Assembly: GCA_016778985.1 (NCBI GenBank)
Contig: JADHOM010000013.1
Coordinates: forward strand, 1-57,586
Direction of reading: 5' to 3'
From: Alphaproteobacteria bacterium
Lineage (GTDB): Bacteria; Pseudomonadota; Alphaproteobacteria; Puniceispirillales; UBA1172
DNA length: 57,586 bases
In this document: positions 1 through 57,586 of the stretch, one piece after another
Layout of the letters: each line of letters begins with the position of its first letter
How positions within the stretch are numbered: position 1 is the first letter of the stretch
Made by a program: the position numbers and the translations under genes
The notes under the pieces: generated by a model
The model's database searches: none
What the model saw: only the letters and a program-made list of their open reading frames with translations
What the model was told of the DNA's origin: nothing

Positions 1-52
1 ATTTGTCAATAGAAAAACATGCAAAATCAATGAGTTAAGTTGTTTTTAGAAC

Positions 53-66
53 AATTAATCACCGTT
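53..66 (+). repeat. Left arm of 14-bp inverted repeat at recombinase promoter
   Basis: The sequence aattaatcaccgtt is a perfect reverse complement of bases 106-119. The arm touches the -35 element at 65-71. Its partner lies between the predicted transcription start and the start codon of the recombinase gene. An 11-base part (taatcaccgtt) recurs in the same orientation at 1848-1858. The arrangement suggests binding sites for autoregulation or recombination; that role is inferred. Confidence 0.75.
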
Positions 67-93
67 TGACTAATATATCAATTTTGTTATAAT
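65..93 (+). promoter_or_regulatory. Near-consensus sigma-70 promoter of the recombinase gene
   Basis: The -35 is TTGACT at 66-71 (or TTTGAC at 65-70) and the -10 is a perfect TATAAT at 88-93, spaced 16-17 bases. Transcription would begin near 100, about 20 bases before the ATG at 121. The promoter lies between the two arms of the inverted repeat, so a protein bound to both arms could block it. Confidence 0.7.
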
Positions 94-105
94 GAAAATG
101 TAATG

Positions 106-119
106 AACGGTGATTAATT
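106..119 (+). repeat. Right arm of 14-bp inverted repeat, overlapping the ribosome binding site
   Basis: aacggtgattaatt is the exact reverse complement of 53-66. It contains GGTGA at 109-113, the only plausible Shine-Dalgarno sequence for the ATG at 121. Binding here could therefore affect both transcription and translation. Arm centres are about 53 bp apart, close to five helical turns. Confidence 0.75.
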
Positions 120-120
120 T

Positions 121-1926
121 ATGACGAAATTTCTTGATTGTTATTTTCGTGTTTCGACACAAGAACAGACAAAGGGTCAATCTCTCGATACTCAGCAGGA
201 GTATGGAAGGAAGATCGCAAAGAAACTCAATCTAAAGTTTCGTGCAAGGGATGAGGGTGCAAGAAGTTCTACAATAGGATTTCGTCCTCGACTTGAAGAA
301 ATCAAGGAAGATATTGAAAAGGGTTTAGTCAAACATTTGTGGGTGTTTGATAGAAGTCGTTTGTTCAGAGATGAAACAGACAGTGTTCTCTTCAGACGAA
401 ATTACTTAGAAAAGTTTGATGTAAGATTTTATGAGGGAGAGGCAGGGAATCTCTGCAACTTCGATAGTTTAGAAGAGAAACTGACTTACGATATAGTTTC
501 CAAACTTCAACAATACGAAAATGAGAAACGAAGTCATAAATCTAAACAGGGTAAGAGATATCTATTAAGACAAGGGGTTTCTAACCGTCACTACGGTGGA
601 ACTGTGTTGTTTGGATACAAGTCTATTGATGGTGTTCTATCTGTTGACGAACTGGAGAGTAAATGGGTTCTGTTTATCTTCAATTCAGTCCTTGAGGGAA
701 AGTCCACAATGGATATCAAGAAGGTATTGGATACAGACGGAAAAACTGATGGTGTTCACCCAAGACGCACATCAGACAAGAACTGGAACATAGGAACTCT
801 GGAAAGCATTTTAAGGAACAGATCTTACATTGGAGAAAAGGAATTCTACGATAAGGAACTGGATGTAACCTTTACATATACGATCCCACCAATCGTATCT
901 CGTTCAACTTTTAACAAGGTTCGCAACGAGATGGAGAAAAGACGCAAAACCCAAGATAACAACAAGAAACATACCACTATTTTTGGAGACTACATGGTCT
1001 GTGAATGTGGTGAAAAAATCGGTTCAACTGTAAAGGTTGGCAAAAGAAAAGATGGTTCAAGTTTTAATACCAAGTCTTACTACTGTGTAACCAGAGAGAG
1101 AAACTGGAAGAAAGCAAAAGAGACTAATTGTTCTAACCGAAAATCCATGAATATGGATATGGCAGACGAATACCTAATTAGTAAAATCAGAGATGTGGTT
1201 TCTGACTCAGTTATTTTGAAAGAGAAGTTCAAACACGATGTTTTGAGTAAGAAGTTTGATAAAGACGCAGATATCAAGGAGAGGGAAACTAAACTTGAGG
1301 AGAAGTGTCGCAAACTTATTAGGAGACAAGAGCAGACATACGAAAACATCATCTCGATGGAAACAGATTTAGTTCAAGGACGCAGAGAGAAGAAGATTAC
1401 AGAGGGTATTATTAAGAACCTTACTGTCGAACTTGAAACATTAAAGAATGAACTCAAAAAGACTGAACTTGAAATTGAAGATTTGAGTGAAGAAAAAATC
1501 TGGTTGGATTGGTTAGAAAGATATGGGGATGACTTGAAAACCAAAGTCTCAACTTCGACTGAAAATCAAAAAGAGTGGTTAGATGGACTAATTAGAAAGA
1601 TTGTTGTTCTGGTTGAATATGGTGAAGATAGAGATGGCAACATCAAACAACTAGGACACAAATTTGAGGTGTTGTTTAGAATTCCTGTTGTGCGTGACAA
1701 GTTGGTTTACCACGATAAAAATGACAAAAGTAAGGGATACTCTGTCAAAGATGGGGTAAGTAAACTCACTACTCAGACTGTAAATCTACAAAAGGGTAGG
1801 GGTAAAAAAAAAGACTTAAAACAGGGTAAGGAAGAGGGGTTTAATTATAATCACCGTTCCAACTTATTCAGTAACGGTCGAGTAGTTCCCAACGGACGCA
1901 CTCTAACGAGGGTTATTTGTGTTTGA
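121..1926 (+). CDS. Large serine recombinase (resolvase/integrase family)
   Basis: A 601-residue site-specific recombinase of the large serine class, which cuts and rejoins DNA through a covalent phosphoserine. The N-terminal catalytic domain starts with FRVSTQEQ, making Ser12 the likely nucleophile; DRSRLFRD and the linker leading to YENEKRS follow the family pattern. The central recombinase domain spans about 150-290. A zinc-ribbon follows with Cys294, Cys296, Cys322 and Cys337, then a charged coiled coil at about 390-480. The gene is AT-rich, uses AGA/AGG arginine codons heavily and differs in style from everything to its right, which points to horizontal transfer. The start at 121 is fixed by the promoter and the GGTGA site. 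No phage or transposon partner genes follow, and the left boundary may lie outside the window. Target site and present activity are unknown. Confidence 0.9.
   Translation: MTKFLDCYFRVSTQEQTKGQSLDTQQEYGRKIAKKLNLKFRARDEGARSSTIGFRPRLEEIKEDIEKGLVKHLWVFDRSRLFRDETDSVLFRRNYLEKFDVRFYEGEAGNLCNFDSLEEKLTYDIVSKLQQYENEKRSHKSKQGKRYLLRQGVSNRHYGGTVLFGYKSIDGVLSVDELESKWVLFIFNSVLEGKSTMDIKKVLDTDGKTDGVHPRRTSDKNWNIGTLESILRNRSYIGEKEFYDKELDVTFTYTIPPIVSRSTFNKVRNEMEKRRKTQDNNKKHTTIFGDYMVCECGEKIGSTVKVGKRKDGSSFNTKSYYCVTRERNWKKAKETNCSNRKSMNMDMADEYLISKIRDVVSDSVILKEKFKHDVLSKKFDKDADIKERETKLEEKCRKLIRRQEQTYENIISMETDLVQGRREKKITEGIIKNLTVELETLKNELKKTELEIEDLSEEKIWLDWLERYGDDLKTKVSTSTENQKEWLDGLIRKIVVLVEYGEDRDGNIKQLGHKFEVLFRIPVVRDKLVYHDKNDKSKGYSVKDGVSKLTTQTVNLQKGRGKKKDLKQGKEEGFNYNHRSNLFSNGRVVPNGRTLTRVICV
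1848..1858 (+). repeat. Third copy of the recombinase-associated motif
   Basis: taatcaccgtt repeats bases 56-66 in the same orientation, inside the last codons of the recombinase gene. With 53-66 it forms a direct repeat flanking almost the whole gene. It could be a recombinase binding site or part of an attachment site, or a chance match in AT-rich DNA. Confidence 0.5.
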
Positions 1927-1949
1927 CTGTAACTTTAAGGGCGTCACAC

Positions 1950-2237
1950 CTCTGGTTTTCGCACTATTCTGAATATCAAGAATTGCTGTATATATTCATT
2001 AAACAAAAACATGAATAAGGCATGGGTTATCAGAAGATAGCTCAGTGGTTGGATAAAAATGCTTATAAAACGATGAGAGGGCATGAGTTTAAGAATACGC
2101 ATGTCCTTTCTATTTTGAAAAAAAAGAAATTGCTTGATAAAAGATTGAATATTCAACATAAATTTGAGATTAAAAATACAAGTCTAATTGTTCTTGAAAC
2201 ACCCATAATGTTGGAAGGTGAAAATGAACACATATGA
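1950..2237 (+). pseudogene. C-terminal remnant of a second serine recombinase
   Basis: From the ATG at 2022 a 71-codon reading frame matches the recombinase-domain pattern: GYQKIAQWLDKNAYKT, then a GHEFKNTHV-type motif and a lysine-rich turn. The same frame continues upstream to about 1950 with plausible family sequence (IKQKHE before the stop, GMGYQKIA after it), interrupted by one in-frame TAA at 2016-2018 where a Gln codon CAA would fit. No catalytic domain precedes it. It is best read as the decayed tail of a recombinase different from the intact one at 121-1926. Its frame ends inside the start of the peroxiredoxin gene. A short expressed DNA-binding peptide from 2022 cannot be excluded. 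Confidence 0.6.
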
Positions 2238-2772
2238 AACCATGCCAAGTGATCTTCCAAGACCAATTGATGATGGTGCCTGTGACCATTTGATAGGCAT
2301 GAAACTGCCTGATATTGATTTACTTGCAACAAACGGTTCAGTTGTGAATTTATCAGCGCAAAAAAGAAAGACGGTGGTTTACTGTTATCCAATGACAGGG
2401 AAACCAGGCATTCCATTGCCAGACGGTTGGGATGAAATTCCAGGCGCTAGAGGTTGCACGCCTCAGAGTTGTTCTTTCAGAGACCATCATTCTGAATTGT
2501 CTGCGCTAGGTGCAGATGTTTATGGTTTAAGCACACAGAGTAACGAGTATCAAAAAGAGATGGCGGAGCGACTGCACCTTCCATTTTTGGTGCTGAGTGA
2601 TGTCAACTTCAAATTTTGTGAAGCGATGCGACTTCCAACCTTTGAGGTAAACGGTATGCGTTTGCTAAAACGAGTTACAATGATTGCTGAGAATAATACT
2701 GTTATGAAAGTCCATTATCCTGTTTTTCCAAGTGACTCAGACGCACCTTGGGTGATTAAGCAATTGTCGTAA
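2224..2772 (+). CDS. Peroxiredoxin, BCP/PrxQ-like redoxin
   Basis: A thiol peroxidase that reduces hydrogen peroxide or organic peroxides in the cytoplasm. The motif RGCTPQSCSFRDH carries a likely peroxidatic Cys78 and a resolving Cys83 five residues later, as in BCP/PrxQ enzymes. Unlike classical BCP, an insertion (GKPGIPLPDGWDEIPGA) separates the YP strand from the active site; I know this as a recurrent variant of the family. Start choice: GGAAGG at 2213-2218 is spaced correctly for the ATG at 2224. A GTG at 2218 is in frame but overlaps the Shine-Dalgarno. The protein has 182 residues. The gene sits between recombinase debris and an AT-rich gap, so it may belong to the accessory patch. 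No thioredoxin partner is adjacent. Confidence 0.82.
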   Translation: MNTYETMPSDLPRPIDDGACDHLIGMKLPDIDLLATNGSVVNLSAQKRKTVVYCYPMTGKPGIPLPDGWDEIPGARGCTPQSCSFRDHHSELSALGADVYGLSTQSNEYQKEMAERLHLPFLVLSDVNFKFCEAMRLPTFEVNGMRLLKRVTMIAENNTVMKVHYPVFPSDSDAPWVIKQLS

Positions 2773-2859
2773 TTAAAGGACCAACGCTGCAACTTGCGTG
2801 TTACGGTGACGGCGGAGTCAGGAAATTTTTAGAGAAAGTGGCATAGAGAAAGGTATTTT

Positions 2860-3039
2860 TTACCAATCTGTTAAATGAAAACAATACCTTAAATCTGATC
2901 TGCTGTCTCTATTGCCGTCTCTCACACAATTTTGGTAAGGCGACATGATGAAATATAGACCCAAAAATATAACGGCAATCAAACCAACCCTTACAAAAAA
3001 GTTTTTATGTAATGGCTCTTTAGAGTTCTTATCAGACAT
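2860..3039 (-). CDS. Small single-pass membrane protein, 59 residues, unknown function
   Basis: Reading leftward from an ATG at 3039, this frame encodes 59 residues ending in TAA. GAGAG sits about eight bases upstream of the start and serves as a Shine-Dalgarno. Residues 1-13 are polar and charged, 14-32 form one hydrophobic helix (VRVGLIAVIFLGLYFIM), and the rest is polar with two cysteines: SPYQNC and RYCFHLTDW. The layout (SPYQNC right after the helix, a second Cys, then a final Thr-x-Trp) resembles small conserved membrane proteins of marine bacteria, but I cannot name a family. The cytoplasmic N-terminus and periplasmic Cys tail are predicted from charge. It lies opposite its neighbours in an otherwise gene-free gap. 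Confidence 0.6.
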   Translation of the reverse strand: MSDKNSKEPLHKNFFVRVGLIAVIFLGLYFIMSPYQNCVRDGNRDSRSDLRYCFHLTDW

Positions 3040-3375
3040 TTAATTTTCTCTCACAATTTAGAAATGGTTTAGAGAGCAAAAACTAGGGGCACTTGAACAA
3101 AAGGCTTTATTTACCTTGCAATGGCACGGTTGTTTTTTTACTGTGGACAACTACTAAACTGTTATTATTACTTATTATTAATCAGTCACTTATAATAACT
3201 CGCATAAGCTCAATCTGAGATCATATGCAAGAAAATAACCCTAAAATTCATAAATCAATTTGTAAATCAATTTGTCACTTAATTTTGAACAGAAATTTGA
3301 GGCGGCTTCACATGAATATATACCGTCATAAAACTGTCATTTGAATTACTGATATTTTGGCTGTAAGACAGAGGG
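3040..3375. other. AT-rich intergenic region with no recognised gene
   Basis: This stretch between the small membrane protein and the arsenate-reductase-like gene is strongly AT-rich. It contains a perfect 12-bp tandem duplication (3252-3275) and runs of TTATTA near 3160-3180. I see no RNA gene, terminator with a clear U-tract or open frame of note. The promoter of the gene at 3376 should lie near its right end. Confidence 0.5.
3252..3275. repeat. Two perfect 12-bp tandem copies
   Basis: The unit aaatcaatttgt occurs at 3252-3263 and again at 3264-3275 without mismatch. It is one of several 12-bp-period repeats in this window. Confidence 0.8.
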
Positions 3376-3870
3376 ATGAAATCGTTTAACATCCTATTTC
3401 TCTGCACCCATAACTCGGCACGATCGATCTTGGGGGAGGCGGTGGCATCAACGCAAACCGGCGGCCGCTTTATCGGTTATTCAGCAGGCTCAACCCCGGG
3501 GCGGCCAGTCAATCCTTTTGCCAAAGCCTTAGCGCAAGAGATGGGCTATCCTGCCGCAAAGCTTCGCTCCAAAAGCTGGGATGAGTTTGCGCTGCCCGAT
3601 GCGCCAAAAATGGATTTTATCATTACGGTTTGTGATAACGCCGCAGGTGAGGTTTGCCCGGTTTGGGTCGGCAAGCCGATGATGGCGCATTGGGGATTTC
3701 CCGATCCATCACAGGTTGAGGGCAGTGATGAGACGAAACGTCAGGCCTTTATTGTTGTCATGGAAGGGCTGAAGTCGCGGATACAGCATCTTGCCAATCT
3801 GCCGTTAGATGAGCTTGATCAAATGACCATAGAGGCGAAGCTTAAATCCTTAGCCCCCACATCCAAATAA
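3376..3870 (+). CDS. Arsenate reductase of the low-molecular-weight tyrosine phosphatase family
   Basis: A 164-residue cytoplasmic protein with the LMW-PTPase fold. The N-terminal P-loop CTHNSARS (Cys10 to Ser17) matches the thioredoxin-linked ArsC signature, and FPDP near residue 115 supplies the general-acid Asp. Such enzymes reduce arsenate to arsenite or act as phosphatases. The NSARS motif and the MAHWGFPDP segment favour arsenate reductase. No arsR, arsB or acr3 gene is adjacent, so a role in arsenic resistance is not supported by context. The start is fixed because the P-loop begins nine residues in. The stop is three bases from the convergent end of lptD. Confidence 0.82.
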   Translation: MKSFNILFLCTHNSARSILGEAVASTQTGGRFIGYSAGSTPGRPVNPFAKALAQEMGYPAAKLRSKSWDEFALPDAPKMDFIITVCDNAAGEVCPVWVGKPMMAHWGFPDPSQVEGSDETKRQAFIVVMEGLKSRIQHLANLPLDELDQMTIEAKLKSLAPTSK

Positions 3871-3873
3871 TTA

Positions 3874-6045
3874 TCAGCTGCCGCCAACATTGTTTTGAAA
3901 AGCACCAAGATATTTGAAGTTAAGCAGAAGCATAATCTCATCAACAGGTTTAATATCCCTGTCTGATGTTTCATCGCGGGTATATTGAACCGACACCGTC
4001 AAACAATTTTGCAACCCGCGTGTGATATCCAATCCTATGGTTGATTTATCTCTCTCACTTTTGCCATTCGCTAGATCAAATGTTTGATTAACTCTTAACG
4101 AAATGCCGTCATCGATGAGATGTTTCAGATTAAAGATCAGCTCTTCTTCTTCGACGCTGGCAGCGCTGAAAAACGATTCCGAGCGTTGGCTATAACTGGT
4201 TGACAAGGTTGTGCCCTCACGTGACCAGTCAACAGATGCTCTCGATTCATTCAATTCCGAGTCTTCATGATTGAAACGACCGGCAAAGGAAAGCCGTAAC
4301 TGATCATATGGTTTTGCCTGAATGCTGGCCAGAATATCAGACAATCTTTCATTGTCATTGGTGGCGTTTAGGCCGCTATTAATATCACCATGTAAACGAT
4401 AGCTGGCGCCAATAAATCCAGATAGCTCACCAATTGGCGTATCAGCCAAATCGGTGCTAACACCAGCTGCCATATGGGTGCCTGTTTTAATAAAGTCATT
4501 GCCTTGATAGCGATGGATCAAAAATAGATTAGCTTCATCTAAATGAAAATCTGATGAATCGCGGTTAGGAATATTATCCGTACGATCAGTTGAATGAACC
4601 GTAATGATTTTTACTTTTGGTTGAACAAGGGCAACATTATTGCCAATCACGGCTGAATATGGCTGTGACCAGCCTACTCCTGCGCTGATATTAGCTTGCC
4701 CCAATTCACCTTCATAGCTGTTGGCGGTGGGGCTGTGTTCTATCATATGGTATTGAAGCGCTGTTCTTGTCTCTAAGCTGATAATGCCGGTTTGCAAAGA
4801 AATATCTTCATAAGTATAAAACTCACCCGTCCAGCGGTTGATGTCATAATCTTCATCATTATCTGTCTGGCTAGCCGATAGCCGTAGCCTTGCTGTCATA
4901 TTATCTTTAAAGCCGGGGAGGTAGCGTTCATGAAAAATAGATGGCAGAACAGTTGGCTCAGTTTCTGCTGTCTCATCTGCTTCTAGCCCTTGGATATCAT
5001 ACGCCTCAATCAAATTATAAGTATTTGCGCCAAGCTGTTCAGCGCTGAAAGCGGATTTATGTTGGGTCGAGTTATCGATGCCATAGCGCCGCATAAAGGT
5101 ATCTTGGCTAGTGCGATATATCCTAGCATTCGTGTTCCATCCTGATCCTAAGATGATGTAAAAATTAGTATCAATGGCAACAACACTTTGATCATCATTT
5201 CCGAAAGATTCAACTTGTCCACCTGTTACTTTCATATCTAATCCAGATTGGTCCCATAATTGGCGATAGCGGACGCCTGATAAGAGACCGGAGTTTTTAA
5301 AGATATATGGGGTAACCTCAACATCACTGGTGTCATTGATCACATGGTAATAGGACTGAACATATTTGAGCCCATGATCGGATGAATAGGATATGCTTGG
5401 ATAAAGTAACCCGGATCGTCTGCGAACAGTCCAGTCTGGATGTGACAAATACGGAAAATATAAAAAAGGCACATCGAGTATCTTCATTTGCACATTGTTA
5501 TGATAAACAGTTTTAGATTTGGGATCATGCCAAGATTTTGAAGTCTCAAACCGCCATATCGGCGTCTCACCATTTAGATAGTCACAATCACATGGTGTGT
5601 AAGTCGCATTATCATAAAGCGTATAGTCATCTTTATAATATTCGGTGCTGTCACTCGCCATCCATGATTTATCGACCATTTTACTGATAACAGGTTCGGC
5701 AAAAGCCTCAGCAAAGGAATTGCCCATGATCATATTGTCGGTGAAATGGATATTGCCCTGATGATCAGTGAAAATGACATTGCCGGTTGCCTCGGCTTTA
5801 CCTGTGTCTCTGTTATATTCAACACGATCAGCTTTAAGTGACATGGCCCCTTGTTCAAAAATAACATTACCTTTGGCGATAAATATGCCGGTCTCTTGAT
5901 TGGCTTCAATCTCATCAGCAGAAAAATCAACAGGTTCAGAATTGTCTTGCGCGTGCGACAGCGACGCCAAAGCTGTCATAACCATCACTATCAAGCCTAT
6001 GAAAAGAAAATGGGTATAGTTACTTAATCTTGGGCGCATAAGCAT
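3874..6045 (-). CDS. lptD: LPS-assembly outer-membrane protein LptD
   Basis: LptD is the outer-membrane beta-barrel that with LptE inserts lipopolysaccharide into the outer leaflet. A hydrophobic signal segment ends near a SHA-QDN cleavage site. An LptA-like jelly roll follows with repeated strands such as IFIAKGNVIFEQG, VEYNRDTGKAEATGNV. After the Cys pair in TYTPCDCD, typical of alphaproteobacterial LptD, comes a long C-terminal barrel rich in alternating aromatic/polar residues. The longest frame begins at a TTG (6078); ATG codons at 6045 or 6039 place the signal peptide better, though none has a strong Shine-Dalgarno. The protein is about 723 residues, within family range. It is divergent from the LPS glycosyltransferase genes at 6161, giving a shared 100-bp promoter region. 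Peptidylprolyl isomerase and pdxA genes often found next to lptD are not here. Confidence 0.92.
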   Translation of the reverse strand: MLMRPRLSNYTHFLFIGLIVMVMTALASLSHAQDNSEPVDFSADEIEANQETGIFIAKGNVIFEQGAMSLKADRVEYNRDTGKAEATGNVIFTDHQGNIHFTDNMIMGNSFAEAFAEPVISKMVDKSWMASDSTEYYKDDYTLYDNATYTPCDCDYLNGETPIWRFETSKSWHDPKSKTVYHNNVQMKILDVPFLYFPYLSHPDWTVRRRSGLLYPSISYSSDHGLKYVQSYYHVINDTSDVEVTPYIFKNSGLLSGVRYRQLWDQSGLDMKVTGGQVESFGNDDQSVVAIDTNFYIILGSGWNTNARIYRTSQDTFMRRYGIDNSTQHKSAFSAEQLGANTYNLIEAYDIQGLEADETAETEPTVLPSIFHERYLPGFKDNMTARLRLSASQTDNDEDYDINRWTGEFYTYEDISLQTGIISLETRTALQYHMIEHSPTANSYEGELGQANISAGVGWSQPYSAVIGNNVALVQPKVKIITVHSTDRTDNIPNRDSSDFHLDEANLFLIHRYQGNDFIKTGTHMAAGVSTDLADTPIGELSGFIGASYRLHGDINSGLNATNDNERLSDILASIQAKPYDQLRLSFAGRFNHEDSELNESRASVDWSREGTTLSTSYSQRSESFFSAASVEEEELIFNLKHLIDDGISLRVNQTFDLANGKSERDKSTIGLDITRGLQNCLTVSVQYTRDETSDRDIKPVDEIMLLLNFKYLGAFQNNVGGS

Positions 6046-6160
6046 GGTTACATCGTAATTTCTGATCACTTGGAACAAAACTGGAATAACAAAAGAATTT
6101 TATGTTATATCAAACTGAACCCTATAAGCAATCCATCATCGGTTTTAGTTTGGAGTTAAT

Positions 6161-7222
6161 GTGAGCCAGAAAAATCAGCAACCGTTAAAGATTTGTCATG
6201 TTATTGCAGGCGCCCAAACAGGTGGAGCCGAAACATTTTGCCTGGATATGGTCAAAGCGTTACATGATCGTGGGGTAAAGCAAGCCATGATATCCCGCCC
6301 TTATGAGCATATTATTGATGCGTTGGCAGAGCGCAATATCCCCCATTATCCTATGGGATTTCAACGCTGGTGGAAGTGGCCGCAACAAAAACAAATGTCA
6401 GCGATTATCAAAAATGAAGCTCCTGATCTGGTGCATGGCTGGATGAATAGGGCCTCATCTTTCATGCCGTCAGGGATTAAAGCACCAGTGTTGGGATGGT
6501 TTGGCGGCTATTATGATCTCAAAAACTATCGCCAAAGTGATTTTTATATGGGCGTCACCCGTGATATTGTCCGTTATATTGGTGAGTCTAGCGGCACCCC
6601 TGATCGCGCCTATTTAGGTCATACTTTTGGCACTCTTGCGGATGATCCTCCGGTTAGTCGTGGCGATTTTGGATTACCAGCCGATAAGCCTATTGTGCTG
6701 TTATTATCGCGGATGCATTGGAAAAAGGGCGTTGATTTGTTGCTTGAAGCGGCTCTGCGATGTCCTGATTTAGCTTTTCTTATGGCAGGAGATGGGCCTG
6801 AACTGGATACCTATAAAAAACAGGCAAGCGCGCTTAAATTAAACGATCGCGTCTGTTTTGCTGGCTGGCGCAATGATAGAGCAGCATTGCTTGATCTAGC
6901 TGATATCTGCGTTTTGCCATCACGTTATGAGCCTTTTGGAACGGTCATTGCGGAAGCATGGTTTGCTAAAGTACCGCTCGTCGCAACCCGCGCCGATGGC
7001 GCCAGACAATATGTCACCCATGATAAAGACGGGCTCTTATCGGATATTGATGATCTTGATGGTTTGGTTGCAAACCTCCAGCGATTACAGGCTGACAAAG
7101 CTCTGGCTAAGCGGTTGGTTAAAAATGGCACAAAAACCTATCAGGATGAGTTTGAACGTGAAACCGTGACAACGCGGCTGATTGCCAGTTATGATGATAT
7201 GATCCGCCGCTATCACGCATGA
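6161..7222 (+). CDS. Glycosyltransferase family 4, probable LPS core sugar transferase
   Basis: A 353-residue GT-B glycosyltransferase that would transfer a nucleotide-activated sugar during LPS core assembly at the inner membrane. The N-terminal loop GAQTGGAET is the acceptor-side glycine-rich motif. The C-terminal half has LLSRMHWKKGVDLLLEA, GDGP and PSRYEPFGTVIAEAWF, the EX7E-type donor-binding signature of family GT4. The start is a GTG with TGGAG ten bases upstream. It is the first of three genes: the next begins 30 bases on, the third overlaps the second. lptD diverges from it, which supports LPS rather than a capsule or exopolysaccharide role. The precise sugar cannot be read from sequence. 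Confidence 0.85.
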   Translation: MSQKNQQPLKICHVIAGAQTGGAETFCLDMVKALHDRGVKQAMISRPYEHIIDALAERNIPHYPMGFQRWWKWPQQKQMSAIIKNEAPDLVHGWMNRASSFMPSGIKAPVLGWFGGYYDLKNYRQSDFYMGVTRDIVRYIGESSGTPDRAYLGHTFGTLADDPPVSRGDFGLPADKPIVLLLSRMHWKKGVDLLLEAALRCPDLAFLMAGDGPELDTYKKQASALKLNDRVCFAGWRNDRAALLDLADICVLPSRYEPFGTVIAEAWFAKVPLVATRADGARQYVTHDKDGLLSDIDDLDGLVANLQRLQADKALAKRLVKNGTKTYQDEFERETVTTRLIASYDDMIRRYHA

Positions 7223-7252
7223 TGGTATATCTTGTCAAAAAGGGATGAATAT

Positions 7253-8380
7253 ATGGCACCGATCGTGCATTCTTTGTTGCCCTATAAAGAGACCTATACC
7301 CCGACAAATGCTGGTGCGGTTGCATTGACCGTCGAAGGTGGCTTTACCAATAGTGCGTTTAGCAATGATGCGGTCATTTTTGGTCGTCAGATAGCACCGC
7401 CATATTTAGGCGCAGCACATCAAGCCACATATCAGGGGATAGACACGCATCAGTCATGGTTATGGGGTAAGAATATTGGTCTGGCTAAGGGCTATTTGCA
7501 TCATATAAACCGCCAAGGTGCCGCAGATTTGCTTGAGGTGCATGGGCGGCTTCAAGTGGCAGAATATATTGGCAGAAAACGCCCTGATTTGAAAATGGCG
7601 CTCTATCTGCATAATGATCCGCGTGACATGAAAGGCGGCAAAACCGCAGAAATGCGACGCCAGTTGCTTCGCAGGATGTCTGTCATCTATTGTGTGTCAG
7701 ATTATCTGCGGTCATGTTTTTTAGATGGCATTGATGCCTCAGATGATGCGGCAGAAAAGCTTCGGGTTATCCCTATTTCGGCTGATCGTATGCTGGCTAA
7801 ACCGCCAGCTAAAGACAAGCTGATTTCCATTATTGGCCGCATGGTACCGGAAAAAGGCATGCTTGAGGCGGCTCAGGCCCTGGCTCTTGTCCTGCCTAAG
7901 TTTTCAGACTGGAAGGTGCTATTTGTTGGGGCTCAGCGTTTTACCGATGCGCCACCATCTGCCTATGAAGCCTCAATTGCCAAAGCATTAGAGCCTATTC
8001 GTCCGCAAGCCGATATGACAGGGTTTATGCCACGGGCAGAGATATCCGATATCCAGAACAGGTCAGCAATTATCCTTGCGCCGTCACAATGGCAAGAGCC
8101 TGCTGGCCGTGTTATTATTGAGGCATTAGCAAGTGGATCAGCATTGATTACCACCCGTCGTGGCGGTATCCCTGAATATGCAGAGGGCAGAGCGATCATG
8201 CTTGAACAAGGTAAGGCAGAGGACATAGCGGCGGCATGTGAGCGCTTGATAGGTGATCATGAATGGCGGCAATCATGGCAGAATAAAGCATGGTCAGATT
8301 ATCCTTTCAGCATTGCTAATATGGTGGCAAAGCTAGATAAAGCCAGATATGACGTATTAGGCAGGACAGATGACGCTTGA
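7253..8380 (+). CDS. Glycosyltransferase family 4, second LPS core gene
   Basis: A 375-residue GT4-type glycosyltransferase. It shows SIIGRMVPEKGMLEAAQA in the donor domain and PSQWQEPAGRVIIEALASG as the EX7E motif. The N-terminal domain is less typical, with YLHNDPRDM preceding the interdomain helix. The longest frame starts at a TTG (7232), but AGGGA at 7241-7245 is correctly spaced for the ATG at 7253, which I prefer. The last 11 bases overlap the next gene, so the two are probably translationally coupled. Substrate unknown; heptose, hexose or KDO-linked core sugars are all possible. Confidence 0.85.
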   Translation: MAPIVHSLLPYKETYTPTNAGAVALTVEGGFTNSAFSNDAVIFGRQIAPPYLGAAHQATYQGIDTHQSWLWGKNIGLAKGYLHHINRQGAADLLEVHGRLQVAEYIGRKRPDLKMALYLHNDPRDMKGGKTAEMRRQLLRRMSVIYCVSDYLRSCFLDGIDASDDAAEKLRVIPISADRMLAKPPAKDKLISIIGRMVPEKGMLEAAQALALVLPKFSDWKVLFVGAQRFTDAPPSAYEASIAKALEPIRPQADMTGFMPRAEISDIQNRSAIILAPSQWQEPAGRVIIEALASGSALITTRRGGIPEYAEGRAIMLEQGKAEDIAAACERLIGDHEWRQSWQNKAWSDYPFSIANMVAKLDKARYDVLGRTDDA

Positions 8381-9326
8381 TTCTACCCCTTACACATCTA
8401 AACAGCCAGCCAGACACATTCTGGTCATTAAGCATGGGGCGCTTGGTGATATTATTCAGGCTATGGATGCGTTTGCTAGTCTGCGCTCCGCCCATAAAGA
8501 TGATTATCTTGCTGTTTTAACAACAAAACCATTTGCACAATGGCTAGAAGCATCGCCTTATTTTGATGCCGTTTTGGTTGATGACCGCGCGCCATTTTAT
8601 AACCTTCTGGCATGGCTGCGGCTCCGTAATATGCTGCGATCAGGATGGTCGCGGATTTACGATTTTCAATGTTCTAGCAGAACATCACGCTATTTCAGGC
8701 ATATAATCAAAGGCACCAAGATTGACTTCATCGGCAAGGCCAAAGGGGCTAGTCATCCGCTTCCCAATTTTACTGGCGTTAATAATCGCGACCGTATGCT
8801 GATTACGGCGGAGATTGGCGGCTGTTCCAGAACCCAAGCAGATTTAAGCTGGATGGGACAAACCCCACATGAATTGGATATCCCGCCGCGATATGCTGTG
8901 CTATTGCCTGGCTGTTCCCCGGCAAAGCCATCTAAACGCTGGCCCGCGACAGGTTTCGCTTCACTCGCAAAGCTGCTGCAGGATAAGGGTATTACGCCTA
9001 TTCTTGCTGGAACGCATCATGATCATAGCGCAATTGCTGATGTTCAAGCCCTCAATCCTGATACAATATCAATTATGGGGAAAACCAATATTGATCAGCT
9101 TTCAACGCTATTAAGGGCGGCGGCGGCTGTCTGCGGAAATGATACAGGTCCTGTCTTTTTAGCGGCGCGAATGGATATTCCAACGGTCATGGTTATGGGA
9201 TCAGATACTGACCCGTCTATGTCCGCCCCGATTGGCGCCAAGGCGGGTTTTGTTCATCAAGATGATATTGCAGATGTTACGCCGCTTGAGGTTATGACTG
9301 CGCTAAGCAGATGCGGCTTAAAATGA
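8370..9326 (+). CDS. Glycosyltransferase family 9, heptosyltransferase-like
   Basis: A 318-residue protein of the ADP-heptose:LPS heptosyltransferase family (GT9). The N-terminus HILVIKHGALGDIIQAM is the hallmark acceptor loop with the family Asp. The C-terminal domain has PGCSPAKPSKRWPATGFASLA and CGNDTGPVFLAA, the nucleotide-sugar binding segment. AGGA precedes the ATG, and the start overlaps the upstream glycosyltransferase by 11 bases. Its last nine bases overlap the convergent DUF924 gene. It probably adds heptose to the inner core and closes the three-gene LPS cluster. Confidence 0.87.
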   Translation: MTLDSTPYTSKQPARHILVIKHGALGDIIQAMDAFASLRSAHKDDYLAVLTTKPFAQWLEASPYFDAVLVDDRAPFYNLLAWLRLRNMLRSGWSRIYDFQCSSRTSRYFRHIIKGTKIDFIGKAKGASHPLPNFTGVNNRDRMLITAEIGGCSRTQADLSWMGQTPHELDIPPRYAVLLPGCSPAKPSKRWPATGFASLAKLLQDKGITPILAGTHHDHSAIADVQALNPDTISIMGKTNIDQLSTLLRAAAAVCGNDTGPVFLAARMDIPTVMVMGSDTDPSMSAPIGAKAGFVHQDDIADVTPLEVMTALSRCGLK

Positions 9327-9881
9327 CGAATTAGGCTCATTAAGGAAGGCGATCTCCTCATCGCTTGAGGGGCGTCCCAAAATGGCATTACGGTGCGGAA
9401 AATGCCCAAAACGGGCAATAATATCGCGATGCAAGACAGCATAATCATAGGTGTTTTCATCACAATATTGCTTAAATAATGGTAAGGATTTGTCTTGAAT
9501 CTCTAGAGTCTCAGCATGCATCATTGGCATCAGAAGAAACCTCACCTTATTGTTATCGCCGCCATCTGCTAAATGCACGTGATCATTGCGGGCGATACCC
9601 TTTAGGCAAAATGCCAGAGCCATATCATCACCGGCAAAGCTCATCGGTGTGTTGCGATAGATATTTCGTGTCATCTGATCAAGTAAAATAATTAATGCCA
9701 GATTGCCGTCTACTGTTTCAGACCAGCTATCTAACTGGCTAGCAAGCGCCCGTTTGACCAGCGATTCAAATTTGGATTTAACCTTCTCATCAAAATCAAG
9801 GTCTTTGAAAAACCACTGTTTTGGCTCAGTCTCATCAAGCCAGAATGTTAAAACGGTTGCGATTGATTGTTCATGACGCAT
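9318..9881 (-). CDS. DUF924 family protein
   Basis: A 187-residue member of DUF924, a helical family with TPR-like repeats and no agreed function. Characteristic segments are VLTFWLDE at the start, KQWFFKDLDFD, LALIILLDQMTRNIYRNTP, FLLMPMMHAE and FGHFPHRNAILGR. It stands alone, overlapping the convergent glycosyltransferase by nine bases. Catalytic activity cannot be inferred. Confidence 0.85.
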   Translation of the reverse strand: MRHEQSIATVLTFWLDETEPKQWFFKDLDFDEKVKSKFESLVKRALASQLDSWSETVDGNLALIILLDQMTRNIYRNTPMSFAGDDMALAFCLKGIARNDHVHLADGGDNNKVRFLLMPMMHAETLEIQDKSLPLFKQYCDENTYDYAVLHRDIIARFGHFPHRNAILGRPSSDEEIAFLNEPNSSF

Positions 9882-9939
9882 CTGTAACTCCTCTTTCTCT
9901 GTTTTTATTTTGGGTGCTAACTTATCTGAAACATTAACC

Positions 9940-11382
9940 TTAAATAACCTTGCCTGGATTCATCAGGTTCTTAGGATCAAGTGCTTGTTTTATCATCTGC
10001 ATAACATCAAGGGCGGCAGGGTCTTTGACCGAACGTAGCATATCACGCTTTTTCTGGCCAATACCGTGCTCAGCGCTAATTGATCCATCATACTGCTTCA
10101 ATATATCCAGCATGATAGCATCAAAATCGGGATAATGACGGCGAAAGTCACCATTCCCGCCCTTTGGCTCACATAAATTAAAGTGCAGATTGCCATCACC
10201 AATATGACCAAAACCAAAAATGCGCGTGTTGGGGACAATAGCATGTACCGCCTTGGTAGTGGTTTCATAAAAAGCTGCCATATGCCGTAAAGGGATTGAG
10301 ATATCGGATTTATAGGCCTTGCCTGCTTTGATCTCTGACTCAGGTGTTAATTCTCTAATCGCCCATAGCGCATCACGTTGCGCCTGATGTTGGGCTATGG
10401 TAGCGTCAGATATTAAACCGTCTTCAAAGGCATTTGCTAATGTCTGGGTTAGCAAAGCCACCAGCGGCATTGTCCCATCGGCGTCTGGATTGCTGTCCGC
10501 ATCAGCTGTTGACGCTATTTCAATTAAGGCAGAAAAAGGCGGAACATCTTTCAGCGGCGGCTGGCAATCGGGATAGAAATCAAGCACATTTTCAATAATG
10601 GATTTAGGCATCAGCTCAAAGGCAATGACATTGCCGCCACTAGCTGCTTGGCATTGATTGAGCAGCGCAATGCCAGCATCAATATCCCGCAAGCCAGCAA
10701 AAGCGGTGGCACTCGCTTTTGGCCGCGGAAACAGTTTAAGTGTTGCCGCCGTAATAATGCCAAGCGTGCCTTCGGCACCAATAAACAGATTTTTAAGGTC
10801 ATATCCAGTGTTATCTTTCTTCAGGCTAGACAGCAGGTTAATTACCTTGCCACCCATCAAGACAACCTCAAGCCCTAGCGTCAGATCACGCATATTGCCA
10901 TATCGGATGACATTCAAGCCGCCCGCATTAGTAGACAGATTGCCGCCAATGCGACAGGTTCCGCGCGCCCCAAGATCAAGCGGGAAAAGCAGATCATGGT
11001 CGTCGGCGGTGGATTTAATAACATCCAGAATACAGCCGCTTTCGACAGTGATATTCTGTCCGGCGACATCAATATCACGAATCTGATTGAGCCGTTCGGT
11101 ACTTAGCACCAGATTATTATCGTCTTGGTTTGGCGTTGCCCCACCGCAAAGGCTGGTATTGCCACCTTGTGGGATAACCGCGATATTCATTTTATCAGCT
11201 AGTTGCAAGATTGCCGACACCTCAGCCGTTGATGCGGGTTTGACAACCGCGATAGCATAGCCATGATAATCGCCGCGCCAGTCAGTAAGGGTCGTTGCCA
11301 TATCCTCAGCGGCGCTAAGAACATGCTTTGCCCCTACGATCTCAATGAGTGATGATATGACTAGGTTATGATCAATCGGCAT
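9940..11382 (-). CDS. FAD-binding D-2-hydroxyacid dehydrogenase (GlcD/D2HGDH-like)
   Basis: A 480-residue flavoprotein of the VAO/PCMH family that oxidises a D-2-hydroxy acid such as D-lactate, D-2-hydroxyglutarate or glycolate and passes electrons to a quinone or ETF. The FAD domain shows PQGGNTSLCGGATP and GGNLSTNAGGLNVIRYGNMRD. The C-terminal half has GHIGDGNLHFNL and SAEHGIGQKKRDML, whose His residues bind the active-site metal. Single-gene context, with no glcE/glcF partners, fits the D-2-hydroxyglutarate or D-lactate dehydrogenase type better than glycolate oxidase. The N-terminal PIDHNLVISSLIEIVG start is typical. Confidence 0.85.
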   Translation of the reverse strand: MPIDHNLVISSLIEIVGAKHVLSAAEDMATTLTDWRGDYHGYAIAVVKPASTAEVSAILQLADKMNIAVIPQGGNTSLCGGATPNQDDNNLVLSTERLNQIRDIDVAGQNITVESGCILDVIKSTADDHDLLFPLDLGARGTCRIGGNLSTNAGGLNVIRYGNMRDLTLGLEVVLMGGKVINLLSSLKKDNTGYDLKNLFIGAEGTLGIITAATLKLFPRPKASATAFAGLRDIDAGIALLNQCQAASGGNVIAFELMPKSIIENVLDFYPDCQPPLKDVPPFSALIEIASTADADSNPDADGTMPLVALLTQTLANAFEDGLISDATIAQHQAQRDALWAIRELTPESEIKAGKAYKSDISIPLRHMAAFYETTTKAVHAIVPNTRIFGFGHIGDGNLHFNLCEPKGGNGDFRRHYPDFDAIMLDILKQYDGSISAEHGIGQKKRDMLRSVKDPAALDVMQMIKQALDPKNLMNPGKVI

Positions 11383-11462
11383 GATTATCCTTCACAATAC
11401 AATAATTATGACAAAATCATAATTTAAGCGCAAGGCAGGTTTAGTTAATGTGTATTGGCCAG

Positions 11463-12437
11463 TTATGATGATGGCCGAGGGGCGGCGGCACGGGAGAGGC
11501 GGTCATTGATAGCAACCCCTAATCCATGATGAGGGATAGCGGCAACGGCAATTGATGCCGCTCCTGATTGATCTAACACCCGCAACATGGAAAAGAGATT
11601 GGCGGCCGCTTCATTCAAGTCAGCTTGCGGGCTTAAATTGCATGCTTCCAGCGCTTCTGACAAATCAGGGTCATTGCCAAACCCTAACCATGCTTCACCG
11701 GTTTGCGGGGCATCAGCATGACATCTTATCCGTGCATTTGGTGCATAATGGCTGGCCAGTTGGCCGGGGCTAAGGATACGATTTTCTGGCGCTTTGGGGG
11801 CATGGCCTGTCAGCTCTGCAATCATTTCAGCGGTAATACTGCCCGGCCGCAATAGCACCGGGATATCACCTCTTGCATCAATAACGGTTGATTCAAGACC
11901 TTTCGCGCTAGCCTCCATATCGAGGATCAATTTCGGCTCATCTTGATCAGCAAAAGCCATTGCCACATGGTCTGCGGTGGTTGGGCTTAATCGCCCTGAC
12001 GGATTGGCAGAGGGAGCAGCAATAGGCACGGCGGCGGCGGCAAGCAATTGCCGTGCTCCTGTATGTTCTGGGACACGCAAGGCGACGCTATCAAGGCCAG
12101 CGGTAACGAGATCAGCGATGGTTCTGTCCTCACATTGATTGAGCACCAGCGTCATCGCCCCCGGCCAGAACGTATCTGCTAATGTTTGTGCTAATGGCGT
12201 CACATTGCCTAATGCAAAGGCTGTTTCCGGATCAGCGACATGACTAATCAGGGGGTTAAATTGAGGCCGGTTTTTAGTCGCAAAAATCTTACTCACGGCT
12301 AGCGGCTGGCAAGCATCAGCGCCTAATCCATAAACGGTTTCGGTGCCAAACGCCACCAGATGACCATCGCGCCAATATTGCACCGCTTCATCAATGCTGT
12401 CGGGGGTGAGGGGTTTTATGTTTGTCATCTGTTCCAT
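11463..12437 (-). CDS. L-threonylcarbamoyladenylate synthase, Sua5 type
   Basis: A 324-residue enzyme that makes threonylcarbamoyl-AMP from threonine, bicarbonate and ATP for the t6A modification of tRNAs reading ANN codons. The YrdC-like domain (about 5-205) has GTETVYGLGADA, the KNRPQFNPL nucleotide motif and PSANPSGRLSPT. Length and a second domain with SPGQLASHYAPNARIR mark the Sua5 form rather than short TsaC. The longest start is at 12437; an in-frame ATG three codons later is also preceded by GGAA. It is 33 bases downstream of cysQ and probably cotranscribed. Confidence 0.9.
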   Translation of the reverse strand: MEQMTNIKPLTPDSIDEAVQYWRDGHLVAFGTETVYGLGADACQPLAVSKIFATKNRPQFNPLISHVADPETAFALGNVTPLAQTLADTFWPGAMTLVLNQCEDRTIADLVTAGLDSVALRVPEHTGARQLLAAAAVPIAAPSANPSGRLSPTTADHVAMAFADQDEPKLILDMEASAKGLESTVIDARGDIPVLLRPGSITAEMIAELTGHAPKAPENRILSPGQLASHYAPNARIRCHADAPQTGEAWLGFGNDPDLSEALEACNLSPQADLNEAAANLFSMLRVLDQSGAASIAVAAIPHHGLGVAINDRLSRAAAPRPSS

Positions 12438-12470
12438 ATGGTCATACGAATATTAGGTTGCTGTTATCGC

Positions 12471-13322
12471 TTAGCTGGCTTGGTGATTTAGTGGCGGCAT
12501 CCAAGTTTCTGGAATTGGTGTTGCCGTTGATCCAATCGCAGAAAATCGGGCATTGCGGCGGCCAGCTTTACCATAGAAATAGCGCTCGCCTTGATCATTG
12601 ATCATGGTTCCACCGGCGGCTTCTAATATGGCTTGTCCGGCGGCGGTATCCCATTCCATTGTTGTTCCAATACGCGGGTATAAATCGGCCTTGCCTTCTG
12701 CCAGAATACAAAACTTCAAGGATGAGCCAATAGATAAATAGCCACCTGGTTCAATACGATCAAGCCAATCTTGTAAAATATCACTGCGCCTAGACATCGT
12801 GGTGATGACAATCGGGTCATCTGGCGGCTGTTGCCGTGTCGTTATCATCTGCTTAGGTGAGGGAGTCGGATTATGTGCATCGTCCCATAAACGCTTTGCC
12901 GCAATATTGCCATCACTTAGCCAGATCATCTGTCGGGCAGGTGCCATGATGACGCCTAACACAGGATGATGATTATTAATGAGCGCGATATTAACGGTAA
13001 AATCCTGACCACCATTGAGAAAGCCGCGGGTGCCATCCAATGGATCAACGCACCAATAGCAATCGGGGTTATTATCATTATCCTCAGTCCAGGTTTCTTC
13101 ACTAATGATGGGAATTGAGGGGGTTAAGGTCTCAAGCCCTTTGCGGATAATATCATCCGCCTCGATATCGGCATTGCTGACCGGGCTGCCATCTGATTTG
13201 GTTTCAACAACTGCGCCTTCTGTTCTGATTTCCAAAATACGACGGCCGGCATCCATGGCCAGGTTTTCCACCTCAACGGTCAGCTGTTGTTGTTTGTTTT
13301 GATTAAGACGCATATGCGGCAA
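12471..13322 (-). CDS. cysQ: 3'(2'),5'-bisphosphate nucleotidase CysQ
   Basis: A 283-residue inositol-monophosphatase-superfamily enzyme that hydrolyses 3'-phosphoadenosine 5'-phosphate to AMP and phosphate, recycling the by-product of sulfate assimilation. Metal-site motifs are ISEETW, DPLDGTRGF and EWDTAAGQAILEAAGG. The order and spacing match CysQ rather than SuhB. It lies 33 bases upstream of the Sua5 gene in the same direction. No sulfate assimilation genes are in view. Confidence 0.88.
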   Translation of the reverse strand: MPHMRLNQNKQQQLTVEVENLAMDAGRRILEIRTEGAVVETKSDGSPVSNADIEADDIIRKGLETLTPSIPIISEETWTEDNDNNPDCYWCVDPLDGTRGFLNGGQDFTVNIALINNHHPVLGVIMAPARQMIWLSDGNIAAKRLWDDAHNPTPSPKQMITTRQQPPDDPIVITTMSRRSDILQDWLDRIEPGGYLSIGSSLKFCILAEGKADLYPRIGTTMEWDTAAGQAILEAAGGTMINDQGERYFYGKAGRRNARFSAIGSTATPIPETWMPPLNHQAS

Positions 13323-13505
13323 ACCCTTTTCTGAACTCTATTGTCATATCATGCTTAGTCTTGGAAATGCCATAAAAGCCCTATAAAAGCCATCACTATA
13401 TAGATCAGGGTCAGGCGATCAGGCTAAGACTAGGATTATCTGGCTAGGTTGGCTATCATCATAATACTTATACCGATATTAAGTTTAGAAAAGGGTGTTA
13501 TCCAT

Positions 13506-14243
13506 ATGTGTGGACGTTTCGCGAACCGACATGATGCGAGGGAATTAACAGCGCTTTTTCAAACGGCGATACCGCTTTCTAATCATCGGGCCTTGCCATC
13601 TTATAATATCTCGCCGGGGACGCCTGTTCCGGTAATCACCTCAAACGGCGTGGAACGCAAGGGTGGATATATGCATTGGGGGCTTGCCTCGCCAATTAAG
13701 GTGCAAGGAGGAGTCAAGGGGAAAGTTAGGGGGCGCAGCTTGCTGATTAATGCGCGCGCCGAAACCATGACTGAAAAGCCAACCTTTCGTGATGCCGCCG
13801 CAGCTCGGCGCTGTGTTGTTCTGGCTAGTGGCTGGTATGAATGGAAAGCACCTAAACAGCCTTATTACATAGCCAGAACGGATAAGGCGCCAATGGCGTT
13901 TGCTGGATTATACTGGGCAGGCGATAATCCTTCTGTGGTGATTATAACAACGGCGGCCAATGCGGGGCTTGCCGATATTCATCACCGCGCGCCGTTACAA
14001 ATATCGGGGCAAATATCACCCCAAAGATCAGTTGATAAAGCTGATAATATGGCGCGGCTAGATGCGTGGCTAGACCCGAATCAGCCGCAAGATCAGATTA
14101 TGCGCATGATATCACCATTACCGGCGGCGGCATTATCATGGCATCCTGTGGCGCCAGAGGTTGGCAAAAACACGATTGATCATGCTGGGCTAATTACCCC
14201 CTATGATGCGGCGGCGCATGACCCACAGCCGTCATTATTCTGA
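13506..14243 (+). CDS. SOS response-associated peptidase family protein (YedK/HMCES)
   Basis: A 245-residue SRAP-domain protein that crosslinks to abasic sites in single-stranded DNA through its N-terminal cysteine. The start must be the ATG at 13506 because catalytic Cys2 follows it directly (MCGRF). The longer frame from 13449 would add a 19-residue tail and abolish function. Other conserved residues are Asn82 and Glu86 in INARAET, WYEWK, and the His in DIHHRAPL. It ends two bases from the convergent AlkA-like glycosylase gene, another DNA-repair enzyme. Confidence 0.9.
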   Translation: MCGRFANRHDARELTALFQTAIPLSNHRALPSYNISPGTPVPVITSNGVERKGGYMHWGLASPIKVQGGVKGKVRGRSLLINARAETMTEKPTFRDAAAARRCVVLASGWYEWKAPKQPYYIARTDKAPMAFAGLYWAGDNPSVVIITTAANAGLADIHHRAPLQISGQISPQRSVDKADNMARLDAWLDPNQPQDQIMRMISPLPAAALSWHPVAPEVGKNTIDHAGLITPYDAAAHDPQPSLF

Positions 14244-14245
14244 TC

Positions 14246-14953
14246 TTAAATAGCCGCTGGTGCCGCATCTTTGCGGTATTGTGCATAAATATGCCAAAGC
14301 ATCAATGCGCCGGCACCGCGATAGGGCTGCCACGCTTCTGCCATGGCTTGCATCACTTTGGCATCAGGCCGACTGTTAAGCGATTTCAAGATTTTCATCC
14401 CCTCTTGCAAGGCCAGATCATTATATGGCCACGCATTCATATCCAAAAGAGCAAACAGCCGGTAGTTATCGGCAGTCCAGTCACCAACGCCGCGCAATGC
14501 CGTTAATATGCGCGCCACCTCATCCCCTTGCATGTCCGCAAGCGCCGCCAGATCAAGTGCCCCCGATGTGACAGCATCGGCAATGCCATAGATATATTCG
14601 GCCTTTTGCTTTGATAGACCATTGGCTTTTAGCGTCATCACACCTGCCGCCGTGATCCGGCTAGCGTCATCCAGTTGGGCGGTAACTAATCTTTGCCAGA
14701 CCGAAGTTGCCGCCGAGCGAGAGATTTGCTGGCCAATAATAATGCGGATTAAGGTGGTGAACCCTTGCGCCATAGTCCGATCAGGCGGTGTTCCATAAGT
14801 AGCAATAGCCGCCGCGATATCGGCATCTTGCTTGGCAAGCTGGCGGAGCGCACCATGCTCCCCCATTAAGGCGTTTGCCATAGCATTGTCAGTAGTGTCA
14901 TCATTATCAGGGCCAGCTTTAATATCCCTTTTGGGGCTATCATGTTTGGTCAT
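14246..14953 (-). CDS. DNA-3-methyladenine glycosylase II (AlkA-like, HhH-GPD)
   Basis: A 235-residue base-excision glycosylase. The helix-hairpin-helix LRGVGDWTADNY is followed by the catalytic Asp in WPYNDLALQEG. RIIIGQQIS is the usual entry helix of the HhH-GPD domain. It lacks the N-terminal domain of E. coli AlkA, like most short family members. The first 35 residues are polar and poorly conserved. The expected substrates are alkylated purines. It is convergent with the YedK gene, with only two bases between them. Confidence 0.87.
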   Translation of the reverse strand: MTKHDSPKRDIKAGPDNDDTTDNAMANALMGEHGALRQLAKQDADIAAAIATYGTPPDRTMAQGFTTLIRIIIGQQISRSAATSVWQRLVTAQLDDASRITAAGVMTLKANGLSKQKAEYIYGIADAVTSGALDLAALADMQGDEVARILTALRGVGDWTADNYRLFALLDMNAWPYNDLALQEGMKILKSLNSRPDAKVMQAMAEAWQPYRGAGALMLWHIYAQYRKDAAPAAI

Positions 14954-15072
14954 CTCTGATCGCTTTCCTATGATTAGCGGTTATCTGCATTGCTGACTAT
15001 GCAACTTTATCAGATTTCGTTAAATAGCTATGGAAAAAAATATTTGGTTATGTTTTCATTAAGTTATGAAAG

Positions 15073-15795
15073 ATGGGATACATGGCTATTAAAAGTAATA
15101 AAATGCCGACGTCATCATCCGATGCGTCATCACCCTCTGCCGCAACAGGTAAAATATGGGACATTCCCTTACGTCTGTTTCATTGGCTTCTAATGTTTGC
15201 AGTAATTGGAGCCGTTATTTCTGCAAAAACTGCGAACTGGTTTTGGCATGAAAAAATGGGATTGATGGTATTAGGGCTAATCGGCTTTAGGATCATTTGG
15301 GGCTTGATTGGCACAGATCATGCCCGATTTAGCCGATTTCCGCTGTCACTCAATCGCGTTATTCAATATATACGCTCGCGTTTAGCTGGTGACAGAACTT
15401 ATACTCCCGGCCATGCACCAACAGGTGCGTGGGCAACGATTATTTTGCTGGCGGTGCTTGGCGCTATGGCTGGTTTTGGCACGATGGCCAATAATGATAT
15501 TTTGTTTGAAGGCCCATTAGCAGCATGGGTGGGGGCGTATACGAACACCGCTACATATTGGCATAGGGCGTTGGAGCGTGTGCTATTCGCCGTGCTTATC
15601 GCGCATTTAGCGGCGATGCTGACCTATCGTGTCTGGCTCAAGATTAATCTTGTTCCGGCTATGGTAACTGGCGGCAAAGATAAAAAAGCCAAGCCATTTT
15701 CGCGCCGGCATCAGATGATTGGTGTCGCGCTATTGCTGATTATGGTGGTAGCCGCGCAGACCTTAGGCTTGCTCGGTGAGCGCTATTATTTGTGA
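15073..15795 (+). CDS. Cytochrome b561 family membrane protein
   Basis: A 240-residue di-heme cytochrome b of the bacterial b561/Ni-Fe-hydrogenase cytochrome type. After a polar N-terminal tail come IWDIPLRLFHWLLMFAVIGAV (helix 1, heme His), a second helix with GLIGFRIIWGLIGT, a third from about 115 and a fourth around YWHRALERVLFAVLIAHLAAML carrying further heme His residues. A C-terminal helix ends the protein. It would carry electrons between quinone and a c-type cytochrome. The convergent neighbour encodes cytochrome c', a frequent partner. An in-frame ATG nine bases downstream is an alternative start. Confidence 0.85.
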   Translation: MGYMAIKSNKMPTSSSDASSPSAATGKIWDIPLRLFHWLLMFAVIGAVISAKTANWFWHEKMGLMVLGLIGFRIIWGLIGTDHARFSRFPLSLNRVIQYIRSRLAGDRTYTPGHAPTGAWATIILLAVLGAMAGFGTMANNDILFEGPLAAWVGAYTNTATYWHRALERVLFAVLIAHLAAMLTYRVWLKINLVPAMVTGGKDKKAKPFSRRHQMIGVALLLIMVVAAQTLGLLGERYYL

Positions 15796-15829
15796 AAGCA
15801 TTTTCAGCCTATCTATCTGGGTTCACGCA

Positions 15830-16306
15830 CTAATATTTATAAAGCTTATGGCAGGCACCACAAGTATCAGATAAGGCTTTGAATGCCATTGGTATCGCAT
15901 CCTTATCACCCGCGGCAGCAATATCAGCCAACGTGGAGGCGGCATCATGATTAGCCTTAGCCTTGGTGAGGAAATCATCCCAGTTCTCCCAAATCTCTGG
16001 CCTTGCTTTGGTCTCACCCATATCACTGCCTTCAGGGAAATATTCAGGCATGACGCTTGCCCATGCGGCAATGCGCTTGGCTTCTGCGTTAATTGTATCC
16101 ATGTCGCTTGCAGCAATGGCAGGTTGTATCAGTTTTAACGATTTCACATTCTGGCGAAAGTTCTCTTTTCTGTCAGCAATCTGATCGGCTATAGCTGAGC
16201 CAGAAAATGCCACCAGAAATGCCACCAGAAATGCAACAAGAAATGGCACCAGAAAAGCTTTATTGGCAAACGTGAAAGCAACGGAGCGGATGGTATGATT
16301 AATCAT
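15830..16306 (-). CDS. Cytochrome c', periplasmic
   Basis: A 158-residue exported c-type cytochrome of the c'/c556 class. The mature four-helix bundle ends in the heme motif CGACH close to the C-terminus, as is diagnostic for the class. The signal peptide is unusual: its hydrophobic core is the repeated tetrapeptide FLVP/FLVA encoded by a 12-bp tandem repeat, followed by FSGSAIAD as a plausible cleavage site. The convergent gene encodes cytochrome b561, so the two may form an electron-transfer pair. Physiological ligand (NO, CO or none) cannot be read. Confidence 0.87.
   Translation of the reverse strand: MINHTIRSVAFTFANKAFLVPFLVAFLVAFLVAFSGSAIADQIADRKENFRQNVKSLKLIQPAIAASDMDTINAEAKRIAAWASVMPEYFPEGSDMGETKARPEIWENWDDFLTKAKANHDAASTLADIAAAGDKDAIPMAFKALSDTCGACHKLYKY
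16203..16254 (-). repeat. 12-bp tandem repeat inside a signal peptide
   Basis: About four copies of gaaatgccacca (plus-strand reading) with small changes encode FLVP-FLVA-FLVA-FLVA in the signal peptide of cytochrome c'. Because 12 is a multiple of three, gain or loss of a unit would change only the length of the hydrophobic core. Confidence 0.8.
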
Positions 16307-16382
16307 GATAGCCTCATTCCAAAATGGGGTTAGTTGTAATTAAGATAAGACAATATTGCTGCTAATCAATATCTCACAAGCT

Positions 16383-17318
16383 TTATCCTTTATGCAAAAA
16401 CGGTTCTGTTGCCCGACTTGCCCAACCTAAACGATATTCTCTGATTGAAATGAAAATACAGCTGGCAATGACAATCACCATGCCAACCATTTCAAGGATA
16501 TAAGGCTGTTCCTGCCAGAATATCCAGCCAATTAACGCCGATGCTGGGACAGATAAATAGCGTGTGGGAACAAGCACGGTTGCCTCACCATAGCGATAGG
16601 CTGAGCCAAAGCCTAACTGGACAAGGCTAGCGCTTATCCCAAAGACAATATAGAACAACAAATGCTGTGAAAACATCAGATCAATGGTGTCAATTGGTAG
16701 CCAAATGATCACTAAAACAGGATACATAACCGCACCAATGCCATTATGCCAAAGCGCGACGGTAATTGGCTCATCTGATTTTCCCAGCTTACGCAGCGCA
16801 ATAACCAGAACTGCCCCCGCTATGGCGGACATTAGCCCCCAGAATGAGCCAATATTAATGGTGCCTGAAAACGGATTAGTAATCATGCAAATCCCGATCA
16901 GCCCTATCAGAACCGCGCCGCCACGCCAGATTCCGACCTTTTCTTTCAACAGAAAAGGCGCAAGGATAGTGACAAATATAGCGGAGGATTGGAATAATGC
17001 GGTTGCTTGTCCTAATGTCGTTGTGCTGACCGCTAAAAACCAGAAAATTATGCCAAGATGACCAAAGACTACACGGATTGATAATAAATTCCAGCGGTTA
17101 ACCTGCCACATGCCTTTGCCGCGTATCATAACCCCAAACATGATCAAAAATGGCATGCTAAAGACAAAGCGAATGGATAATACGCCAAGAACAGTTTGAT
17201 CAGCAGAGAGATATTTTACCGCAGATGCCGTTACTAATCCGGCTAGTACCGCCATCAGCATGAAAGCGATGCCGATCATGTTATCGCTTAATATTCGCGA
17301 TGAGGGTTGTTCAGGCAT
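16383..17318 (-). CDS. EamA-family (DMT superfamily) transporter
   Basis: A 311-residue inner-membrane protein with ten predicted helices in two EamA repeats (about 14-145 and 160-295). The first starts with MIGIAFMLMAVLAGLVTA, and the second contains FWGLMSAIAGAVLVIALRKL. These proteins usually export metabolites or amino acids; the substrate is not predictable. It is one of four members in the window. The gene stands alone on the minus strand between cytochrome c' and ptsN. Confidence 0.85.
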   Translation of the reverse strand: MPEQPSSRILSDNMIGIAFMLMAVLAGLVTASAVKYLSADQTVLGVLSIRFVFSMPFLIMFGVMIRGKGMWQVNRWNLLSIRVVFGHLGIIFWFLAVSTTTLGQATALFQSSAIFVTILAPFLLKEKVGIWRGGAVLIGLIGICMITNPFSGTINIGSFWGLMSAIAGAVLVIALRKLGKSDEPITVALWHNGIGAVMYPVLVIIWLPIDTIDLMFSQHLLFYIVFGISASLVQLGFGSAYRYGEATVLVPTRYLSVPASALIGWIFWQEQPYILEMVGMVIVIASCIFISIREYRLGWASRATEPFLHKG

Positions 17319-17481
17319 AAGATTTCCTTGTTCACCAGCTAATTATGAACAGGCATCATGTTCATGGCAAGTCTCATCCCGATAACTGGCGTATAAACTT
17401 GCGCTGGCATCAGCCAGCAATCTATGTCAACCTGGGGAGCGTTGACGCGAAATAAGCAAGACAGATGATAGGAATTAAAAT

Positions 17482-17517
17482 AGATTAGGCCCCAGATTAG
17501 GCTTAAGATTAGGCTGC
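17482..17517. repeat. Three 12-bp-period repeats at the end of ptsN
   Basis: agattaggc recurs three times at exact 12-base spacing. The right-most copy supplies the stop codon of ptsN (TAA on the minus strand). Loss or gain of units would leave the protein intact. Confidence 0.7.
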
Positions 17518-17988
17518 AGATGATAATCTTCTATCACAAAGCGTCTGCCAGATTTGATCTGTAGAAGTCGCTTTTCTGATTTGTTTGGCAGCATTTTCAT
17601 CACGAATGAAACGTGAGATAGCGGCTAGTCTGGTCAAATGTTCAGTGCCACAATGTTGTGAGGCAAGCAGCATGAAAATAATATCAACAGGCTGATTATC
17701 ATTAGCTTCAAAATCAATGGGCTTATTTAATTTCAGCAATAAGCCAGTGATGCTGCGATCAGTTTGTTCTGGAAACGCGCAACGGGCATGAGGAATAGCC
17801 ACACCTTCGCCAAGGCCTGTACTGCCTAAGCGTTCACGCTCAAGCAAACTCTCTGTCACAAGCCGTTCATCAAGCGGCATATTCTGGGCTGAGACTATGC
17901 GAACCATCTCTTGTAGAATTTGCTTTTTGCTGTCGGCTGACTCCTGAATGACAATGTCTTCAGGGGTAATGATATCGCGAATTTTCAT
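17509..17988 (-). CDS. ptsN: Nitrogen-regulatory PTS IIA protein (PtsN/EIIA-Ntr)
   Basis: A 159-residue EIIA-Ntr, the terminal phosphoacceptor of the regulatory phosphotransferase chain PtsP-NPr-EIIA. GVAIPHAR places the phosphorylated His at residue 67, and the length is standard. In related genomes it controls potassium transport, nitrogen and stress responses by protein contact. It follows lptB at 108 bases, in the position normally reached after rpoN and hpf, which are missing here. A hairpin lies in the gap, so ptsN may have its own promoter. Confidence 0.92.
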   Translation of the reverse strand: MKIRDIITPEDIVIQESADSKKQILQEMVRIVSAQNMPLDERLVTESLLERERLGSTGLGEGVAIPHARCAFPEQTDRSITGLLLKLNKPIDFEANDNQPVDIIFMLLASQHCGTEHLTRLAAISRFIRDENAAKQIRKATSTDQIWQTLCDRRLSSAA

Positions 17989-18032
17989 GAATAAATTAAA
18001 CTTAAGAGATTAAAAAATGGAAACACATCATT

Positions 18033-18062
18033 AGTGTTGGTGGCCTTTTAGGCCGAAACACT
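18033..18062. promoter_or_regulatory. Hairpin in the lptB-ptsN gap
   Basis: agtgtt pairs with aacact and ggcc with ggcc around a five-base loop, with a small internal bulge. On the minus strand no immediate U-tract follows (a T-run appears only about 20 bases later), so it is a weak terminator or an mRNA-processing element between lptB and ptsN. Confidence 0.45.
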
Positions 18063-18096
18063 TTGCCAGTCAAGACCTATTCCTAAAATCATATTT

Positions 18097-18885
18097 TTAC
18101 CGCATAAACTGGCGGCCCAGATAGACTTCACGGACGTGATCATCCTCAATAATATCTTGCGGTGTACCGCTTTTGAGGATGATTCCATCATTGAGAATAT
18201 AACCGCGATCTACAATGTTTAAGGTATCCCGAACATTATGATCAGTAATCAATACGCCTAGACCATGACGCTTCAATCTTCCGATTAGTTCTTTAATCTC
18301 ACTAACTGCTATCGGGTCGATGCCGGCTAGAGGTTCATCGAGCATAATAAATGTTGGCCGTGACGCTAGTGCCCGGGCAATTTCAACCCGCCGCCTCTCA
18401 CCGCCTGAAAGCGTCATTGCACTCGCCGCTTTCAGATGTGAGATATGAAACTCATCCATAAGCTCATCCAGCATGGTGAGCCGAGTGTCCGGGTCAGGTT
18501 CAACAATTTGCAAAACGGCCATGATATTTTGTTCAACCGTTAGGCCTTGGAAAATGCTTGATTCCTGCGGCAAATAGCCAATGCCTTGCTGCGAGCGTTT
18601 GAACATAGGCAGGGTAGTTATATCCATGCCATCCATCAAAATTCGCCCTTCATCGGCCTTTACCAAGCCAGATATCATATAAAAACAGGTGGTCTTGCCG
18701 GCACCATTAGGGCCTAACAGGCCAACTGCCTCACCACGTTGCAGGCGTAAAGACACGCTCCTAACGACACGTTTTTTTTTGTATGATTTACCGATATTAT
18801 CGGCGACAAGCCCTGAATGGGACGTCGACTGGTCATGCGCCAAGCTTAAGCCGGATTCGGAAATATGCCCCATCTCGTCATTCAT
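18097..18885 (-). CDS. lptB: LPS export ABC transporter ATP-binding protein LptB
   Basis: A 262-residue ATPase that, with LptF/LptG, powers extraction of LPS from the inner membrane. Walker A is GPNGAGKTT; the signature is LSGGERRRVEIARAL; Walker B is FIMLDEPLAGIDP; the switch His is in DHNVRDTL. PQESSIFQGLTVEQN is typical of LptB. A 20-residue N-terminal extension precedes the usual start; ATG codons exist only at its beginning. It follows lptA by about 150 bases in the same direction. Confidence 0.95.
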   Translation of the reverse strand: MNDEMGHISESGLSLAHDQSTSHSGLVADNIGKSYKKKRVVRSVSLRLQRGEAVGLLGPNGAGKTTCFYMISGLVKADEGRILMDGMDITTLPMFKRSQQGIGYLPQESSIFQGLTVEQNIMAVLQIVEPDPDTRLTMLDELMDEFHISHLKAASAMTLSGGERRRVEIARALASRPTFIMLDEPLAGIDPIAVSEIKELIGRLKRHGLGVLITDHNVRDTLNIVDRGYILNDGIILKSGTPQDIIEDDHVREVYLGRQFMR

Positions 18886-19037
18886 TTTTATATCTTTATT
18901 ATAATCAGTATCTGTATTTCATCACATGCAAATTTCGAGAATCAGCATATCATTAATATATATCCGATTCGCTGCAAAAAATCTAATAGTTTTCGTGACT
19001 TGTCTATGTAAACTGAACTGATATTAAAGATCAGTGA

Positions 19038-19880
19038 TTATTCATTAGTATTGGCATCCTCTTCAATGAAGAATTGTCCGCTAACACGTCCTGTATTTTC
19101 ATCCGGGGTGACAATGCTTTCGCCTTCACCAATGCGCATGATGGCCTTGCCGCCTTTGATGATATTGTCGTTTTGCGTTAGCACTACATCGCCGGTGACG
19201 GTTACAATATCTGCCGCCGCTTCATAGACAGCTTTTTGGCCAGTCGCCTGTTGCGTGCCGCCATCAGCTGTCGGTTGGGTTATGTGAACATTTCCTGTGA
19301 CAACGATATGATCAACGCTATTGTCATCTGTTTTAAGAGTTGTTACCGCTTCATCGCCCCGCATGACCCGCCCATCATCTAATTTTGTGATGCTGTTGCC
19401 CGTACTCGTAATAATGCCATTGCCGCGGTCATAGATAATGCTGTCCTCGGCCTCACTAACATCTTTGCCGCGGGTGACACGAATGATGTTTGTGTCATTA
19501 TTGCTTTTCAAAACTAAGGTATCGCTATCCCGGTCATAGGTAATAATATCAGCAACACCATGAATTTCTTGATGGACGATATCAGCATTTCCGTCACCAA
19601 TGACAAGAGTAATGCGAATATTGGAAGTCGCATCTTTGTCTTCATAATGAGCTGTAATCAGATCAGCCTTTAAGACCATATCAGGAGTCGTCACAATGGC
19701 ATTGCCGCGCGCGATATATTGCCTGTCATCACGCCGCCATTCCAAGGCGGTATCAGCCTCTACCGTCATTTTTTGTGTATCGCTATCTGCCCAAGTATAA
19801 TTCGGCTGACCGGCAAGACCTACGCTAACAACAGATATAATCGTGACGGTTTTGATCCAATTTTTGATACTCATTTCCAC
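19038..19880 (-). CDS. lptA: Periplasmic LPS transport protein LptA
   Basis: A 280-residue OstA/LptA-fold protein bridging inner and outer membranes during LPS transport. A signal peptide covers roughly 1-31, ending near YTWADSD. Repeating beta strands with the pattern ARGNAIVTTPDMVLKADLITAHYED and VTGNVHITQPTADGG build the jelly-roll. At 280 residues it is longer than E. coli LptA (185), which is common in alphaproteobacteria. It sits between lptC and lptB; 37 bases separate it from lptC. Confidence 0.9.
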   Translation of the reverse strand: MEMSIKNWIKTVTIISVVSVGLAGQPNYTWADSDTQKMTVEADTALEWRRDDRQYIARGNAIVTTPDMVLKADLITAHYEDKDATSNIRITLVIGDGNADIVHQEIHGVADIITYDRDSDTLVLKSNNDTNIIRVTRGKDVSEAEDSIIYDRGNGIITSTGNSITKLDDGRVMRGDEAVTTLKTDDNSVDHIVVTGNVHITQPTADGGTQQATGQKAVYEAAADIVTVTGDVVLTQNDNIIKGGKAIMRIGEGESIVTPDENTGRVSGQFFIEEDANTNE

Positions 19881-19917
19881 ACCTCAATATATTTCAACAT
19901 AATATGCTGACTTGCTC

Positions 19918-20571
19918 TTACTTTACCTCTTCGATGATCAACTGGCTTTTACCAGTAAAAACAACATTACTGGTATTGCGATTAATAATCATGCCTTTGG
20001 CTGTGATCATACTATCCGGTCCATAGCCATGCACATCATCAGTGCTTTCCAGGATACCTTCATCCAAATAGGCGCGTGCCGCATCAGTATAGAGCGTGTA
20101 TCCAGTCTCAGGCTGGACAATAACAACACGTCCTATCAGGGTTAGTTCTTCTGCATTCTCAATATAAATGCCTTCATTTGATCGGACAGTTATTGACTGT
20201 TGATCAGGTTGATCCAGCTTGGCGCGCGGCGCAATCATGGTAATCACGCCTTTCTGTCCGGCATCTTCGGTGGCGACATCTGCAAACAACACATATTCGT
20301 CACCTTCGGCGGTATTGCCTTTATAGGTAGCGCCTTCTAAGCGGAAAATTTTGTTTTCACTGGGCAGATCAGCGTCGATTGCGGTGACTTGAATATTGAC
20401 GGCGTCATTTTGCTCCCAGATCAATAAACTGCCAACCCCGGCTAAGCTAATTACCCCAGCTAAGATCAGCAAATAGCGCAGGCGTTGTCCACCATAGGCG
20501 GCACTCTGCTGGTCGCCATTATTATCTGCGGCGCGTGGGGCAAAGCTAGGTTTGTTTTGATCTGATGCCAT
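19918..20571 (-). CDS. lptC: LPS export system protein LptC
   Basis: A 217-residue bitopic inner-membrane protein that receives LPS from LptBFG and hands it to LptA. Residues 1-30 are cytoplasmic, and one membrane helix lies at about 31-49 (LLILAGVISLAGVGSLLIW). The periplasmic domain shows LptC-type beta strands such as NEGIYIENAEELTLIGRVVI and GKSQLIIEE. It is 40 bases downstream of the RNase D-like gene, the common alphaproteobacterial order. Confidence 0.9.
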   Translation of the reverse strand: MASDQNKPSFAPRAADNNGDQQSAAYGGQRLRYLLILAGVISLAGVGSLLIWEQNDAVNIQVTAIDADLPSENKIFRLEGATYKGNTAEGDEYVLFADVATEDAGQKGVITMIAPRAKLDQPDQQSITVRSNEGIYIENAEELTLIGRVVIVQPETGYTLYTDAARAYLDEGILESTDDVHGYGPDSMITAKGMIINRNTSNVVFTGKSQLIIEEVK

Positions 20572-20610
20572 AAATATAACGCTTCTATCATTAAAGTGTG
20601 ATGCAGCTCT

Positions 20611-21279
20611 TTAGTGGGAAAATATATCCATATTATCAAAGCCGCCAAGATCAAGCGCACATCGTGTCGGCAGAAATGCAAAACAGGCTTTGGCTTCTGC
20701 CATGCGGTCTTCGCGTTCGAGCATCTTATCCAATCGTGCCTTGATCTGATGCAAATAGAGTACATCTGCTGCGGCGTAATGCATTTGTTCTAAGGTCAGA
20801 GTATCATTCCCCCAATCGGATGATTGCTGAGCTTTTGATAGCGATATCTGGAGCGTTTCCGACACCAATTCAGCTAATCCATGACGATCCGTATAAGTGC
20901 GCGCCAGTTTTGAAGCAATTTTTGTACAGTATATAGCACCGTTTATGGCACCGATATTATGGCTCAAGACGCTGACATCAAAGCGCGCAAAATGAAACAG
21001 CTTTTCCACCTTTGGATCAGCAAGCATAGCGGCCAGCCTTGGCGCCGGCTTATGTGCTTTAGCTATTTTGACCAAATGCGCCTGCCCATCACCTGATGAT
21101 AGCTGCACCAAGCACAGCCTGTCTCGATGCGGGTTTAGCCCCATAGTTTCGGTATCAATGGCGACGACAGAGCCGAGGTCTAGCCCTTCAGGTAAATCAT
21201 CGTGATAGAGATGAATGTTGTCCCCGACAATGCTAGGATCAGCAGCTGATTGCCCTGAATGACTAGTTTTTTTGCTCAT
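20611..21279 (-). CDS. Ribonuclease D-family 3'-5' exonuclease
   Basis: A 222-residue DEDDy exonuclease. Exo I motif is AIDTETMGL, Exo II is FHFARFDVSVL, and Exo III is HYAAADVLYL with the catalytic Tyr and Asp. The C-terminal HRDC domains of full-length RNase D are absent, as in the short alphaproteobacterial form found upstream of lptC. It acts on structured RNA 3' ends. Its promoter should lie in the repeat-rich region 21280-21420. Confidence 0.9.
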   Translation of the reverse strand: MSKKTSHSGQSAADPSIVGDNIHLYHDDLPEGLDLGSVVAIDTETMGLNPHRDRLCLVQLSSGDGQAHLVKIAKAHKPAPRLAAMLADPKVEKLFHFARFDVSVLSHNIGAINGAIYCTKIASKLARTYTDRHGLAELVSETLQISLSKAQQSSDWGNDTLTLEQMHYAAADVLYLHQIKARLDKMLEREDRMAEAKACFAFLPTRCALDLGGFDNMDIFSH

Positions 21280-21315
21280 AATAACCCTTACTTACGTTAC
21301 CCAGATTTTACTTTA

Positions 21316-21363
21316 CTTAGTGTTTAGGTTGCTTAGTGTTTAGGTTGCTTAGTGTTTAGGTTG
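21316..21363. repeat. Three perfect 16-bp tandem repeats
   Basis: cttagtgtttaggttg occurs three times end to end without mismatch (21316-21331, 21332-21347, 21348-21363). The array begins 37 bases upstream of the RNase D-like start codon, so the units may fall in its promoter or leader. Confidence 0.9.
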
Positions 21364-21366
21364 TCA

Positions 21367-21414
21367 AAAGTTTATGATGCCTAAAGTTTATGATGCCCAA
21401 GGTTTATTATGCTT
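21367..21414. repeat. Three degenerate 16-bp tandem repeats
   Basis: aaagtttatgatgcct, aaagtttatgatgccc and aaggtttattatgctt follow three bases after the perfect array. They share the core TTTA(G/T)G(T/A)TGC with it, which suggests that one older unit expanded twice. Confidence 0.8.
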
Positions 21415-21651
21415 AGCCTTTCGGCATTATATAGCAATAACCCATCGGCACCACATAACCTGAGCAAGCTAGCATAGCATTATTACAATCGAAAGACAGT
21501 ATTGCTTTAAAGGGTGCCAAAGTTATTGCTCAAGATAACTCAAGGCTTGAGACATTTATCACTATTGACGATGGCCAATAATCATCTAATCTGAACTTAT
21601 GACAGGGGTAAGGCACAAAAACAGTTTTGATATCAATGGGGATATAGCATC

Positions 21652-22884
21652 ATGAAACTTCTTGACTGTGATGTTTTTGTTGTTGGTAATCCGCCGCCAA
21701 GTTTTGGTGGCCGCTATTTTATTTTCGTCAAGCTGATCACAGATGACGGGATAGTTGGTTATGGCGAAAGCTATGTCGCGACGGTCAGCCCGCATGTTAT
21801 CGCGGACATTATCAAAGACATTTTTGGCCGCCACATGATTGATATGAACCCGCATGATATTGAACCTATGGGGCGGCGCGTGCATGGCTCAGGGTTTACC
21901 CACCGTCCGGATGTGACCATGATGGGGGCATGGTCAGGGCTAGAAATGGCGTGTTGGGATATTATTGGCAAGGCAGCTAATCAGCCTGTTTATAATCTCA
22001 TTGGTGGCAAGGTGCGTGACCGTTTGCGGAGCTATACCTATATTTATCCTGATGCTGATGACACGATCGATGCTGTTTATAGCGACCCGGATGTTGCGGC
22101 AAAACGGGCACTGGACTATCTGGATAAAGGATTTACGGCATTAAAGTTTGATCCTGCGGGGCCCTATACAATTTATGATGGGCGTCAACCTGATCGTGAA
22201 TATTTGGCGAAAAGCGTTGCCTTTTGCAGATGTCTCAGGGAGGCAGTTGGCGATAAAGCAGATTTGTTATTTGGCACACATGGTCAGTTTTCGGTGTCAG
22301 GCGCGAAACGCCTAGCCAAAGCGATTGAGCCATATGATCCGCTATGGTTTGAAGAGCCAACGCCGCCTGATATGCCCGAACGCATGGCAGAGGTGGCGGC
22401 GGCTACCAGCATTCCGATTGCTACTGGTGAACGGCTGACGACACGATTTGAGTTTAGCCGAGTGCTTAGCCAAAGTGCCGCGTCAATCCTGCAAATGAAT
22501 CTTGGTCGCGTGGGCGGTATTCTTGAAGCCAAGAAAATTGCTTCAATGGCAGAGGCTTATTATGCACAGATTGCGCCGCATCTATATTGTGGGCCTCTGG
22601 TTGGGGCGGCCAATATCCAAGTCGCGGCGGCATCACCCAATTTCCTTATCCTTGAGAGTATTGAGCAATGGGGAGGGTTTCATGCGGATATACTGAAATC
22701 CCCTGTTAAGATGGAAGATGGTTATGTTATCGTTCCTGAGGCGCCCGGATTAGGGGTTGAATTGGATGAAGACGTGGCAAGGCAAAATCCCTATTCAGGC
22801 GACATGCTGCATCTGGAGATGTCCCCTGATCCATCAGACTTTCAGCCCAAAATAACCCCCACTGATGATAGGTCTGCATCATGA
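21652..22884 (+). CDS. Mandelate racemase/muconate lactonizing enzyme family protein
   Basis: A 410-residue enolase-superfamily enzyme, resembling sugar-acid dehydratases of the galactonate/mannonate type. The N-terminal capping domain includes ITDDGIVGYGESY. The barrel carries WFEEPTPPDMPE and IPIATGERL, which supply two metal-binding Glu residues, and QIAPHLYCGP near the C-terminus. At the position of the first ligand, usually Asp in an x-D-x-H-G-R context, I read FGTHGQ, so the Asp appears replaced although the His is kept. It is the first gene of a four-gene plus-strand cluster, overlapping the threonine aldolase gene by four bases. Substrate unknown. Confidence 0.85.
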   Translation: MKLLDCDVFVVGNPPPSFGGRYFIFVKLITDDGIVGYGESYVATVSPHVIADIIKDIFGRHMIDMNPHDIEPMGRRVHGSGFTHRPDVTMMGAWSGLEMACWDIIGKAANQPVYNLIGGKVRDRLRSYTYIYPDADDTIDAVYSDPDVAAKRALDYLDKGFTALKFDPAGPYTIYDGRQPDREYLAKSVAFCRCLREAVGDKADLLFGTHGQFSVSGAKRLAKAIEPYDPLWFEEPTPPDMPERMAEVAAATSIPIATGERLTTRFEFSRVLSQSAASILQMNLGRVGGILEAKKIASMAEAYYAQIAPHLYCGPLVGAANIQVAAASPNFLILESIEQWGGFHADILKSPVKMEDGYVIVPEAPGLGVELDEDVARQNPYSGDMLHLEMSPDPSDFQPKITPTDDRSAS

Positions 22885-23933
22885 ATAATTACGCCAATGC
22901 TAGATCATCTCTAGACAATCAATCGGCATTTATAGATTTACGTTCTGATACGGTATCCAAGCCAGTCGCTGGTATGCGGCAAGCGATGGCAGAAGCCAAA
23001 GTCGGCGATGACGTCTATCAAGATGATCCGACCGTCAACCTGCTTCAGCATAGAGTCGCACACATGCTTGGCAAAGAGGCCGGATTATTTGTCAGCTCAG
23101 GCACGATGAGTAATCTGATTGCTATGCTGGTGCATTGCCAGCGTGGGGATGAGATTATTACCGGCCGTGATTATCATGTCTATTGTGATGAGGCAGGTGG
23201 TGCGTCAATAGTTGGGGGCATATTCTTTGACCCCCTGGACCCTGCCGCCGATGGCGCATTAAATCCAGAAGATATTTTGGCGGCAGTTAAACCTGATGAT
23301 ATTCATTGCCCGATATCACGGCTGTTATGTCTGGAAAATACATGGCATGGTGAGGCAATCTCGCTTGCCAGGATTAAGGCGTCGGCGGCGGCTGGCCGGC
23401 AAGCGGGATTAAATATTCATCTTGATGGGGCACGATTTTTTAATGCAGTGACGGCACTTAATATCAAGCCTAGTGATCTGGCAGGTGTTGCGGATACGGT
23501 TTCGGTATGCCTGTCCAAAGGGCTTGGTGCACCTGCGGGTTCAGTGCTTTGTGGGCCATCTGATTTTATCCATAAGGCGTTAAGGGTGCGTAAATATCTT
23601 GGCGGTGCCATGCGGCAGGTCGGGGTCTTAGCGGCGGCAGGCTTATATGCGCTGGATCATCATATTGGGCGTCTGTCTGATGATCATGCCCATGCTCATG
23701 ATCTGGCGCAATTTTTATCGACTATTCCGAGATTATCGGTACGGTCAGCCACCAATATGATCTTTTTGACGCTTGCCGACGGTTCGCCTGCTGAGCTTGC
23801 CAATAGCTTGCTAGAGCAGGGCATTATTATTACCCCCGGCACACCAGAAACGCGTCTTGTCATGCACCTGAATATTGATGATACGGCGCTAGATGCCATC
23901 AAATTAGCCTTTAAGAATTGGCATATGTCTTAA
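22881..23933 (+). CDS. Low-specificity L-threonine aldolase
   Basis: A 350-residue PLP enzyme that cleaves L-threonine or L-allo-threonine (and other beta-hydroxy amino acids) to glycine and an aldehyde. DLRSDTVSKP opens the fold, VGDDVYQDDP follows, IHLDGARF holds the PLP ring-interacting Asp, and Lys213 in CLSKGLGAPAGS forms the Schiff base. The ATGA overlap with the preceding gene indicates translational coupling, so its natural substrate may be a beta-hydroxy amino acid from the same catabolic route rather than threonine itself. Confidence 0.9.
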   Translation: MNNYANARSSLDNQSAFIDLRSDTVSKPVAGMRQAMAEAKVGDDVYQDDPTVNLLQHRVAHMLGKEAGLFVSSGTMSNLIAMLVHCQRGDEIITGRDYHVYCDEAGGASIVGGIFFDPLDPAADGALNPEDILAAVKPDDIHCPISRLLCLENTWHGEAISLARIKASAAAGRQAGLNIHLDGARFFNAVTALNIKPSDLAGVADTVSVCLSKGLGAPAGSVLCGPSDFIHKALRVRKYLGGAMRQVGVLAAAGLYALDHHIGRLSDDHAHAHDLAQFLSTIPRLSVRSATNMIFLTLADGSPAELANSLLEQGIIITPGTPETRLVMHLNIDDTALDAIKLAFKNWHMS

Positions 23934-23971
23934 TGCTTTGGGTATGAGGATAAGGCTAAGATAAGAGCGAA

Positions 23972-25321
23972 ATGAGCAATATGGGCGACATGAGCGACAT
24001 GACCAAGGTAAACAAGGTAATCGACTATATTCGCAACAGCCAATGGCAGGACTTTCCGACAAGCGTCAAGCATAACGCTTTTCGGTCGATGTTTGACACT
24101 ATAGGCGTATCCGCCGCCGCCACAAAAACCGAATTATCATCAATAATCCGCAACCATGCCGCCAGAATGTTTGGTGGCGCAGGTGCCAGCCTTTGGTGGG
24201 ATGGACGAAAAGTCAGCCCGGTTGGGGCAGCGCTTGCCAATGCCATGAGCATAGATGCGCTTGATGCCCATGATGGGCAGAAATTGACTAAGGGCCATAT
24301 TGGCTGCGGGCTTATCCCTGGCATCATGGCGATTGCTGAGGCGGAAGGTATTGATGATAACCTAGAAATAATGACAGCTATGGCGCTAGGCTATGAGTTT
24401 GGCACAAGGGCGGGCATTAGTCTGCATGCCAGCACATCAGATTATCATACATCAGGCGCTTGGATTGCGGTTACGGTAGCGGCGATAGGCGCTCGTCTAA
24501 TGAGGCTTAATGAGAGCCAAATGCGCCATGCTATGGGCATTGCCGAATATCATGGGCCACGAAGCCAGATGATGCGCTGTATTGACACCCCTACTATGGT
24601 TAAGGATGGGTCAGGATGGGGCGCAATGGCAGGGGTGAGCGCTGTATATCTGGCGGCAGATGGCTTCACTGGCGCCCCTGCTATCAGTATTGAGGGCAAG
24701 GATGTGGCTGATCATTGGGCTGATCTGGGAAGTCATTATTATATGGATGAGCAATATATAAAACTCTACCCTGTTTGTCGGTGGGCACAGCCAGCGGTTG
24801 AAGCAGTGCTTGATCTGATGAAACGTCATGACATCACCGCTGATCAGATTGCCAATATTGAGATTAGCAGCTTTGATGAGGCGGTACGCTTATGTTCGAT
24901 GGCTGAAAACACCGAAGAAGCGCAATATTCTTTGCCGTTTTCGGTGGCGGTAGCGGCTTATCATGGGACGATTGGCGTTGATGAGATTTCCAAGGCTGGC
25001 TTAACCAATCCCGATATTCAAGCCATAGCAAGAAAAGTAAGTGTCATCAGCAATGACGATTTCAACGCGGAGTTTCCTAAACGTCGGCTTGCCATAGCCA
25101 GCATTGAGACAACAGATGGTTGGCGATTCTCATCTGACCCGACGGAGGCTATTGGTGACCCAGAAGCGCCTGTGAGTGACGATGTTCTGCGTCAGAAATT
25201 TAATACATTAGCCAGCGCAACTTGTAATCCTGAAACGCTAAAAAATCTTGTCCATGCGCTAGGCGACTTGCGGCAGATGCCTGATATGAATAAGGTTATT
25301 GCTATCTTGCGAAAGCATTAA
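23972..25321 (+). CDS. MmgE/PrpD family protein
   Basis: A 449-residue member of the MmgE/PrpD fold, which includes 2-methylcitrate dehydratase and cis-aconitate decarboxylase. Recognisable segments are FDTIGVSAAA, DALDAHDGQKLTKGHIGCGLIPG and YIKLYPVCRWAQPAVEA. The N-terminus has several possible starts because of a short Met-Asp repeat (MSNMGDMSDM). No other methylcitrate-cycle gene is adjacent; it lies in a cluster with a threonine aldolase and a Rieske oxygenase. The reaction is unknown and may be a dehydration or decarboxylation. Confidence 0.85.
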   Translation: MSNMGDMSDMTKVNKVIDYIRNSQWQDFPTSVKHNAFRSMFDTIGVSAAATKTELSSIIRNHAARMFGGAGASLWWDGRKVSPVGAALANAMSIDALDAHDGQKLTKGHIGCGLIPGIMAIAEAEGIDDNLEIMTAMALGYEFGTRAGISLHASTSDYHTSGAWIAVTVAAIGARLMRLNESQMRHAMGIAEYHGPRSQMMRCIDTPTMVKDGSGWGAMAGVSAVYLAADGFTGAPAISIEGKDVADHWADLGSHYYMDEQYIKLYPVCRWAQPAVEAVLDLMKRHDITADQIANIEISSFDEAVRLCSMAENTEEAQYSLPFSVAVAAYHGTIGVDEISKAGLTNPDIQAIARKVSVISNDDFNAEFPKRRLAIASIETTDGWRFSSDPTEAIGDPEAPVSDDVLRQKFNTLASATCNPETLKNLVHALGDLRQMPDMNKVIAILRKH

Positions 25322-25391
25322 TTACCCCTCATACTTCTTTTTTCTAAAAAGTTCATGTAAGATAGGATACAGGTAATGTTAGGATAGTGTT

Positions 25392-26573
25392 ATGGCAGAT
25401 GATGTGTTTCAAAATCCTGAGGATCGGTTAGGGCTACCCGGCTGGACATATTTTAATGATGAGCTGTTTGAGCTAGAGGCAGAACAGTTATTTCGGCGCC
25501 ACTGGCAACTGGTTTGTCATCAAAATGATATTCCAGAAAAAGGTCAGTTCACGACATTTGATCTGGTTGGTGAACGGGCATTGATTATCCGTGGTGAAGA
25601 TGATGTTATCCGAGCTTTCCATAACCTTTGTCGACATCGTGGCTCTCGTGTTGTGACTGAAGAAAGCGGGCTTTGCAAAAAGGCCATTGTCTGTCCTTTT
25701 CATGGCTGGAGCTTTAATCTTGATGGCAGTTTGCGGTCACCTGCAAGGCCACGCAGTTTGCCTGATCTTGATCCGGTCGAATGGGGGTTAAAGCCGATTG
25801 AATGTGAAATATGGCAGGGCTTTATCTTTATTCGCTTTAAGCCGGGCCCACAGCCAAGTGTCAAAGACATTATGGCACCGCATGATGATCTGATTAAGCC
25901 GCATCATTTACCTGATCTTATGCCTGCTTCGTCGCCTCATCTATCTGAAACATGGGATGTTAACTGGAAAGCTATTCGTGATGTAGATAATGAGGGCTAC
26001 CATGTGCCGATCGCGCATCCGGGCCTGCAAGACTTATATGGCAAAGATTATTATGATTTTGATCTGACCGGCGATACATCGGTTTCCGTTGGCAATTTCA
26101 ATAAGACACCGTCACATTTATGGTCGGTTCGGAATTATCGCAATCTGATTAACAATCTGCCAGAACCTTGGGCATCTTTGCCAAAAGCGTGGCATTATGT
26201 TTTGCTTTTCCCCAATCAGGTCATAGGATTTTATCCCGATAGTATCATTTTCTATCAGGACATTCCGGTGACAACGGGAACAAGCCAGCAGCGTTCTGCA
26301 TCTTATGCGCGGCCAGATGAAGATAGAGTCACCCGCGCCGCCAGACACCTAGCCGCCCGTATTGATGAGATTACTGGCATAGAAGATATGCATTTGATTG
26401 AATGGTCATATGAAGCCATGAAATCCAGTGCATTTGACGGCATTATGCTCTCTGATCTGGAAAGTGGGGTCGGCCAGTATCACAACAGGTTGCGCCAAAT
26501 GTTTCCTGTCATGACCTGCAAGGATGAGCCAGCAGAACGGACAGTAAAACAGATCAATTATGATATGAGCTAA
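25392..26573 (+). CDS. Rieske non-heme iron oxygenase, alpha subunit
   Basis: A 393-residue aromatic-ring-hydroxylating-type oxygenase. The Rieske centre is Cys80-x-His82 (CRHRG) and Cys101-x2-His104 (CPFHGW). The mononuclear iron site has DNEGYHVPIAH with His204 and His209. The iron Asp probably lies in IEDMHLIEWS near residue 335. Family members hydroxylate aromatics or N-demethylate quaternary amines such as carnitine, glycine betaine or stachydrine. No reductase, ferredoxin or beta subunit is next to it, so electrons must come from elsewhere. It is the last gene of the 21652-26573 cluster, convergent with nrsF. Confidence 0.88.
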   Translation: MADDVFQNPEDRLGLPGWTYFNDELFELEAEQLFRRHWQLVCHQNDIPEKGQFTTFDLVGERALIIRGEDDVIRAFHNLCRHRGSRVVTEESGLCKKAIVCPFHGWSFNLDGSLRSPARPRSLPDLDPVEWGLKPIECEIWQGFIFIRFKPGPQPSVKDIMAPHDDLIKPHHLPDLMPASSPHLSETWDVNWKAIRDVDNEGYHVPIAHPGLQDLYGKDYYDFDLTGDTSVSVGNFNKTPSHLWSVRNYRNLINNLPEPWASLPKAWHYVLLFPNQVIGFYPDSIIFYQDIPVTTGTSQQRSASYARPDEDRVTRAARHLAARIDEITGIEDMHLIEWSYEAMKSSAFDGIMLSDLESGVGQYHNRLRQMFPVMTCKDEPAERTVKQINYDMS

Positions 26574-26605
26574 TCGATAAGCCCAGGGAAGTGTTAACAG
26601 ACAAG

Positions 26606-27283
26606 TTACCAGCGCAGGAATATGCGGCCAGCCAGCGCACCAATGCCGCCAGTTATCATAATACCTACACTATACCAAAGCCCATAAAAGGCAGGCGAGT
26701 CCTCAGTACAGAAAAATGCATAAATCATGGTTGCCCATGCGCCTGCGATAATGCCGGCACGAATGCCTAGCCATATCGGATGTTGTGGGGCGGAATGGAT
26801 TAGCGCGATTATTTGCGCGGCCAGTATTACTAAGGCTAAGGATGGGATGAGAACGACGCAGCGAGCTAAACTGCCGCCTATGATAACATCGCGCCATTGG
26901 CTTAACTCCATATTATATAATGCCAATACAAATAACATCGGAAAGATGAAAATCGGCGCCAAGCTTAGGATATGATGCCAGCGTCCGCGGTCAGTTTCGG
27001 GATAGGCTAATGCCCTTATATTAAACAAAATAATGATCCCGATAAAGGCAGGGATCAGCTGTTTCAGGCTGACATGAGGGGTCGTGCTGATCTGAATCAG
27101 ATTATTCCAGTAATCAGGACGGAAAGACAGCCACTGATAAAGACTAGCCATAAAGGTTAAGCCCGCTACAACCATAATACTGAATAGCGTTAGGCTAATA
27201 TAAACCCTGCTAAAATAGCGTGCTGATCGGGGCATATGGATATCTTTACTTAATAAAGCAATGGTATCATTCAGTTGTGTCAT
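26606..27283 (-). CDS. nrsF: NrsF-like anti-sigma factor (DUF1109), six-helix membrane protein
   Basis: A 225-residue integral membrane protein of the DUF1109/NrsF family, which holds a cognate ECF sigma factor inactive until metal stress. After a short cytoplasmic N-terminus come about six helices. The family hallmark is FFCTEDSPAFYGLWYSVGI followed by the terminal GRIFLRW. Two cysteines, Cys142 and Cys192, match the two that are required in Caulobacter NrsF, where they sense heavy metals. The gene overlaps the sigma factor by 17 bases and is last in the bufferin operon. Confidence 0.85.
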   Translation of the reverse strand: MTQLNDTIALLSKDIHMPRSARYFSRVYISLTLFSIMVVAGLTFMASLYQWLSFRPDYWNNLIQISTTPHVSLKQLIPAFIGIIILFNIRALAYPETDRGRWHHILSLAPIFIFPMLFVLALYNMELSQWRDVIIGGSLARCVVLIPSLALVILAAQIIALIHSAPQHPIWLGIRAGIIAGAWATMIYAFFCTEDSPAFYGLWYSVGIMITGGIGALAGRIFLRW

Positions 27284-27881
27284 GACCGTTTCCTTTATAC
27301 CTGTTTTGGGTATGGCCGTTGTGGTTTTGTTTGCTCTGGTTCTGTCTGGTCTGGTGAAGAGAGGTTAATTTTTTTAGCCCGCGATGAAAGGCAATACGGA
27401 CGGCGTTTTCAGACATGTTTAATGCCCTTGCAGTGCCTGTGATATCTTTGCCTTCCAGGCCAATGGCTTGCAGAACCCATCGGGTTTTACCGTTTAAGCG
27501 ATGCACCATTTTGACCAGATCAAGACGGTGTATTGGATCAGGGTTATCGGCGATGAGCTGATCAGCATGATGATCAAGTGACGTTGTCTTGTGGCGGTTA
27601 AGTCGCCGCAAATGGTCAATAGTACGATACTTGGTGATCGCATTTATCCATGGCAAAATAGGCTGGTTACGGCGCCAAGTCTGGCGTTTCTGATGGATAG
27701 CAAATAGCACATCTTGAACAAGATCATCTTTATCAGCGGCAATCCCAAACGGCAAGATACGCGTAATTTGATTTTCAATTGGGCGTACGGCTTTCTTGAG
27801 AAAATCTTCATATTTTCCCATATCGCCTTGGATGGCGGCTTGCATTAATGACGATAATTCGGTTTCAGTAAAGTTCTTCAT
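27267..27881 (-). CDS. sigF: ECF RNA polymerase sigma factor, SigF-like
   Basis: A 204-residue group IV sigma factor. Region 2 includes DKDDLVQDVLFAIHQKR and WINAITKYRTIDHLRR. Region 4 has LEGKDITGTARALNMSENAVRIAFHRGLKKL, the helix-turn-helix for the -35 element. The longest frame reaches 28070, overlapping the DoxX gene as ATGA, but its extra 63 residues lack family features and cover a perfect TATAAT at 27948-27953. I therefore start at the ATG at 27881. It overlaps nrsF by 17 bases. In Caulobacter the equivalent SigF drives the operon that contains it, giving autoregulation. Confidence 0.88.
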   Translation of the reverse strand: MKNFTETELSSLMQAAIQGDMGKYEDFLKKAVRPIENQITRILPFGIAADKDDLVQDVLFAIHQKRQTWRRNQPILPWINAITKYRTIDHLRRLNRHKTTSLDHHADQLIADNPDPIHRLDLVKMVHRLNGKTRWVLQAIGLEGKDITGTARALNMSENAVRIAFHRGLKKLTSLHQTRQNQSKQNHNGHTQNRYKGNGHDTTE

Positions 27882-27947
27882 CCCGTACCAATCAAACCAA
27901 TGGCTAAGGGTTGCAAGGCACCTAAAAAAGAAACATCTACTGCCCCC

Positions 27948-27953
27948 ATTATA
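27948..27953 (-). promoter_or_regulatory. Possible internal sigma-70 promoter for sigF-nrsF (-10 TATAAT)
   Basis: On the minus strand a perfect TATAAT lies about 67 bases upstream of the sigF ATG at 27881. No good -35 hexamer is visible at 16-18 bases. If real, it would give a basal supply of sigma/anti-sigma pair independent of the bufferin promoter. Confidence 0.4.
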
Positions 27954-28066
27954 CCTGAAGTCTAGAAAATGGCTAATCACAGTTTGATGATTTGAGGTAT
28001 CATGATGATGATCCTCAATCTGCTCCTCAAAATACCGATAGCTGTGATTTGGAACAGAGGCTAATA

Positions 28067-28606
28067 TCATGACCGACGAGCCGATATTTTTCGGGATAAG
28101 ATATGATCGAGAGAAAATCGACCAGCGCCACAGCCGGGGATTATCAGCAGCATCAATATCCAGAATAGCCGCTGATCAATAATGCCATTGCTATGCCGAT
28201 CAAACAGCGCGCCAATCATCACCCCATGACCTGTTACATCAACAAATGTCATGACAATAATAAACCCGATCATGCCAAGCGCCGCTAATCGGGTCATTAA
28301 CCCTATCACAATCAGTATTGGCAAAATAATCTCACCATAGGTGCCAGCCATAACGATGAGCCAGTCTAACCAGTTAAAGCCAGCAGTATTGTAATTAACC
28401 AAAGCGGCTTTATTTGGCAGGATTTGTCCATAGCCACCGATAGATGGTGAAAATGGTGAGGTGCCAAACTTGGTCTTGGCGGAGTTCAGAAAAAAAAGTA
28501 ATAATGTTGCCGCAAATCCTAACCGCGCCACGAGAGGTAGCACGGGTGTTAGCAGGCGTTGAGCAGTCGTATCAATAAAACAATAGAGAGAAATAACGGG
28601 CTTCAT
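28067..28606 (-). CDS. DoxX-family membrane protein (BufD-type)
   Basis: A 179-residue four-helix membrane protein of the DoxX family. Segments FAATLLLFFLNSAKTKFG, WLDWLIVMAGTYGEIILPILIVIG and LFWILMLLIIPGCGAGRFSLDHIL fit the family. In bufferin operons a DoxX protein follows the DUF2063 gene; its role there is unclear, and electron transfer has been suggested. It ends 185 bases before the preferred sigF start. Confidence 0.82.
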   Translation of the reverse strand: MKPVISLYCFIDTTAQRLLTPVLPLVARLGFAATLLLFFLNSAKTKFGTSPFSPSIGGYGQILPNKAALVNYNTAGFNWLDWLIVMAGTYGEIILPILIVIGLMTRLAALGMIGFIIVMTFVDVTGHGVMIGALFDRHSNGIIDQRLFWILMLLIIPGCGAGRFSLDHILSRKISARRS

Positions 28607-28655
28607 CTTAGCTCCTTTTTTCGGGAAGTTGGATTGAGGTGACCATAGTTAATGT

Positions 28656-29366
28656 TCACTTGACCCATTCCATCAAGGTATTTGCAGAGATTGCGCTTTG
28701 CCTGTTGATGGCTGATTGCAAACTCAAACCCTGATCTAGCATTTTAAGAAAGCGCATGCAGTGTTCACTCACCAGTATCAGAGTGACCTGTGCATCATGC
28801 CTGACCAAAACGATATGCTGAGCCTGATCACGGATCTCATGATCAAGATGACCCTGATTGGCATACCAAATATCAAATATAGGATATTCCGAGTCTAAAA
28901 ATTGGACGGAAGGATGAAAGTCCAATTTAGCCGCCAATAATTCCTGCGCCTCATATGGTAGATTATCGGGATCAAGAAATGGGATATCTGCCGCGTGAAG
29001 TGACAGTCGTTGCAAATATTCCAGCTCAGCAACATCGCCAAGATAGGGCAATTCTTCAACCGCCTCAAAGGTACGAATAAAGGCGGCAAATGGCTCTCCA
29101 TAAAATATCATGACAGGTGATTTTGGCGGAAACTTTTCAACAAATAGCTATGCCATATAACTAAAAAAATCATCACTGACAATCGCCAAGACAAGCGGGA
29201 AGCCATCTTTCAAATTAGATATCAAGCTCATCACATGGTTATTGCGGTAAACATTAAACCGCTTAAGGTCAGGGCAGCCATCATGCCGGATAATGCCATC
29301 AGGCAGCGGTAGATCAGGCGCAGTCAAAGCTCTTGCAAAATGCTTATGCCAATGCATGCTGTTCAT
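28656..29366 (-). pseudogene. bufC: DUF2063 protein (BufC-type) interrupted by one in-frame TAG
   Basis: The 237-codon frame encodes a DUF2063 protein, the partner that helps a DUF692 enzyme bind and modify its precursor peptide. Codons 1-72 give the DNA-binding-like domain (FARALTAPDLPLPDG, RFNVYRNNHVMSLI, FPLVLAIVSDDFF). Codon 73 is TAG at 29148-29150. The same frame continues with LFVEKFPPKSPVM, PYLGDVAELEYLQRLSLHAAD and WYANQG, all family-typical. No frameshift is needed, so a single change (for example CAG to TAG) explains the break. It may be a recent nonsense mutation, a sequence error or a site of readthrough. Restart at the ATG at 29111 would give the C-terminal half. The start overlaps bufB by 23 bases. 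Confidence 0.8.
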
Positions 29367-30297
29367 AATTCAAAGTCCTGTCCTGAATATGGGTGATCAT
29401 GACGTTAGCTTTAATCGCATCACGTTGAAGGATATGCCATTCCGGGACATCATTATCCCACTCAATCAGGGTAGGTTTAATGCCATGAGTGCTGATAACG
29501 TCTTTATAGAGTTGCCAGACAGGGTCTGCGACCGCGTCATTATGGCTATCGATGAGCAGGAGGCTGCCAGCCGCATCCTTATCGACAGAATGCCCGCCGA
29601 GATGAATCTCAAATACGCTTTTCATCGGCAGTTGCGCCAGATATTCACGCGCAGATTGATAATGATTATGGGGATTATGATTACAGGTGCTGACAAAGAC
29701 ATTATTGATATCAAGCAATAGCCCACATCCGGTGCGGCGAATAATGGCATTAATGAAATCAGTTTCGGTCATGTCATGTTCAGCAAACAGGATATATGTC
29801 GATGGATTCTCAATCAGGATTTGACGTTTAAGGGTATCCTGAACCTGATCAATATGGGCAATAACCTGTTCTAGCACGGGTTTTGTATAGGGCATTGGCA
29901 ACAGGTCATTATAGAACGTGTCGCCATGCGTGCTCCATGCCAGATGTTCAGAAAACATGGCAGGTTGTAGCCAGTTAAGCAAGCTAACAAGCCGTTTTAA
30001 GTGATTGCGATCAAGCGCTTGTGGCGCCCCAATTGAAAGCCCAACACCATGACAGGATATAGGGAAATCCATTGCTAATTGTTCAAGCATAGCCTTTCTG
30101 GGGCCGCCATCTACCATGTAATTTTCAGCATGAATTTCGAACCAGTTCACGCCATTTGAATCTTTTGCAATTGCAGGTAAATGTTGCGGCTTAAAGCCAA
30201 CACCAACCGCCTTGGGTAGATCAGGCTTAGTCTGTTTATCATTATTATTAATGATGGTATTAATGGCGTTATTTATATTTGTTCTTAATCGGCTCAA
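29344..30297 (-). CDS. bufB: DUF692 multinuclear iron enzyme (BufB-type, MbnB/TglH relative)
   Basis: A 317-residue TIM-barrel enzyme of DUF692, a family of di/tri-iron oxidases that modify cysteines in ribosomal peptides (MbnB for methanobactin, TglH, and BufB for bufferins). Family motifs appear in order: GVGFKPQH, WFEIHAENYM, SCHGVGLSIG, FSEHLAWS, LIENPSTYI, LLLDINNVFVS, IHLGGHS, LIDSHND and IEWDNDVPEW; the His, Asp and Glu residues form the iron site. The first 26 residues are Asn/Lys-rich and poorly conserved, so a later start is possible. bufA is 103 bases upstream; bufC overlaps its 3' end. Confidence 0.92.
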   Translation of the reverse strand: MSRLRTNINNAINTIINNNDKQTKPDLPKAVGVGFKPQHLPAIAKDSNGVNWFEIHAENYMVDGGPRKAMLEQLAMDFPISCHGVGLSIGAPQALDRNHLKRLVSLLNWLQPAMFSEHLAWSTHGDTFYNDLLPMPYTKPVLEQVIAHIDQVQDTLKRQILIENPSTYILFAEHDMTETDFINAIIRRTGCGLLLDINNVFVSTCNHNPHNHYQSAREYLAQLPMKSVFEIHLGGHSVDKDAAGSLLLIDSHNDAVADPVWQLYKDVISTHGIKPTLIEWDNDVPEWHILQRDAIKANVMITHIQDRTLNYEQHALA

Positions 30298-30400
30298 TGT
30301 ATGTCTCCATCCTGAAGTCAGAATTAAGCCTGACGTTGCTATTAAAAGAGGGCATCAGGGTAACGACCGGCATCACATATGCAATGCCGGCCAATTATGA

Positions 30401-30712
30401 TCAGCTAGAGGGGAGATCACGATCAAGGGCACTAAGTGACCCGTTGCGTTTTTCACCATTAGCCATTGCCGGCAGTTTCATTTTCGTGCAGGTGCCAGCT
30501 GGAACATGCTTCCAGGCATTGCCCTGATAATCCACTGAAGATGTGCCAGCACAGGTTGTTCCGGGGCCAGCCGCACAATCATTGGCACCAGCCATAGAAA
30601 CGCCGTAACATTTCTCATTATCACCGGTTTGGGCGAGGGCTGGGGCAACGCCGCCTGCGAGTGTTGCAGTAGCAGCGGTTGCAATAAGGATTTCTTTAAG
30701 GTGGAGATTCAT
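30401..30712 (-). CDS. bufA: Bufferin precursor peptide (DUF2282)
   Basis: A 103-residue exported DUF2282 protein, the substrate of the DUF692/DUF2063 pair. An N-terminal signal peptide ends near PALAQ (about residue 28). The mature part contains four conserved Cys at 35, 46, 54 and 75 in [18 protein letters not shown] and PAGTCT, the bufferin pattern; enzyme-made thiooxazole groups on the central cysteines bind copper in described bufferins. AAGGGA precedes the ATG. It is the first gene of the operon; its promoter must lie in 30713-30970, where I could not find a convincing ECF -35/-10 pair. Confidence 0.9.
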
Positions 30713-30992
30713 TTCATTCCCTTTCTTGATCTGTTTTTATCAATCAGATCATTGTGTTGCGTTAATCAATATGACTGGCAAAACTGTTGATGATAGTGAC
30801 GAGATATTGCCGTCAATCATGGATATGGCTTGCCTTGTCTTATTGTTATTCGTTCGCAAGAGATGATTTATTTCAAAAAAACAGTTTTATATTTTGAACT
30901 GTCTTATATATTCAGGGAATAAATGATTTATACTTTGCCTTTTTTGTCAGTGTGCTAAAGTTATTTCTTTGAATAATAATATTACGGTGTTT

Positions 30993-31868
30993 ATGTCATC
31001 CATTTTCAGAAATATTAATGCGTCTCTAGCTGGCTGGCGATTAATTGGTACGCCCTTCCTATTTGGCTTTTTACTGTTGGTGGCACCACTATTTTTGATG
31101 ATTGCGCTCAGCTTCTGGACACAAGATTATCTTGATTTGGATAGGACGCCGACTCTTAACAATTACAGGGATATTTTCTCGCATCCGGTTTACGTCTTGC
31201 TGATTAAGCGGTCAGTCATTATTTCACTGATTGTCACGATAACAACAGTTCTGCTGGCCTTCCCTATGGCCTATTATATTTCATTTTATGGTGGCCGCTA
31301 CAAAGCAATTTGGCTGTTTCTGATCACTATTCCTTTTTGGACAAGCTATTTGCTGCGCATCTTTCTGTGGAAAATCATTCTTGGCTATAATGGGGTGGTC
31401 AATTCGGGGCTACAATCGCTAAATCTGATCGAAGAGCCTCTATCCTTCATCCTTTATAATGCTAATGCTGTCGTTATCGCGCTGGCGCATGCCTGGGCGC
31501 CATTTGCCATTCTTCCTATTTTTGTGGCGCTGGAACGCATAGACCGTTCCATGCTTGAGGCTGCAAAAGATTTGGGTGATACCGCTATCAGGAGCTTTAT
31601 GCGCGTCACATTACCATTGGCCATGCCGGGCATTGTATCCGCCGCATTGATCGTCTTTATCCCGACGATAGGCGATTATGTGACGCCTAGATTGGTTGGT
31701 GGCAAAGATGGTCTGATGGTGGCTAATATGATCCAAGTCCAGTTTTCTAAGGCCAATAATGCGCCTTTGGGGGCGGCATTAGCTATCACATCGCTGTTGA
31801 CGGTTTTACTGATCTCATTAGGGTTTTTATTCTTTAATCGCCGCTATTTGAGGAAGCAGTCATCATGA
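30993..31868 (+). CDS. ABC transporter permease, spermidine/putrescine type (PotB-like)
   Basis: Inner-membrane permease with about six helices, 291 residues from the ATG at 30993. The EAA loop reads EAAKDLGDTAIRSFMRVTLPLAMPGI, the ATPase-docking site. SFWTQDYL, YLLRIFLWKIILGYNGVVN and GDYVTPRLVGG match PotB. In-frame TTG (30969) and GTG (30987) codons upstream would add a few residues; no start has a good Shine-Dalgarno. It overlaps the next permease by four bases. With the ATPase and binding protein it forms an importer for polyamines or a related amine. Confidence 0.85.
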   Translation: MSSIFRNINASLAGWRLIGTPFLFGFLLLVAPLFLMIALSFWTQDYLDLDRTPTLNNYRDIFSHPVYVLLIKRSVIISLIVTITTVLLAFPMAYYISFYGGRYKAIWLFLITIPFWTSYLLRIFLWKIILGYNGVVNSGLQSLNLIEEPLSFILYNANAVVIALAHAWAPFAILPIFVALERIDRSMLEAAKDLGDTAIRSFMRVTLPLAMPGIVSAALIVFIPTIGDYVTPRLVGGKDGLMVANMIQVQFSKANNAPLGAALAITSLLTVLLISLGFLFFNRRYLRKQSS

Positions 31869-32665
31869 AAAAGCCGCCGCTATTGCTGTTTTCTTTTGTC
31901 ATTATTTATCTGGTGTTTCTCTATGCACCGATCATGCTGCTGCCGATTTTCGCCTTTAATGATAGCTCGATTATTGCCTTTCCTTTATCCGGCTTTACGG
32001 TCGATTGGTTTGTTGGCTTGATGGGTGAAAACACGCTACATCGGGCGCTTAAAAACTCTTTAATCATTGCCATAACGGCGGCGGTGATTAGCACTTGCTT
32101 TGGTATTCTCACGGCTAGAGCGATGGCAAGGCATAATTTTCTCGGCAAGCGGCCTAGCTTTGGTTTGATCATGGCGCCGTTATTTCTGCCAGAAATTATT
32201 ATCGGTGTGGCCCTGTTGATTGTTCTGATCCAGCTTGGTATTTCATTGAATATATGGACAGTCATTCTTGGTCATATTCTGATCTGTACACCGTTCTCGG
32301 TTTCTATTCTTTATTCAGCCTTTAATAATATGGACAAAAGCATCGAAGAAGCCTCGCTCGATCTGGGTGAGACCAGATTTGGCACATTTCGGCGGGTGAT
32401 TTTTCCGCTGGTTAAGCCTGGGGTGATTGCCAGCCTATTGATCTGTTTCACCATATCGCTGGATGAGTTTGTTATTGCCTTTTTCTTAACCGGGGTTGAG
32501 CCGACATTGCCTGTTTATATATGGGCACAATTGCGCTTCCCGTCCAAATTGCCAAGCATTATGGCATTAGGATTTATCTTATTACTGCTGTCGCTTATTC
32601 TGTTGGCGATATTTGAATATTATCGGCGCAGGTCGGAAACCTTGATTGGCAATCAACCATCATGA
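31865..32665 (+). CDS. ABC transporter permease, spermidine/putrescine type (PotC-like)
   Basis: A 266-residue six-helix permease. The EAA loop is EEASLDLGETRFGTFRRVIFPLVKPGVI. FNDSSIIAFPLSGFTVDWF and SLDEFVIAFFLTG are typical for PotC, including the conserved Asp before the last helices. The ATG overlaps the upstream stop by four bases, which signals translational coupling. Confidence 0.87.
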   Translation: MKKPPLLLFSFVIIYLVFLYAPIMLLPIFAFNDSSIIAFPLSGFTVDWFVGLMGENTLHRALKNSLIIAITAAVISTCFGILTARAMARHNFLGKRPSFGLIMAPLFLPEIIIGVALLIVLIQLGISLNIWTVILGHILICTPFSVSILYSAFNNMDKSIEEASLDLGETRFGTFRRVIFPLVKPGVIASLLICFTISLDEFVIAFFLTGVEPTLPVYIWAQLRFPSKLPSIMALGFILLLLSLILLAIFEYYRRRSETLIGNQPS

Positions 32666-32683
32666 ATAAAGGGAGAATAATCT

Positions 32684-33790
32684 GTGACATCAGAACAAAA
32701 TGATAATGAACAGATGGTTGAGCTTCGTGGCATTCGCAAAAGCTTTGGCGATTTAGAGGTCGTTAAAGGCATTGATTTGAATATCGCTAAGGGTGAGTTT
32801 TTCTCTTTGCTAGGGCCTTCTGGATGCGGCAAGACGACGTTATTGCGGATGATTGCCGGATTGGAAACGCCTGATGATGGTACTATAGTGATTAGCCAGC
32901 AATCCATGAATGGCGTAGATGCTAATAAACGTCCTACTAATATGGTGTTCCAATCCTATGCTATTTTTCCGCATCTTAATGTTGGTGAAAATGTCGCTTA
33001 TGGTCTGATCAAACAGCGTCTACCAAAAGCCGAAATTAGGCAACGTGTTGATGCTATGCTCAAGATGGTTGATTTGGACGGCTATTATAACAGGCCATCT
33101 TATGCGCTGTCAGGTGGCCAGCGTCAGCGTGTTGCTCTCGCCAGAGCGTTAATCCTTGAGCCGAAAGTGTTGCTCTTGGATGAGCCACTTTCAGCATTGG
33201 ACAAAAAGCTCCGTGAGCAAATGCAAGATGAATTGCGGCGTATTCAGCGAACCTTGGGGATTACTTTTATTCTAGTCACGCATGACCAAGAAGAGGCGCT
33301 GATTATGAGCGACCGTATCGCTGTTATGTTTGACGGTAATATCGCCCAGCTTGGCACCCCAAAAGAGATTTATGATAAACCTCTGAGTAAAAGAGTCGCG
33401 TCTTTCATCGGCGTCATGAACTTCCTCAAAGGTAAATGTGTCGGTGAAACGAAAACCGATATTAAGGTTGAGGTAGCAACACTTGGTCAGGTTAGCTTTA
33501 GCCGTGATCTTGTGCCTGAAGGCGTCTCCCTTGATCATCTCAATATCGGCTTTCGGCCAGAAATGTTTACGGTTCTTTATGACAAAAAGGAAAAAGCTGA
33601 GAATACCTTTATGTCAGAGGTCAAAAATGTCGATTATTATGGCGATATGACCTATTACACGCTGGCTTTACCGAATAGCGATATGGATATTACAGTGTCT
33701 ATGCGAAATACGTCAGGCCGCTATGTCTATGGCTTGGGCGAAGCGATAAGAGTCGGCTGGCGCAGCTCATCATTGCTGATCCTAAACTAA
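32684..33790 (+). CDS. ABC transporter ATP-binding protein, spermidine/putrescine type (PotA-like)
   Basis: A 368-residue ATPase with an N-terminal nucleotide-binding domain and a C-terminal TOBE domain. Walker A is GPSGCGKTT, the signature LSGGQRQRVALARAL, Walker B VLLLDEPLSALD, and the switch His is in THDQEEAL. FGDLEVVKGIDL and the C-terminal GFRPEM segment match PotA. The start is GTG with GGGAG upstream. It ends shortly before the bidirectional terminator at 33820-33847. Confidence 0.88.
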   Translation: MTSEQNDNEQMVELRGIRKSFGDLEVVKGIDLNIAKGEFFSLLGPSGCGKTTLLRMIAGLETPDDGTIVISQQSMNGVDANKRPTNMVFQSYAIFPHLNVGENVAYGLIKQRLPKAEIRQRVDAMLKMVDLDGYYNRPSYALSGGQRQRVALARALILEPKVLLLDEPLSALDKKLREQMQDELRRIQRTLGITFILVTHDQEEALIMSDRIAVMFDGNIAQLGTPKEIYDKPLSKRVASFIGVMNFLKGKCVGETKTDIKVEVATLGQVSFSRDLVPEGVSLDHLNIGFRPEMFTVLYDKKEKAENTFMSEVKNVDYYGDMTYYTLALPNSDMDITVSMRNTSGRYVYGLGEAIRVGWRSSSLLILN

Positions 33791-33819
33791 GCCGCTATTC
33801 CCGCATAAAATCAGATAAA

Positions 33820-33847
33820 AAACAGGCGGCTAAGATGCCGCCTGTTT
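33820..33847. terminator. Bidirectional intrinsic terminator
   Basis: A perfect 11-bp stem (aaacaggcggc / gccgcctgttt) closes a six-base loop. A-rich sequence precedes it and T-rich sequence follows, so it can stop both the plus-strand importer genes and the convergent binding-protein gene that ends at 33869. Confidence 0.9.
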
Positions 33848-33868
33848 CGTTTCATCATTGATATTGGT

Positions 33869-34921
33869 TTAGAAACCAGCTTTGATTAGCTCAAACTCAG
33901 CAATCATTTTTTCTCTATGATCAGCGCTGACTGGTGCTTGCCACAATGTGCCTTTTGAATAGCTTGCTAGCGTTCCAAATCCAGCCCCAGGGCCATGCTT
34001 ATCCATAGCGTTTGAATTGGAATGGCCATAGCCCCATTCATTAACCATATACTCACCTGATCTTTCATCTAACCAAGCATTAAGGAAGTCATAGGCTTTG
34101 TCTTTGCTGCCTTGGCCATCTTTGAGAATGACATATCCGCAGAGCCATGTGGATTTGCCTTCTTCGGTATCTTCATTGATAGCAACAGGGTGGCCTTCGC
34201 CCTCAAGAATGACACCGACTTCGTTCCATGACCAAGATAGGGTGACCTCACCAGATGCCATCAATGAGCGAATTTCAGCACCATCAGCCCAGTATGTCCG
34301 GATATTCTGGTGAACTTTCCGCAAGAAATCAGAGGCTTTCTGGAAATCATCATTAGTGGCCTTATTCCAATCCTTAACGCCAACCGCTAAATAGCCAAGG
34401 GCGTAAGCATCATCGACGTTATCAGGAAGGGAGACCTTGCCAGCAAACTTCGGATCAGCAAACGATTGTAAGGATACCGTATCAGCAGCATCGACGAGAT
34501 CGGTGCGGTAGGTTAGGGCGGTAAGACCCCAATCAACTGGCACAACCCACTGATTACCATCGGTGTTAAAGCCGTCAATGTTTTTGAACTCAGGGATCAC
34601 CTCATCCCAGCGTGATAAGCGTGATGTATCAATGGGTTCTAGCATGCCTGCTTCACGCCATTTGACAACACTTTGTGAGCATGGGTGGCCAAGATCAGCT
34701 CTAAATCCGGCGCGCATTTTCTGAAAGGCTTCTTCTTCGTCGGTGAAAAAGCTATAAGTCGGTGACATGCCATGTTTTTCAATATAATCGGGGAAGAAAT
34801 TAGGGTCTTCATACCCACCCCAATCAAAAATTATGAGCTCAGCATCTTCGGCATAGGCGATACCTACGCTGCCGATAGCTGTTATTGCCGCGGTGGCAAC
34901 GATTGTTTTTAATGTATTCAT
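33869..34921 (-). CDS. Periplasmic substrate-binding protein, PotD/PotF family
   Basis: A 350-residue exported binding protein. The signal peptide ends near GIAYA-EDA. IFDWGGYEDPNFFPDYIEKHG and ADLGHPCSQSVVKWREAG are typical of the spermidine/putrescine-binding family, and LSWSWNEVG lies in the ligand cleft region. The start at 34921 is preceded by GGAGGAG at good spacing; the longest frame begins at a TTG. It is convergent with the permease/ATPase genes, not in the same operon, although it is surely their partner. Ligand (putrescine, spermidine, agmatine or another amine) is not certain. Confidence 0.87.
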   Translation of the reverse strand: MNTLKTIVATAAITAIGSVGIAYAEDAELIIFDWGGYEDPNFFPDYIEKHGMSPTYSFFTDEEEAFQKMRAGFRADLGHPCSQSVVKWREAGMLEPIDTSRLSRWDEVIPEFKNIDGFNTDGNQWVVPVDWGLTALTYRTDLVDAADTVSLQSFADPKFAGKVSLPDNVDDAYALGYLAVGVKDWNKATNDDFQKASDFLRKVHQNIRTYWADGAEIRSLMASGEVTLSWSWNEVGVILEGEGHPVAINEDTEEGKSTWLCGYVILKDGQGSKDKAYDFLNAWLDERSGEYMVNEWGYGHSNSNAMDKHGPGAGFGTLASYSKGTLWQAPVSADHREKMIAEFELIKAGF

Positions 34922-35034
34922 CATCTCCTCCAATATAAGTTAGGTGACTTAATTATTATGATTTCTCAATATAATTATAATGCCAAATTCACCTCAAATA
35001 GCAAATATAAACCGAAGGAGGGCAAAATTTCTCA

Positions 35035-36456
35035 TCAAGATTTAATCGTTTTTTGAACCTCGATAACGGCATCTTCTAATATGTCAAACATACTATCAAT
35101 CTCATCATGGGTAATGATGAGTGGTGGCGAGAAAACACACATATTTATGATTGGTCTGACCAGAAGTCCGCGTTTCTCACACGCTTCATCCATCATGTAA
35201 CCAAAACGGCTGTCAATTTGCAGCTTTTTTTCCTCGGACACACCAGATGCCGCAACGCCCTCAAGGCAACCAAGCAGCCCCATGCCTCTGGCATCACCAA
35301 TAATGTCATATTTAGCGCCAATATCACGAAGTCTTTGCTGGAAATGCGGGGCGATATCTTGCACATGGGCGTGGATTTCTTCACGTTCCATGATATCCAT
35401 ATTTGTCAATGCCGCAACGGCCGCAACGGGATGCCCTGAATAGGTATAGCCATTGGTAAATGGGCGGGCGCTATCATCAAGCTGATCAAAATCTTTCATC
35501 AGCGCATCAGAAAATATAGCTGCCCCCATCGGCACATAGCCGGAGGTTAGCCCTTTCGCGCATGTAATGATATCAGGAACAATGCCAAATACAGCTTCTG
35601 AGGCAAACCAGTGTCCTAAGCGGCCAAATGCTGTCACCACCTCATCAGAGATATAGACAATATCATATTTTCTGCATAATTCGCGCGTCTGCTGATGATA
35701 TCCTTTCGGCGGGATGATAACACCGCCAGATGATAAAACAGGTTCCGCAATAAAGGCGGCTACCTTATCCGCCCCAACAGCCAAAATACGATCTTCCATA
35801 TCTTTAACCTTGGCATTACACCAGTCATCTTCTGACATGCCATCAGGCCGTAAATACGGGTTCACATTAGGCAACATAAGCACAATATCTTTGTGCGTAT
35901 CCATAAATCGGCGATCATGTTCCCGCCCCGTTCCTGATACACTTGCGGATAGGAATGATGAGCCGTGATAGCCTTTTTCGCGGCAGAGGATCATTTTCTT
36001 TTCAGGGCGGCCAAGAACATTATTGCGATACATGACAAATCTTAGTGCGGTATCAACCGCATCAGAGCCGCCATTGGTAAAGACCATTGAGTTTAGGTCA
36101 CCTGGCGTTTTCTCGGCAATCCTTTTGCCAAGCAATGCTGACGGTTGATTAGAGGTAAACCAAGGGCTTGAATATGTCATTGTCATGACTTGATTGGCAA
36201 TGGCATCCGCCATTTCGCGCCGCCCATAACCGATATTAACGCACCACATACCGCCGGGGCCATCAATCATTTTATTGCCGTGGCCGTCTTCCAGATAAAT
36301 GCCTTTGGCTTTTTGGATTTGTGTCATATCAGGCGGTGCGTCTGATAAATCACTCCACGGATGAATAATATGTTCTTTATCCCAGAACTGCACTTGATCG
36401 GGCGTGATAGGCTGATTTTCAAGATTTTTATTATACTGATCTGATTTTAAAGACAT
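35035..36456 (-). CDS. Class III aminotransferase, omega-amine type
   Basis: A 473-residue PLP aminotransferase of class III. GYHGSSFLSASVSG, DIVYISDEVVTAFGRLG (the PLP Asp) and ITCAKGLTSGYVPMGA (the Schiff-base Lys) are all present. Its pattern resembles putrescine/omega-amino acid:pyruvate aminotransferases. GAGGG lies upstream of the ATG at 36456; the longer frame begins at a TTG. Its position next to a polyamine-type importer suggests that it deaminates the imported diamine, which is inference from context. Confidence 0.85.
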   Translation of the reverse strand: MSLKSDQYNKNLENQPITPDQVQFWDKEHIIHPWSDLSDAPPDMTQIQKAKGIYLEDGHGNKMIDGPGGMWCVNIGYGRREMADAIANQVMTMTYSSPWFTSNQPSALLGKRIAEKTPGDLNSMVFTNGGSDAVDTALRFVMYRNNVLGRPEKKMILCREKGYHGSSFLSASVSGTGREHDRRFMDTHKDIVLMLPNVNPYLRPDGMSEDDWCNAKVKDMEDRILAVGADKVAAFIAEPVLSSGGVIIPPKGYHQQTRELCRKYDIVYISDEVVTAFGRLGHWFASEAVFGIVPDIITCAKGLTSGYVPMGAAIFSDALMKDFDQLDDSARPFTNGYTYSGHPVAAVAALTNMDIMEREEIHAHVQDIAPHFQQRLRDIGAKYDIIGDARGMGLLGCLEGVAASGVSEEKKLQIDSRFGYMMDEACEKRGLLVRPIINMCVFSPPLIITHDEIDSMFDILEDAVIEVQKTIKS

Positions 36457-36530
36457 AACCCTCAACCTGTTTGTTTAGATAAATATAATGATGCCGAATG
36501 CGGCGGCGATCGTCAATCTATTCTATTCTT

Positions 36531-36563
36531 GTCTGGCCTGGTCTGGTCTGGTCTGGTCTGGTC
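36531..36563. repeat. 5-bp tandem repeat (gtctg)
   Basis: Six and a half copies of gtctg, one with a T-to-C change, lie between the aminotransferase gene and the EamA exporter gene, nine bases from the exporter's stop. Confidence 0.85.
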
Positions 36564-36571
36564 AATAATGA

Positions 36572-37522
36572 TTAATTTTTTGGCGGTGGAAACGGCTTAA
36601 CACCTGATGGCGGCAATGGCGGCACAGGGGATGTGTCTTTGCGCGGGGTGACTAGGGCTAGTCCTATCATCATGATCACTAAAGCCAGCCAAACGGTGGC
36701 AGCATAGGTATCACCAAAAATTACAATGCCCCATAAAACGCCAGTTATTGTGACCATGAAACCAACCTGTGATGCAAAGACAGGGCCGGTTGATACGATT
36801 AAATAGACAAAAGACGAATAGGCGATGGCAGAGATCAATGCGATGCCTAATATTGACCATTCCAAAACACCCATTGGAAATTGTGGGATAAAAAAATGAT
36901 CTGTCACTAAAGCTAATGGAAATAGAATACAGGCGGCAAAGATATTCATGCCAACTGATAGCCGGATAGGGCCTAAATCAGCAGGCTGATAAGCATCAAT
37001 AATCAGATTTTCAACCGCATAACACGCCGCTCCAAAACACGCTAATAACACCCAGAATGTCGCCGCCTCATCAGGTAGGCTGCTGTCGGGTATGACCAGT
37101 AATAAAATGCCAGTAATACCAGCGAGTAAACCAATGAGCCGCCGCACTGAGCTTTTCTCAAAGCCAAGTAAAAATGCCAATGCGAAGGTCATCATAGGAA
37201 CCAATGTATCGGCAATCGCCAGTATTCCGGGCTGAACATGGCGTGTGGCAGCATAGAAAATTAATCCAGGAACCAGAACGCCGGTTAATGATACGGCGCT
37301 AATAAGCGGGATATGCCGCCATCTGATACCGATATGGCCGTTACGAATAAGGGCATATCCCATTAACATCAAGCCGCTGATTAAGGTCTGCCAAAAAGCA
37401 ATACCAATGACCGTGGCGCCCGTATTTGTTGCCATTTTTGTTAGCGAGAATGTCAGCCCCCATGCCGTGCCAGTAACCGCTAGCACCACCCATGGCCAGA
37501 AACGCTGAAAGAAGCTGATCAT
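36572..37522 (-). CDS. EamA-family (DMT superfamily) transporter
   Basis: A 316-residue membrane protein with ten predicted helices in two EamA halves, starting with WPWVVLAVTGTAWGLTFSLTKMA. A proline-rich cytoplasmic tail (SPVPPLPPSGVKPFPPP) ends it. Its start overlaps the end of the aminotransferase IV gene by four bases, so the two are coupled and may act on a common metabolite. Confidence 0.85.
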   Translation of the reverse strand: MISFFQRFWPWVVLAVTGTAWGLTFSLTKMATNTGATVIGIAFWQTLISGLMLMGYALIRNGHIGIRWRHIPLISAVSLTGVLVPGLIFYAATRHVQPGILAIADTLVPMMTFALAFLLGFEKSSVRRLIGLLAGITGILLLVIPDSSLPDEAATFWVLLACFGAACYAVENLIIDAYQPADLGPIRLSVGMNIFAACILFPLALVTDHFFIPQFPMGVLEWSILGIALISAIAYSSFVYLIVSTGPVFASQVGFMVTITGVLWGIVIFGDTYAATVWLALVIMMIGLALVTPRKDTSPVPPLPPSGVKPFPPPKN

Positions 37523-38385
37523 ATAGCCGCTTTCAAGCTTTCCTCGATATAAATCTGGCGCAATTGAAGTGCATGTTTGCCGACCTTGCCACTGCCTATA
37601 TTGACCCCATCAATTGACACAACAGGTTTAACATAGGTTGAGGCTGAGGTAATAAATGCCTCATCAGCGGACTTAACCTCATCAACCGTAAACGGCCGTT
37701 CCTCGATTTTCATCTGACGGTCATGCGCGTAGCGGAGCAATGAGGCACGGGTAATCCCATGCAAAATATCATGGGATAATTGCCGCGTAATGATGACGTT
37801 ATCCTTAATAATATAGGCATTATTCGATGTGCCCTCAGTAATCGTGCCATTTTCAATCATCCAAGTATCATCAAAGCCCGCCCGAATAGCGGCGGTCTTG
37901 GCGATAGACGGCCATAATAGCTGAACGGTTTTAATATCACGCCGATGCCAGCGTAAATCTTCCATAGTCATGATATGCCAGCCTGTTAGCTTGCTCTCAT
38001 CAAGGCGTGGGTCAGGTTTTTCTTGGGTAAAGAGAACGATTGTTGGCGATATGGCGTCACCTTCTGGGAAAATAAAATCCCTATCTCCTGGGTTGCCGCG
38101 CGATATCTGAATATAAATCCCGCCTGTCACCAGATTGTTGCGTGTGATCATCTCCCGATGGATAGCGAGCATGTCATCATAATCGACCTTATAAGCGATA
38201 TTAAGCTCATCTAATGAGCGTTGCATGCGTGCCATATGGCCATCAAACTCCAGCATTTTGCCATCAATAACGGCAGTAACCTCGTAAATAGCGTCTGCCA
38301 TGACAAATCCGCGATCAAACACAGATACAGTGGCCTCAGCTTCCGGCACATAATTCCCATTTACATATACTATGCGTGACATCAT
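37519..38385 (-). CDS. D-amino acid aminotransferase-like class IV transaminase
   Basis: A 288-residue fold-type IV PLP aminotransferase. VNGNYVPEAEATVSVFDRGFVMADAIYE is the family opening. The catalytic Lys is in RRDIKTVQLLWPSIAK, and GTITEGTSNNAYII contacts PLP. The DLRWHRRDIK context fits D-alanine aminotransferase more than branched-chain enzymes. It overlaps the EamA gene by four bases. Confidence 0.85.
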   Translation of the reverse strand: MMSRIVYVNGNYVPEAEATVSVFDRGFVMADAIYEVTAVIDGKMLEFDGHMARMQRSLDELNIAYKVDYDDMLAIHREMITRNNLVTGGIYIQISRGNPGDRDFIFPEGDAISPTIVLFTQEKPDPRLDESKLTGWHIMTMEDLRWHRRDIKTVQLLWPSIAKTAAIRAGFDDTWMIENGTITEGTSNNAYIIKDNVIITRQLSHDILHGITRASLLRYAHDRQMKIEERPFTVDEVKSADEAFITSASTYVKPVVSIDGVNIGSGKVGKHALQLRQIYIEESLKAAI

Positions 38386-38475
38386 CAGTATCCTTAATTA
38401 GTCTCTGGACACTACTTTACCTGTTCAATCCAAACAGGCAATATGATTTTCACTAATCAAACAGGTGAGGTTATT

Positions 38476-39258
38476 ATGCCGCGGTTTTCGGCAAATCTTG
38501 GGTTTTTATGGACGGATGTTGATCTGCCAGACGCTATTCATGCGGCGCATCAGGCAGGCTTTGATGCGGTGGAATGTCATTGGCCTTATGCTTATGCGAC
38601 TGATCAAATTGTTGAGGCATTGGCGGCAACCGGCCTTCCAATGCTGGCGTTAAATACCCCCGCCGGTAATATGCCAGCTGAGTTTGGTCTTGCCGCAGTT
38701 CCAGAAAGACAAGCAGACGCCGAACAAGGCATTAGGAATGCGATTACCTATGCCCATCAGATTGGGGCAAAAGCCGTTCATGTTATGGCTGGTAAAGCGC
38801 CATCAGATGATCCGAGCGATCAACATTTTCAGGATATGCTGACATATGCCGCCAATATGGCACGCCCTTATGGGCTAGACATTTTGATTGAGGCGATTAA
38901 CCCCATTGATGTGGCAGGATATTTTCTGAATGATGTGCGCCAAGCGGTAAAGGTGCTAGAAACGCTCTCACTGCCAAATCTTGGATTAATGTTTGATTGT
39001 TATCATGTCGGCAAGATGGGCGGCGATATCTTGGCTGAGCTTGCGTTTTCTATGCCATGGATAAGGCATATTCAAATCGCTGGTATCCCTGACAGGCATG
39101 AGCCTGATGATGGGCATGTTGATTACCACCCGATATATCAATGGCTAGATGATCAGGGCTATGACGGGTTTATTGGTGCCGAATACAGGCCGAAAAATCG
39201 CTCAGGCAAAGGGGATGTGGCTGATGGGCTGAACTGGCTAAAATTAGCGCGGTGCTAG
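38476..39258 (+). CDS. hyi: Hydroxypyruvate isomerase family protein
   Basis: A 260-residue TIM-barrel sugar isomerase that interconverts hydroxypyruvate and tartronate semialdehyde. PRFSANLGFLWTDVDLPDAI, GFDAVECHWPY, LIEAINPIDVAGYFL and GLMFDCYHVGKMGGD hold the family metal and catalytic residues; EYRP is near the end. AGGTGAGG precedes the ATG at 38476, so I prefer it to the longer frame from 38443. It ends with TAG, sharing CTAG with the convergent EamA gene. Confidence 0.88.
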   Translation: MPRFSANLGFLWTDVDLPDAIHAAHQAGFDAVECHWPYAYATDQIVEALAATGLPMLALNTPAGNMPAEFGLAAVPERQADAEQGIRNAITYAHQIGAKAVHVMAGKAPSDDPSDQHFQDMLTYAANMARPYGLDILIEAINPIDVAGYFLNDVRQAVKVLETLSLPNLGLMFDCYHVGKMGGDILAELAFSMPWIRHIQIAGIPDRHEPDDGHVDYHPIYQWLDDQGYDGFIGAEYRPKNRSGKGDVADGLNWLKLARC

Positions 39259-40181
39259 CTGGTTTCGGCTTCACCAGTTTCTTTTTTGGCGTTGATATGT
39301 CTTTCTCGCCAGACAATGATTAAGCCTGCCCCTATGATTAAGAATACGCCGGGGATCAGCTGATCAAAGGGGGCTTCGCTGAAAAACACATAGCCAAGAA
39401 TAAATGAGATCGGAATACCTAAATACTCAAAAGGTGCAATTTGCCCGGGTTCTACCAACCGGTATGAGGTGACAAGGCATAACACGCCGATGCCGCCACA
39501 TATGCCAACCATCAGGAATTTCAGCCAATCGGTGCTGCCGGAAACGGGCAAAGGTTCAGCAAAGATAAAGAGCATAATGACGGAGAAAACTAACGAAAAG
39601 ATTTGCGTCACCAGCTGAATTTCACTTGAGCCAACATCACTATGGAATAGCCTGACCGTGACCGAAGCCATAGCATATCCAACTGCCGCCAAAACTGGCA
39701 ATATGGCATAGAACTCAAACGCATCTGCGCCTGGCCGCATGATAACGATAACCCCAATAAAGCCTAAAATAACCGCCGACCATCGCCAAAATCCCACCTT
39801 ATGCCCTAGCACTGGAACCGATAAGGCGGTGATAAACATAGGGCCAGCAAATGCCAGTGTTGTTGCGGTAGCAAAGGCGATATGACTTAACGCGGTATAA
39901 TAGCAAATCTGGGCGAAAATAACCGAAAGTCCACGAAACGCGCATAGCCCAATTTGATATGGCGTACATATTCGCCGCAAGCCAGCAATCGACCCTGATG
40001 CCATGACAAACAGCAATGCTGGAATAACGCCAAATATATTGCGCAAAGCACTAATTTGAAAGATTGGGAACTCTTCCCCAAGGATTCGGACAAATACCCC
40101 CATCAGATCGAAAGCAAAAATTCCAAAAAGAATGATTAATATAGCGCGATACAAGGCAGGGATACGTGCGATGATACCCAT
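39255..40181 (-). CDS. EamA-family (DMT superfamily) transporter
   Basis: A ten-helix exporter of the EamA family, 308 residues from the ATG at 40181, or 319 from an upstream ATG at 40214 that overlaps the flavoenzyme gene. FGIFAFDLMGVFVRIL and GFWRWSAVILGFIGVIVIMRPG are family-typical. Its place behind the TMADH-like gene suggests cotranscription with the amine cluster. Its stop shares CTAG with hyi. Confidence 0.84.
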   Translation of the reverse strand: MGIIARIPALYRAILIILFGIFAFDLMGVFVRILGEEFPIFQISALRNIFGVIPALLFVMASGSIAGLRRICTPYQIGLCAFRGLSVIFAQICYYTALSHIAFATATTLAFAGPMFITALSVPVLGHKVGFWRWSAVILGFIGVIVIMRPGADAFEFYAILPVLAAVGYAMASVTVRLFHSDVGSSEIQLVTQIFSLVFSVIMLFIFAEPLPVSGSTDWLKFLMVGICGGIGVLCLVTSYRLVEPGQIAPFEYLGIPISFILGYVFFSEAPFDQLIPGVFLIIGAGLIIVWRERHINAKKETGEAETS

Positions 40182-40185
40182 ATGG

Positions 40186-42240
40186 CTATAGTCTGGCACA
40201 GATGCGTAAGGCATCTAACATGGCGCAATGAATATCACGACTGCCGACAACATCACCAATCCGATAGAGATGATAGTCGTTATCATGACTATTATTGGCA
40301 TCATTATTGGCAAAAACTGGTTGCGGTTCGCCTAATGCCATCCGATCAAGATCAATCACGCCATTATTGAGAGAATGATCACGCATAGCATAAAACAACT
40401 CATCATTAGGCAATGTTCCTGCCTCAACAATGATATGATCATAGTAATGCTGACTCAACTCGGCGGTATGCATGTTGCGAAGCGTCACTTTGACTTGGTT
40501 TTGATAGGTATCGGCACGAATAAGTTCATGATCAGGCTGCATGATCACTCCACGCTCATAGAACCGCTTCATGAAAGGCGACATTTCTAGCCGCATCGCA
40601 TCATATCCGATATGGGCATCTTGCGTATTGAGCGTAACCTGAACGCCCTTCTCAGACAGATAATCAGCCGCCGCCATAGCCACATTGAGCCCGGTTTGAT
40701 CATGAATAAAGACATTGCCCTCAGGCGACGCCATGCCTGACATGACATCCCATGTCGTTAGAATATTAGCATCTCCATCCACCCAATCTGTATGCGGTAG
40801 ACCGCCAGTTGCCATAATAACGATATCGGGCTGTTCTGCCATAATCATGTCTTGATCAGCAAATTGATTGCAGCGGATATCAACCCCCAAACGCTGACAT
40901 TCGCGTTCAAGCCAATCAATAATACTGCCCAAATCTTTCCGCCAATTGACCTTGTTTGCCAGATTAACCTGTCCGCCTAGACGATCTGATGCCTCAAACA
41001 AGATGACCTTATGACCACGTTCGGCGCTGGCTCGCGCGGCTTCCAATCCAGCAGGGCCGCCACCAATAATGGCTACGGTTTTAGCATTGTCATCGGTTGG
41101 GCTTATAATATGAGGAAGTGAGGCTTCGCGCGCCGTTGCCGGGTTTTGAATACAATAGCCATAATTCGAGCAATAGGTTGAGCCAACACAAGTTCTGATA
41201 CGGTCCTCATCACCACGTTCCAGTTTGGCAACGATATAAGGGTCTGCAATATGCCCTCGCGTCATCCCCACCATATCTATGAGATGTTCAGATAGAGCGT
41301 AACGCGCGGTTGATAAATCATTAATCCGTGTGGCATGAAAAATTGGCAAATCAATGTCTTGTTTGAATCGCCCTGCTTGCTCTAAGAAAGGTGATAATGG
41401 CGCTGCCATGCCGGGCATATAATTGGTCAGTCGCGGCAAACTATCAATCCGTCCAGATACAAGATTAAGAAAATCAATAACGCCATCATCACGCAAATTG
41501 CTGGCTATGCTGATATTATCAGCTTCAGACAACCCGCTTTTATCATGATCTTGCTCGGTCATGGTCATCCTAACGCCAAGCAGGAAGTCATCACCAGCTG
41601 CTTCACGCATGGCGGCAAATACCATGCGGCTAAAGCGCATTCGGTTTTCCAGTGATCCGCCATATTTGTCGATCCGCTGATTAGTGATAGGCGACCAGAA
41701 TTGATCCATTAAATGGCCTGAGGCAATAATCTCTAACCCATCAAGACCGCTATCTTTACAGCGCTTTGCGGCGCGCGCAAAATCGCCAACAATGCGGAAA
41801 ATATCGTCTTCATCCATTTCTCGCGGGAAGCCACGATGCAAGACCTCACGGTTGGCTGAGGCTGATATGATCGGCAACCATTGGCCAGCTTTGCTGTTAG
41901 TGCGGCGACCAAGATGAGTAATCTGGGTCATTAACAATGCACCATGATCATGATAGAAATCAGATAGTTGCTTGAAAAATGGCATAATCTCGTCATCTAT
42001 GATGAGTTGATCAAAAACTGGTGCTGTATCGGCAGAAACGGTACCTGATCCACCAACAAAAGACAGTCCAATGCCGCCCTTAGCTTTTTCCATTTGGTAG
42101 CGCAAGGTTGTGTCAGTAGCACGGCCGTGATTAGCATGGCTGAGCGCGTGGCCAGTGCTGAAAATACGATTTTTTATGGTTTTCTTGCCAATCTTGAAAG
42201 GCTGTAGCAAAGGGTCAGAGGTGTTGTTTGGATCAGCCAT
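40186..42240 (-). CDS. TMADH/StcD-like NADH:flavin oxidoreductase
   Basis: A 684-residue two-domain flavoenzyme of the trimethylamine dehydrogenase family, which also contains histamine dehydrogenase and N-methylproline demethylase. Residues 1-340 form an FMN-binding barrel. A cysteine cluster with Cys351, Cys357 and Cys363 follows; Ser354 stands where TMADH has another Cys. Residues 385-680 form the nucleotide-binding domain with VAIIGGGPAGLEAARASAERGH. The predicted reaction is oxidative N-demethylation of a secondary or tertiary amine. It lies downstream of the TetR regulator and an MttB-family gene. Confidence 0.85.
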   Translation of the reverse strand: MADPNNTSDPLLQPFKIGKKTIKNRIFSTGHALSHANHGRATDTTLRYQMEKAKGGIGLSFVGGSGTVSADTAPVFDQLIIDDEIMPFFKQLSDFYHDHGALLMTQITHLGRRTNSKAGQWLPIISASANREVLHRGFPREMDEDDIFRIVGDFARAAKRCKDSGLDGLEIIASGHLMDQFWSPITNQRIDKYGGSLENRMRFSRMVFAAMREAAGDDFLLGVRMTMTEQDHDKSGLSEADNISIASNLRDDGVIDFLNLVSGRIDSLPRLTNYMPGMAAPLSPFLEQAGRFKQDIDLPIFHATRINDLSTARYALSEHLIDMVGMTRGHIADPYIVAKLERGDEDRIRTCVGSTYCSNYGYCIQNPATAREASLPHIISPTDDNAKTVAIIGGGPAGLEAARASAERGHKVILFEASDRLGGQVNLANKVNWRKDLGSIIDWLERECQRLGVDIRCNQFADQDMIMAEQPDIVIMATGGLPHTDWVDGDANILTTWDVMSGMASPEGNVFIHDQTGLNVAMAAADYLSEKGVQVTLNTQDAHIGYDAMRLEMSPFMKRFYERGVIMQPDHELIRADTYQNQVKVTLRNMHTAELSQHYYDHIIVEAGTLPNDELFYAMRDHSLNNGVIDLDRMALGEPQPVFANNDANNSHDNDYHLYRIGDVVGSRDIHCAMLDALRICARL

Positions 42241-42249
42241 CTATTACAC

Positions 42250-42271
42250 TTATTATTTGTACATAATAAAG
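42250..42271. promoter_or_regulatory. Candidate operator upstream of the TMADH-like gene
   Basis: ttatta and taataa flank tttgtaca, forming an imperfect palindrome just upstream of the TMADH-like start at 42240. ATTTGT-A-CAT here resembles ATTTGT-C-CAT near 43066, before the tetR gene. TetR binding is a guess. Confidence 0.4.
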
Positions 42272-42376
42272 TGATGCTATCACTAAATATCATCAAAACA
42301 ACATATATCTTTTGAAAACGCAACTTACCTTCATATTCACCATTTCGCGGGCTATCTCGCGGTCTGTCTCAGTCAT

Positions 42377-43054
42377 TCAGCCAGAAACACTTGCCACATA
42401 AGCGGTGAAAGCATCTAATTCCTCTTGGCTCGCGTCTTTCCCCGTAAAAATACGAACATAATAGGGCACAAGCATAAGGCGATTTTCCATATCTTCCTTA
42501 ATCACCGCGTCATTATATCCTGTTTGCATGAAATAGATCACGCGGGCACGGGTTTCGGATTCCATGAGCGGAAAGCCATAATGTTCAAACATGCGTGTTA
42601 GCGCCCCGATACGATCTTTGTCAGAGGCAATGATACGGCTTGCGATCTGGTCAGATTTTCTCGCCCAGTCACGGACAGCAAAATCTAATGGGATATCAAA
42701 TAGGCTAGAATTAACAGCGCAGCGAAAGACTCTTAAAACTGCCTCTGTTATTGTCGCGCAAGGGGCCGTTGCCTCGGTAATCAGATTAATCGTATTGCGG
42801 TTATGCCATTCCTCTAAGAGAGCATCATGAAGATCATTTTGGTCCTGGAAATATCCATAAAAACTTGAGCGCGCAACATTGAGCTTTTTGCCGATATTGA
42901 GAATTTTGACATGATCAATGCCTTTCGTGATCAGCAGCTCAATCGCAGCCTTAATCCAATCTTCACGAGTGACTTTGATATTGCCCTTACGTCCAGATGG
43001 GCGATCAGATCGGCGACTTGCTGGATGCTGGTATTTTGGTGGTAAACTATCCAT
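42377..43054 (-). CDS. TetR-family transcriptional regulator
   Basis: A 225-residue repressor-type regulator. A basic tail (SRRSDRPSGRKGN) precedes the helix-turn-helix region, with ILNIGKKLNVARSSFYGYFQDQNDLHDALLEEW as recognition helix and TetR signature. The C-terminal half is the usual helical ligand domain. It lies between mttB and the TMADH-like gene, reading in the same direction, so it probably controls this amine cluster. No Shine-Dalgarno is clear; a 10-bp palindrome sits one base before its start codon. Confidence 0.86.
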   Translation of the reverse strand: MDSLPPKYQHPASRRSDRPSGRKGNIKVTREDWIKAAIELLITKGIDHVKILNIGKKLNVARSSFYGYFQDQNDLHDALLEEWHNRNTINLITEATAPCATITEAVLRVFRCAVNSSLFDIPLDFAVRDWARKSDQIASRIIASDKDRIGALTRMFEHYGFPLMESETRARVIYFMQTGYNDAVIKEDMENRLMLVPYYVRIFTGKDASQEELDAFTAYVASVSG

Positions 43055-43055
43055 A

Positions 43056-43065
43056 GATACGTATC
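43056..43065. promoter_or_regulatory. Perfect 10-bp palindrome at the tetR start
   Basis: gatacgtatc is a perfect palindrome one base upstream of the tetR ATG and replaces the expected ribosome binding site. It is a candidate autoregulatory operator. Confidence 0.45.
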
Positions 43066-43094
43066 ATTTGTCCATTTACATAAGGTGATTACTA

Positions 43095-44654
43095 TTAACT
43101 GACAGGCGGTGCACCGCCCTCACGTATTCGTGTTGTGATGAACTGGCGTAATTTTGCGGTCAGTGCGGCGTTATCCTTGAGAGTGTTAGGCTGTTGCAGA
43201 ATATCTTTCCATATTTTGGTGGCGCGATGATTGGTATCTATACTGCCATTGTCTTTCCATGTGCCGTAATTTGACAGATCAGCAACAAGATGCTGATAAA
43301 ACTCAGTCTGATATCTTGCCATCGTGTGATCACATCCGAAAAAATGCCCACCGGGCGGCATTGTGGCAATAGCATCATATCCGATATCATCGGTGCTAAT
43401 CGATAAAGGTTTGCACATATGTTCTACCATTTTCAAAACTTCGCTATCGGTGATCAGTTTTTCATAGGATAACGCCAAGCCGCCCTCAAGCCAACCCGCT
43501 GAATGGATAACAATAGTCGCCCCAGCCATCAAGCATCCCCATAAGCCAAACTGGGTTTCATTAGCGGCTTGGATATCATTGATATTAGCGGCGCTTCCTG
43601 ATGCACAGCGCCAAGGCAGGCCAGTTTTCCGGGCTAATTGTCCAGCAACTAATGAGGCCCGAAAATGTTCAGGAGTACCAAAGGCAGGCGCCCCAGATTT
43701 CATATCAACATTGCTGGTGAAAGTGCCGTAACAGACAGGCGCCCCGGCCTGCGTGATCTGAACCAGCGCAATAGCTGCCAACGCTTCTGCGTGGGAAAGC
43801 ATCATTGCCCCAGCGACGGTAATCGGTGCCATCGCCCCCATCAGAGTGAATGGCGTGACGATGCTCATCTGCCTGGCACGGGCGAAATCAATCAATCCCT
43901 GTGCCATAGGCAGATCAAGGATGCGCGGCGAATTGGTATTGATAATGGTATAACACCAAGGGTTGGTATGAAACTCCTCCATGCTGATATCACGAAACAG
44001 TCGAATCATCTCAAACCCGTCTTCGATTTGTTGTGAGCCGCGCGAATAAATGAATGGCACTTTATCGGTTTCGGTCAGCATCGCATCCATAATGGCATAA
44101 TGCCGATGCTCTGGGGCGACATCTTGCGGTTCAACCAAGGGCGGCATCATATGAAAGCATGAAAAATGCTGGGTTAGTTTTACCAGCTCACGAAAATCTT
44201 GCTCAGACCCGATGCGGCGGCCGCGTTCCAGATCAGTCGCATAGGGTGCCGCCGCACCTGGCTGAAAGACCAACTTGCCCAATGCAAGCGTAATATCACG
44301 CGCGCGATTGCCGCCTCTTAGGGTGAAGCTCTTGGGGGCGGTTTTAAGGGCAGAAAGAATAATATCCCTGCCGATCCAGACCATTTCGCTACTCTCATCA
44401 ACCCTCGCACCAGCAGATTGATAAAGCCGCCTTGCTTCTGGATGCAGAATTTTAATGCCTTCATGCTCAAGAAGTTTTAGCGCCGACTGATGCATTTCCT
44501 CAATGATAGTGTCATCAAACCCATTTAATGGCGGGAAAGGATTATCAAGTGCGCCGAAGGCTTGGGGTGGGGCAGGTTGTGCGGTACGCTCCTTATTCCG
44601 CTTGCTTCTGCCCAAGCGTTTGGGTTTGTCGAGAGGCGCGACATCCTTATTCAT
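43095..44654 (-). CDS. MttB-family (trimethylamine methyltransferase superfamily) protein, non-pyrrolysine
   Basis: A 519-residue protein of the MttB superfamily, whose members move a methyl group from a quaternary or tertiary amine to a corrinoid protein. LNGFDDTIIEEMHQSALKLLEHEGI opens the family core; IYSRGSQQIEDGFEMI, FGTPEHF and WRCASGSAANINDIQAANETQFGLWGCLMAGATIVIHSAGWLEGGL follow. There is no internal TAG, so it is the non-pyrrolysine form, several of which act on glycine betaine or proline betaine. It overlaps the upstream DMGDH-like gene by four bases. No corrinoid protein or MtbA homologue is adjacent, so its methyl acceptor is unclear. Confidence 0.85.
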   Translation of the reverse strand: MNKDVAPLDKPKRLGRSKRNKERTAQPAPPQAFGALDNPFPPLNGFDDTIIEEMHQSALKLLEHEGIKILHPEARRLYQSAGARVDESSEMVWIGRDIILSALKTAPKSFTLRGGNRARDITLALGKLVFQPGAAAPYATDLERGRRIGSEQDFRELVKLTQHFSCFHMMPPLVEPQDVAPEHRHYAIMDAMLTETDKVPFIYSRGSQQIEDGFEMIRLFRDISMEEFHTNPWCYTIINTNSPRILDLPMAQGLIDFARARQMSIVTPFTLMGAMAPITVAGAMMLSHAEALAAIALVQITQAGAPVCYGTFTSNVDMKSGAPAFGTPEHFRASLVAGQLARKTGLPWRCASGSAANINDIQAANETQFGLWGCLMAGATIVIHSAGWLEGGLALSYEKLITDSEVLKMVEHMCKPLSISTDDIGYDAIATMPPGGHFFGCDHTMARYQTEFYQHLVADLSNYGTWKDNGSIDTNHRATKIWKDILQQPNTLKDNAALTAKLRQFITTRIREGGAPPVS

Positions 44655-47053
44655 CGCATGGCCTTTCCTTGCGGGTCATAAGGTGATGGCGCAATGACTC
44701 TGGCGGCTTTTTCGACACTAACGATATGCGTCGTCAATTCAACTCCCTCAATCGCCAGATCAGCATTGACCAAGCCCATAGCCAGTGATTTTTGGATAGT
44801 ATGGCCATATCCGCCTGATGTGATAAAGCCCACTAATTCACCGTTCGACCATATCGGCTCATAGCCGCTGGCATCGGCATCATCAGCATCAATTTCTAAT
44901 GTCACCAATTTTTGCTGGGGCGGTGTTTGATCACGTTCTGCCAGCGCTGCCGCACGTCCAACAAAATCACCTTTATCCCAGTCAATCCAGCGATCCATGC
45001 CCGTCATGCCCGGGGTATAACCTTGCGTGAACTCAGCTGACCAGATACCAAAACTTTTTTCAAGGCGCAGGGAAAGCATGGCATTAAATCCATATTCACG
45101 AATATCAGATTTTGCCCCAGCCTCTAATAACATGCGGCGCAGGGCAATATGATCACCCATCCGGCAATTAATCTCATAGCCTAGCTCCCCTGCAACCGAT
45201 AAGCGGCCAACTTTGGCACGGATCAGCCCAATGTCAAACTCGCCACATCCCAGAAACGGCAGGTTTTCAATATCACCATCGGTAAGCCTAGCTAAAACCT
45301 GGGTAGATTTTGGCCCAGCAAGGGAGAAGCCCACCATTTCCTCACCTAGATCACGGATACTGACCCCGTCATCAATATGGTCATTGAACCAGCGCATATG
45401 CCATGCCCGCAAATAATATGAGCCCATTATCCAAAACACATCATTGCCCCAGTTAAAGATCGTCAAGTCGCCTTTTAACTTGCCGGCTTCGCTTAGCATT
45501 GGTGATAGCCGAACACGTCCAGGTTTTGGCAGACGGCCAGCCATGATGCGGTTAAGCCATGCCTCGGCATTTTTGCCTGTTACCTCAAAACGGGAGAAGC
45601 CAGAAATATCTAGTAATCCAACGTCAGAGCGTACTGCTCGACATTCATCACCAACAATATCAAAAGCATTTGATCGTTTCAGTGATGGCGTCTCACAAAA
45701 TCCGTCGGGAGCAAAGTATAATGGCACTTCCATATCCCAGCTAACCCCCCAATGACATCCTGCGGCGGTCATTTCACTAGAGGCTGGTGTCATTTTAAGC
45801 GGCCGGCCAGCTGGCAGCTGTTCATTCGGATAGGTCATAACAAATCGCCGCGAATAGAACTGGCCTGTGGTTTCCTTGATATATTGCTTATTTTCCGCGA
45901 ACTCACCATAGCGGGCAACATCCATCCCATAAACATCGGCCTCTGGCTCACCATGGATGATCCATTCGGCTAAGGATTTGCCAACTCCGCCGCCCTGAAG
46001 GAAGCCAGCCATCACCGCACAAGCGCACCAATATCCGGGCTTGCCAGGAACAGGGCCAACCAACGGGTTGCCATCTGGTGAGAATGTGAAGGCACCATTA
46101 ACCCATGTTTTAACGCCAACCTCCTGCAAGACAGGATAGCGCTCAAACCCCATTATCAATTCGTTTTCAATGCGATCAGTCTGTTCTTGAAATAGCTCCA
46201 TGCCATAATCCCATGGCGCCCCATCCATCGCCCAATGCTCATGGTCAATTTCATAAATCCCTAATAAGACACCGTTCTGATCTTGGCGCAGATAAGTAAA
46301 GCCTTCTAGGTCGACGGTCATCGGAACTTCAAAATCAATTTCCTCAAGTTTAGGGATGGAATCCGACACAAGATAATGGTGCTTCAAGGGTGAGACAGGC
46401 AATTCAATACCCGCCATCCGCCCAAGTTGCTTTGCCCACAGGCCTCCAGCATTAACAATATGCTCACAAGTGATCGTGCCTTTATCAGTGTTGACGCGCC
46501 AGCCGTCTTTCGTCTGTTCAAGACTATCAACCTTCGTATGTTCGAAATATTCAGCGCCACGTTTACGCGCCGCGATTGCATAGGCATGAACCGTTCCGGT
46601 CGTATCAATATAGCCTTCGCGATCGGCCCACATTCCGCCGAGCAAACCATCAGTTGACATAATCGGATTAAGCTCGCCAGCTTCTTCGGGGGTGACAAGA
46701 CGGCAATCACTAATACCAATAGATTGGAATACCCGATAAGCAGACTGCAGCCATTCCCAGCGATCAGGGGTTCCGGCCATGGTTAGGCCGCCCGTCATAT
46801 GAAGGCCAATATTATGGCCGCTTTCTTGTTCAATTTCGGAAAGTAAATCAATCGTGTAGGCTTGAAGCGCGGCAATATTAGGGTCAGCATTAAGAGCATG
46901 AATACCGCCTGCGGCATGCCAAGATGAACCCGCGGTTAACACTGATCTTTCCAGCATACAGACATCTGTCCAACCAAACTTAGCTAAGTGATAAAGCACA
47001 GATGAGCCAACAACACCGCCACCAATCACGACCACTCTATAATGTGATTTCAT
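44651..47053 (-). CDS. FAD oxidoreductase-GcvT fusion, dimethylglycine/sarcosine dehydrogenase-like
   Basis: An 800-residue protein of the dimethylglycine dehydrogenase family. The N-terminal DAO domain (about 1-390) has GGGVVG at 11-16 and AGSSWHAAGG with His46, the residue that carries covalent FAD in DMGDH. A linker domain and GcvT folate-binding domain (about 430-700) and GcvT-C domain complete it. Such enzymes remove an N-methyl group and transfer it to tetrahydrofolate. ATGA overlap with mttB shows translational coupling. Its substrate is probably the demethylated product of an upstream quaternary amine, by inference. Confidence 0.88.
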   Translation of the reverse strand: MKSHYRVVVIGGGVVGSSVLYHLAKFGWTDVCMLERSVLTAGSSWHAAGGIHALNADPNIAALQAYTIDLLSEIEQESGHNIGLHMTGGLTMAGTPDRWEWLQSAYRVFQSIGISDCRLVTPEEAGELNPIMSTDGLLGGMWADREGYIDTTGTVHAYAIAARKRGAEYFEHTKVDSLEQTKDGWRVNTDKGTITCEHIVNAGGLWAKQLGRMAGIELPVSPLKHHYLVSDSIPKLEEIDFEVPMTVDLEGFTYLRQDQNGVLLGIYEIDHEHWAMDGAPWDYGMELFQEQTDRIENELIMGFERYPVLQEVGVKTWVNGAFTFSPDGNPLVGPVPGKPGYWCACAVMAGFLQGGGVGKSLAEWIIHGEPEADVYGMDVARYGEFAENKQYIKETTGQFYSRRFVMTYPNEQLPAGRPLKMTPASSEMTAAGCHWGVSWDMEVPLYFAPDGFCETPSLKRSNAFDIVGDECRAVRSDVGLLDISGFSRFEVTGKNAEAWLNRIMAGRLPKPGRVRLSPMLSEAGKLKGDLTIFNWGNDVFWIMGSYYLRAWHMRWFNDHIDDGVSIRDLGEEMVGFSLAGPKSTQVLARLTDGDIENLPFLGCGEFDIGLIRAKVGRLSVAGELGYEINCRMGDHIALRRMLLEAGAKSDIREYGFNAMLSLRLEKSFGIWSAEFTQGYTPGMTGMDRWIDWDKGDFVGRAAALAERDQTPPQQKLVTLEIDADDADASGYEPIWSNGELVGFITSGGYGHTIQKSLAMGLVNADLAIEGVELTTHIVSVEKAARVIAPSPYDPQGKAMR

Positions 47054-47126
47054 GAGTCTCCCCCAAAATGCCGAATTAATATCGCTTTAATATCATCCTA
47101 AATAATATCGTACCCTTATAGTAATG

Positions 47127-47146
47127 TACAGTTCTGTATAGTACAG
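47127..47146. promoter_or_regulatory. Overlapping palindromes upstream of the DMGDH-like gene
   Basis: TACAG-tt-CTGTA-tag-TACAG gives two overlapping inverted repeats in the 190-bp gap between the importer ATPase gene and the DMGDH-like gene, about 75-95 bases before the start codon. It looks like a repressor operator. The cognate protein is unknown; the cluster's TetR protein is the obvious candidate. Confidence 0.5.
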
Positions 47147-47243
47147 TTTATGCAAAAATCAAATGCAGAAGTCAATGCCTAGCTAAAGCCAGACATAACC
47201 CCTTGCTAGATAAAAGATGTGATCAGGAAAAGGCGATAAATCG

Positions 47244-49082
47244 TTAGAGCAAGTCTTTGGTATCAAGATGACATTCGATGATATGATTATTATTATCAAT
47301 CTGCCGTGGCGGCGCGGTAGTATCGCAAGTGCCGGTAATCGCATGCGGACAGCGTTTGAAGAACGGACAGCCGATAGCATCAATATCAACTGTTCCTGAA
47401 ATCCCGGAAACCGCCTCTTTGGTTTCCGTCATATCTTCGAGCCATCCAACCCTTGGCTCCGGCACCGATGAGATCAAAAGTCTAGTATAGGGATGATAGG
47501 GCGGTGATAGCACTTGATCTGTTGGCCCTTGCTCAGCAACACGGCCAGCATAGAGAACCACAATCTCATCAGCAAAAGATGCGACAGTTGACAGATCATG
47601 ACTAATAAAGACAAAGGAAACGCCTAGATCACGGCGCAAGCGTTTCAGCAATTCGATAACATTGGCGCCAACAATCGTATCAAGGGCGGACGTCACCTCA
47701 TCACAAAGCACGACTTCGGGATCAGATGCGAGCGCTCTTGCCAGATTAATCCGCTGTTTTTGGCCACCTGATAATTCATGCGGATAGCGCTGAGCAAATT
47801 GTGACGGCAATTCCACCATTTCAAGCAGATCATTGACGCGTGCGGTTTTCTTTTTGCCAGAAAGACCGTGATAAAACTCTAATGGTCGGCCTAAGATATC
47901 ACCAATACGTTGTCGCGGATTAAGTGCCGTATCTGCCATTTGATACACAAATTGAATTTTCCGTAATTCTTCATGTGATCGCTGTTTCAGCGATGGCGCT
48001 AACACCTCACCATCAAGTGCAATGCTGCCATTAGCAGGCGGCAAAAGCCCGGCAAATACCCTTGCGAGGGTTGATTTTCCGCATCCAGATTCGCCAATAA
48101 TGCCAACGGTTTTACCGCGTTTGATTGATACATTCACATCTTTGAGGATGAGACTAGAAGGCATGCCGTTAACGATCTTGCCATAACCTGCATCAATCTC
48201 ATTAACTTCAAGCACTGGTACATCACGCAGATGTTCATCGCCAACATCCTCACCAAGCCCGGCCTCTGGCATTGGCCGAATGGCCTCCATCAGGCGCTTT
48301 GTATAAGGGTGCTGAGGCGAGTTGATCAGCACATCGGTAGGTCCTGCCTCTTTGACTTCACCATTATAGAGAACAACGATATGGTCAGCTATTTGGGCAA
48401 CAACCGCCAGATCATGCGTCACATAAATTGCTGCGGCACCTTGTTGCTTAATGACCGCCTTAAAGGCTTTTAAGACTTCAATTTGGGTGGTTACATCGAG
48501 CGCGGTTGTCGGCTCATCCAAGACCAGCAGATCAGGATCACCGCATAATGCCATCGCCGCCATTAGCCGTTGCAGCTGACCGCCTGATACCTGATGCGGA
48601 AACCGATTACCAATATTTTCAGGATCAGGCAATTCGAGCGCATGGTAAAGCTCAAGGGCCTTTTTATCTGCCTGCTCCTTGGTTTTGGTTTTGTGCAGGA
48701 TTGGCGCTTCAGTGACCTGTTCATTAATCCGAATAGATGGATTGAACGTGGCGGCGGCACTTTGGGCCAGATATGCTACCTTCTCGCCGCGGATAGGGCG
48801 CAATTCATCGGTTGTCATTTTCGATACATCTTGGCCTTTGAACAGAGCTTCGCCACCAGCGAATTTTAATCCAGGTTTGCAATATCCAAGCGACGCTAAG
48901 GAAATTGTTGTTTTACCAGACCCTGACTCACCGATAAGTGCCACGACTTCGCCGCGCTTGACGTTAAAGTCAACGCCTTTGACGATAGGCAACTCACTGC
49001 CATCATCCCGGATAGCGCTGATTTGCAGGTTCTTTGCCTCAAAAATGATCTCATCTTTATGCGTTTGTTTTGCCATTATCAA
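47244..49082 (-). CDS. Dual ABC ATPase of a dipeptide/opine-type importer
   Basis: A 612-residue fusion of two ATP-binding domains (DppD-like and DppF-like). The first Walker A is GESGSGKTT at 51-59, with HQVSGGQLQRLMAAMAL and LLVLDEPTTALD. The second is GESGCGKST near 350, with HELSGGQKQRINLARAL. A C-terminal extension with CPFFKRCP and CDTTAPP carries the usual oligopeptide-ATPase cysteines. It overlaps the permease gene by four bases and ends the importer operon. An in-frame ATG six bases in is also possible. Confidence 0.92.
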   Translation of the reverse strand: MIMAKQTHKDEIIFEAKNLQISAIRDDGSELPIVKGVDFNVKRGEVVALIGESGSGKTTISLASLGYCKPGLKFAGGEALFKGQDVSKMTTDELRPIRGEKVAYLAQSAAATFNPSIRINEQVTEAPILHKTKTKEQADKKALELYHALELPDPENIGNRFPHQVSGGQLQRLMAAMALCGDPDLLVLDEPTTALDVTTQIEVLKAFKAVIKQQGAAAIYVTHDLAVVAQIADHIVVLYNGEVKEAGPTDVLINSPQHPYTKRLMEAIRPMPEAGLGEDVGDEHLRDVPVLEVNEIDAGYGKIVNGMPSSLILKDVNVSIKRGKTVGIIGESGCGKSTLARVFAGLLPPANGSIALDGEVLAPSLKQRSHEELRKIQFVYQMADTALNPRQRIGDILGRPLEFYHGLSGKKKTARVNDLLEMVELPSQFAQRYPHELSGGQKQRINLARALASDPEVVLCDEVTSALDTIVGANVIELLKRLRRDLGVSFVFISHDLSTVASFADEIVVLYAGRVAEQGPTDQVLSPPYHPYTRLLISSVPEPRVGWLEDMTETKEAVSGISGTVDIDAIGCPFFKRCPHAITGTCDTTAPPRQIDNNNHIIECHLDTKDLL

Positions 49083-50062
49083 AGCCTTTTCGACAATTTG
49101 CCGCCGCTAAAGGCAGAGACATCGTCAACAATCAAATTAATGCCAACGGTTAAAGTAGCAATCGCAATGGCTGGCGCAATAACTGGAATAACTGATGTTC
49201 CATATTGTAACGCCCCTAGATTTTCACGCACCATAGAGCCCCAATCGGCTTGTGGAGGCTGAACGCCAAGGCCAAGAAAACTAAGACTTGAAACAAACAA
49301 AATAATATAAATTAAGCGCAAGCCAAAATCGGTCATCAGCGGCATTCTGGCATTTGGCCAAATCTCTCTTGAAATGATCCACCACAGCCCTTCGCCTCTG
49401 ACGCGCGCTGCTTCAACAAAATCCATGACCATAATCTCTTGACCTAAGGCGCGGGCTAAGCGGAACACAACAGAGGCATAGATTACCCCCGCTGTACATA
49501 TCAAAACCGGGATGGATGAGCCAATTGCCGCGACCACAACCAGCCCCAGCATGATTGTTGGCAGGCTGAGGATCGCATCATTAATCCGGCTAATGATCAT
49601 ATCAACTTTAGGGTTTGATATCGCCGCGCCAATGCCCAAGATCACGCCCAGAACATAGGCAAGTGTGGTGGCAAGGAAAGCAATGCCAATGGTTCGCCCA
49701 GCGCCATAGATTAGGCGGGAGAGAATATCACGATCAGTCACATCAGTGCCCAGCCAAGCCCCTGGTTGCGGAACCTGAAACTCACTGTAAGCATCAGGAA
49801 ATGGCAAATCATTTTCCCCATAAGGCGCGATAAATGGGCCGGTTATGGCTATAATAATCCAAAACGTAACAATAATAATGCCTACCCAGCCGGTGAAGCT
49901 GAAACGGAATTTACTAGGTTGTGGGGCGTCTGGTAGTTCATCAAAACTTACGCTAGCATCATAAGGCGCAACGAAATGATTATGCTCAACAGTGCTTTTG
50001 GCAGTAGTTTTTTTACTGCTGCTTTTGCCAGTGATTTTGGAACTGCTTGTGCTCTTGCTCAT
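49079..50062 (-). CDS. ABC transporter permease, DppC-like
   Basis: A 327-residue permease of the dipeptide/oligopeptide/nickel family. An unusual Ser/Lys-rich N-terminus (STSSSKITGKSSSKKTTAKS) precedes the first helix (WVGIIIVTFWIIIAITGPFIAPYG). LGTDVTDRDILSRLIYGAGRTI is the family signature, and the EAA loop reads EAARVRGEGLWWIISREIWPN. It overlaps its neighbours by four bases on both sides. Confidence 0.9.
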   Translation of the reverse strand: MSKSTSSSKITGKSSSKKTTAKSTVEHNHFVAPYDASVSFDELPDAPQPSKFRFSFTGWVGIIIVTFWIIIAITGPFIAPYGENDLPFPDAYSEFQVPQPGAWLGTDVTDRDILSRLIYGAGRTIGIAFLATTLAYVLGVILGIGAAISNPKVDMIISRINDAILSLPTIMLGLVVVAAIGSSIPVLICTAGVIYASVVFRLARALGQEIMVMDFVEAARVRGEGLWWIISREIWPNARMPLMTDFGLRLIYIILFVSSLSFLGLGVQPPQADWGSMVRENLGALQYGTSVIPVIAPAIAIATLTVGINLIVDDVSAFSGGKLSKRL

Positions 50063-51009
50063 TTTGGATGCCTCAATCTTGCATTAGATGCGAAAGCCGC
50101 AATATCAGCAATCAGCATCAAAATGACATAAGTCAGACAGAACAACATGCCTAAGCCTTGGATTAGAATAAAGTCACGCGTTTGGACACCTTGGACAATC
50201 AGCGTGGCAAGACCCGGATATCCGAAGTAAACCTCAACAACAATGACGCCAGTCACCAAATACGCTAGATTAAGCGCCACCACATTAACAATCGGGCCAA
50301 GCGCATTGAGCAAAGCATGACGAAAAATGATGCGTCGGCGCGGAACACCTTTCAATATCGCCATCTCAATATAGGGCGAGTTCATGACATTAAGCACTGC
50401 TGCTCGTGACATTCGGATTAATTGTGAAGCGATGACAAAACATAAGGTTGTGATGGGCAGGGCAAAATGCCGATAAAGCTCAAAAAAGCCTTTGCCTTCG
50501 ATACTGCCAACGACAACAGCATTTCCCCAGCCCATGCCAAATACGAAAATAAGGACAAGTATGGTGGCGGTCAAAAACTCAGGCGAGGCGACCAATGACA
50601 CGGATATCATGGTCAGAAAGCGGTCATACAGACTGCCCGGGAACATGGCGGCAAAGATACCAAGCGCCAATGAAATCGGGACCCCGATTAAAGCGGTTAA
50701 AGTGGCGACATAAACCGTGTTTTCATAGCGGTCGTAAATCAGTTCAGTGATCGGTTTGTCACTGGCAAGGGAGGTCCCCATATCACCAGTAAAAAATCCA
50801 AAGAGCCAGTTAATATATTGCAGATAATAAGGCTGATCTAAGCCAAGTCTGGCACGAAAAGCAGCAATATTTGCCTCAGTTGCTTCTTGACCCAGACGGA
50901 TTTGTGCGGCATCACCGGGAAGAATTTTTGTGCCAAGAAAAATAATCAATGACACGGCAATTACCGTAATTAATCCGATGCCAAGTCTTTTGATAATAAG
51001 TGGAAGCAT
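50059..51009 (-). CDS. ABC transporter permease, DppB-like
   Basis: A 316-residue permease. LPLIIKRLGIGLITVIAVSLIIFL opens it, LPGDAAQIRLGQEATEANIAAFRARLGLDQPYYLQYINWL is the periplasmic DppB segment, and the EAA-type loop is MAILKGVPRRRIIFRHALLNALGP. It lies 73 bases downstream of the binding-protein gene. Confidence 0.9.
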   Translation of the reverse strand: MLPLIIKRLGIGLITVIAVSLIIFLGTKILPGDAAQIRLGQEATEANIAAFRARLGLDQPYYLQYINWLFGFFTGDMGTSLASDKPITELIYDRYENTVYVATLTALIGVPISLALGIFAAMFPGSLYDRFLTMISVSLVASPEFLTATILVLIFVFGMGWGNAVVVGSIEGKGFFELYRHFALPITTLCFVIASQLIRMSRAAVLNVMNSPYIEMAILKGVPRRRIIFRHALLNALGPIVNVVALNLAYLVTGVIVVEVYFGYPGLATLIVQGVQTRDFILIQGLGMLFCLTYVILMLIADIAAFASNARLRHPK

Positions 51010-51082
51010 ATGGAATTCTGTTTTTTGTTATATCATATAAAGAACCCGGCCATGATTGACCGGATTCCTCAATATTTAGCAA

Positions 51083-52717
51083 TTAAGCGTCATCACGCCA
51101 CATCGTGACAGGTGACTCCGCACCGCCAAAGTTATTAAGCGGAACATGGGTTAGACCCTTAACGCTTGATGACACGCCATCAACATAGTTAAGGTGTGCT
51201 GGAATGCTCATGCCGCAATTCTCATACACATCCATTTGTAGATCATGGTACATCTGCTTCCGCTTGGTTGGGTCAGTGACACCGCGAACCTCGACAAGAG
51301 TCTTATCAAACTTTTCGCTCTTCCAACGAGTTTCGTTCCAAGCTGCATCACCCTGAAACGCTAGTGTCAGCATGATATTTGCGGTTGGACGCATGTTCCA
51401 AGTCGCAACACAGATCGGAGCCTTGAGCCAGACAGCACCCCAATATCCATCTGTGGTCACCTGCTTAACGTCAAAGTTCATACCGATCTTCTTACCTTCA
51501 CGTTGCATGAACAGACACTGATCAACCGCGCCGGGGCCAACCTCAGCAGCAATAACTTCAATCGGAGCAGAACCAATTCCAGACTTCTGGAAGTGATACT
51601 TCGCCTTATCCAAGTCAAGCTCACGCTGTGGGATGTCGGGGCTATGGTCAAAATACGCAGGGCCGATAGGCTGGTCATTACCAAGGCCGCCCTGACCTTT
51701 AAGAACACCCTTTACCAGACGCTGACGATCTTGCAGATGCTGCATTGCCGCCCATAGGTGTGGATTATTGGATTCTGCCACATCATGACGTGGCACCAGA
51801 TTGATATAACGACCTGATTCAAGTGACCATAGCTCTTTGCCAGCCGCAGACTGTACTTGAGAAATTGCTTTCGCTGGAACGTTAACCATACCGTCAATAT
51901 CGCCAGCGAGGAACGCATTCAGGCGGGCAACGGCATCGCCAATGCCGTAGTGTTCAATCTCATCAAGATAACCGCCTTCGCCCCAATAATTTTCATTGCG
52001 GACACCGATTGTGCGAACGCCAGGCTTAAACTCTTTGACTTTATAGGGCCCGGTTCCGATAGCCGTTGCGAAATCGGTAACGCCTTCTTGCAGAATCTTA
52101 AAGTGGAATGTTCCAAGCGCGTTTGGCAAGTCAGCATTTGGTGAGTTGAGAATCGCACGGACTTCATAGTCATTAACCTTTTCCCAACGATCAATCATGG
52201 ATACCAGAGAAGATGCCTTGGAAATAGAATCAGCGCCAAGGTGACGGTTCATCGTGTAAATAACATCATCTGCGGTTAATGTTTTGCCGTTATGGAACTC
52301 AACCCCTTTACGGATTTTGAATGTCCACACCGTTGCATTCTCATTAGGTATGACTTCTTCTGCCAATTCAGGCTCATAGCCAAGGCTATCAGTCAGTCTG
52401 GTCAGTGAGCCATAGAACATTCGGCCACGGAAGTAATCAATTGACGCGGTATTTAAGGCTGGGTCCAATGTGTCGGCTGGGCCATGCTGGTCACCAGCAA
52501 AAATAATCTTACCGCCACGCTTTGGGGTATTTGCCCATGCATCGGACAGCCCAGTGAATAATGTGCCGGATGCGGCAGTTGTAGCACCAGCGGCAATCAT
52601 GTAAGACATGAAATCCCGACGGCTGATGCCTTTACGGATCATACCTAGAAGCGTTTTACGCTCGTAAGCAGATAAATGATCCAAAACAGGATCAGTGTTT
52701 TTAATATCTGATGACAT
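51083..52717 (-). CDS. Solute-binding protein family 5, Tat-exported
   Basis: A 544-residue extracellular binding protein of family 5 (dipeptide, opine, nickel and related ligands). The start at 52717 is supported by GGGAGG upstream; the longer frame adds 23 residues that do not fit. SRRDFMSYMIAAGATTAASG is a twin-arginine signal, so the protein is folded before export. Core segments include FAGDQHGPADTLDPALNT, WTFKIRKGVEFHNGKTLTADDVIYTMNRHL and GTGPYKVKEF. It is first of the four-gene importer operon. Nearness to demethylation enzymes suggests an amine or betaine-like ligand. Confidence 0.9.
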   Translation of the reverse strand: MSSDIKNTDPVLDHLSAYERKTLLGMIRKGISRRDFMSYMIAAGATTAASGTLFTGLSDAWANTPKRGGKIIFAGDQHGPADTLDPALNTASIDYFRGRMFYGSLTRLTDSLGYEPELAEEVIPNENATVWTFKIRKGVEFHNGKTLTADDVIYTMNRHLGADSISKASSLVSMIDRWEKVNDYEVRAILNSPNADLPNALGTFHFKILQEGVTDFATAIGTGPYKVKEFKPGVRTIGVRNENYWGEGGYLDEIEHYGIGDAVARLNAFLAGDIDGMVNVPAKAISQVQSAAGKELWSLESGRYINLVPRHDVAESNNPHLWAAMQHLQDRQRLVKGVLKGQGGLGNDQPIGPAYFDHSPDIPQRELDLDKAKYHFQKSGIGSAPIEVIAAEVGPGAVDQCLFMQREGKKIGMNFDVKQVTTDGYWGAVWLKAPICVATWNMRPTANIMLTLAFQGDAAWNETRWKSEKFDKTLVEVRGVTDPTKRKQMYHDLQMDVYENCGMSIPAHLNYVDGVSSSVKGLTHVPLNNFGGAESPVTMWRDDA

Positions 52718-52862
52718 GTTAAATCCTCCCAAACAGAAAATCATCTTGAAAACCATAACATAAAAAAAGTCCATGTGAACCGCCAAACTGAATTTTAGCT
52801 AATTTTTATAAATCCGACATCGGGTTTCTGGTAATAATCTATAACCCATGACAGCCTTGTGT

Positions 52863-52880
52863 TTTATCATTTATGATAAA
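52863..52880. promoter_or_regulatory. 18-bp palindrome between the importer operon and the cupin gene
   Basis: tttatcat and atgataaa are separated by tt. It lies 145 bases upstream of the binding-protein start and 58 bases beyond the stop of the minus-strand cupin gene. It could be an operator for the importer operon or a weak terminator; it has no U-tract in the minus direction. Confidence 0.45.
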
Positions 52881-52937
52881 TGTTCAAAATACGAACTCTC
52901 ATACAAATATGGGTGAGTTTTTGTTCTTTGGATATGA

Positions 52938-53687
52938 TTATCCATCCCCAGACAGGGCGATAATTTCATCTCGTAAAGGCTCTTTATGCACCACTTTCCA
53001 TGTGCCGCTCGCCTCTCTTTGCCAGCATTTTCTTATCCAGACATCATCTTCTTTTACCCACCACCAATTCTCATTCGCCAGATCGCCAGTCCATGTATAA
53101 ATAATCAGACAAGGGCTGTCGCCAGTGGTCAGGCTATGCACCTGATCAGGTGGCGTTAAGGAAAAATCGCCAGCCCTGATGTGCATGGGGGATTTGTCTC
53201 TACCATGACAAATATTCACCTCACCAGATAGGACGTAATAGATTTCGAGGGCTGGGTGTTGATGAAGCGGATAATGAATATGTGGGGCCAGCAAGAAAAT
53301 GCCAGAGAGGATTTTCTCACTGACCAACTGGCCACGGCTACCAGCGATTGGGGCAGTGATTAGGCCTTTACTTAATGTCTCACTTATAGAAGCATCGGAA
53401 AAAATCTCATACCAATGAAGTTCAGGCCATAGGTCTTTAATGAGTCCCGCTAATGGGGTTTTAATTATTTGCGCAAGTAAATCCGCTCCATAGCGAGTTA
53501 ACGCATCTGGATAAGGGCCTATATCGACATGACGGCGTGCGCTATCGGATAATTGTGCTAACCTATCAACAGATTGCTTAACCATCGCATCATGATCGGC
53601 ACCTGATGGATAAGTGGCGGGGGTTTGAAGCGCCTCAGCAAAGGCAGTATGAAGATTTGTAGCTAGATCACGCATAAGATATCTCAC
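52938..53687 (-). CDS. DMSP lyase-family cupin (DddQ/DddL-like)
   Basis: A 249-residue protein with a C-terminal cupin similar to dimethylsulfoniopropionate lyases, which split DMSP to dimethyl sulfide and acrylate. LLAPHIHYPLHQHPALEIYYVLSGEVNI carries the metal-binding His, Glu and Tyr pattern of DddQ/DddL, and PPDQVHSL supplies the later His. The N-terminal helical part also fits this group. The terminal part (WTGDLANENWWWVKED) is compatible. It is flanked by an amine/betaine importer operon and an EamA exporter. Another metal-dependent cupin function is possible. Confidence 0.68.
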   Translation of the reverse strand: MRYLMRDLATNLHTAFAEALQTPATYPSGADHDAMVKQSVDRLAQLSDSARRHVDIGPYPDALTRYGADLLAQIIKTPLAGLIKDLWPELHWYEIFSDASISETLSKGLITAPIAGSRGQLVSEKILSGIFLLAPHIHYPLHQHPALEIYYVLSGEVNICHGRDKSPMHIRAGDFSLTPPDQVHSLTTGDSPCLIIYTWTGDLANENWWWVKEDDVWIRKCWQREASGTWKVVHKEPLRDEIIALSGDG

Positions 53688-53867
53688 CTAAAATAATTAA
53701 GATATGAAATTTAAGATGATTAGGTGGCCGCCGCAATAGCTTAAAATATCTGCCTGTAATAAGACTTATGATTAGACTTATTATTATGCTTATTATTGAT
53801 AGTGTTTTAGGCATTGATGAATTGACAGCGCTATCTTGGTTATGGTGAAGTTAAGCTTAAGGATACT

Positions 53868-54854
53868 ATGATGCTTCCACCAAAATTATTCATGCGCGCC
53901 CGTGGCGATAAACCCTTTCTGGCTTTAGGTTTGCTGCTATTTGGGGTATTTGTGCTTGCAGCCCAAGATGTCATGGTTAAGAAAATTGCTGACTACACGT
54001 CATTCTGGCAGTTTCAATCCATTCGCTCACTAGGCAATATGGGGCTCATGTTAATGATCGCATCGGCGGCAGGTGGGCTCAGCTTAATTCGTCCAAAGCG
54101 AGTGGTGGCGGTCGCTATGCGGGCGCTGATGCTGACCTGTTGTATGATCTGTTTTTTTGGTGGCGTCCAATATATCACGGTCTCGCAAATGTCGGCTGGG
54201 CTTTATACCTATCCACTTTTTGTGACGATACTGGCTGGCCCATTGTTGGGGGAAAAGGTTGGCATATGGCGATTTAGTGCTTTGGCGATTGGCATGGCAG
54301 GAGCATTGCTGTTGATTAATCCGTTTAGTACAGCCTTTCATCCCATGCAGATCATGCCAGTCATTGCCGGGTTTTTCTATGCGCTAAATATTCTCATCCT
54401 GCGCCGCTATTGCCGGCGTGAGAGACCGCTAGCGATTGCTTTCATGGTAGGGCTAATGTTTTTTGTTGTTGGTATTATTGGTGCTGTGGTGATCGCTATC
54501 CTGCCGCTATCCGATACGAGCCGATTATCCTTGCCATTTTTGCTCATTGGGTGGCCAGAACTAAGCCTCATGGTGGTTGGCTTGTGTATGCTTGCCTCAT
54601 TGCTTAATTTGACCGGCAATATTTTCCTTAGCCGCGCCTATCAAACCGCGGATAGCAGCTGGCTGGCGCCATTGGATTTCAGCTATCTGATCTTTGCTAT
54701 GATCTGGGGGCGCATTTTGTTTGGCGATTGGCCGGGGCATCAGGCATTGCTGGGGATGGCATTAATCGCTGGCGCCGGGATTTTGATTGTCGTCAGAGAA
54801 AACACAAAAACAGGTGCCGAAGCGCGTCTTAAAAACGCTAAGTCTACCACTTAA
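53868..54854 (+). CDS. EamA-family (DMT superfamily) transporter
   Basis: A 328-residue ten-helix exporter in two EamA halves, starting after a short basic N-terminus with FLALGLLLFGVFVLAAQDVMVK. AAGGA lies before the ATG at 53868; a second ATG follows at once. It diverges from the DMSP-lyase-like gene and ends five bases from the convergent oxidase gene. Confidence 0.85.
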   Translation: MMLPPKLFMRARGDKPFLALGLLLFGVFVLAAQDVMVKKIADYTSFWQFQSIRSLGNMGLMLMIASAAGGLSLIRPKRVVAVAMRALMLTCCMICFFGGVQYITVSQMSAGLYTYPLFVTILAGPLLGEKVGIWRFSALAIGMAGALLLINPFSTAFHPMQIMPVIAGFFYALNILILRRYCRRERPLAIAFMVGLMFFVVGIIGAVVIAILPLSDTSRLSLPFLLIGWPELSLMVVGLCMLASLLNLTGNIFLSRAYQTADSSWLAPLDFSYLIFAMIWGRILFGDWPGHQALLGMALIAGAGILIVVRENTKTGAEARLKNAKSTT

Positions 54855-54859
54855 ACGTA

Positions 54860-56182
54860 TCACACTGAGCGGCGCAAATCGTACCAGTCGCGAAACCGAT
54901 ACCATGTTCCTATGATAGGAACAAACCACGGCATGCCAGAATAAAATGGCATGGTCTTGAAGGGCAGACCTTCAAAGGCGCTTGGCTGATTGGTGGATTG
55001 CATAATATTGCGCGCGGCTTGAAAACCTAGCCAGCTCATCATAACAACACCAGCGCCACCATTACATGCCATCGCATAATGGACATCATCATGACGGCCA
55101 ATCTTGGGCAGAAAATCAAAGGTAAAGGCCATAAACCCAGCCCAGCTATGGGTGATAGAAACATCTGCCATACCGGGAAACATCTCACGCATATAGCTAT
55201 GCAGAATACGAACACTTTTCCTAGCGTCTATTGGGGTGAAACGAGCGCGCCCACCAAACAGTAATCGGGTGCCATCAGGTGAGGGCCGCGCAAATCTGAT
55301 AACGCGTCTCGTATCAATGACCGCACAGCCTAAGGGCAGCATCGCATCAACCCGCGATTTACCAATAGGTTCGGTGGCAATGATCGTACTCGACATGGGG
55401 ATGATGCGTTTTTGATGCCAAGGGGAGACGCGGTCTGTATAGCCGCCAGTGGCCAGCAATACTTGATCAGCTTTTAAATTGCCGCGATTGGTTGTGACTG
55501 TAAATCCAGCATGGGTTTTATTGATCTTGGTCGCGCGCGTATTGCCGATCAGCTTAACCCCATAGCGGCGGCAGGTTTTAACCAGCCCAGCATGATATTT
55601 CGCCGGATTTAGTGAGCCAGCGTCACGGGTGACCATGCCGCCATGAAAATAATCGCTTTTGACATAGGTATCTTGTTCTTGGCGGTTCACCATGAAAAAC
55701 CGATTTTGCCCATCACGGTTATATTCCTCTGTTTTCTTGGCAATAGCTTCATAAGATTGGGGGGTATAAGCACCAACAAACCGGCCATTTCCATTAAAGT
55801 CACAATCAATATCCTCGCGAGCAATGATGCGCTGAAAATGCTGATAGGCTTCATCAGCTTCTTCTAGGATGGCGGTGGCATGTCTCTCACCGACCATTTT
55901 TTCCAGATTGATTTGTTTGCTGACTCCAGCTCTGCCAGAAATAAACCCTGCTGCCCGTGAACTGGCGCCAATGCCGATAATTCCGGCATCAATGACGGTG
56001 ACGTCAACACCGTGTCGGCCTAATTCCATTGCCGCCGATAATCCAGCAAAACCACTGCCAATGATGATAACATTACTCTCTGTCTGGCTATCTGTCGGTA
56101 AACTATCATCACCGGTGATGGGAGGCGCGGCTTCCCACCAATAAGGGGTATCTTTGAATCCATCAGCAAAAATTGATGGCAT
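54860..56182 (-). CDS. FAD-dependent amine/amino acid oxidase (PuuB/OrdL-like)
   Basis: A 440-residue DAO-family flavoprotein. The tail KDTPYWWEAAPP before the Rossmann motif VIIIGSGFAGLSAAMELGRHG is typical of gamma-glutamylputrescine oxidases and OrdL-type proteins. ASSRAAGFISGRAGVS and GGRARFTPIDARKSVRILHSYMREMFPG follow, then WAGFMAFTFDFLPKIG. It could oxidise gamma-glutamylputrescine or an N-methylated amino acid. The other puu genes are not visible, though a polyamine-type importer is 20 kb away. It lies 29 bases downstream of the ArgE-like gene. Confidence 0.82.
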   Translation of the reverse strand: MPSIFADGFKDTPYWWEAAPPITGDDSLPTDSQTESNVIIIGSGFAGLSAAMELGRHGVDVTVIDAGIIGIGASSRAAGFISGRAGVSKQINLEKMVGERHATAILEEADEAYQHFQRIIAREDIDCDFNGNGRFVGAYTPQSYEAIAKKTEEYNRDGQNRFFMVNRQEQDTYVKSDYFHGGMVTRDAGSLNPAKYHAGLVKTCRRYGVKLIGNTRATKINKTHAGFTVTTNRGNLKADQVLLATGGYTDRVSPWHQKRIIPMSSTIIATEPIGKSRVDAMLPLGCAVIDTRRVIRFARPSPDGTRLLFGGRARFTPIDARKSVRILHSYMREMFPGMADVSITHSWAGFMAFTFDFLPKIGRHDDVHYAMACNGGAGVVMMSWLGFQAARNIMQSTNQPSAFEGLPFKTMPFYSGMPWFVPIIGTWYRFRDWYDLRRSV

Positions 56183-56211
56183 CTCTATTCCTCATTTATT
56201 TGCTGGGACGG

Positions 56212-57378
56212 TTAATTAGATATTGTCCCTGCCAAAAGCCTCAGGTTCAAGGCTTGAAGCATATCATCACATAATTCCAGTTGCGCCTTGCTGATAAACT
56301 CATCAGGCTTATGCCCTTGATCCATAGACCCCGGGCCACAAACAATGGTCGGTATTCCAAGATCACGGCTGAATAATCCGCCTTCCGTACCAAAGGCGAC
56401 TTTGATCGTATCATTACTGCCTGTCAGGCTTTTCACAAAAGTCACAATTTCGGCGTCTTTCGGCGTGCTTAACCCCGGATAACTATTGGTAATGGCCAGC
56501 TCAATATCAGCATCAGGGGCGATATTACGAGCCGCCGCGATGATCGGCTCGATGCGTGCTTTCAATTGATCCAAAATAGCCAATGGATCATCTTCAGCGA
56601 TATTCCGAATTTCAAAATGAACGCTGGCTTTGTTAGGCACGATATTCACCTGAACCCCGCCTGACATGATGCCAGCATGCAGGGTCGTATAGGGAATGTT
56701 GAAATCATGATCTTTGGCGCCATTTTCGGCAATATTGGCCTGCAATGCTCTAATCTCATTAACCAGATCACAGGCTAGGTGCAAGGCATTGACGGCTGTT
56801 GGGGCAAGCGCTGAATGTGCCTCACGCCCACAACAACTGGCGCTAATAGCTGTTTTGCCTTTATGGCCAACGGCTAATTTCATCTCTGTTGGCTCCCCGA
56901 CAATACACATGGCCGGTCTGATATCGGTTGTTTTCATCATATGCAACAGCGATGGCACTCCTAAACAGCCCAGCTCCTCATCATAGGAGAGGGCCAGATG
57001 CAGAGGTTCTGCCAAGTCCATTTTGCTTGCCGCTATCATGGAAGAAATACTGGCGGCGACAAAGCCTTTCATATCGGTTGTGCCGCGACCAAAAACCTTA
57101 CCACCAGCCTCGCTCATGATAAATGGATCAACCGTCCAATCCTGACCATCAATAGGCACAACATCAGTATGTCCAGAGAGCATGACCCCGCCCTGGCGAC
57201 TGCCGCCAGTGCTGGCATAAAGATTAGCCTTGGTTGCATCGTTATTGTGGATAATATCAGCGGCTATTCCATATTCGGCCAGCAAATCAGCGACATAATG
57301 GATCAACGCCATATTGGAATCCCTGCTGACAGTAGGAAATTGGATCAGTTGCTCAAGGATGGATATCGTGTTTGTCAT
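56212..57378 (-). CDS. Acetylornithine deacetylase-like M20 peptidase
   Basis: A 388-residue zinc-dependent deacylase of family M20, closest in pattern to ArgE, which converts N-acetylornithine to ornithine. SGHTDVVPIDGQDWTVDPF, GRGTTDMKGFVAA and YDEELGCLGVPSLL hold the metal and catalytic residues. HSALAPTAVNALHLACDLV is the dimerisation-domain segment, and FGTEGGLFS is near the end. It is followed by the PuuB/OrdL-like oxidase. No other arginine genes are nearby, so a catabolic deacylase role is also possible. Confidence 0.86.
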   Translation of the reverse strand: MTNTISILEQLIQFPTVSRDSNMALIHYVADLLAEYGIAADIIHNNDATKANLYASTGGSRQGGVMLSGHTDVVPIDGQDWTVDPFIMSEAGGKVFGRGTTDMKGFVAASISSMIAASKMDLAEPLHLALSYDEELGCLGVPSLLHMMKTTDIRPAMCIVGEPTEMKLAVGHKGKTAISASCCGREAHSALAPTAVNALHLACDLVNEIRALQANIAENGAKDHDFNIPYTTLHAGIMSGGVQVNIVPNKASVHFEIRNIAEDDPLAILDQLKARIEPIIAAARNIAPDADIELAITNSYPGLSTPKDAEIVTFVKSLTGSNDTIKVAFGTEGGLFSRDLGIPTIVCGPGSMDQGHKPDEFISKAQLELCDDMLQALNLRLLAGTISN

Positions 57379-57455
57379 TAAGGGAACGCAGAAGTCCTAA
57401 TTCATTAAGTTATGCTGATATCCTAGCGAGAAAACAAAATCAGGTACAAGCGAAA

Positions 57456-57586
57456 TTAATCCTTGGCAGGATGTGTCGCGTTATAATGCTGAAAAAACAG
57501 CTTGAGCAGATCAACCGATAATACCGTCACCAGATACCATGTCGCAAAGTGATCCATCAGATGATCTGTCATTAATGTTTCATCAA
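57456..57586 (-). CDS. Partial unidentified protein, C-terminal 43 residues
   Basis: An open frame enters from the right edge on the minus strand and stops with TAA at 57456-57458. The visible part contains MTDHLMDHFATWYLVTVLSV followed by DLLKLFFQHYNATHPAKD. The central part is hydrophobic and could be an amphipathic or membrane helix. No family is recognised and the start lies outside the window. Confidence 0.55.
   Translation of the reverse strand, partial: DETLMTDHLMDHFATWYLVTVLSVDLLKLFFQHYNATHPAKD

Follow-up and report, generated by a model that had tools for sequence, protein, structure and literature searches.

The analyzed window, a stretch of 57,586 nucleotides from the genome of a bacterium belonging to a marine SAR116 genus, harbors a locus at 26606-30712 on the minus strand with the gene order bufA-bufB-bufC-doxX-sigF-nrsF. 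Judged by its gene families, this locus is a Buf1-type bufferin operon with a SigF/NrsF switch. It is probably a formerly functional operon that is in the early phase of being lost and can no longer mature bufferin: the partner gene bufC is split by an in-frame TAG. The operon and its features are located as follows.

30849 to 30875, minus strand: candidate sigma-F-type promoter upstream of bufA, TGAAATA-N16-CGAA (motif and conservation)
30401 to 30712, minus strand: bufA, DUF2282 (Buf1) precursor of 103 aa (Pfam DUF2282, 2.6e-24)
29344 to 30297, minus strand: bufB, MNIO (DUF692) of 317 aa with a TTG start (Pfam MbnB_TglH_ChrH, 6.5e-99)
28608 to 29366, minus strand: bufC, gene of the DUF2063-RRE partner, disrupted (Pfam and HvfC-family matches to its pieces)
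29148 to 29150, minus strand: in-frame TAG at bufC codon 73 (reading frame and whole-genome HMM search)
28656 to 28658, minus strand: TGA at bufC codon 237, probable second premature stop (frame open onward to the TAA beside doxX)
28067 to 28606, minus strand: doxX, DoxX family membrane protein (HvfX-like) of 179 aa (Pfam DoxX, 6.2e-6)
27267 to 27881, minus strand: sigF-type ECF sigma factor of 204 aa (Pfam sigma-70 region 2, 4e-7; region 4, 2.2e-7)
26606 to 27283, minus strand: nrsF, membrane anti-sigma factor of 225 aa (Pfam NrsF, 3.2e-38)

An earlier note, made from the letters of the window, had described a complete bufferin operon with a SigF/NrsF switch and had proposed HMM searches as a check. 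These were run, and Pfam matches to DUF2282, DUF692/MNIO, DUF2063, DoxX, ECF sigma and NrsF were obtained at these coordinates in the minus-strand order that the note had given; its identification of the family was right. The four cysteines it had seen in the precursor could be aligned with those of three relatives (G002, G004 and G007), and the N-terminus of BufA was judged by eye to be a signal-peptide-like segment. BufB exceeded the cut-off of the NCBIfam equivalog NF050167 MNIO_BufB (357.7 vs 310 bits), and the DUF692 motifs named in the note were invariant in a four-way alignment. DoxX, a component of the Buf1 core cluster, scored above the Pfam cut-off for DoxX and below that of NCBIfam HvfX (5.4e-6); it is 57% identical to the G004 copy. 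The genes sigF and nrsF come after doxX in the same orientation. The sigF reading frame reaches 28070, with the start better placed at 27881, and its 3' end overlaps the start of nrsF at 27267-27283. SigF matched the sigma families PRK12512/12536/12539 with 1e-44 to 8e-35, below their cut-offs, and NrsF scored 70.7 against the NCBIfam NrsF equivalog, short of the cut-off of 300. The two NrsF cysteines noted before, Cys142 (26858-26860) and Cys192 (26708-26710), lie 50 residues apart and were invariant in all nine NrsF proteins compared.

The candidate promoter TGAAATA-N16-CGAA was found once in the window (0.27 matches expected). The same motif with equal spacing is located 5' of bufA, or of the bufA remnant, in G001, G002, G004, G005 and G007 and is thus kept in six genomes including the window genome; its -35 element is TGAAATA, not the GTAACC of Caulobacter. 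A wider sigma-F regulon was considered and rejected: elsewhere in the genome the pattern matched just once, and in the relatives controls with the pattern reversed gave similar numbers. Searching the window for the Caulobacter motif GTAACC-N16-CGAA with two mismatches allowed was uninformative (30 matches vs 29.75 expected). Rfam detected no RNA elements in the window.

The claim of a complete operon did not hold for bufC. Its N-terminal piece matched Pfam DUF2063 (5e-10) and its C-terminal piece gave a weak match to the HvfC family of NCBIfam. The TAG was found in two ways, by the reading frame and by an independent whole-genome HMM search that reported '1 TAG' inside the gene; it truncates BufC at residue 72 of about 252. 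The frame then ends about 15 codons early at the TGA, which is probably a second premature stop situated in a poorly conserved tail; the original frame probably extended as far as the TAA at 28608-28610. Reading both stops yields a protein of 252 aa that ends just before doxX, and the median length of 74 intact homologues is 257 aa. Homologues most often have Arg (32/76) or Gly (26/76) in the column of codon 73 and Leu (39/76) in that of codon 237. Elsewhere, bufC was full length in 74 of 75 assessable loci, the sole exception being the congener G002; the window genome lacks the full-length DUF2063-RRE partner (PME type 1) that is part of a Buf1 cluster. The reading as a complete working operon was rejected on account of the TAG together with the probable second stop.

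The structural context of the TAG was examined using a model of the G004 BufC (mean pLDDT 92), the fold of which matched the partner proteins TglI and NGO1945 in a fold search; a sequence search with BufC against the PDB gave nothing credible. The TAG corresponds to residue 79 of this model, midway through a helix (71-84) of the DUF2063 domain; hence, both fragments fall short of a whole protein, and the first does not make up a whole domain. A genome-wide profile search revealed one gene each for DUF2063, DUF2282 and MNIO, and no second DUF2063 gene was found in the window genome, which is 98.6% complete; a paralogue therefore cannot stand in. The 5' part of bufC was under strong purifying selection (dN/dS 0.058), and profile scores did not detect excess decay after the stop as compared to other homologues. 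The lesion is thus either recent or tolerated, or else a sequence error. The genes bufA, bufB and nrsF retain open frames under constraint, with dN/dS values between the window genome and G002 of 0.22, 0.17 and 0.32, respectively.

Comparison with relatives revealed that the operon is disrupted repeatedly. In the congener G004 (OY288107.1, locus L006) the six-gene operon is intact beside the same ABC-permease gene as in the window, and the locus is therefore ancestral in the genus. The operon is also intact in G007, which belongs to another genus, at a different location. The three closest relatives of the window genome carry independent lesions, the operon being broken by a different deletion in each. 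G002 lacks some 1.57 kb, reaching from bufC to sigF; in G001 the core of bufA is deleted with a frame shift and bufB to nrsF are lost; in G005 the loss extends from promoter-proximal DNA (bufA) to the 3' end of nrsF. A mere 133-bp gap occupies the site in G006. Taken as a whole, the explanation we favor, an operon inherited from the common ancestor of the SAR116 genus and now being lost, is quite probable.

Judging from homologous systems, the intact form, as in G004, would sense stress via the two cysteines of NrsF and release the sigma factor, which would then switch on the operon at its TGAAATA-N16-CGAA promoter. BufB, the iron enzyme, and its RRE partner BufC would oxidize the central cysteines of BufA; after export through Sec, the product would bind periplasmic copper. 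The window genome has intact genes for sensing, precursor, enzyme and DoxX but a truncated bufC, so that mature bufferin would no longer be made and a Cu-binding product with Cys-derived thiooxazoles is not to be expected. Maturation is probably lost because BufC is a required partner: in HvfBC, the best-studied homologous system, no product is formed without HvfC, on which the active iron state depends (PMC13419390). This contradicts the earlier proposal that the organism makes a metal-buffering peptide; most likely, it no longer produces mature bufferin.

It is unlikely that the operon works in complete form, the TAG being either a minority allele or an error made in sequencing or assembly. 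The remaining operon genes are open, the bufC frame is intact after the stop, and the TAG differs by one base from the Lys codon AAG, Lys being the aligned residue in G004; furthermore, a single wrong base would be compatible with the otherwise unbroken genes of the window. The same gene, however, bears the second probable stop, and the aligned codon of G002, CGG, is two bases away from TAG. A break here is also unsurprising, since the three closest relatives broke the same operon in other ways, and the absence of obviously broken genes elsewhere in the window argues against a poor assembly.

Much less probable still is a bufC that works despite its stop, by readthrough of the TAG or by halves that are made separately, with a restart at ATG 29111, and associate. 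Its constrained 5' part and the lack of excess decay behind the stop would fit, but the stop lies inside a helix and not between domains, no clear Shine-Dalgarno sequence precedes ATG 29111, and the second stop would need to be tolerated as well. Reassignment or suppression of TAG was rejected: TAG terminates 4 of the 52 listed window genes, and no tRNA with the anticodon CTA (amber suppressor) was present among 32 classified tRNA hits in the genome, one further hit being unclassified. A split bufC as normal architecture was likewise dismissed, with none split in the 74 full-length homologous loci. If BufC did function despite the interruption within its DUF2063 domain, by readthrough or as a pair of polypeptides that complement each other, MNIO partner proteins would gain a new architecture; we give this reading the least credence of all. 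Only slightly more plausible than a working bufC is a function independent of BufC, e.g. BufA serving in unmodified form as a Cys-rich thiol peptide, or DoxX or SigF alone. All five other genes are open and bufA and bufB are still constrained, but this constraint may simply predate the lesion, and G001 and G005 have lost bufA and the regulators as well.

The locus thus appears to represent a known system on its way out, not one that is complete and at work. The earlier note had expected such a system to be notable; its kind is not unusual, as the catalogued Buf1 precursors number in the thousands and the presence of sigma factor/NrsF genes in Buf1 clusters has been described (PMC12452194). The parts of the operon are ordinary, and the interest lies in how it has been lost repeatedly in a single marine genus. 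One copy is intact, one has a point lesion, three carry different deletions and one site is empty, together forming a natural loss series for an operon that encodes a copper-buffering RiPP. Cu-ATPase hits (TIGR01511) came from G004 and G002 only, and not from the window genome, G001, G003, G005 or G006. Because such hits are lacking in most loss-bearing genomes, a link between relaxed oceanic copper stress and the loss of copper defenses is suggested. An annotation counting the window genome as a bufferin producer is corrected, and genome-mining counts from MNIO or DUF2282 matches alone overestimate working clusters.

The gene families of the locus are those of the sigma-F/NrsF and bufferin genes of Caulobacter vibrioides, where CC3254-CC3257 correspond to bufA-bufB-bufC-doxX (PMC3511200; PMC12452194). 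C131 and C181 of the Caulobacter NrsF are 50 residues apart like Cys142 and Cys192, and the candidate promoter here matches that of Caulobacter in the -10 element CGAA and the 16-nt spacer but differs in the -35 element (PMC3511200). Contrary to the note, the gene order is not the same: Caulobacter sigF-nrsF (CC3253-CC3252) are transcribed separately from a promoter of their own and carry the numbers adjacent to bufA (PMC3511200), whereas here they follow doxX. Furthermore, Caulobacter has two paralogous buf operons and the window genome a single one with a broken bufC. The G004 operon agrees with the window in its six genes, their order, the ABC-permease neighbor and the promoter; it differs in that bufC is one frame of 257-266 aa, depending on the start codon, and in the presence of the Cu-ATPase. 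Co-linear bufABC-doxX-sigF-nrsF operons, with bufC intact, occur in two gammaproteobacterial MAGs (L025, Acidiferrobacteraceae, and L037); no TGAAATA- or GTAAC-type promoter was detected within 400 bp of bufA in either, L037 having been searched over shorter upstream DNA. Finally, the Haemophilus hvf operon (oxazolin; HvfA-B-C-X) likewise combines an MNIO, a DUF2063-RRE partner and DoxX with a Sec-signal precursor, which is of the EGKCG type and not DUF2282, and its HvfC is intact and required for activity (PMC13419390).

The earlier note had claimed a complete bufferin operon with an ECF sigma/NrsF switch and had proposed HMM searches, which came out positive: Pfam supported all six family identifications.

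30712 to 26606, minus strand: genes for a DUF2282 precursor (bufA), a DUF692/MNIO protein (bufB), a DUF2063 protein (bufC), doxX, an ECF sigma factor (sigF) and nrsF, in this order
30849-30875, upstream of bufA: candidate sigma-F-type promoter TGAAATA-N16-CGAA

The window MNIO scored above NCBI's curated BufB cut-off. Alignments bore out the residues read in the note: the MNIO motifs did not vary in a four-way alignment, the four Cys of the precursor coincide with those of relatives, and Cys142 and Cys192 were invariant in nine NrsF proteins. The N-terminus of the precursor resembles a signal peptide. The window genome harbors one DUF2063, one DUF2282 and one MNIO gene. The C-terminal tail of the sigma factor is Gln/Asn-rich with short repeats (window 27267-27360; L008:4560-4660 in the relative G002), and the G002 tail is 60 nt longer and overlaps the DNA leading up to the nrsF start.

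The operon is, however, not complete. Codon 73 of bufC is an in-frame TAG (SYMA*LFVEKFPPKSPVM), and a whole-genome HMM search independently gave one TAG within the DUF2063 match. Past the TAG, the frame is open as far as a TGA at codon 237; read past the TGA as well, it ends at a TAA one base short of the doxX start, giving 252 aa as compared to 226-333 aa (median 257) for intact homologues at 74 other loci. Leu is the commonest residue in the TGA column, which makes a second premature stop probable here, though the tail is too poorly conserved for proof.

An AlphaFold2 model of the intact BufC from the complete chromosome OY288107.1 (G004; mean pLDDT 92) matched in fold both TglI, an MNIO partner, and NGO1945, a DUF2063-RRE protein. 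By alignment, the TAG falls at residue 79 of this model, midway along helix 71-84 in the N-terminal DUF2063 domain, so that the 72-aa fragment is missing part of this domain and the entire RRE. In the homologous HvfBC system, no product was formed once the partner was omitted, and the partner was required for the active iron state (PMC13419390). From the truncated bufC and this requirement we infer that the window genome would make no mature bufferin via the known route, contrary to the metal-buffering peptide expected earlier.

TAG terminates 4 of the 52 listed window genes and is thus a normal stop here; no CTA anticodon was found among 32 classified tRNAs (33 genome hits, one of them partial and unclassified), and a split bufC was seen at none of the 74 homologous loci. 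The TAG may be a sequencing error at a single base, but the corresponding G002 codon, CGG, is two bases away from TAG, bufC carries the probable second stop, and the operon is broken in relatives, too.

The window genome comprises 2.1 Mb on 43 contigs and is 98.6% complete; it is inferred to belong to SAR116 from its nearest named relative. Among its close relatives are MED595 (G002), which carries the SAR116 name, and OY288107.1. G004 has the intact six-gene operon adjoining the same ABC permease, and G007, from another genus, has an intact operon at another location, which makes the locus ancestral in the genus. In G004 the aldolase directly adjoins nrsF; in the window, MmgE/PrpD and Rieske oxygenase genes (23972-26573) lie between a threonine aldolase-like gene and nrsF.

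A permease tree placed the window genome (G000) as ((G000,G002),(G001,G005)), with G004 and G006 outside. All four members of this clade are broken, each by a different lesion. The window carries the TAG. G002, the sole other assessable locus with a broken bufC, carries a deletion of ~1.57 kb that starts inside bufC, reaches into sigF and spares sigma region 4 alone. In G001, a deletion of most of the Cys core plus a frame shift leaves a 27-aa bufA product without Cys, and bufB is cut short and fused to the nrsF end. In G005, everything is gone between a point just past the promoter and the final 61 positions of the NrsF profile. The flanking genes are separated by just 133 bp in G006, and neither was found in G003. 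As these genomes are mostly drafts, faulty assembly could account for any one deletion, but less easily for four different lesions at the same locus. MNIO was present in 6 of 136 genomes of the order, one copy being partial and divergent (G108, a different SAR116 family; L111, G108:C6:61671-61955).

Between G000 and G002, dN/dS was 0.058 for bufC before the deletion point, 0.22 for bufA, 0.17 for bufB and 0.32 for nrsF, and 0.05-0.09 for two neighbouring genes; nrsF was also fast between intact copies (about 0.33). Furthermore, bufC after the stop reached a family-profile score equal to that of intact homologues. It follows that the lesion either arose recently or, with lower probability, is tolerated.

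The Cu-ATPase TIGR01511 matched in G004 and G002 at E 1e-30; no match at this threshold was obtained in G000, G001, G003, G005 and G006 (controls positive, 14/14). This pattern, a correlation over seven genomes, is consistent with a lineage that meets little copper stress.

Elsewhere in the window, at the contig end, a serine recombinase (Resolvase and Recombinase domains), an apparent second recombinase fragment recognized by eye and a peroxiredoxin-like gene (121-2220) may be what is left of an integrated element. An MttB-family methyltransferase adjoining a DAO/GCV_T (dimethylglycine-dehydrogenase-like) gene (43095-47053) and a DMSP-lyase-family cupin (52938-53687) suggest methylamine/DMSP metabolism.

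The operon is of a known kind and ancestral in the genus, and the window most likely shows it early in the course of being lost; its main value lies in the loss series and in a caution for genome mining. The motif TGAAAT-N17-CGAA has a single match in the window (0.27 expected), and it is kept upstream of bufA or its remnant in G002, G004, G007, G001 and G005. TGTAACA-N16-CGAA occurs at two other loci examined; the candidate -35 apparently shifted from TGTAAC in other groups to TGAAAT in SAR116. The Caulobacter sigma-F promoter is GTAACC-N16-CGAA (PMC3511200). Because spacing and -10 agree but the -35 differs, sigma-F control of the operon is likely, as judged from the promoter motif. The spacing of 50 residues between Cys142 and Cys192 equals that of C131/C181 in Caulobacter NrsF. 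The gene families of the Caulobacter locus, to which the gene order had been likened, are all present, whereas the layout differs: in Caulobacter, sigF-nrsF forms a separate unit.
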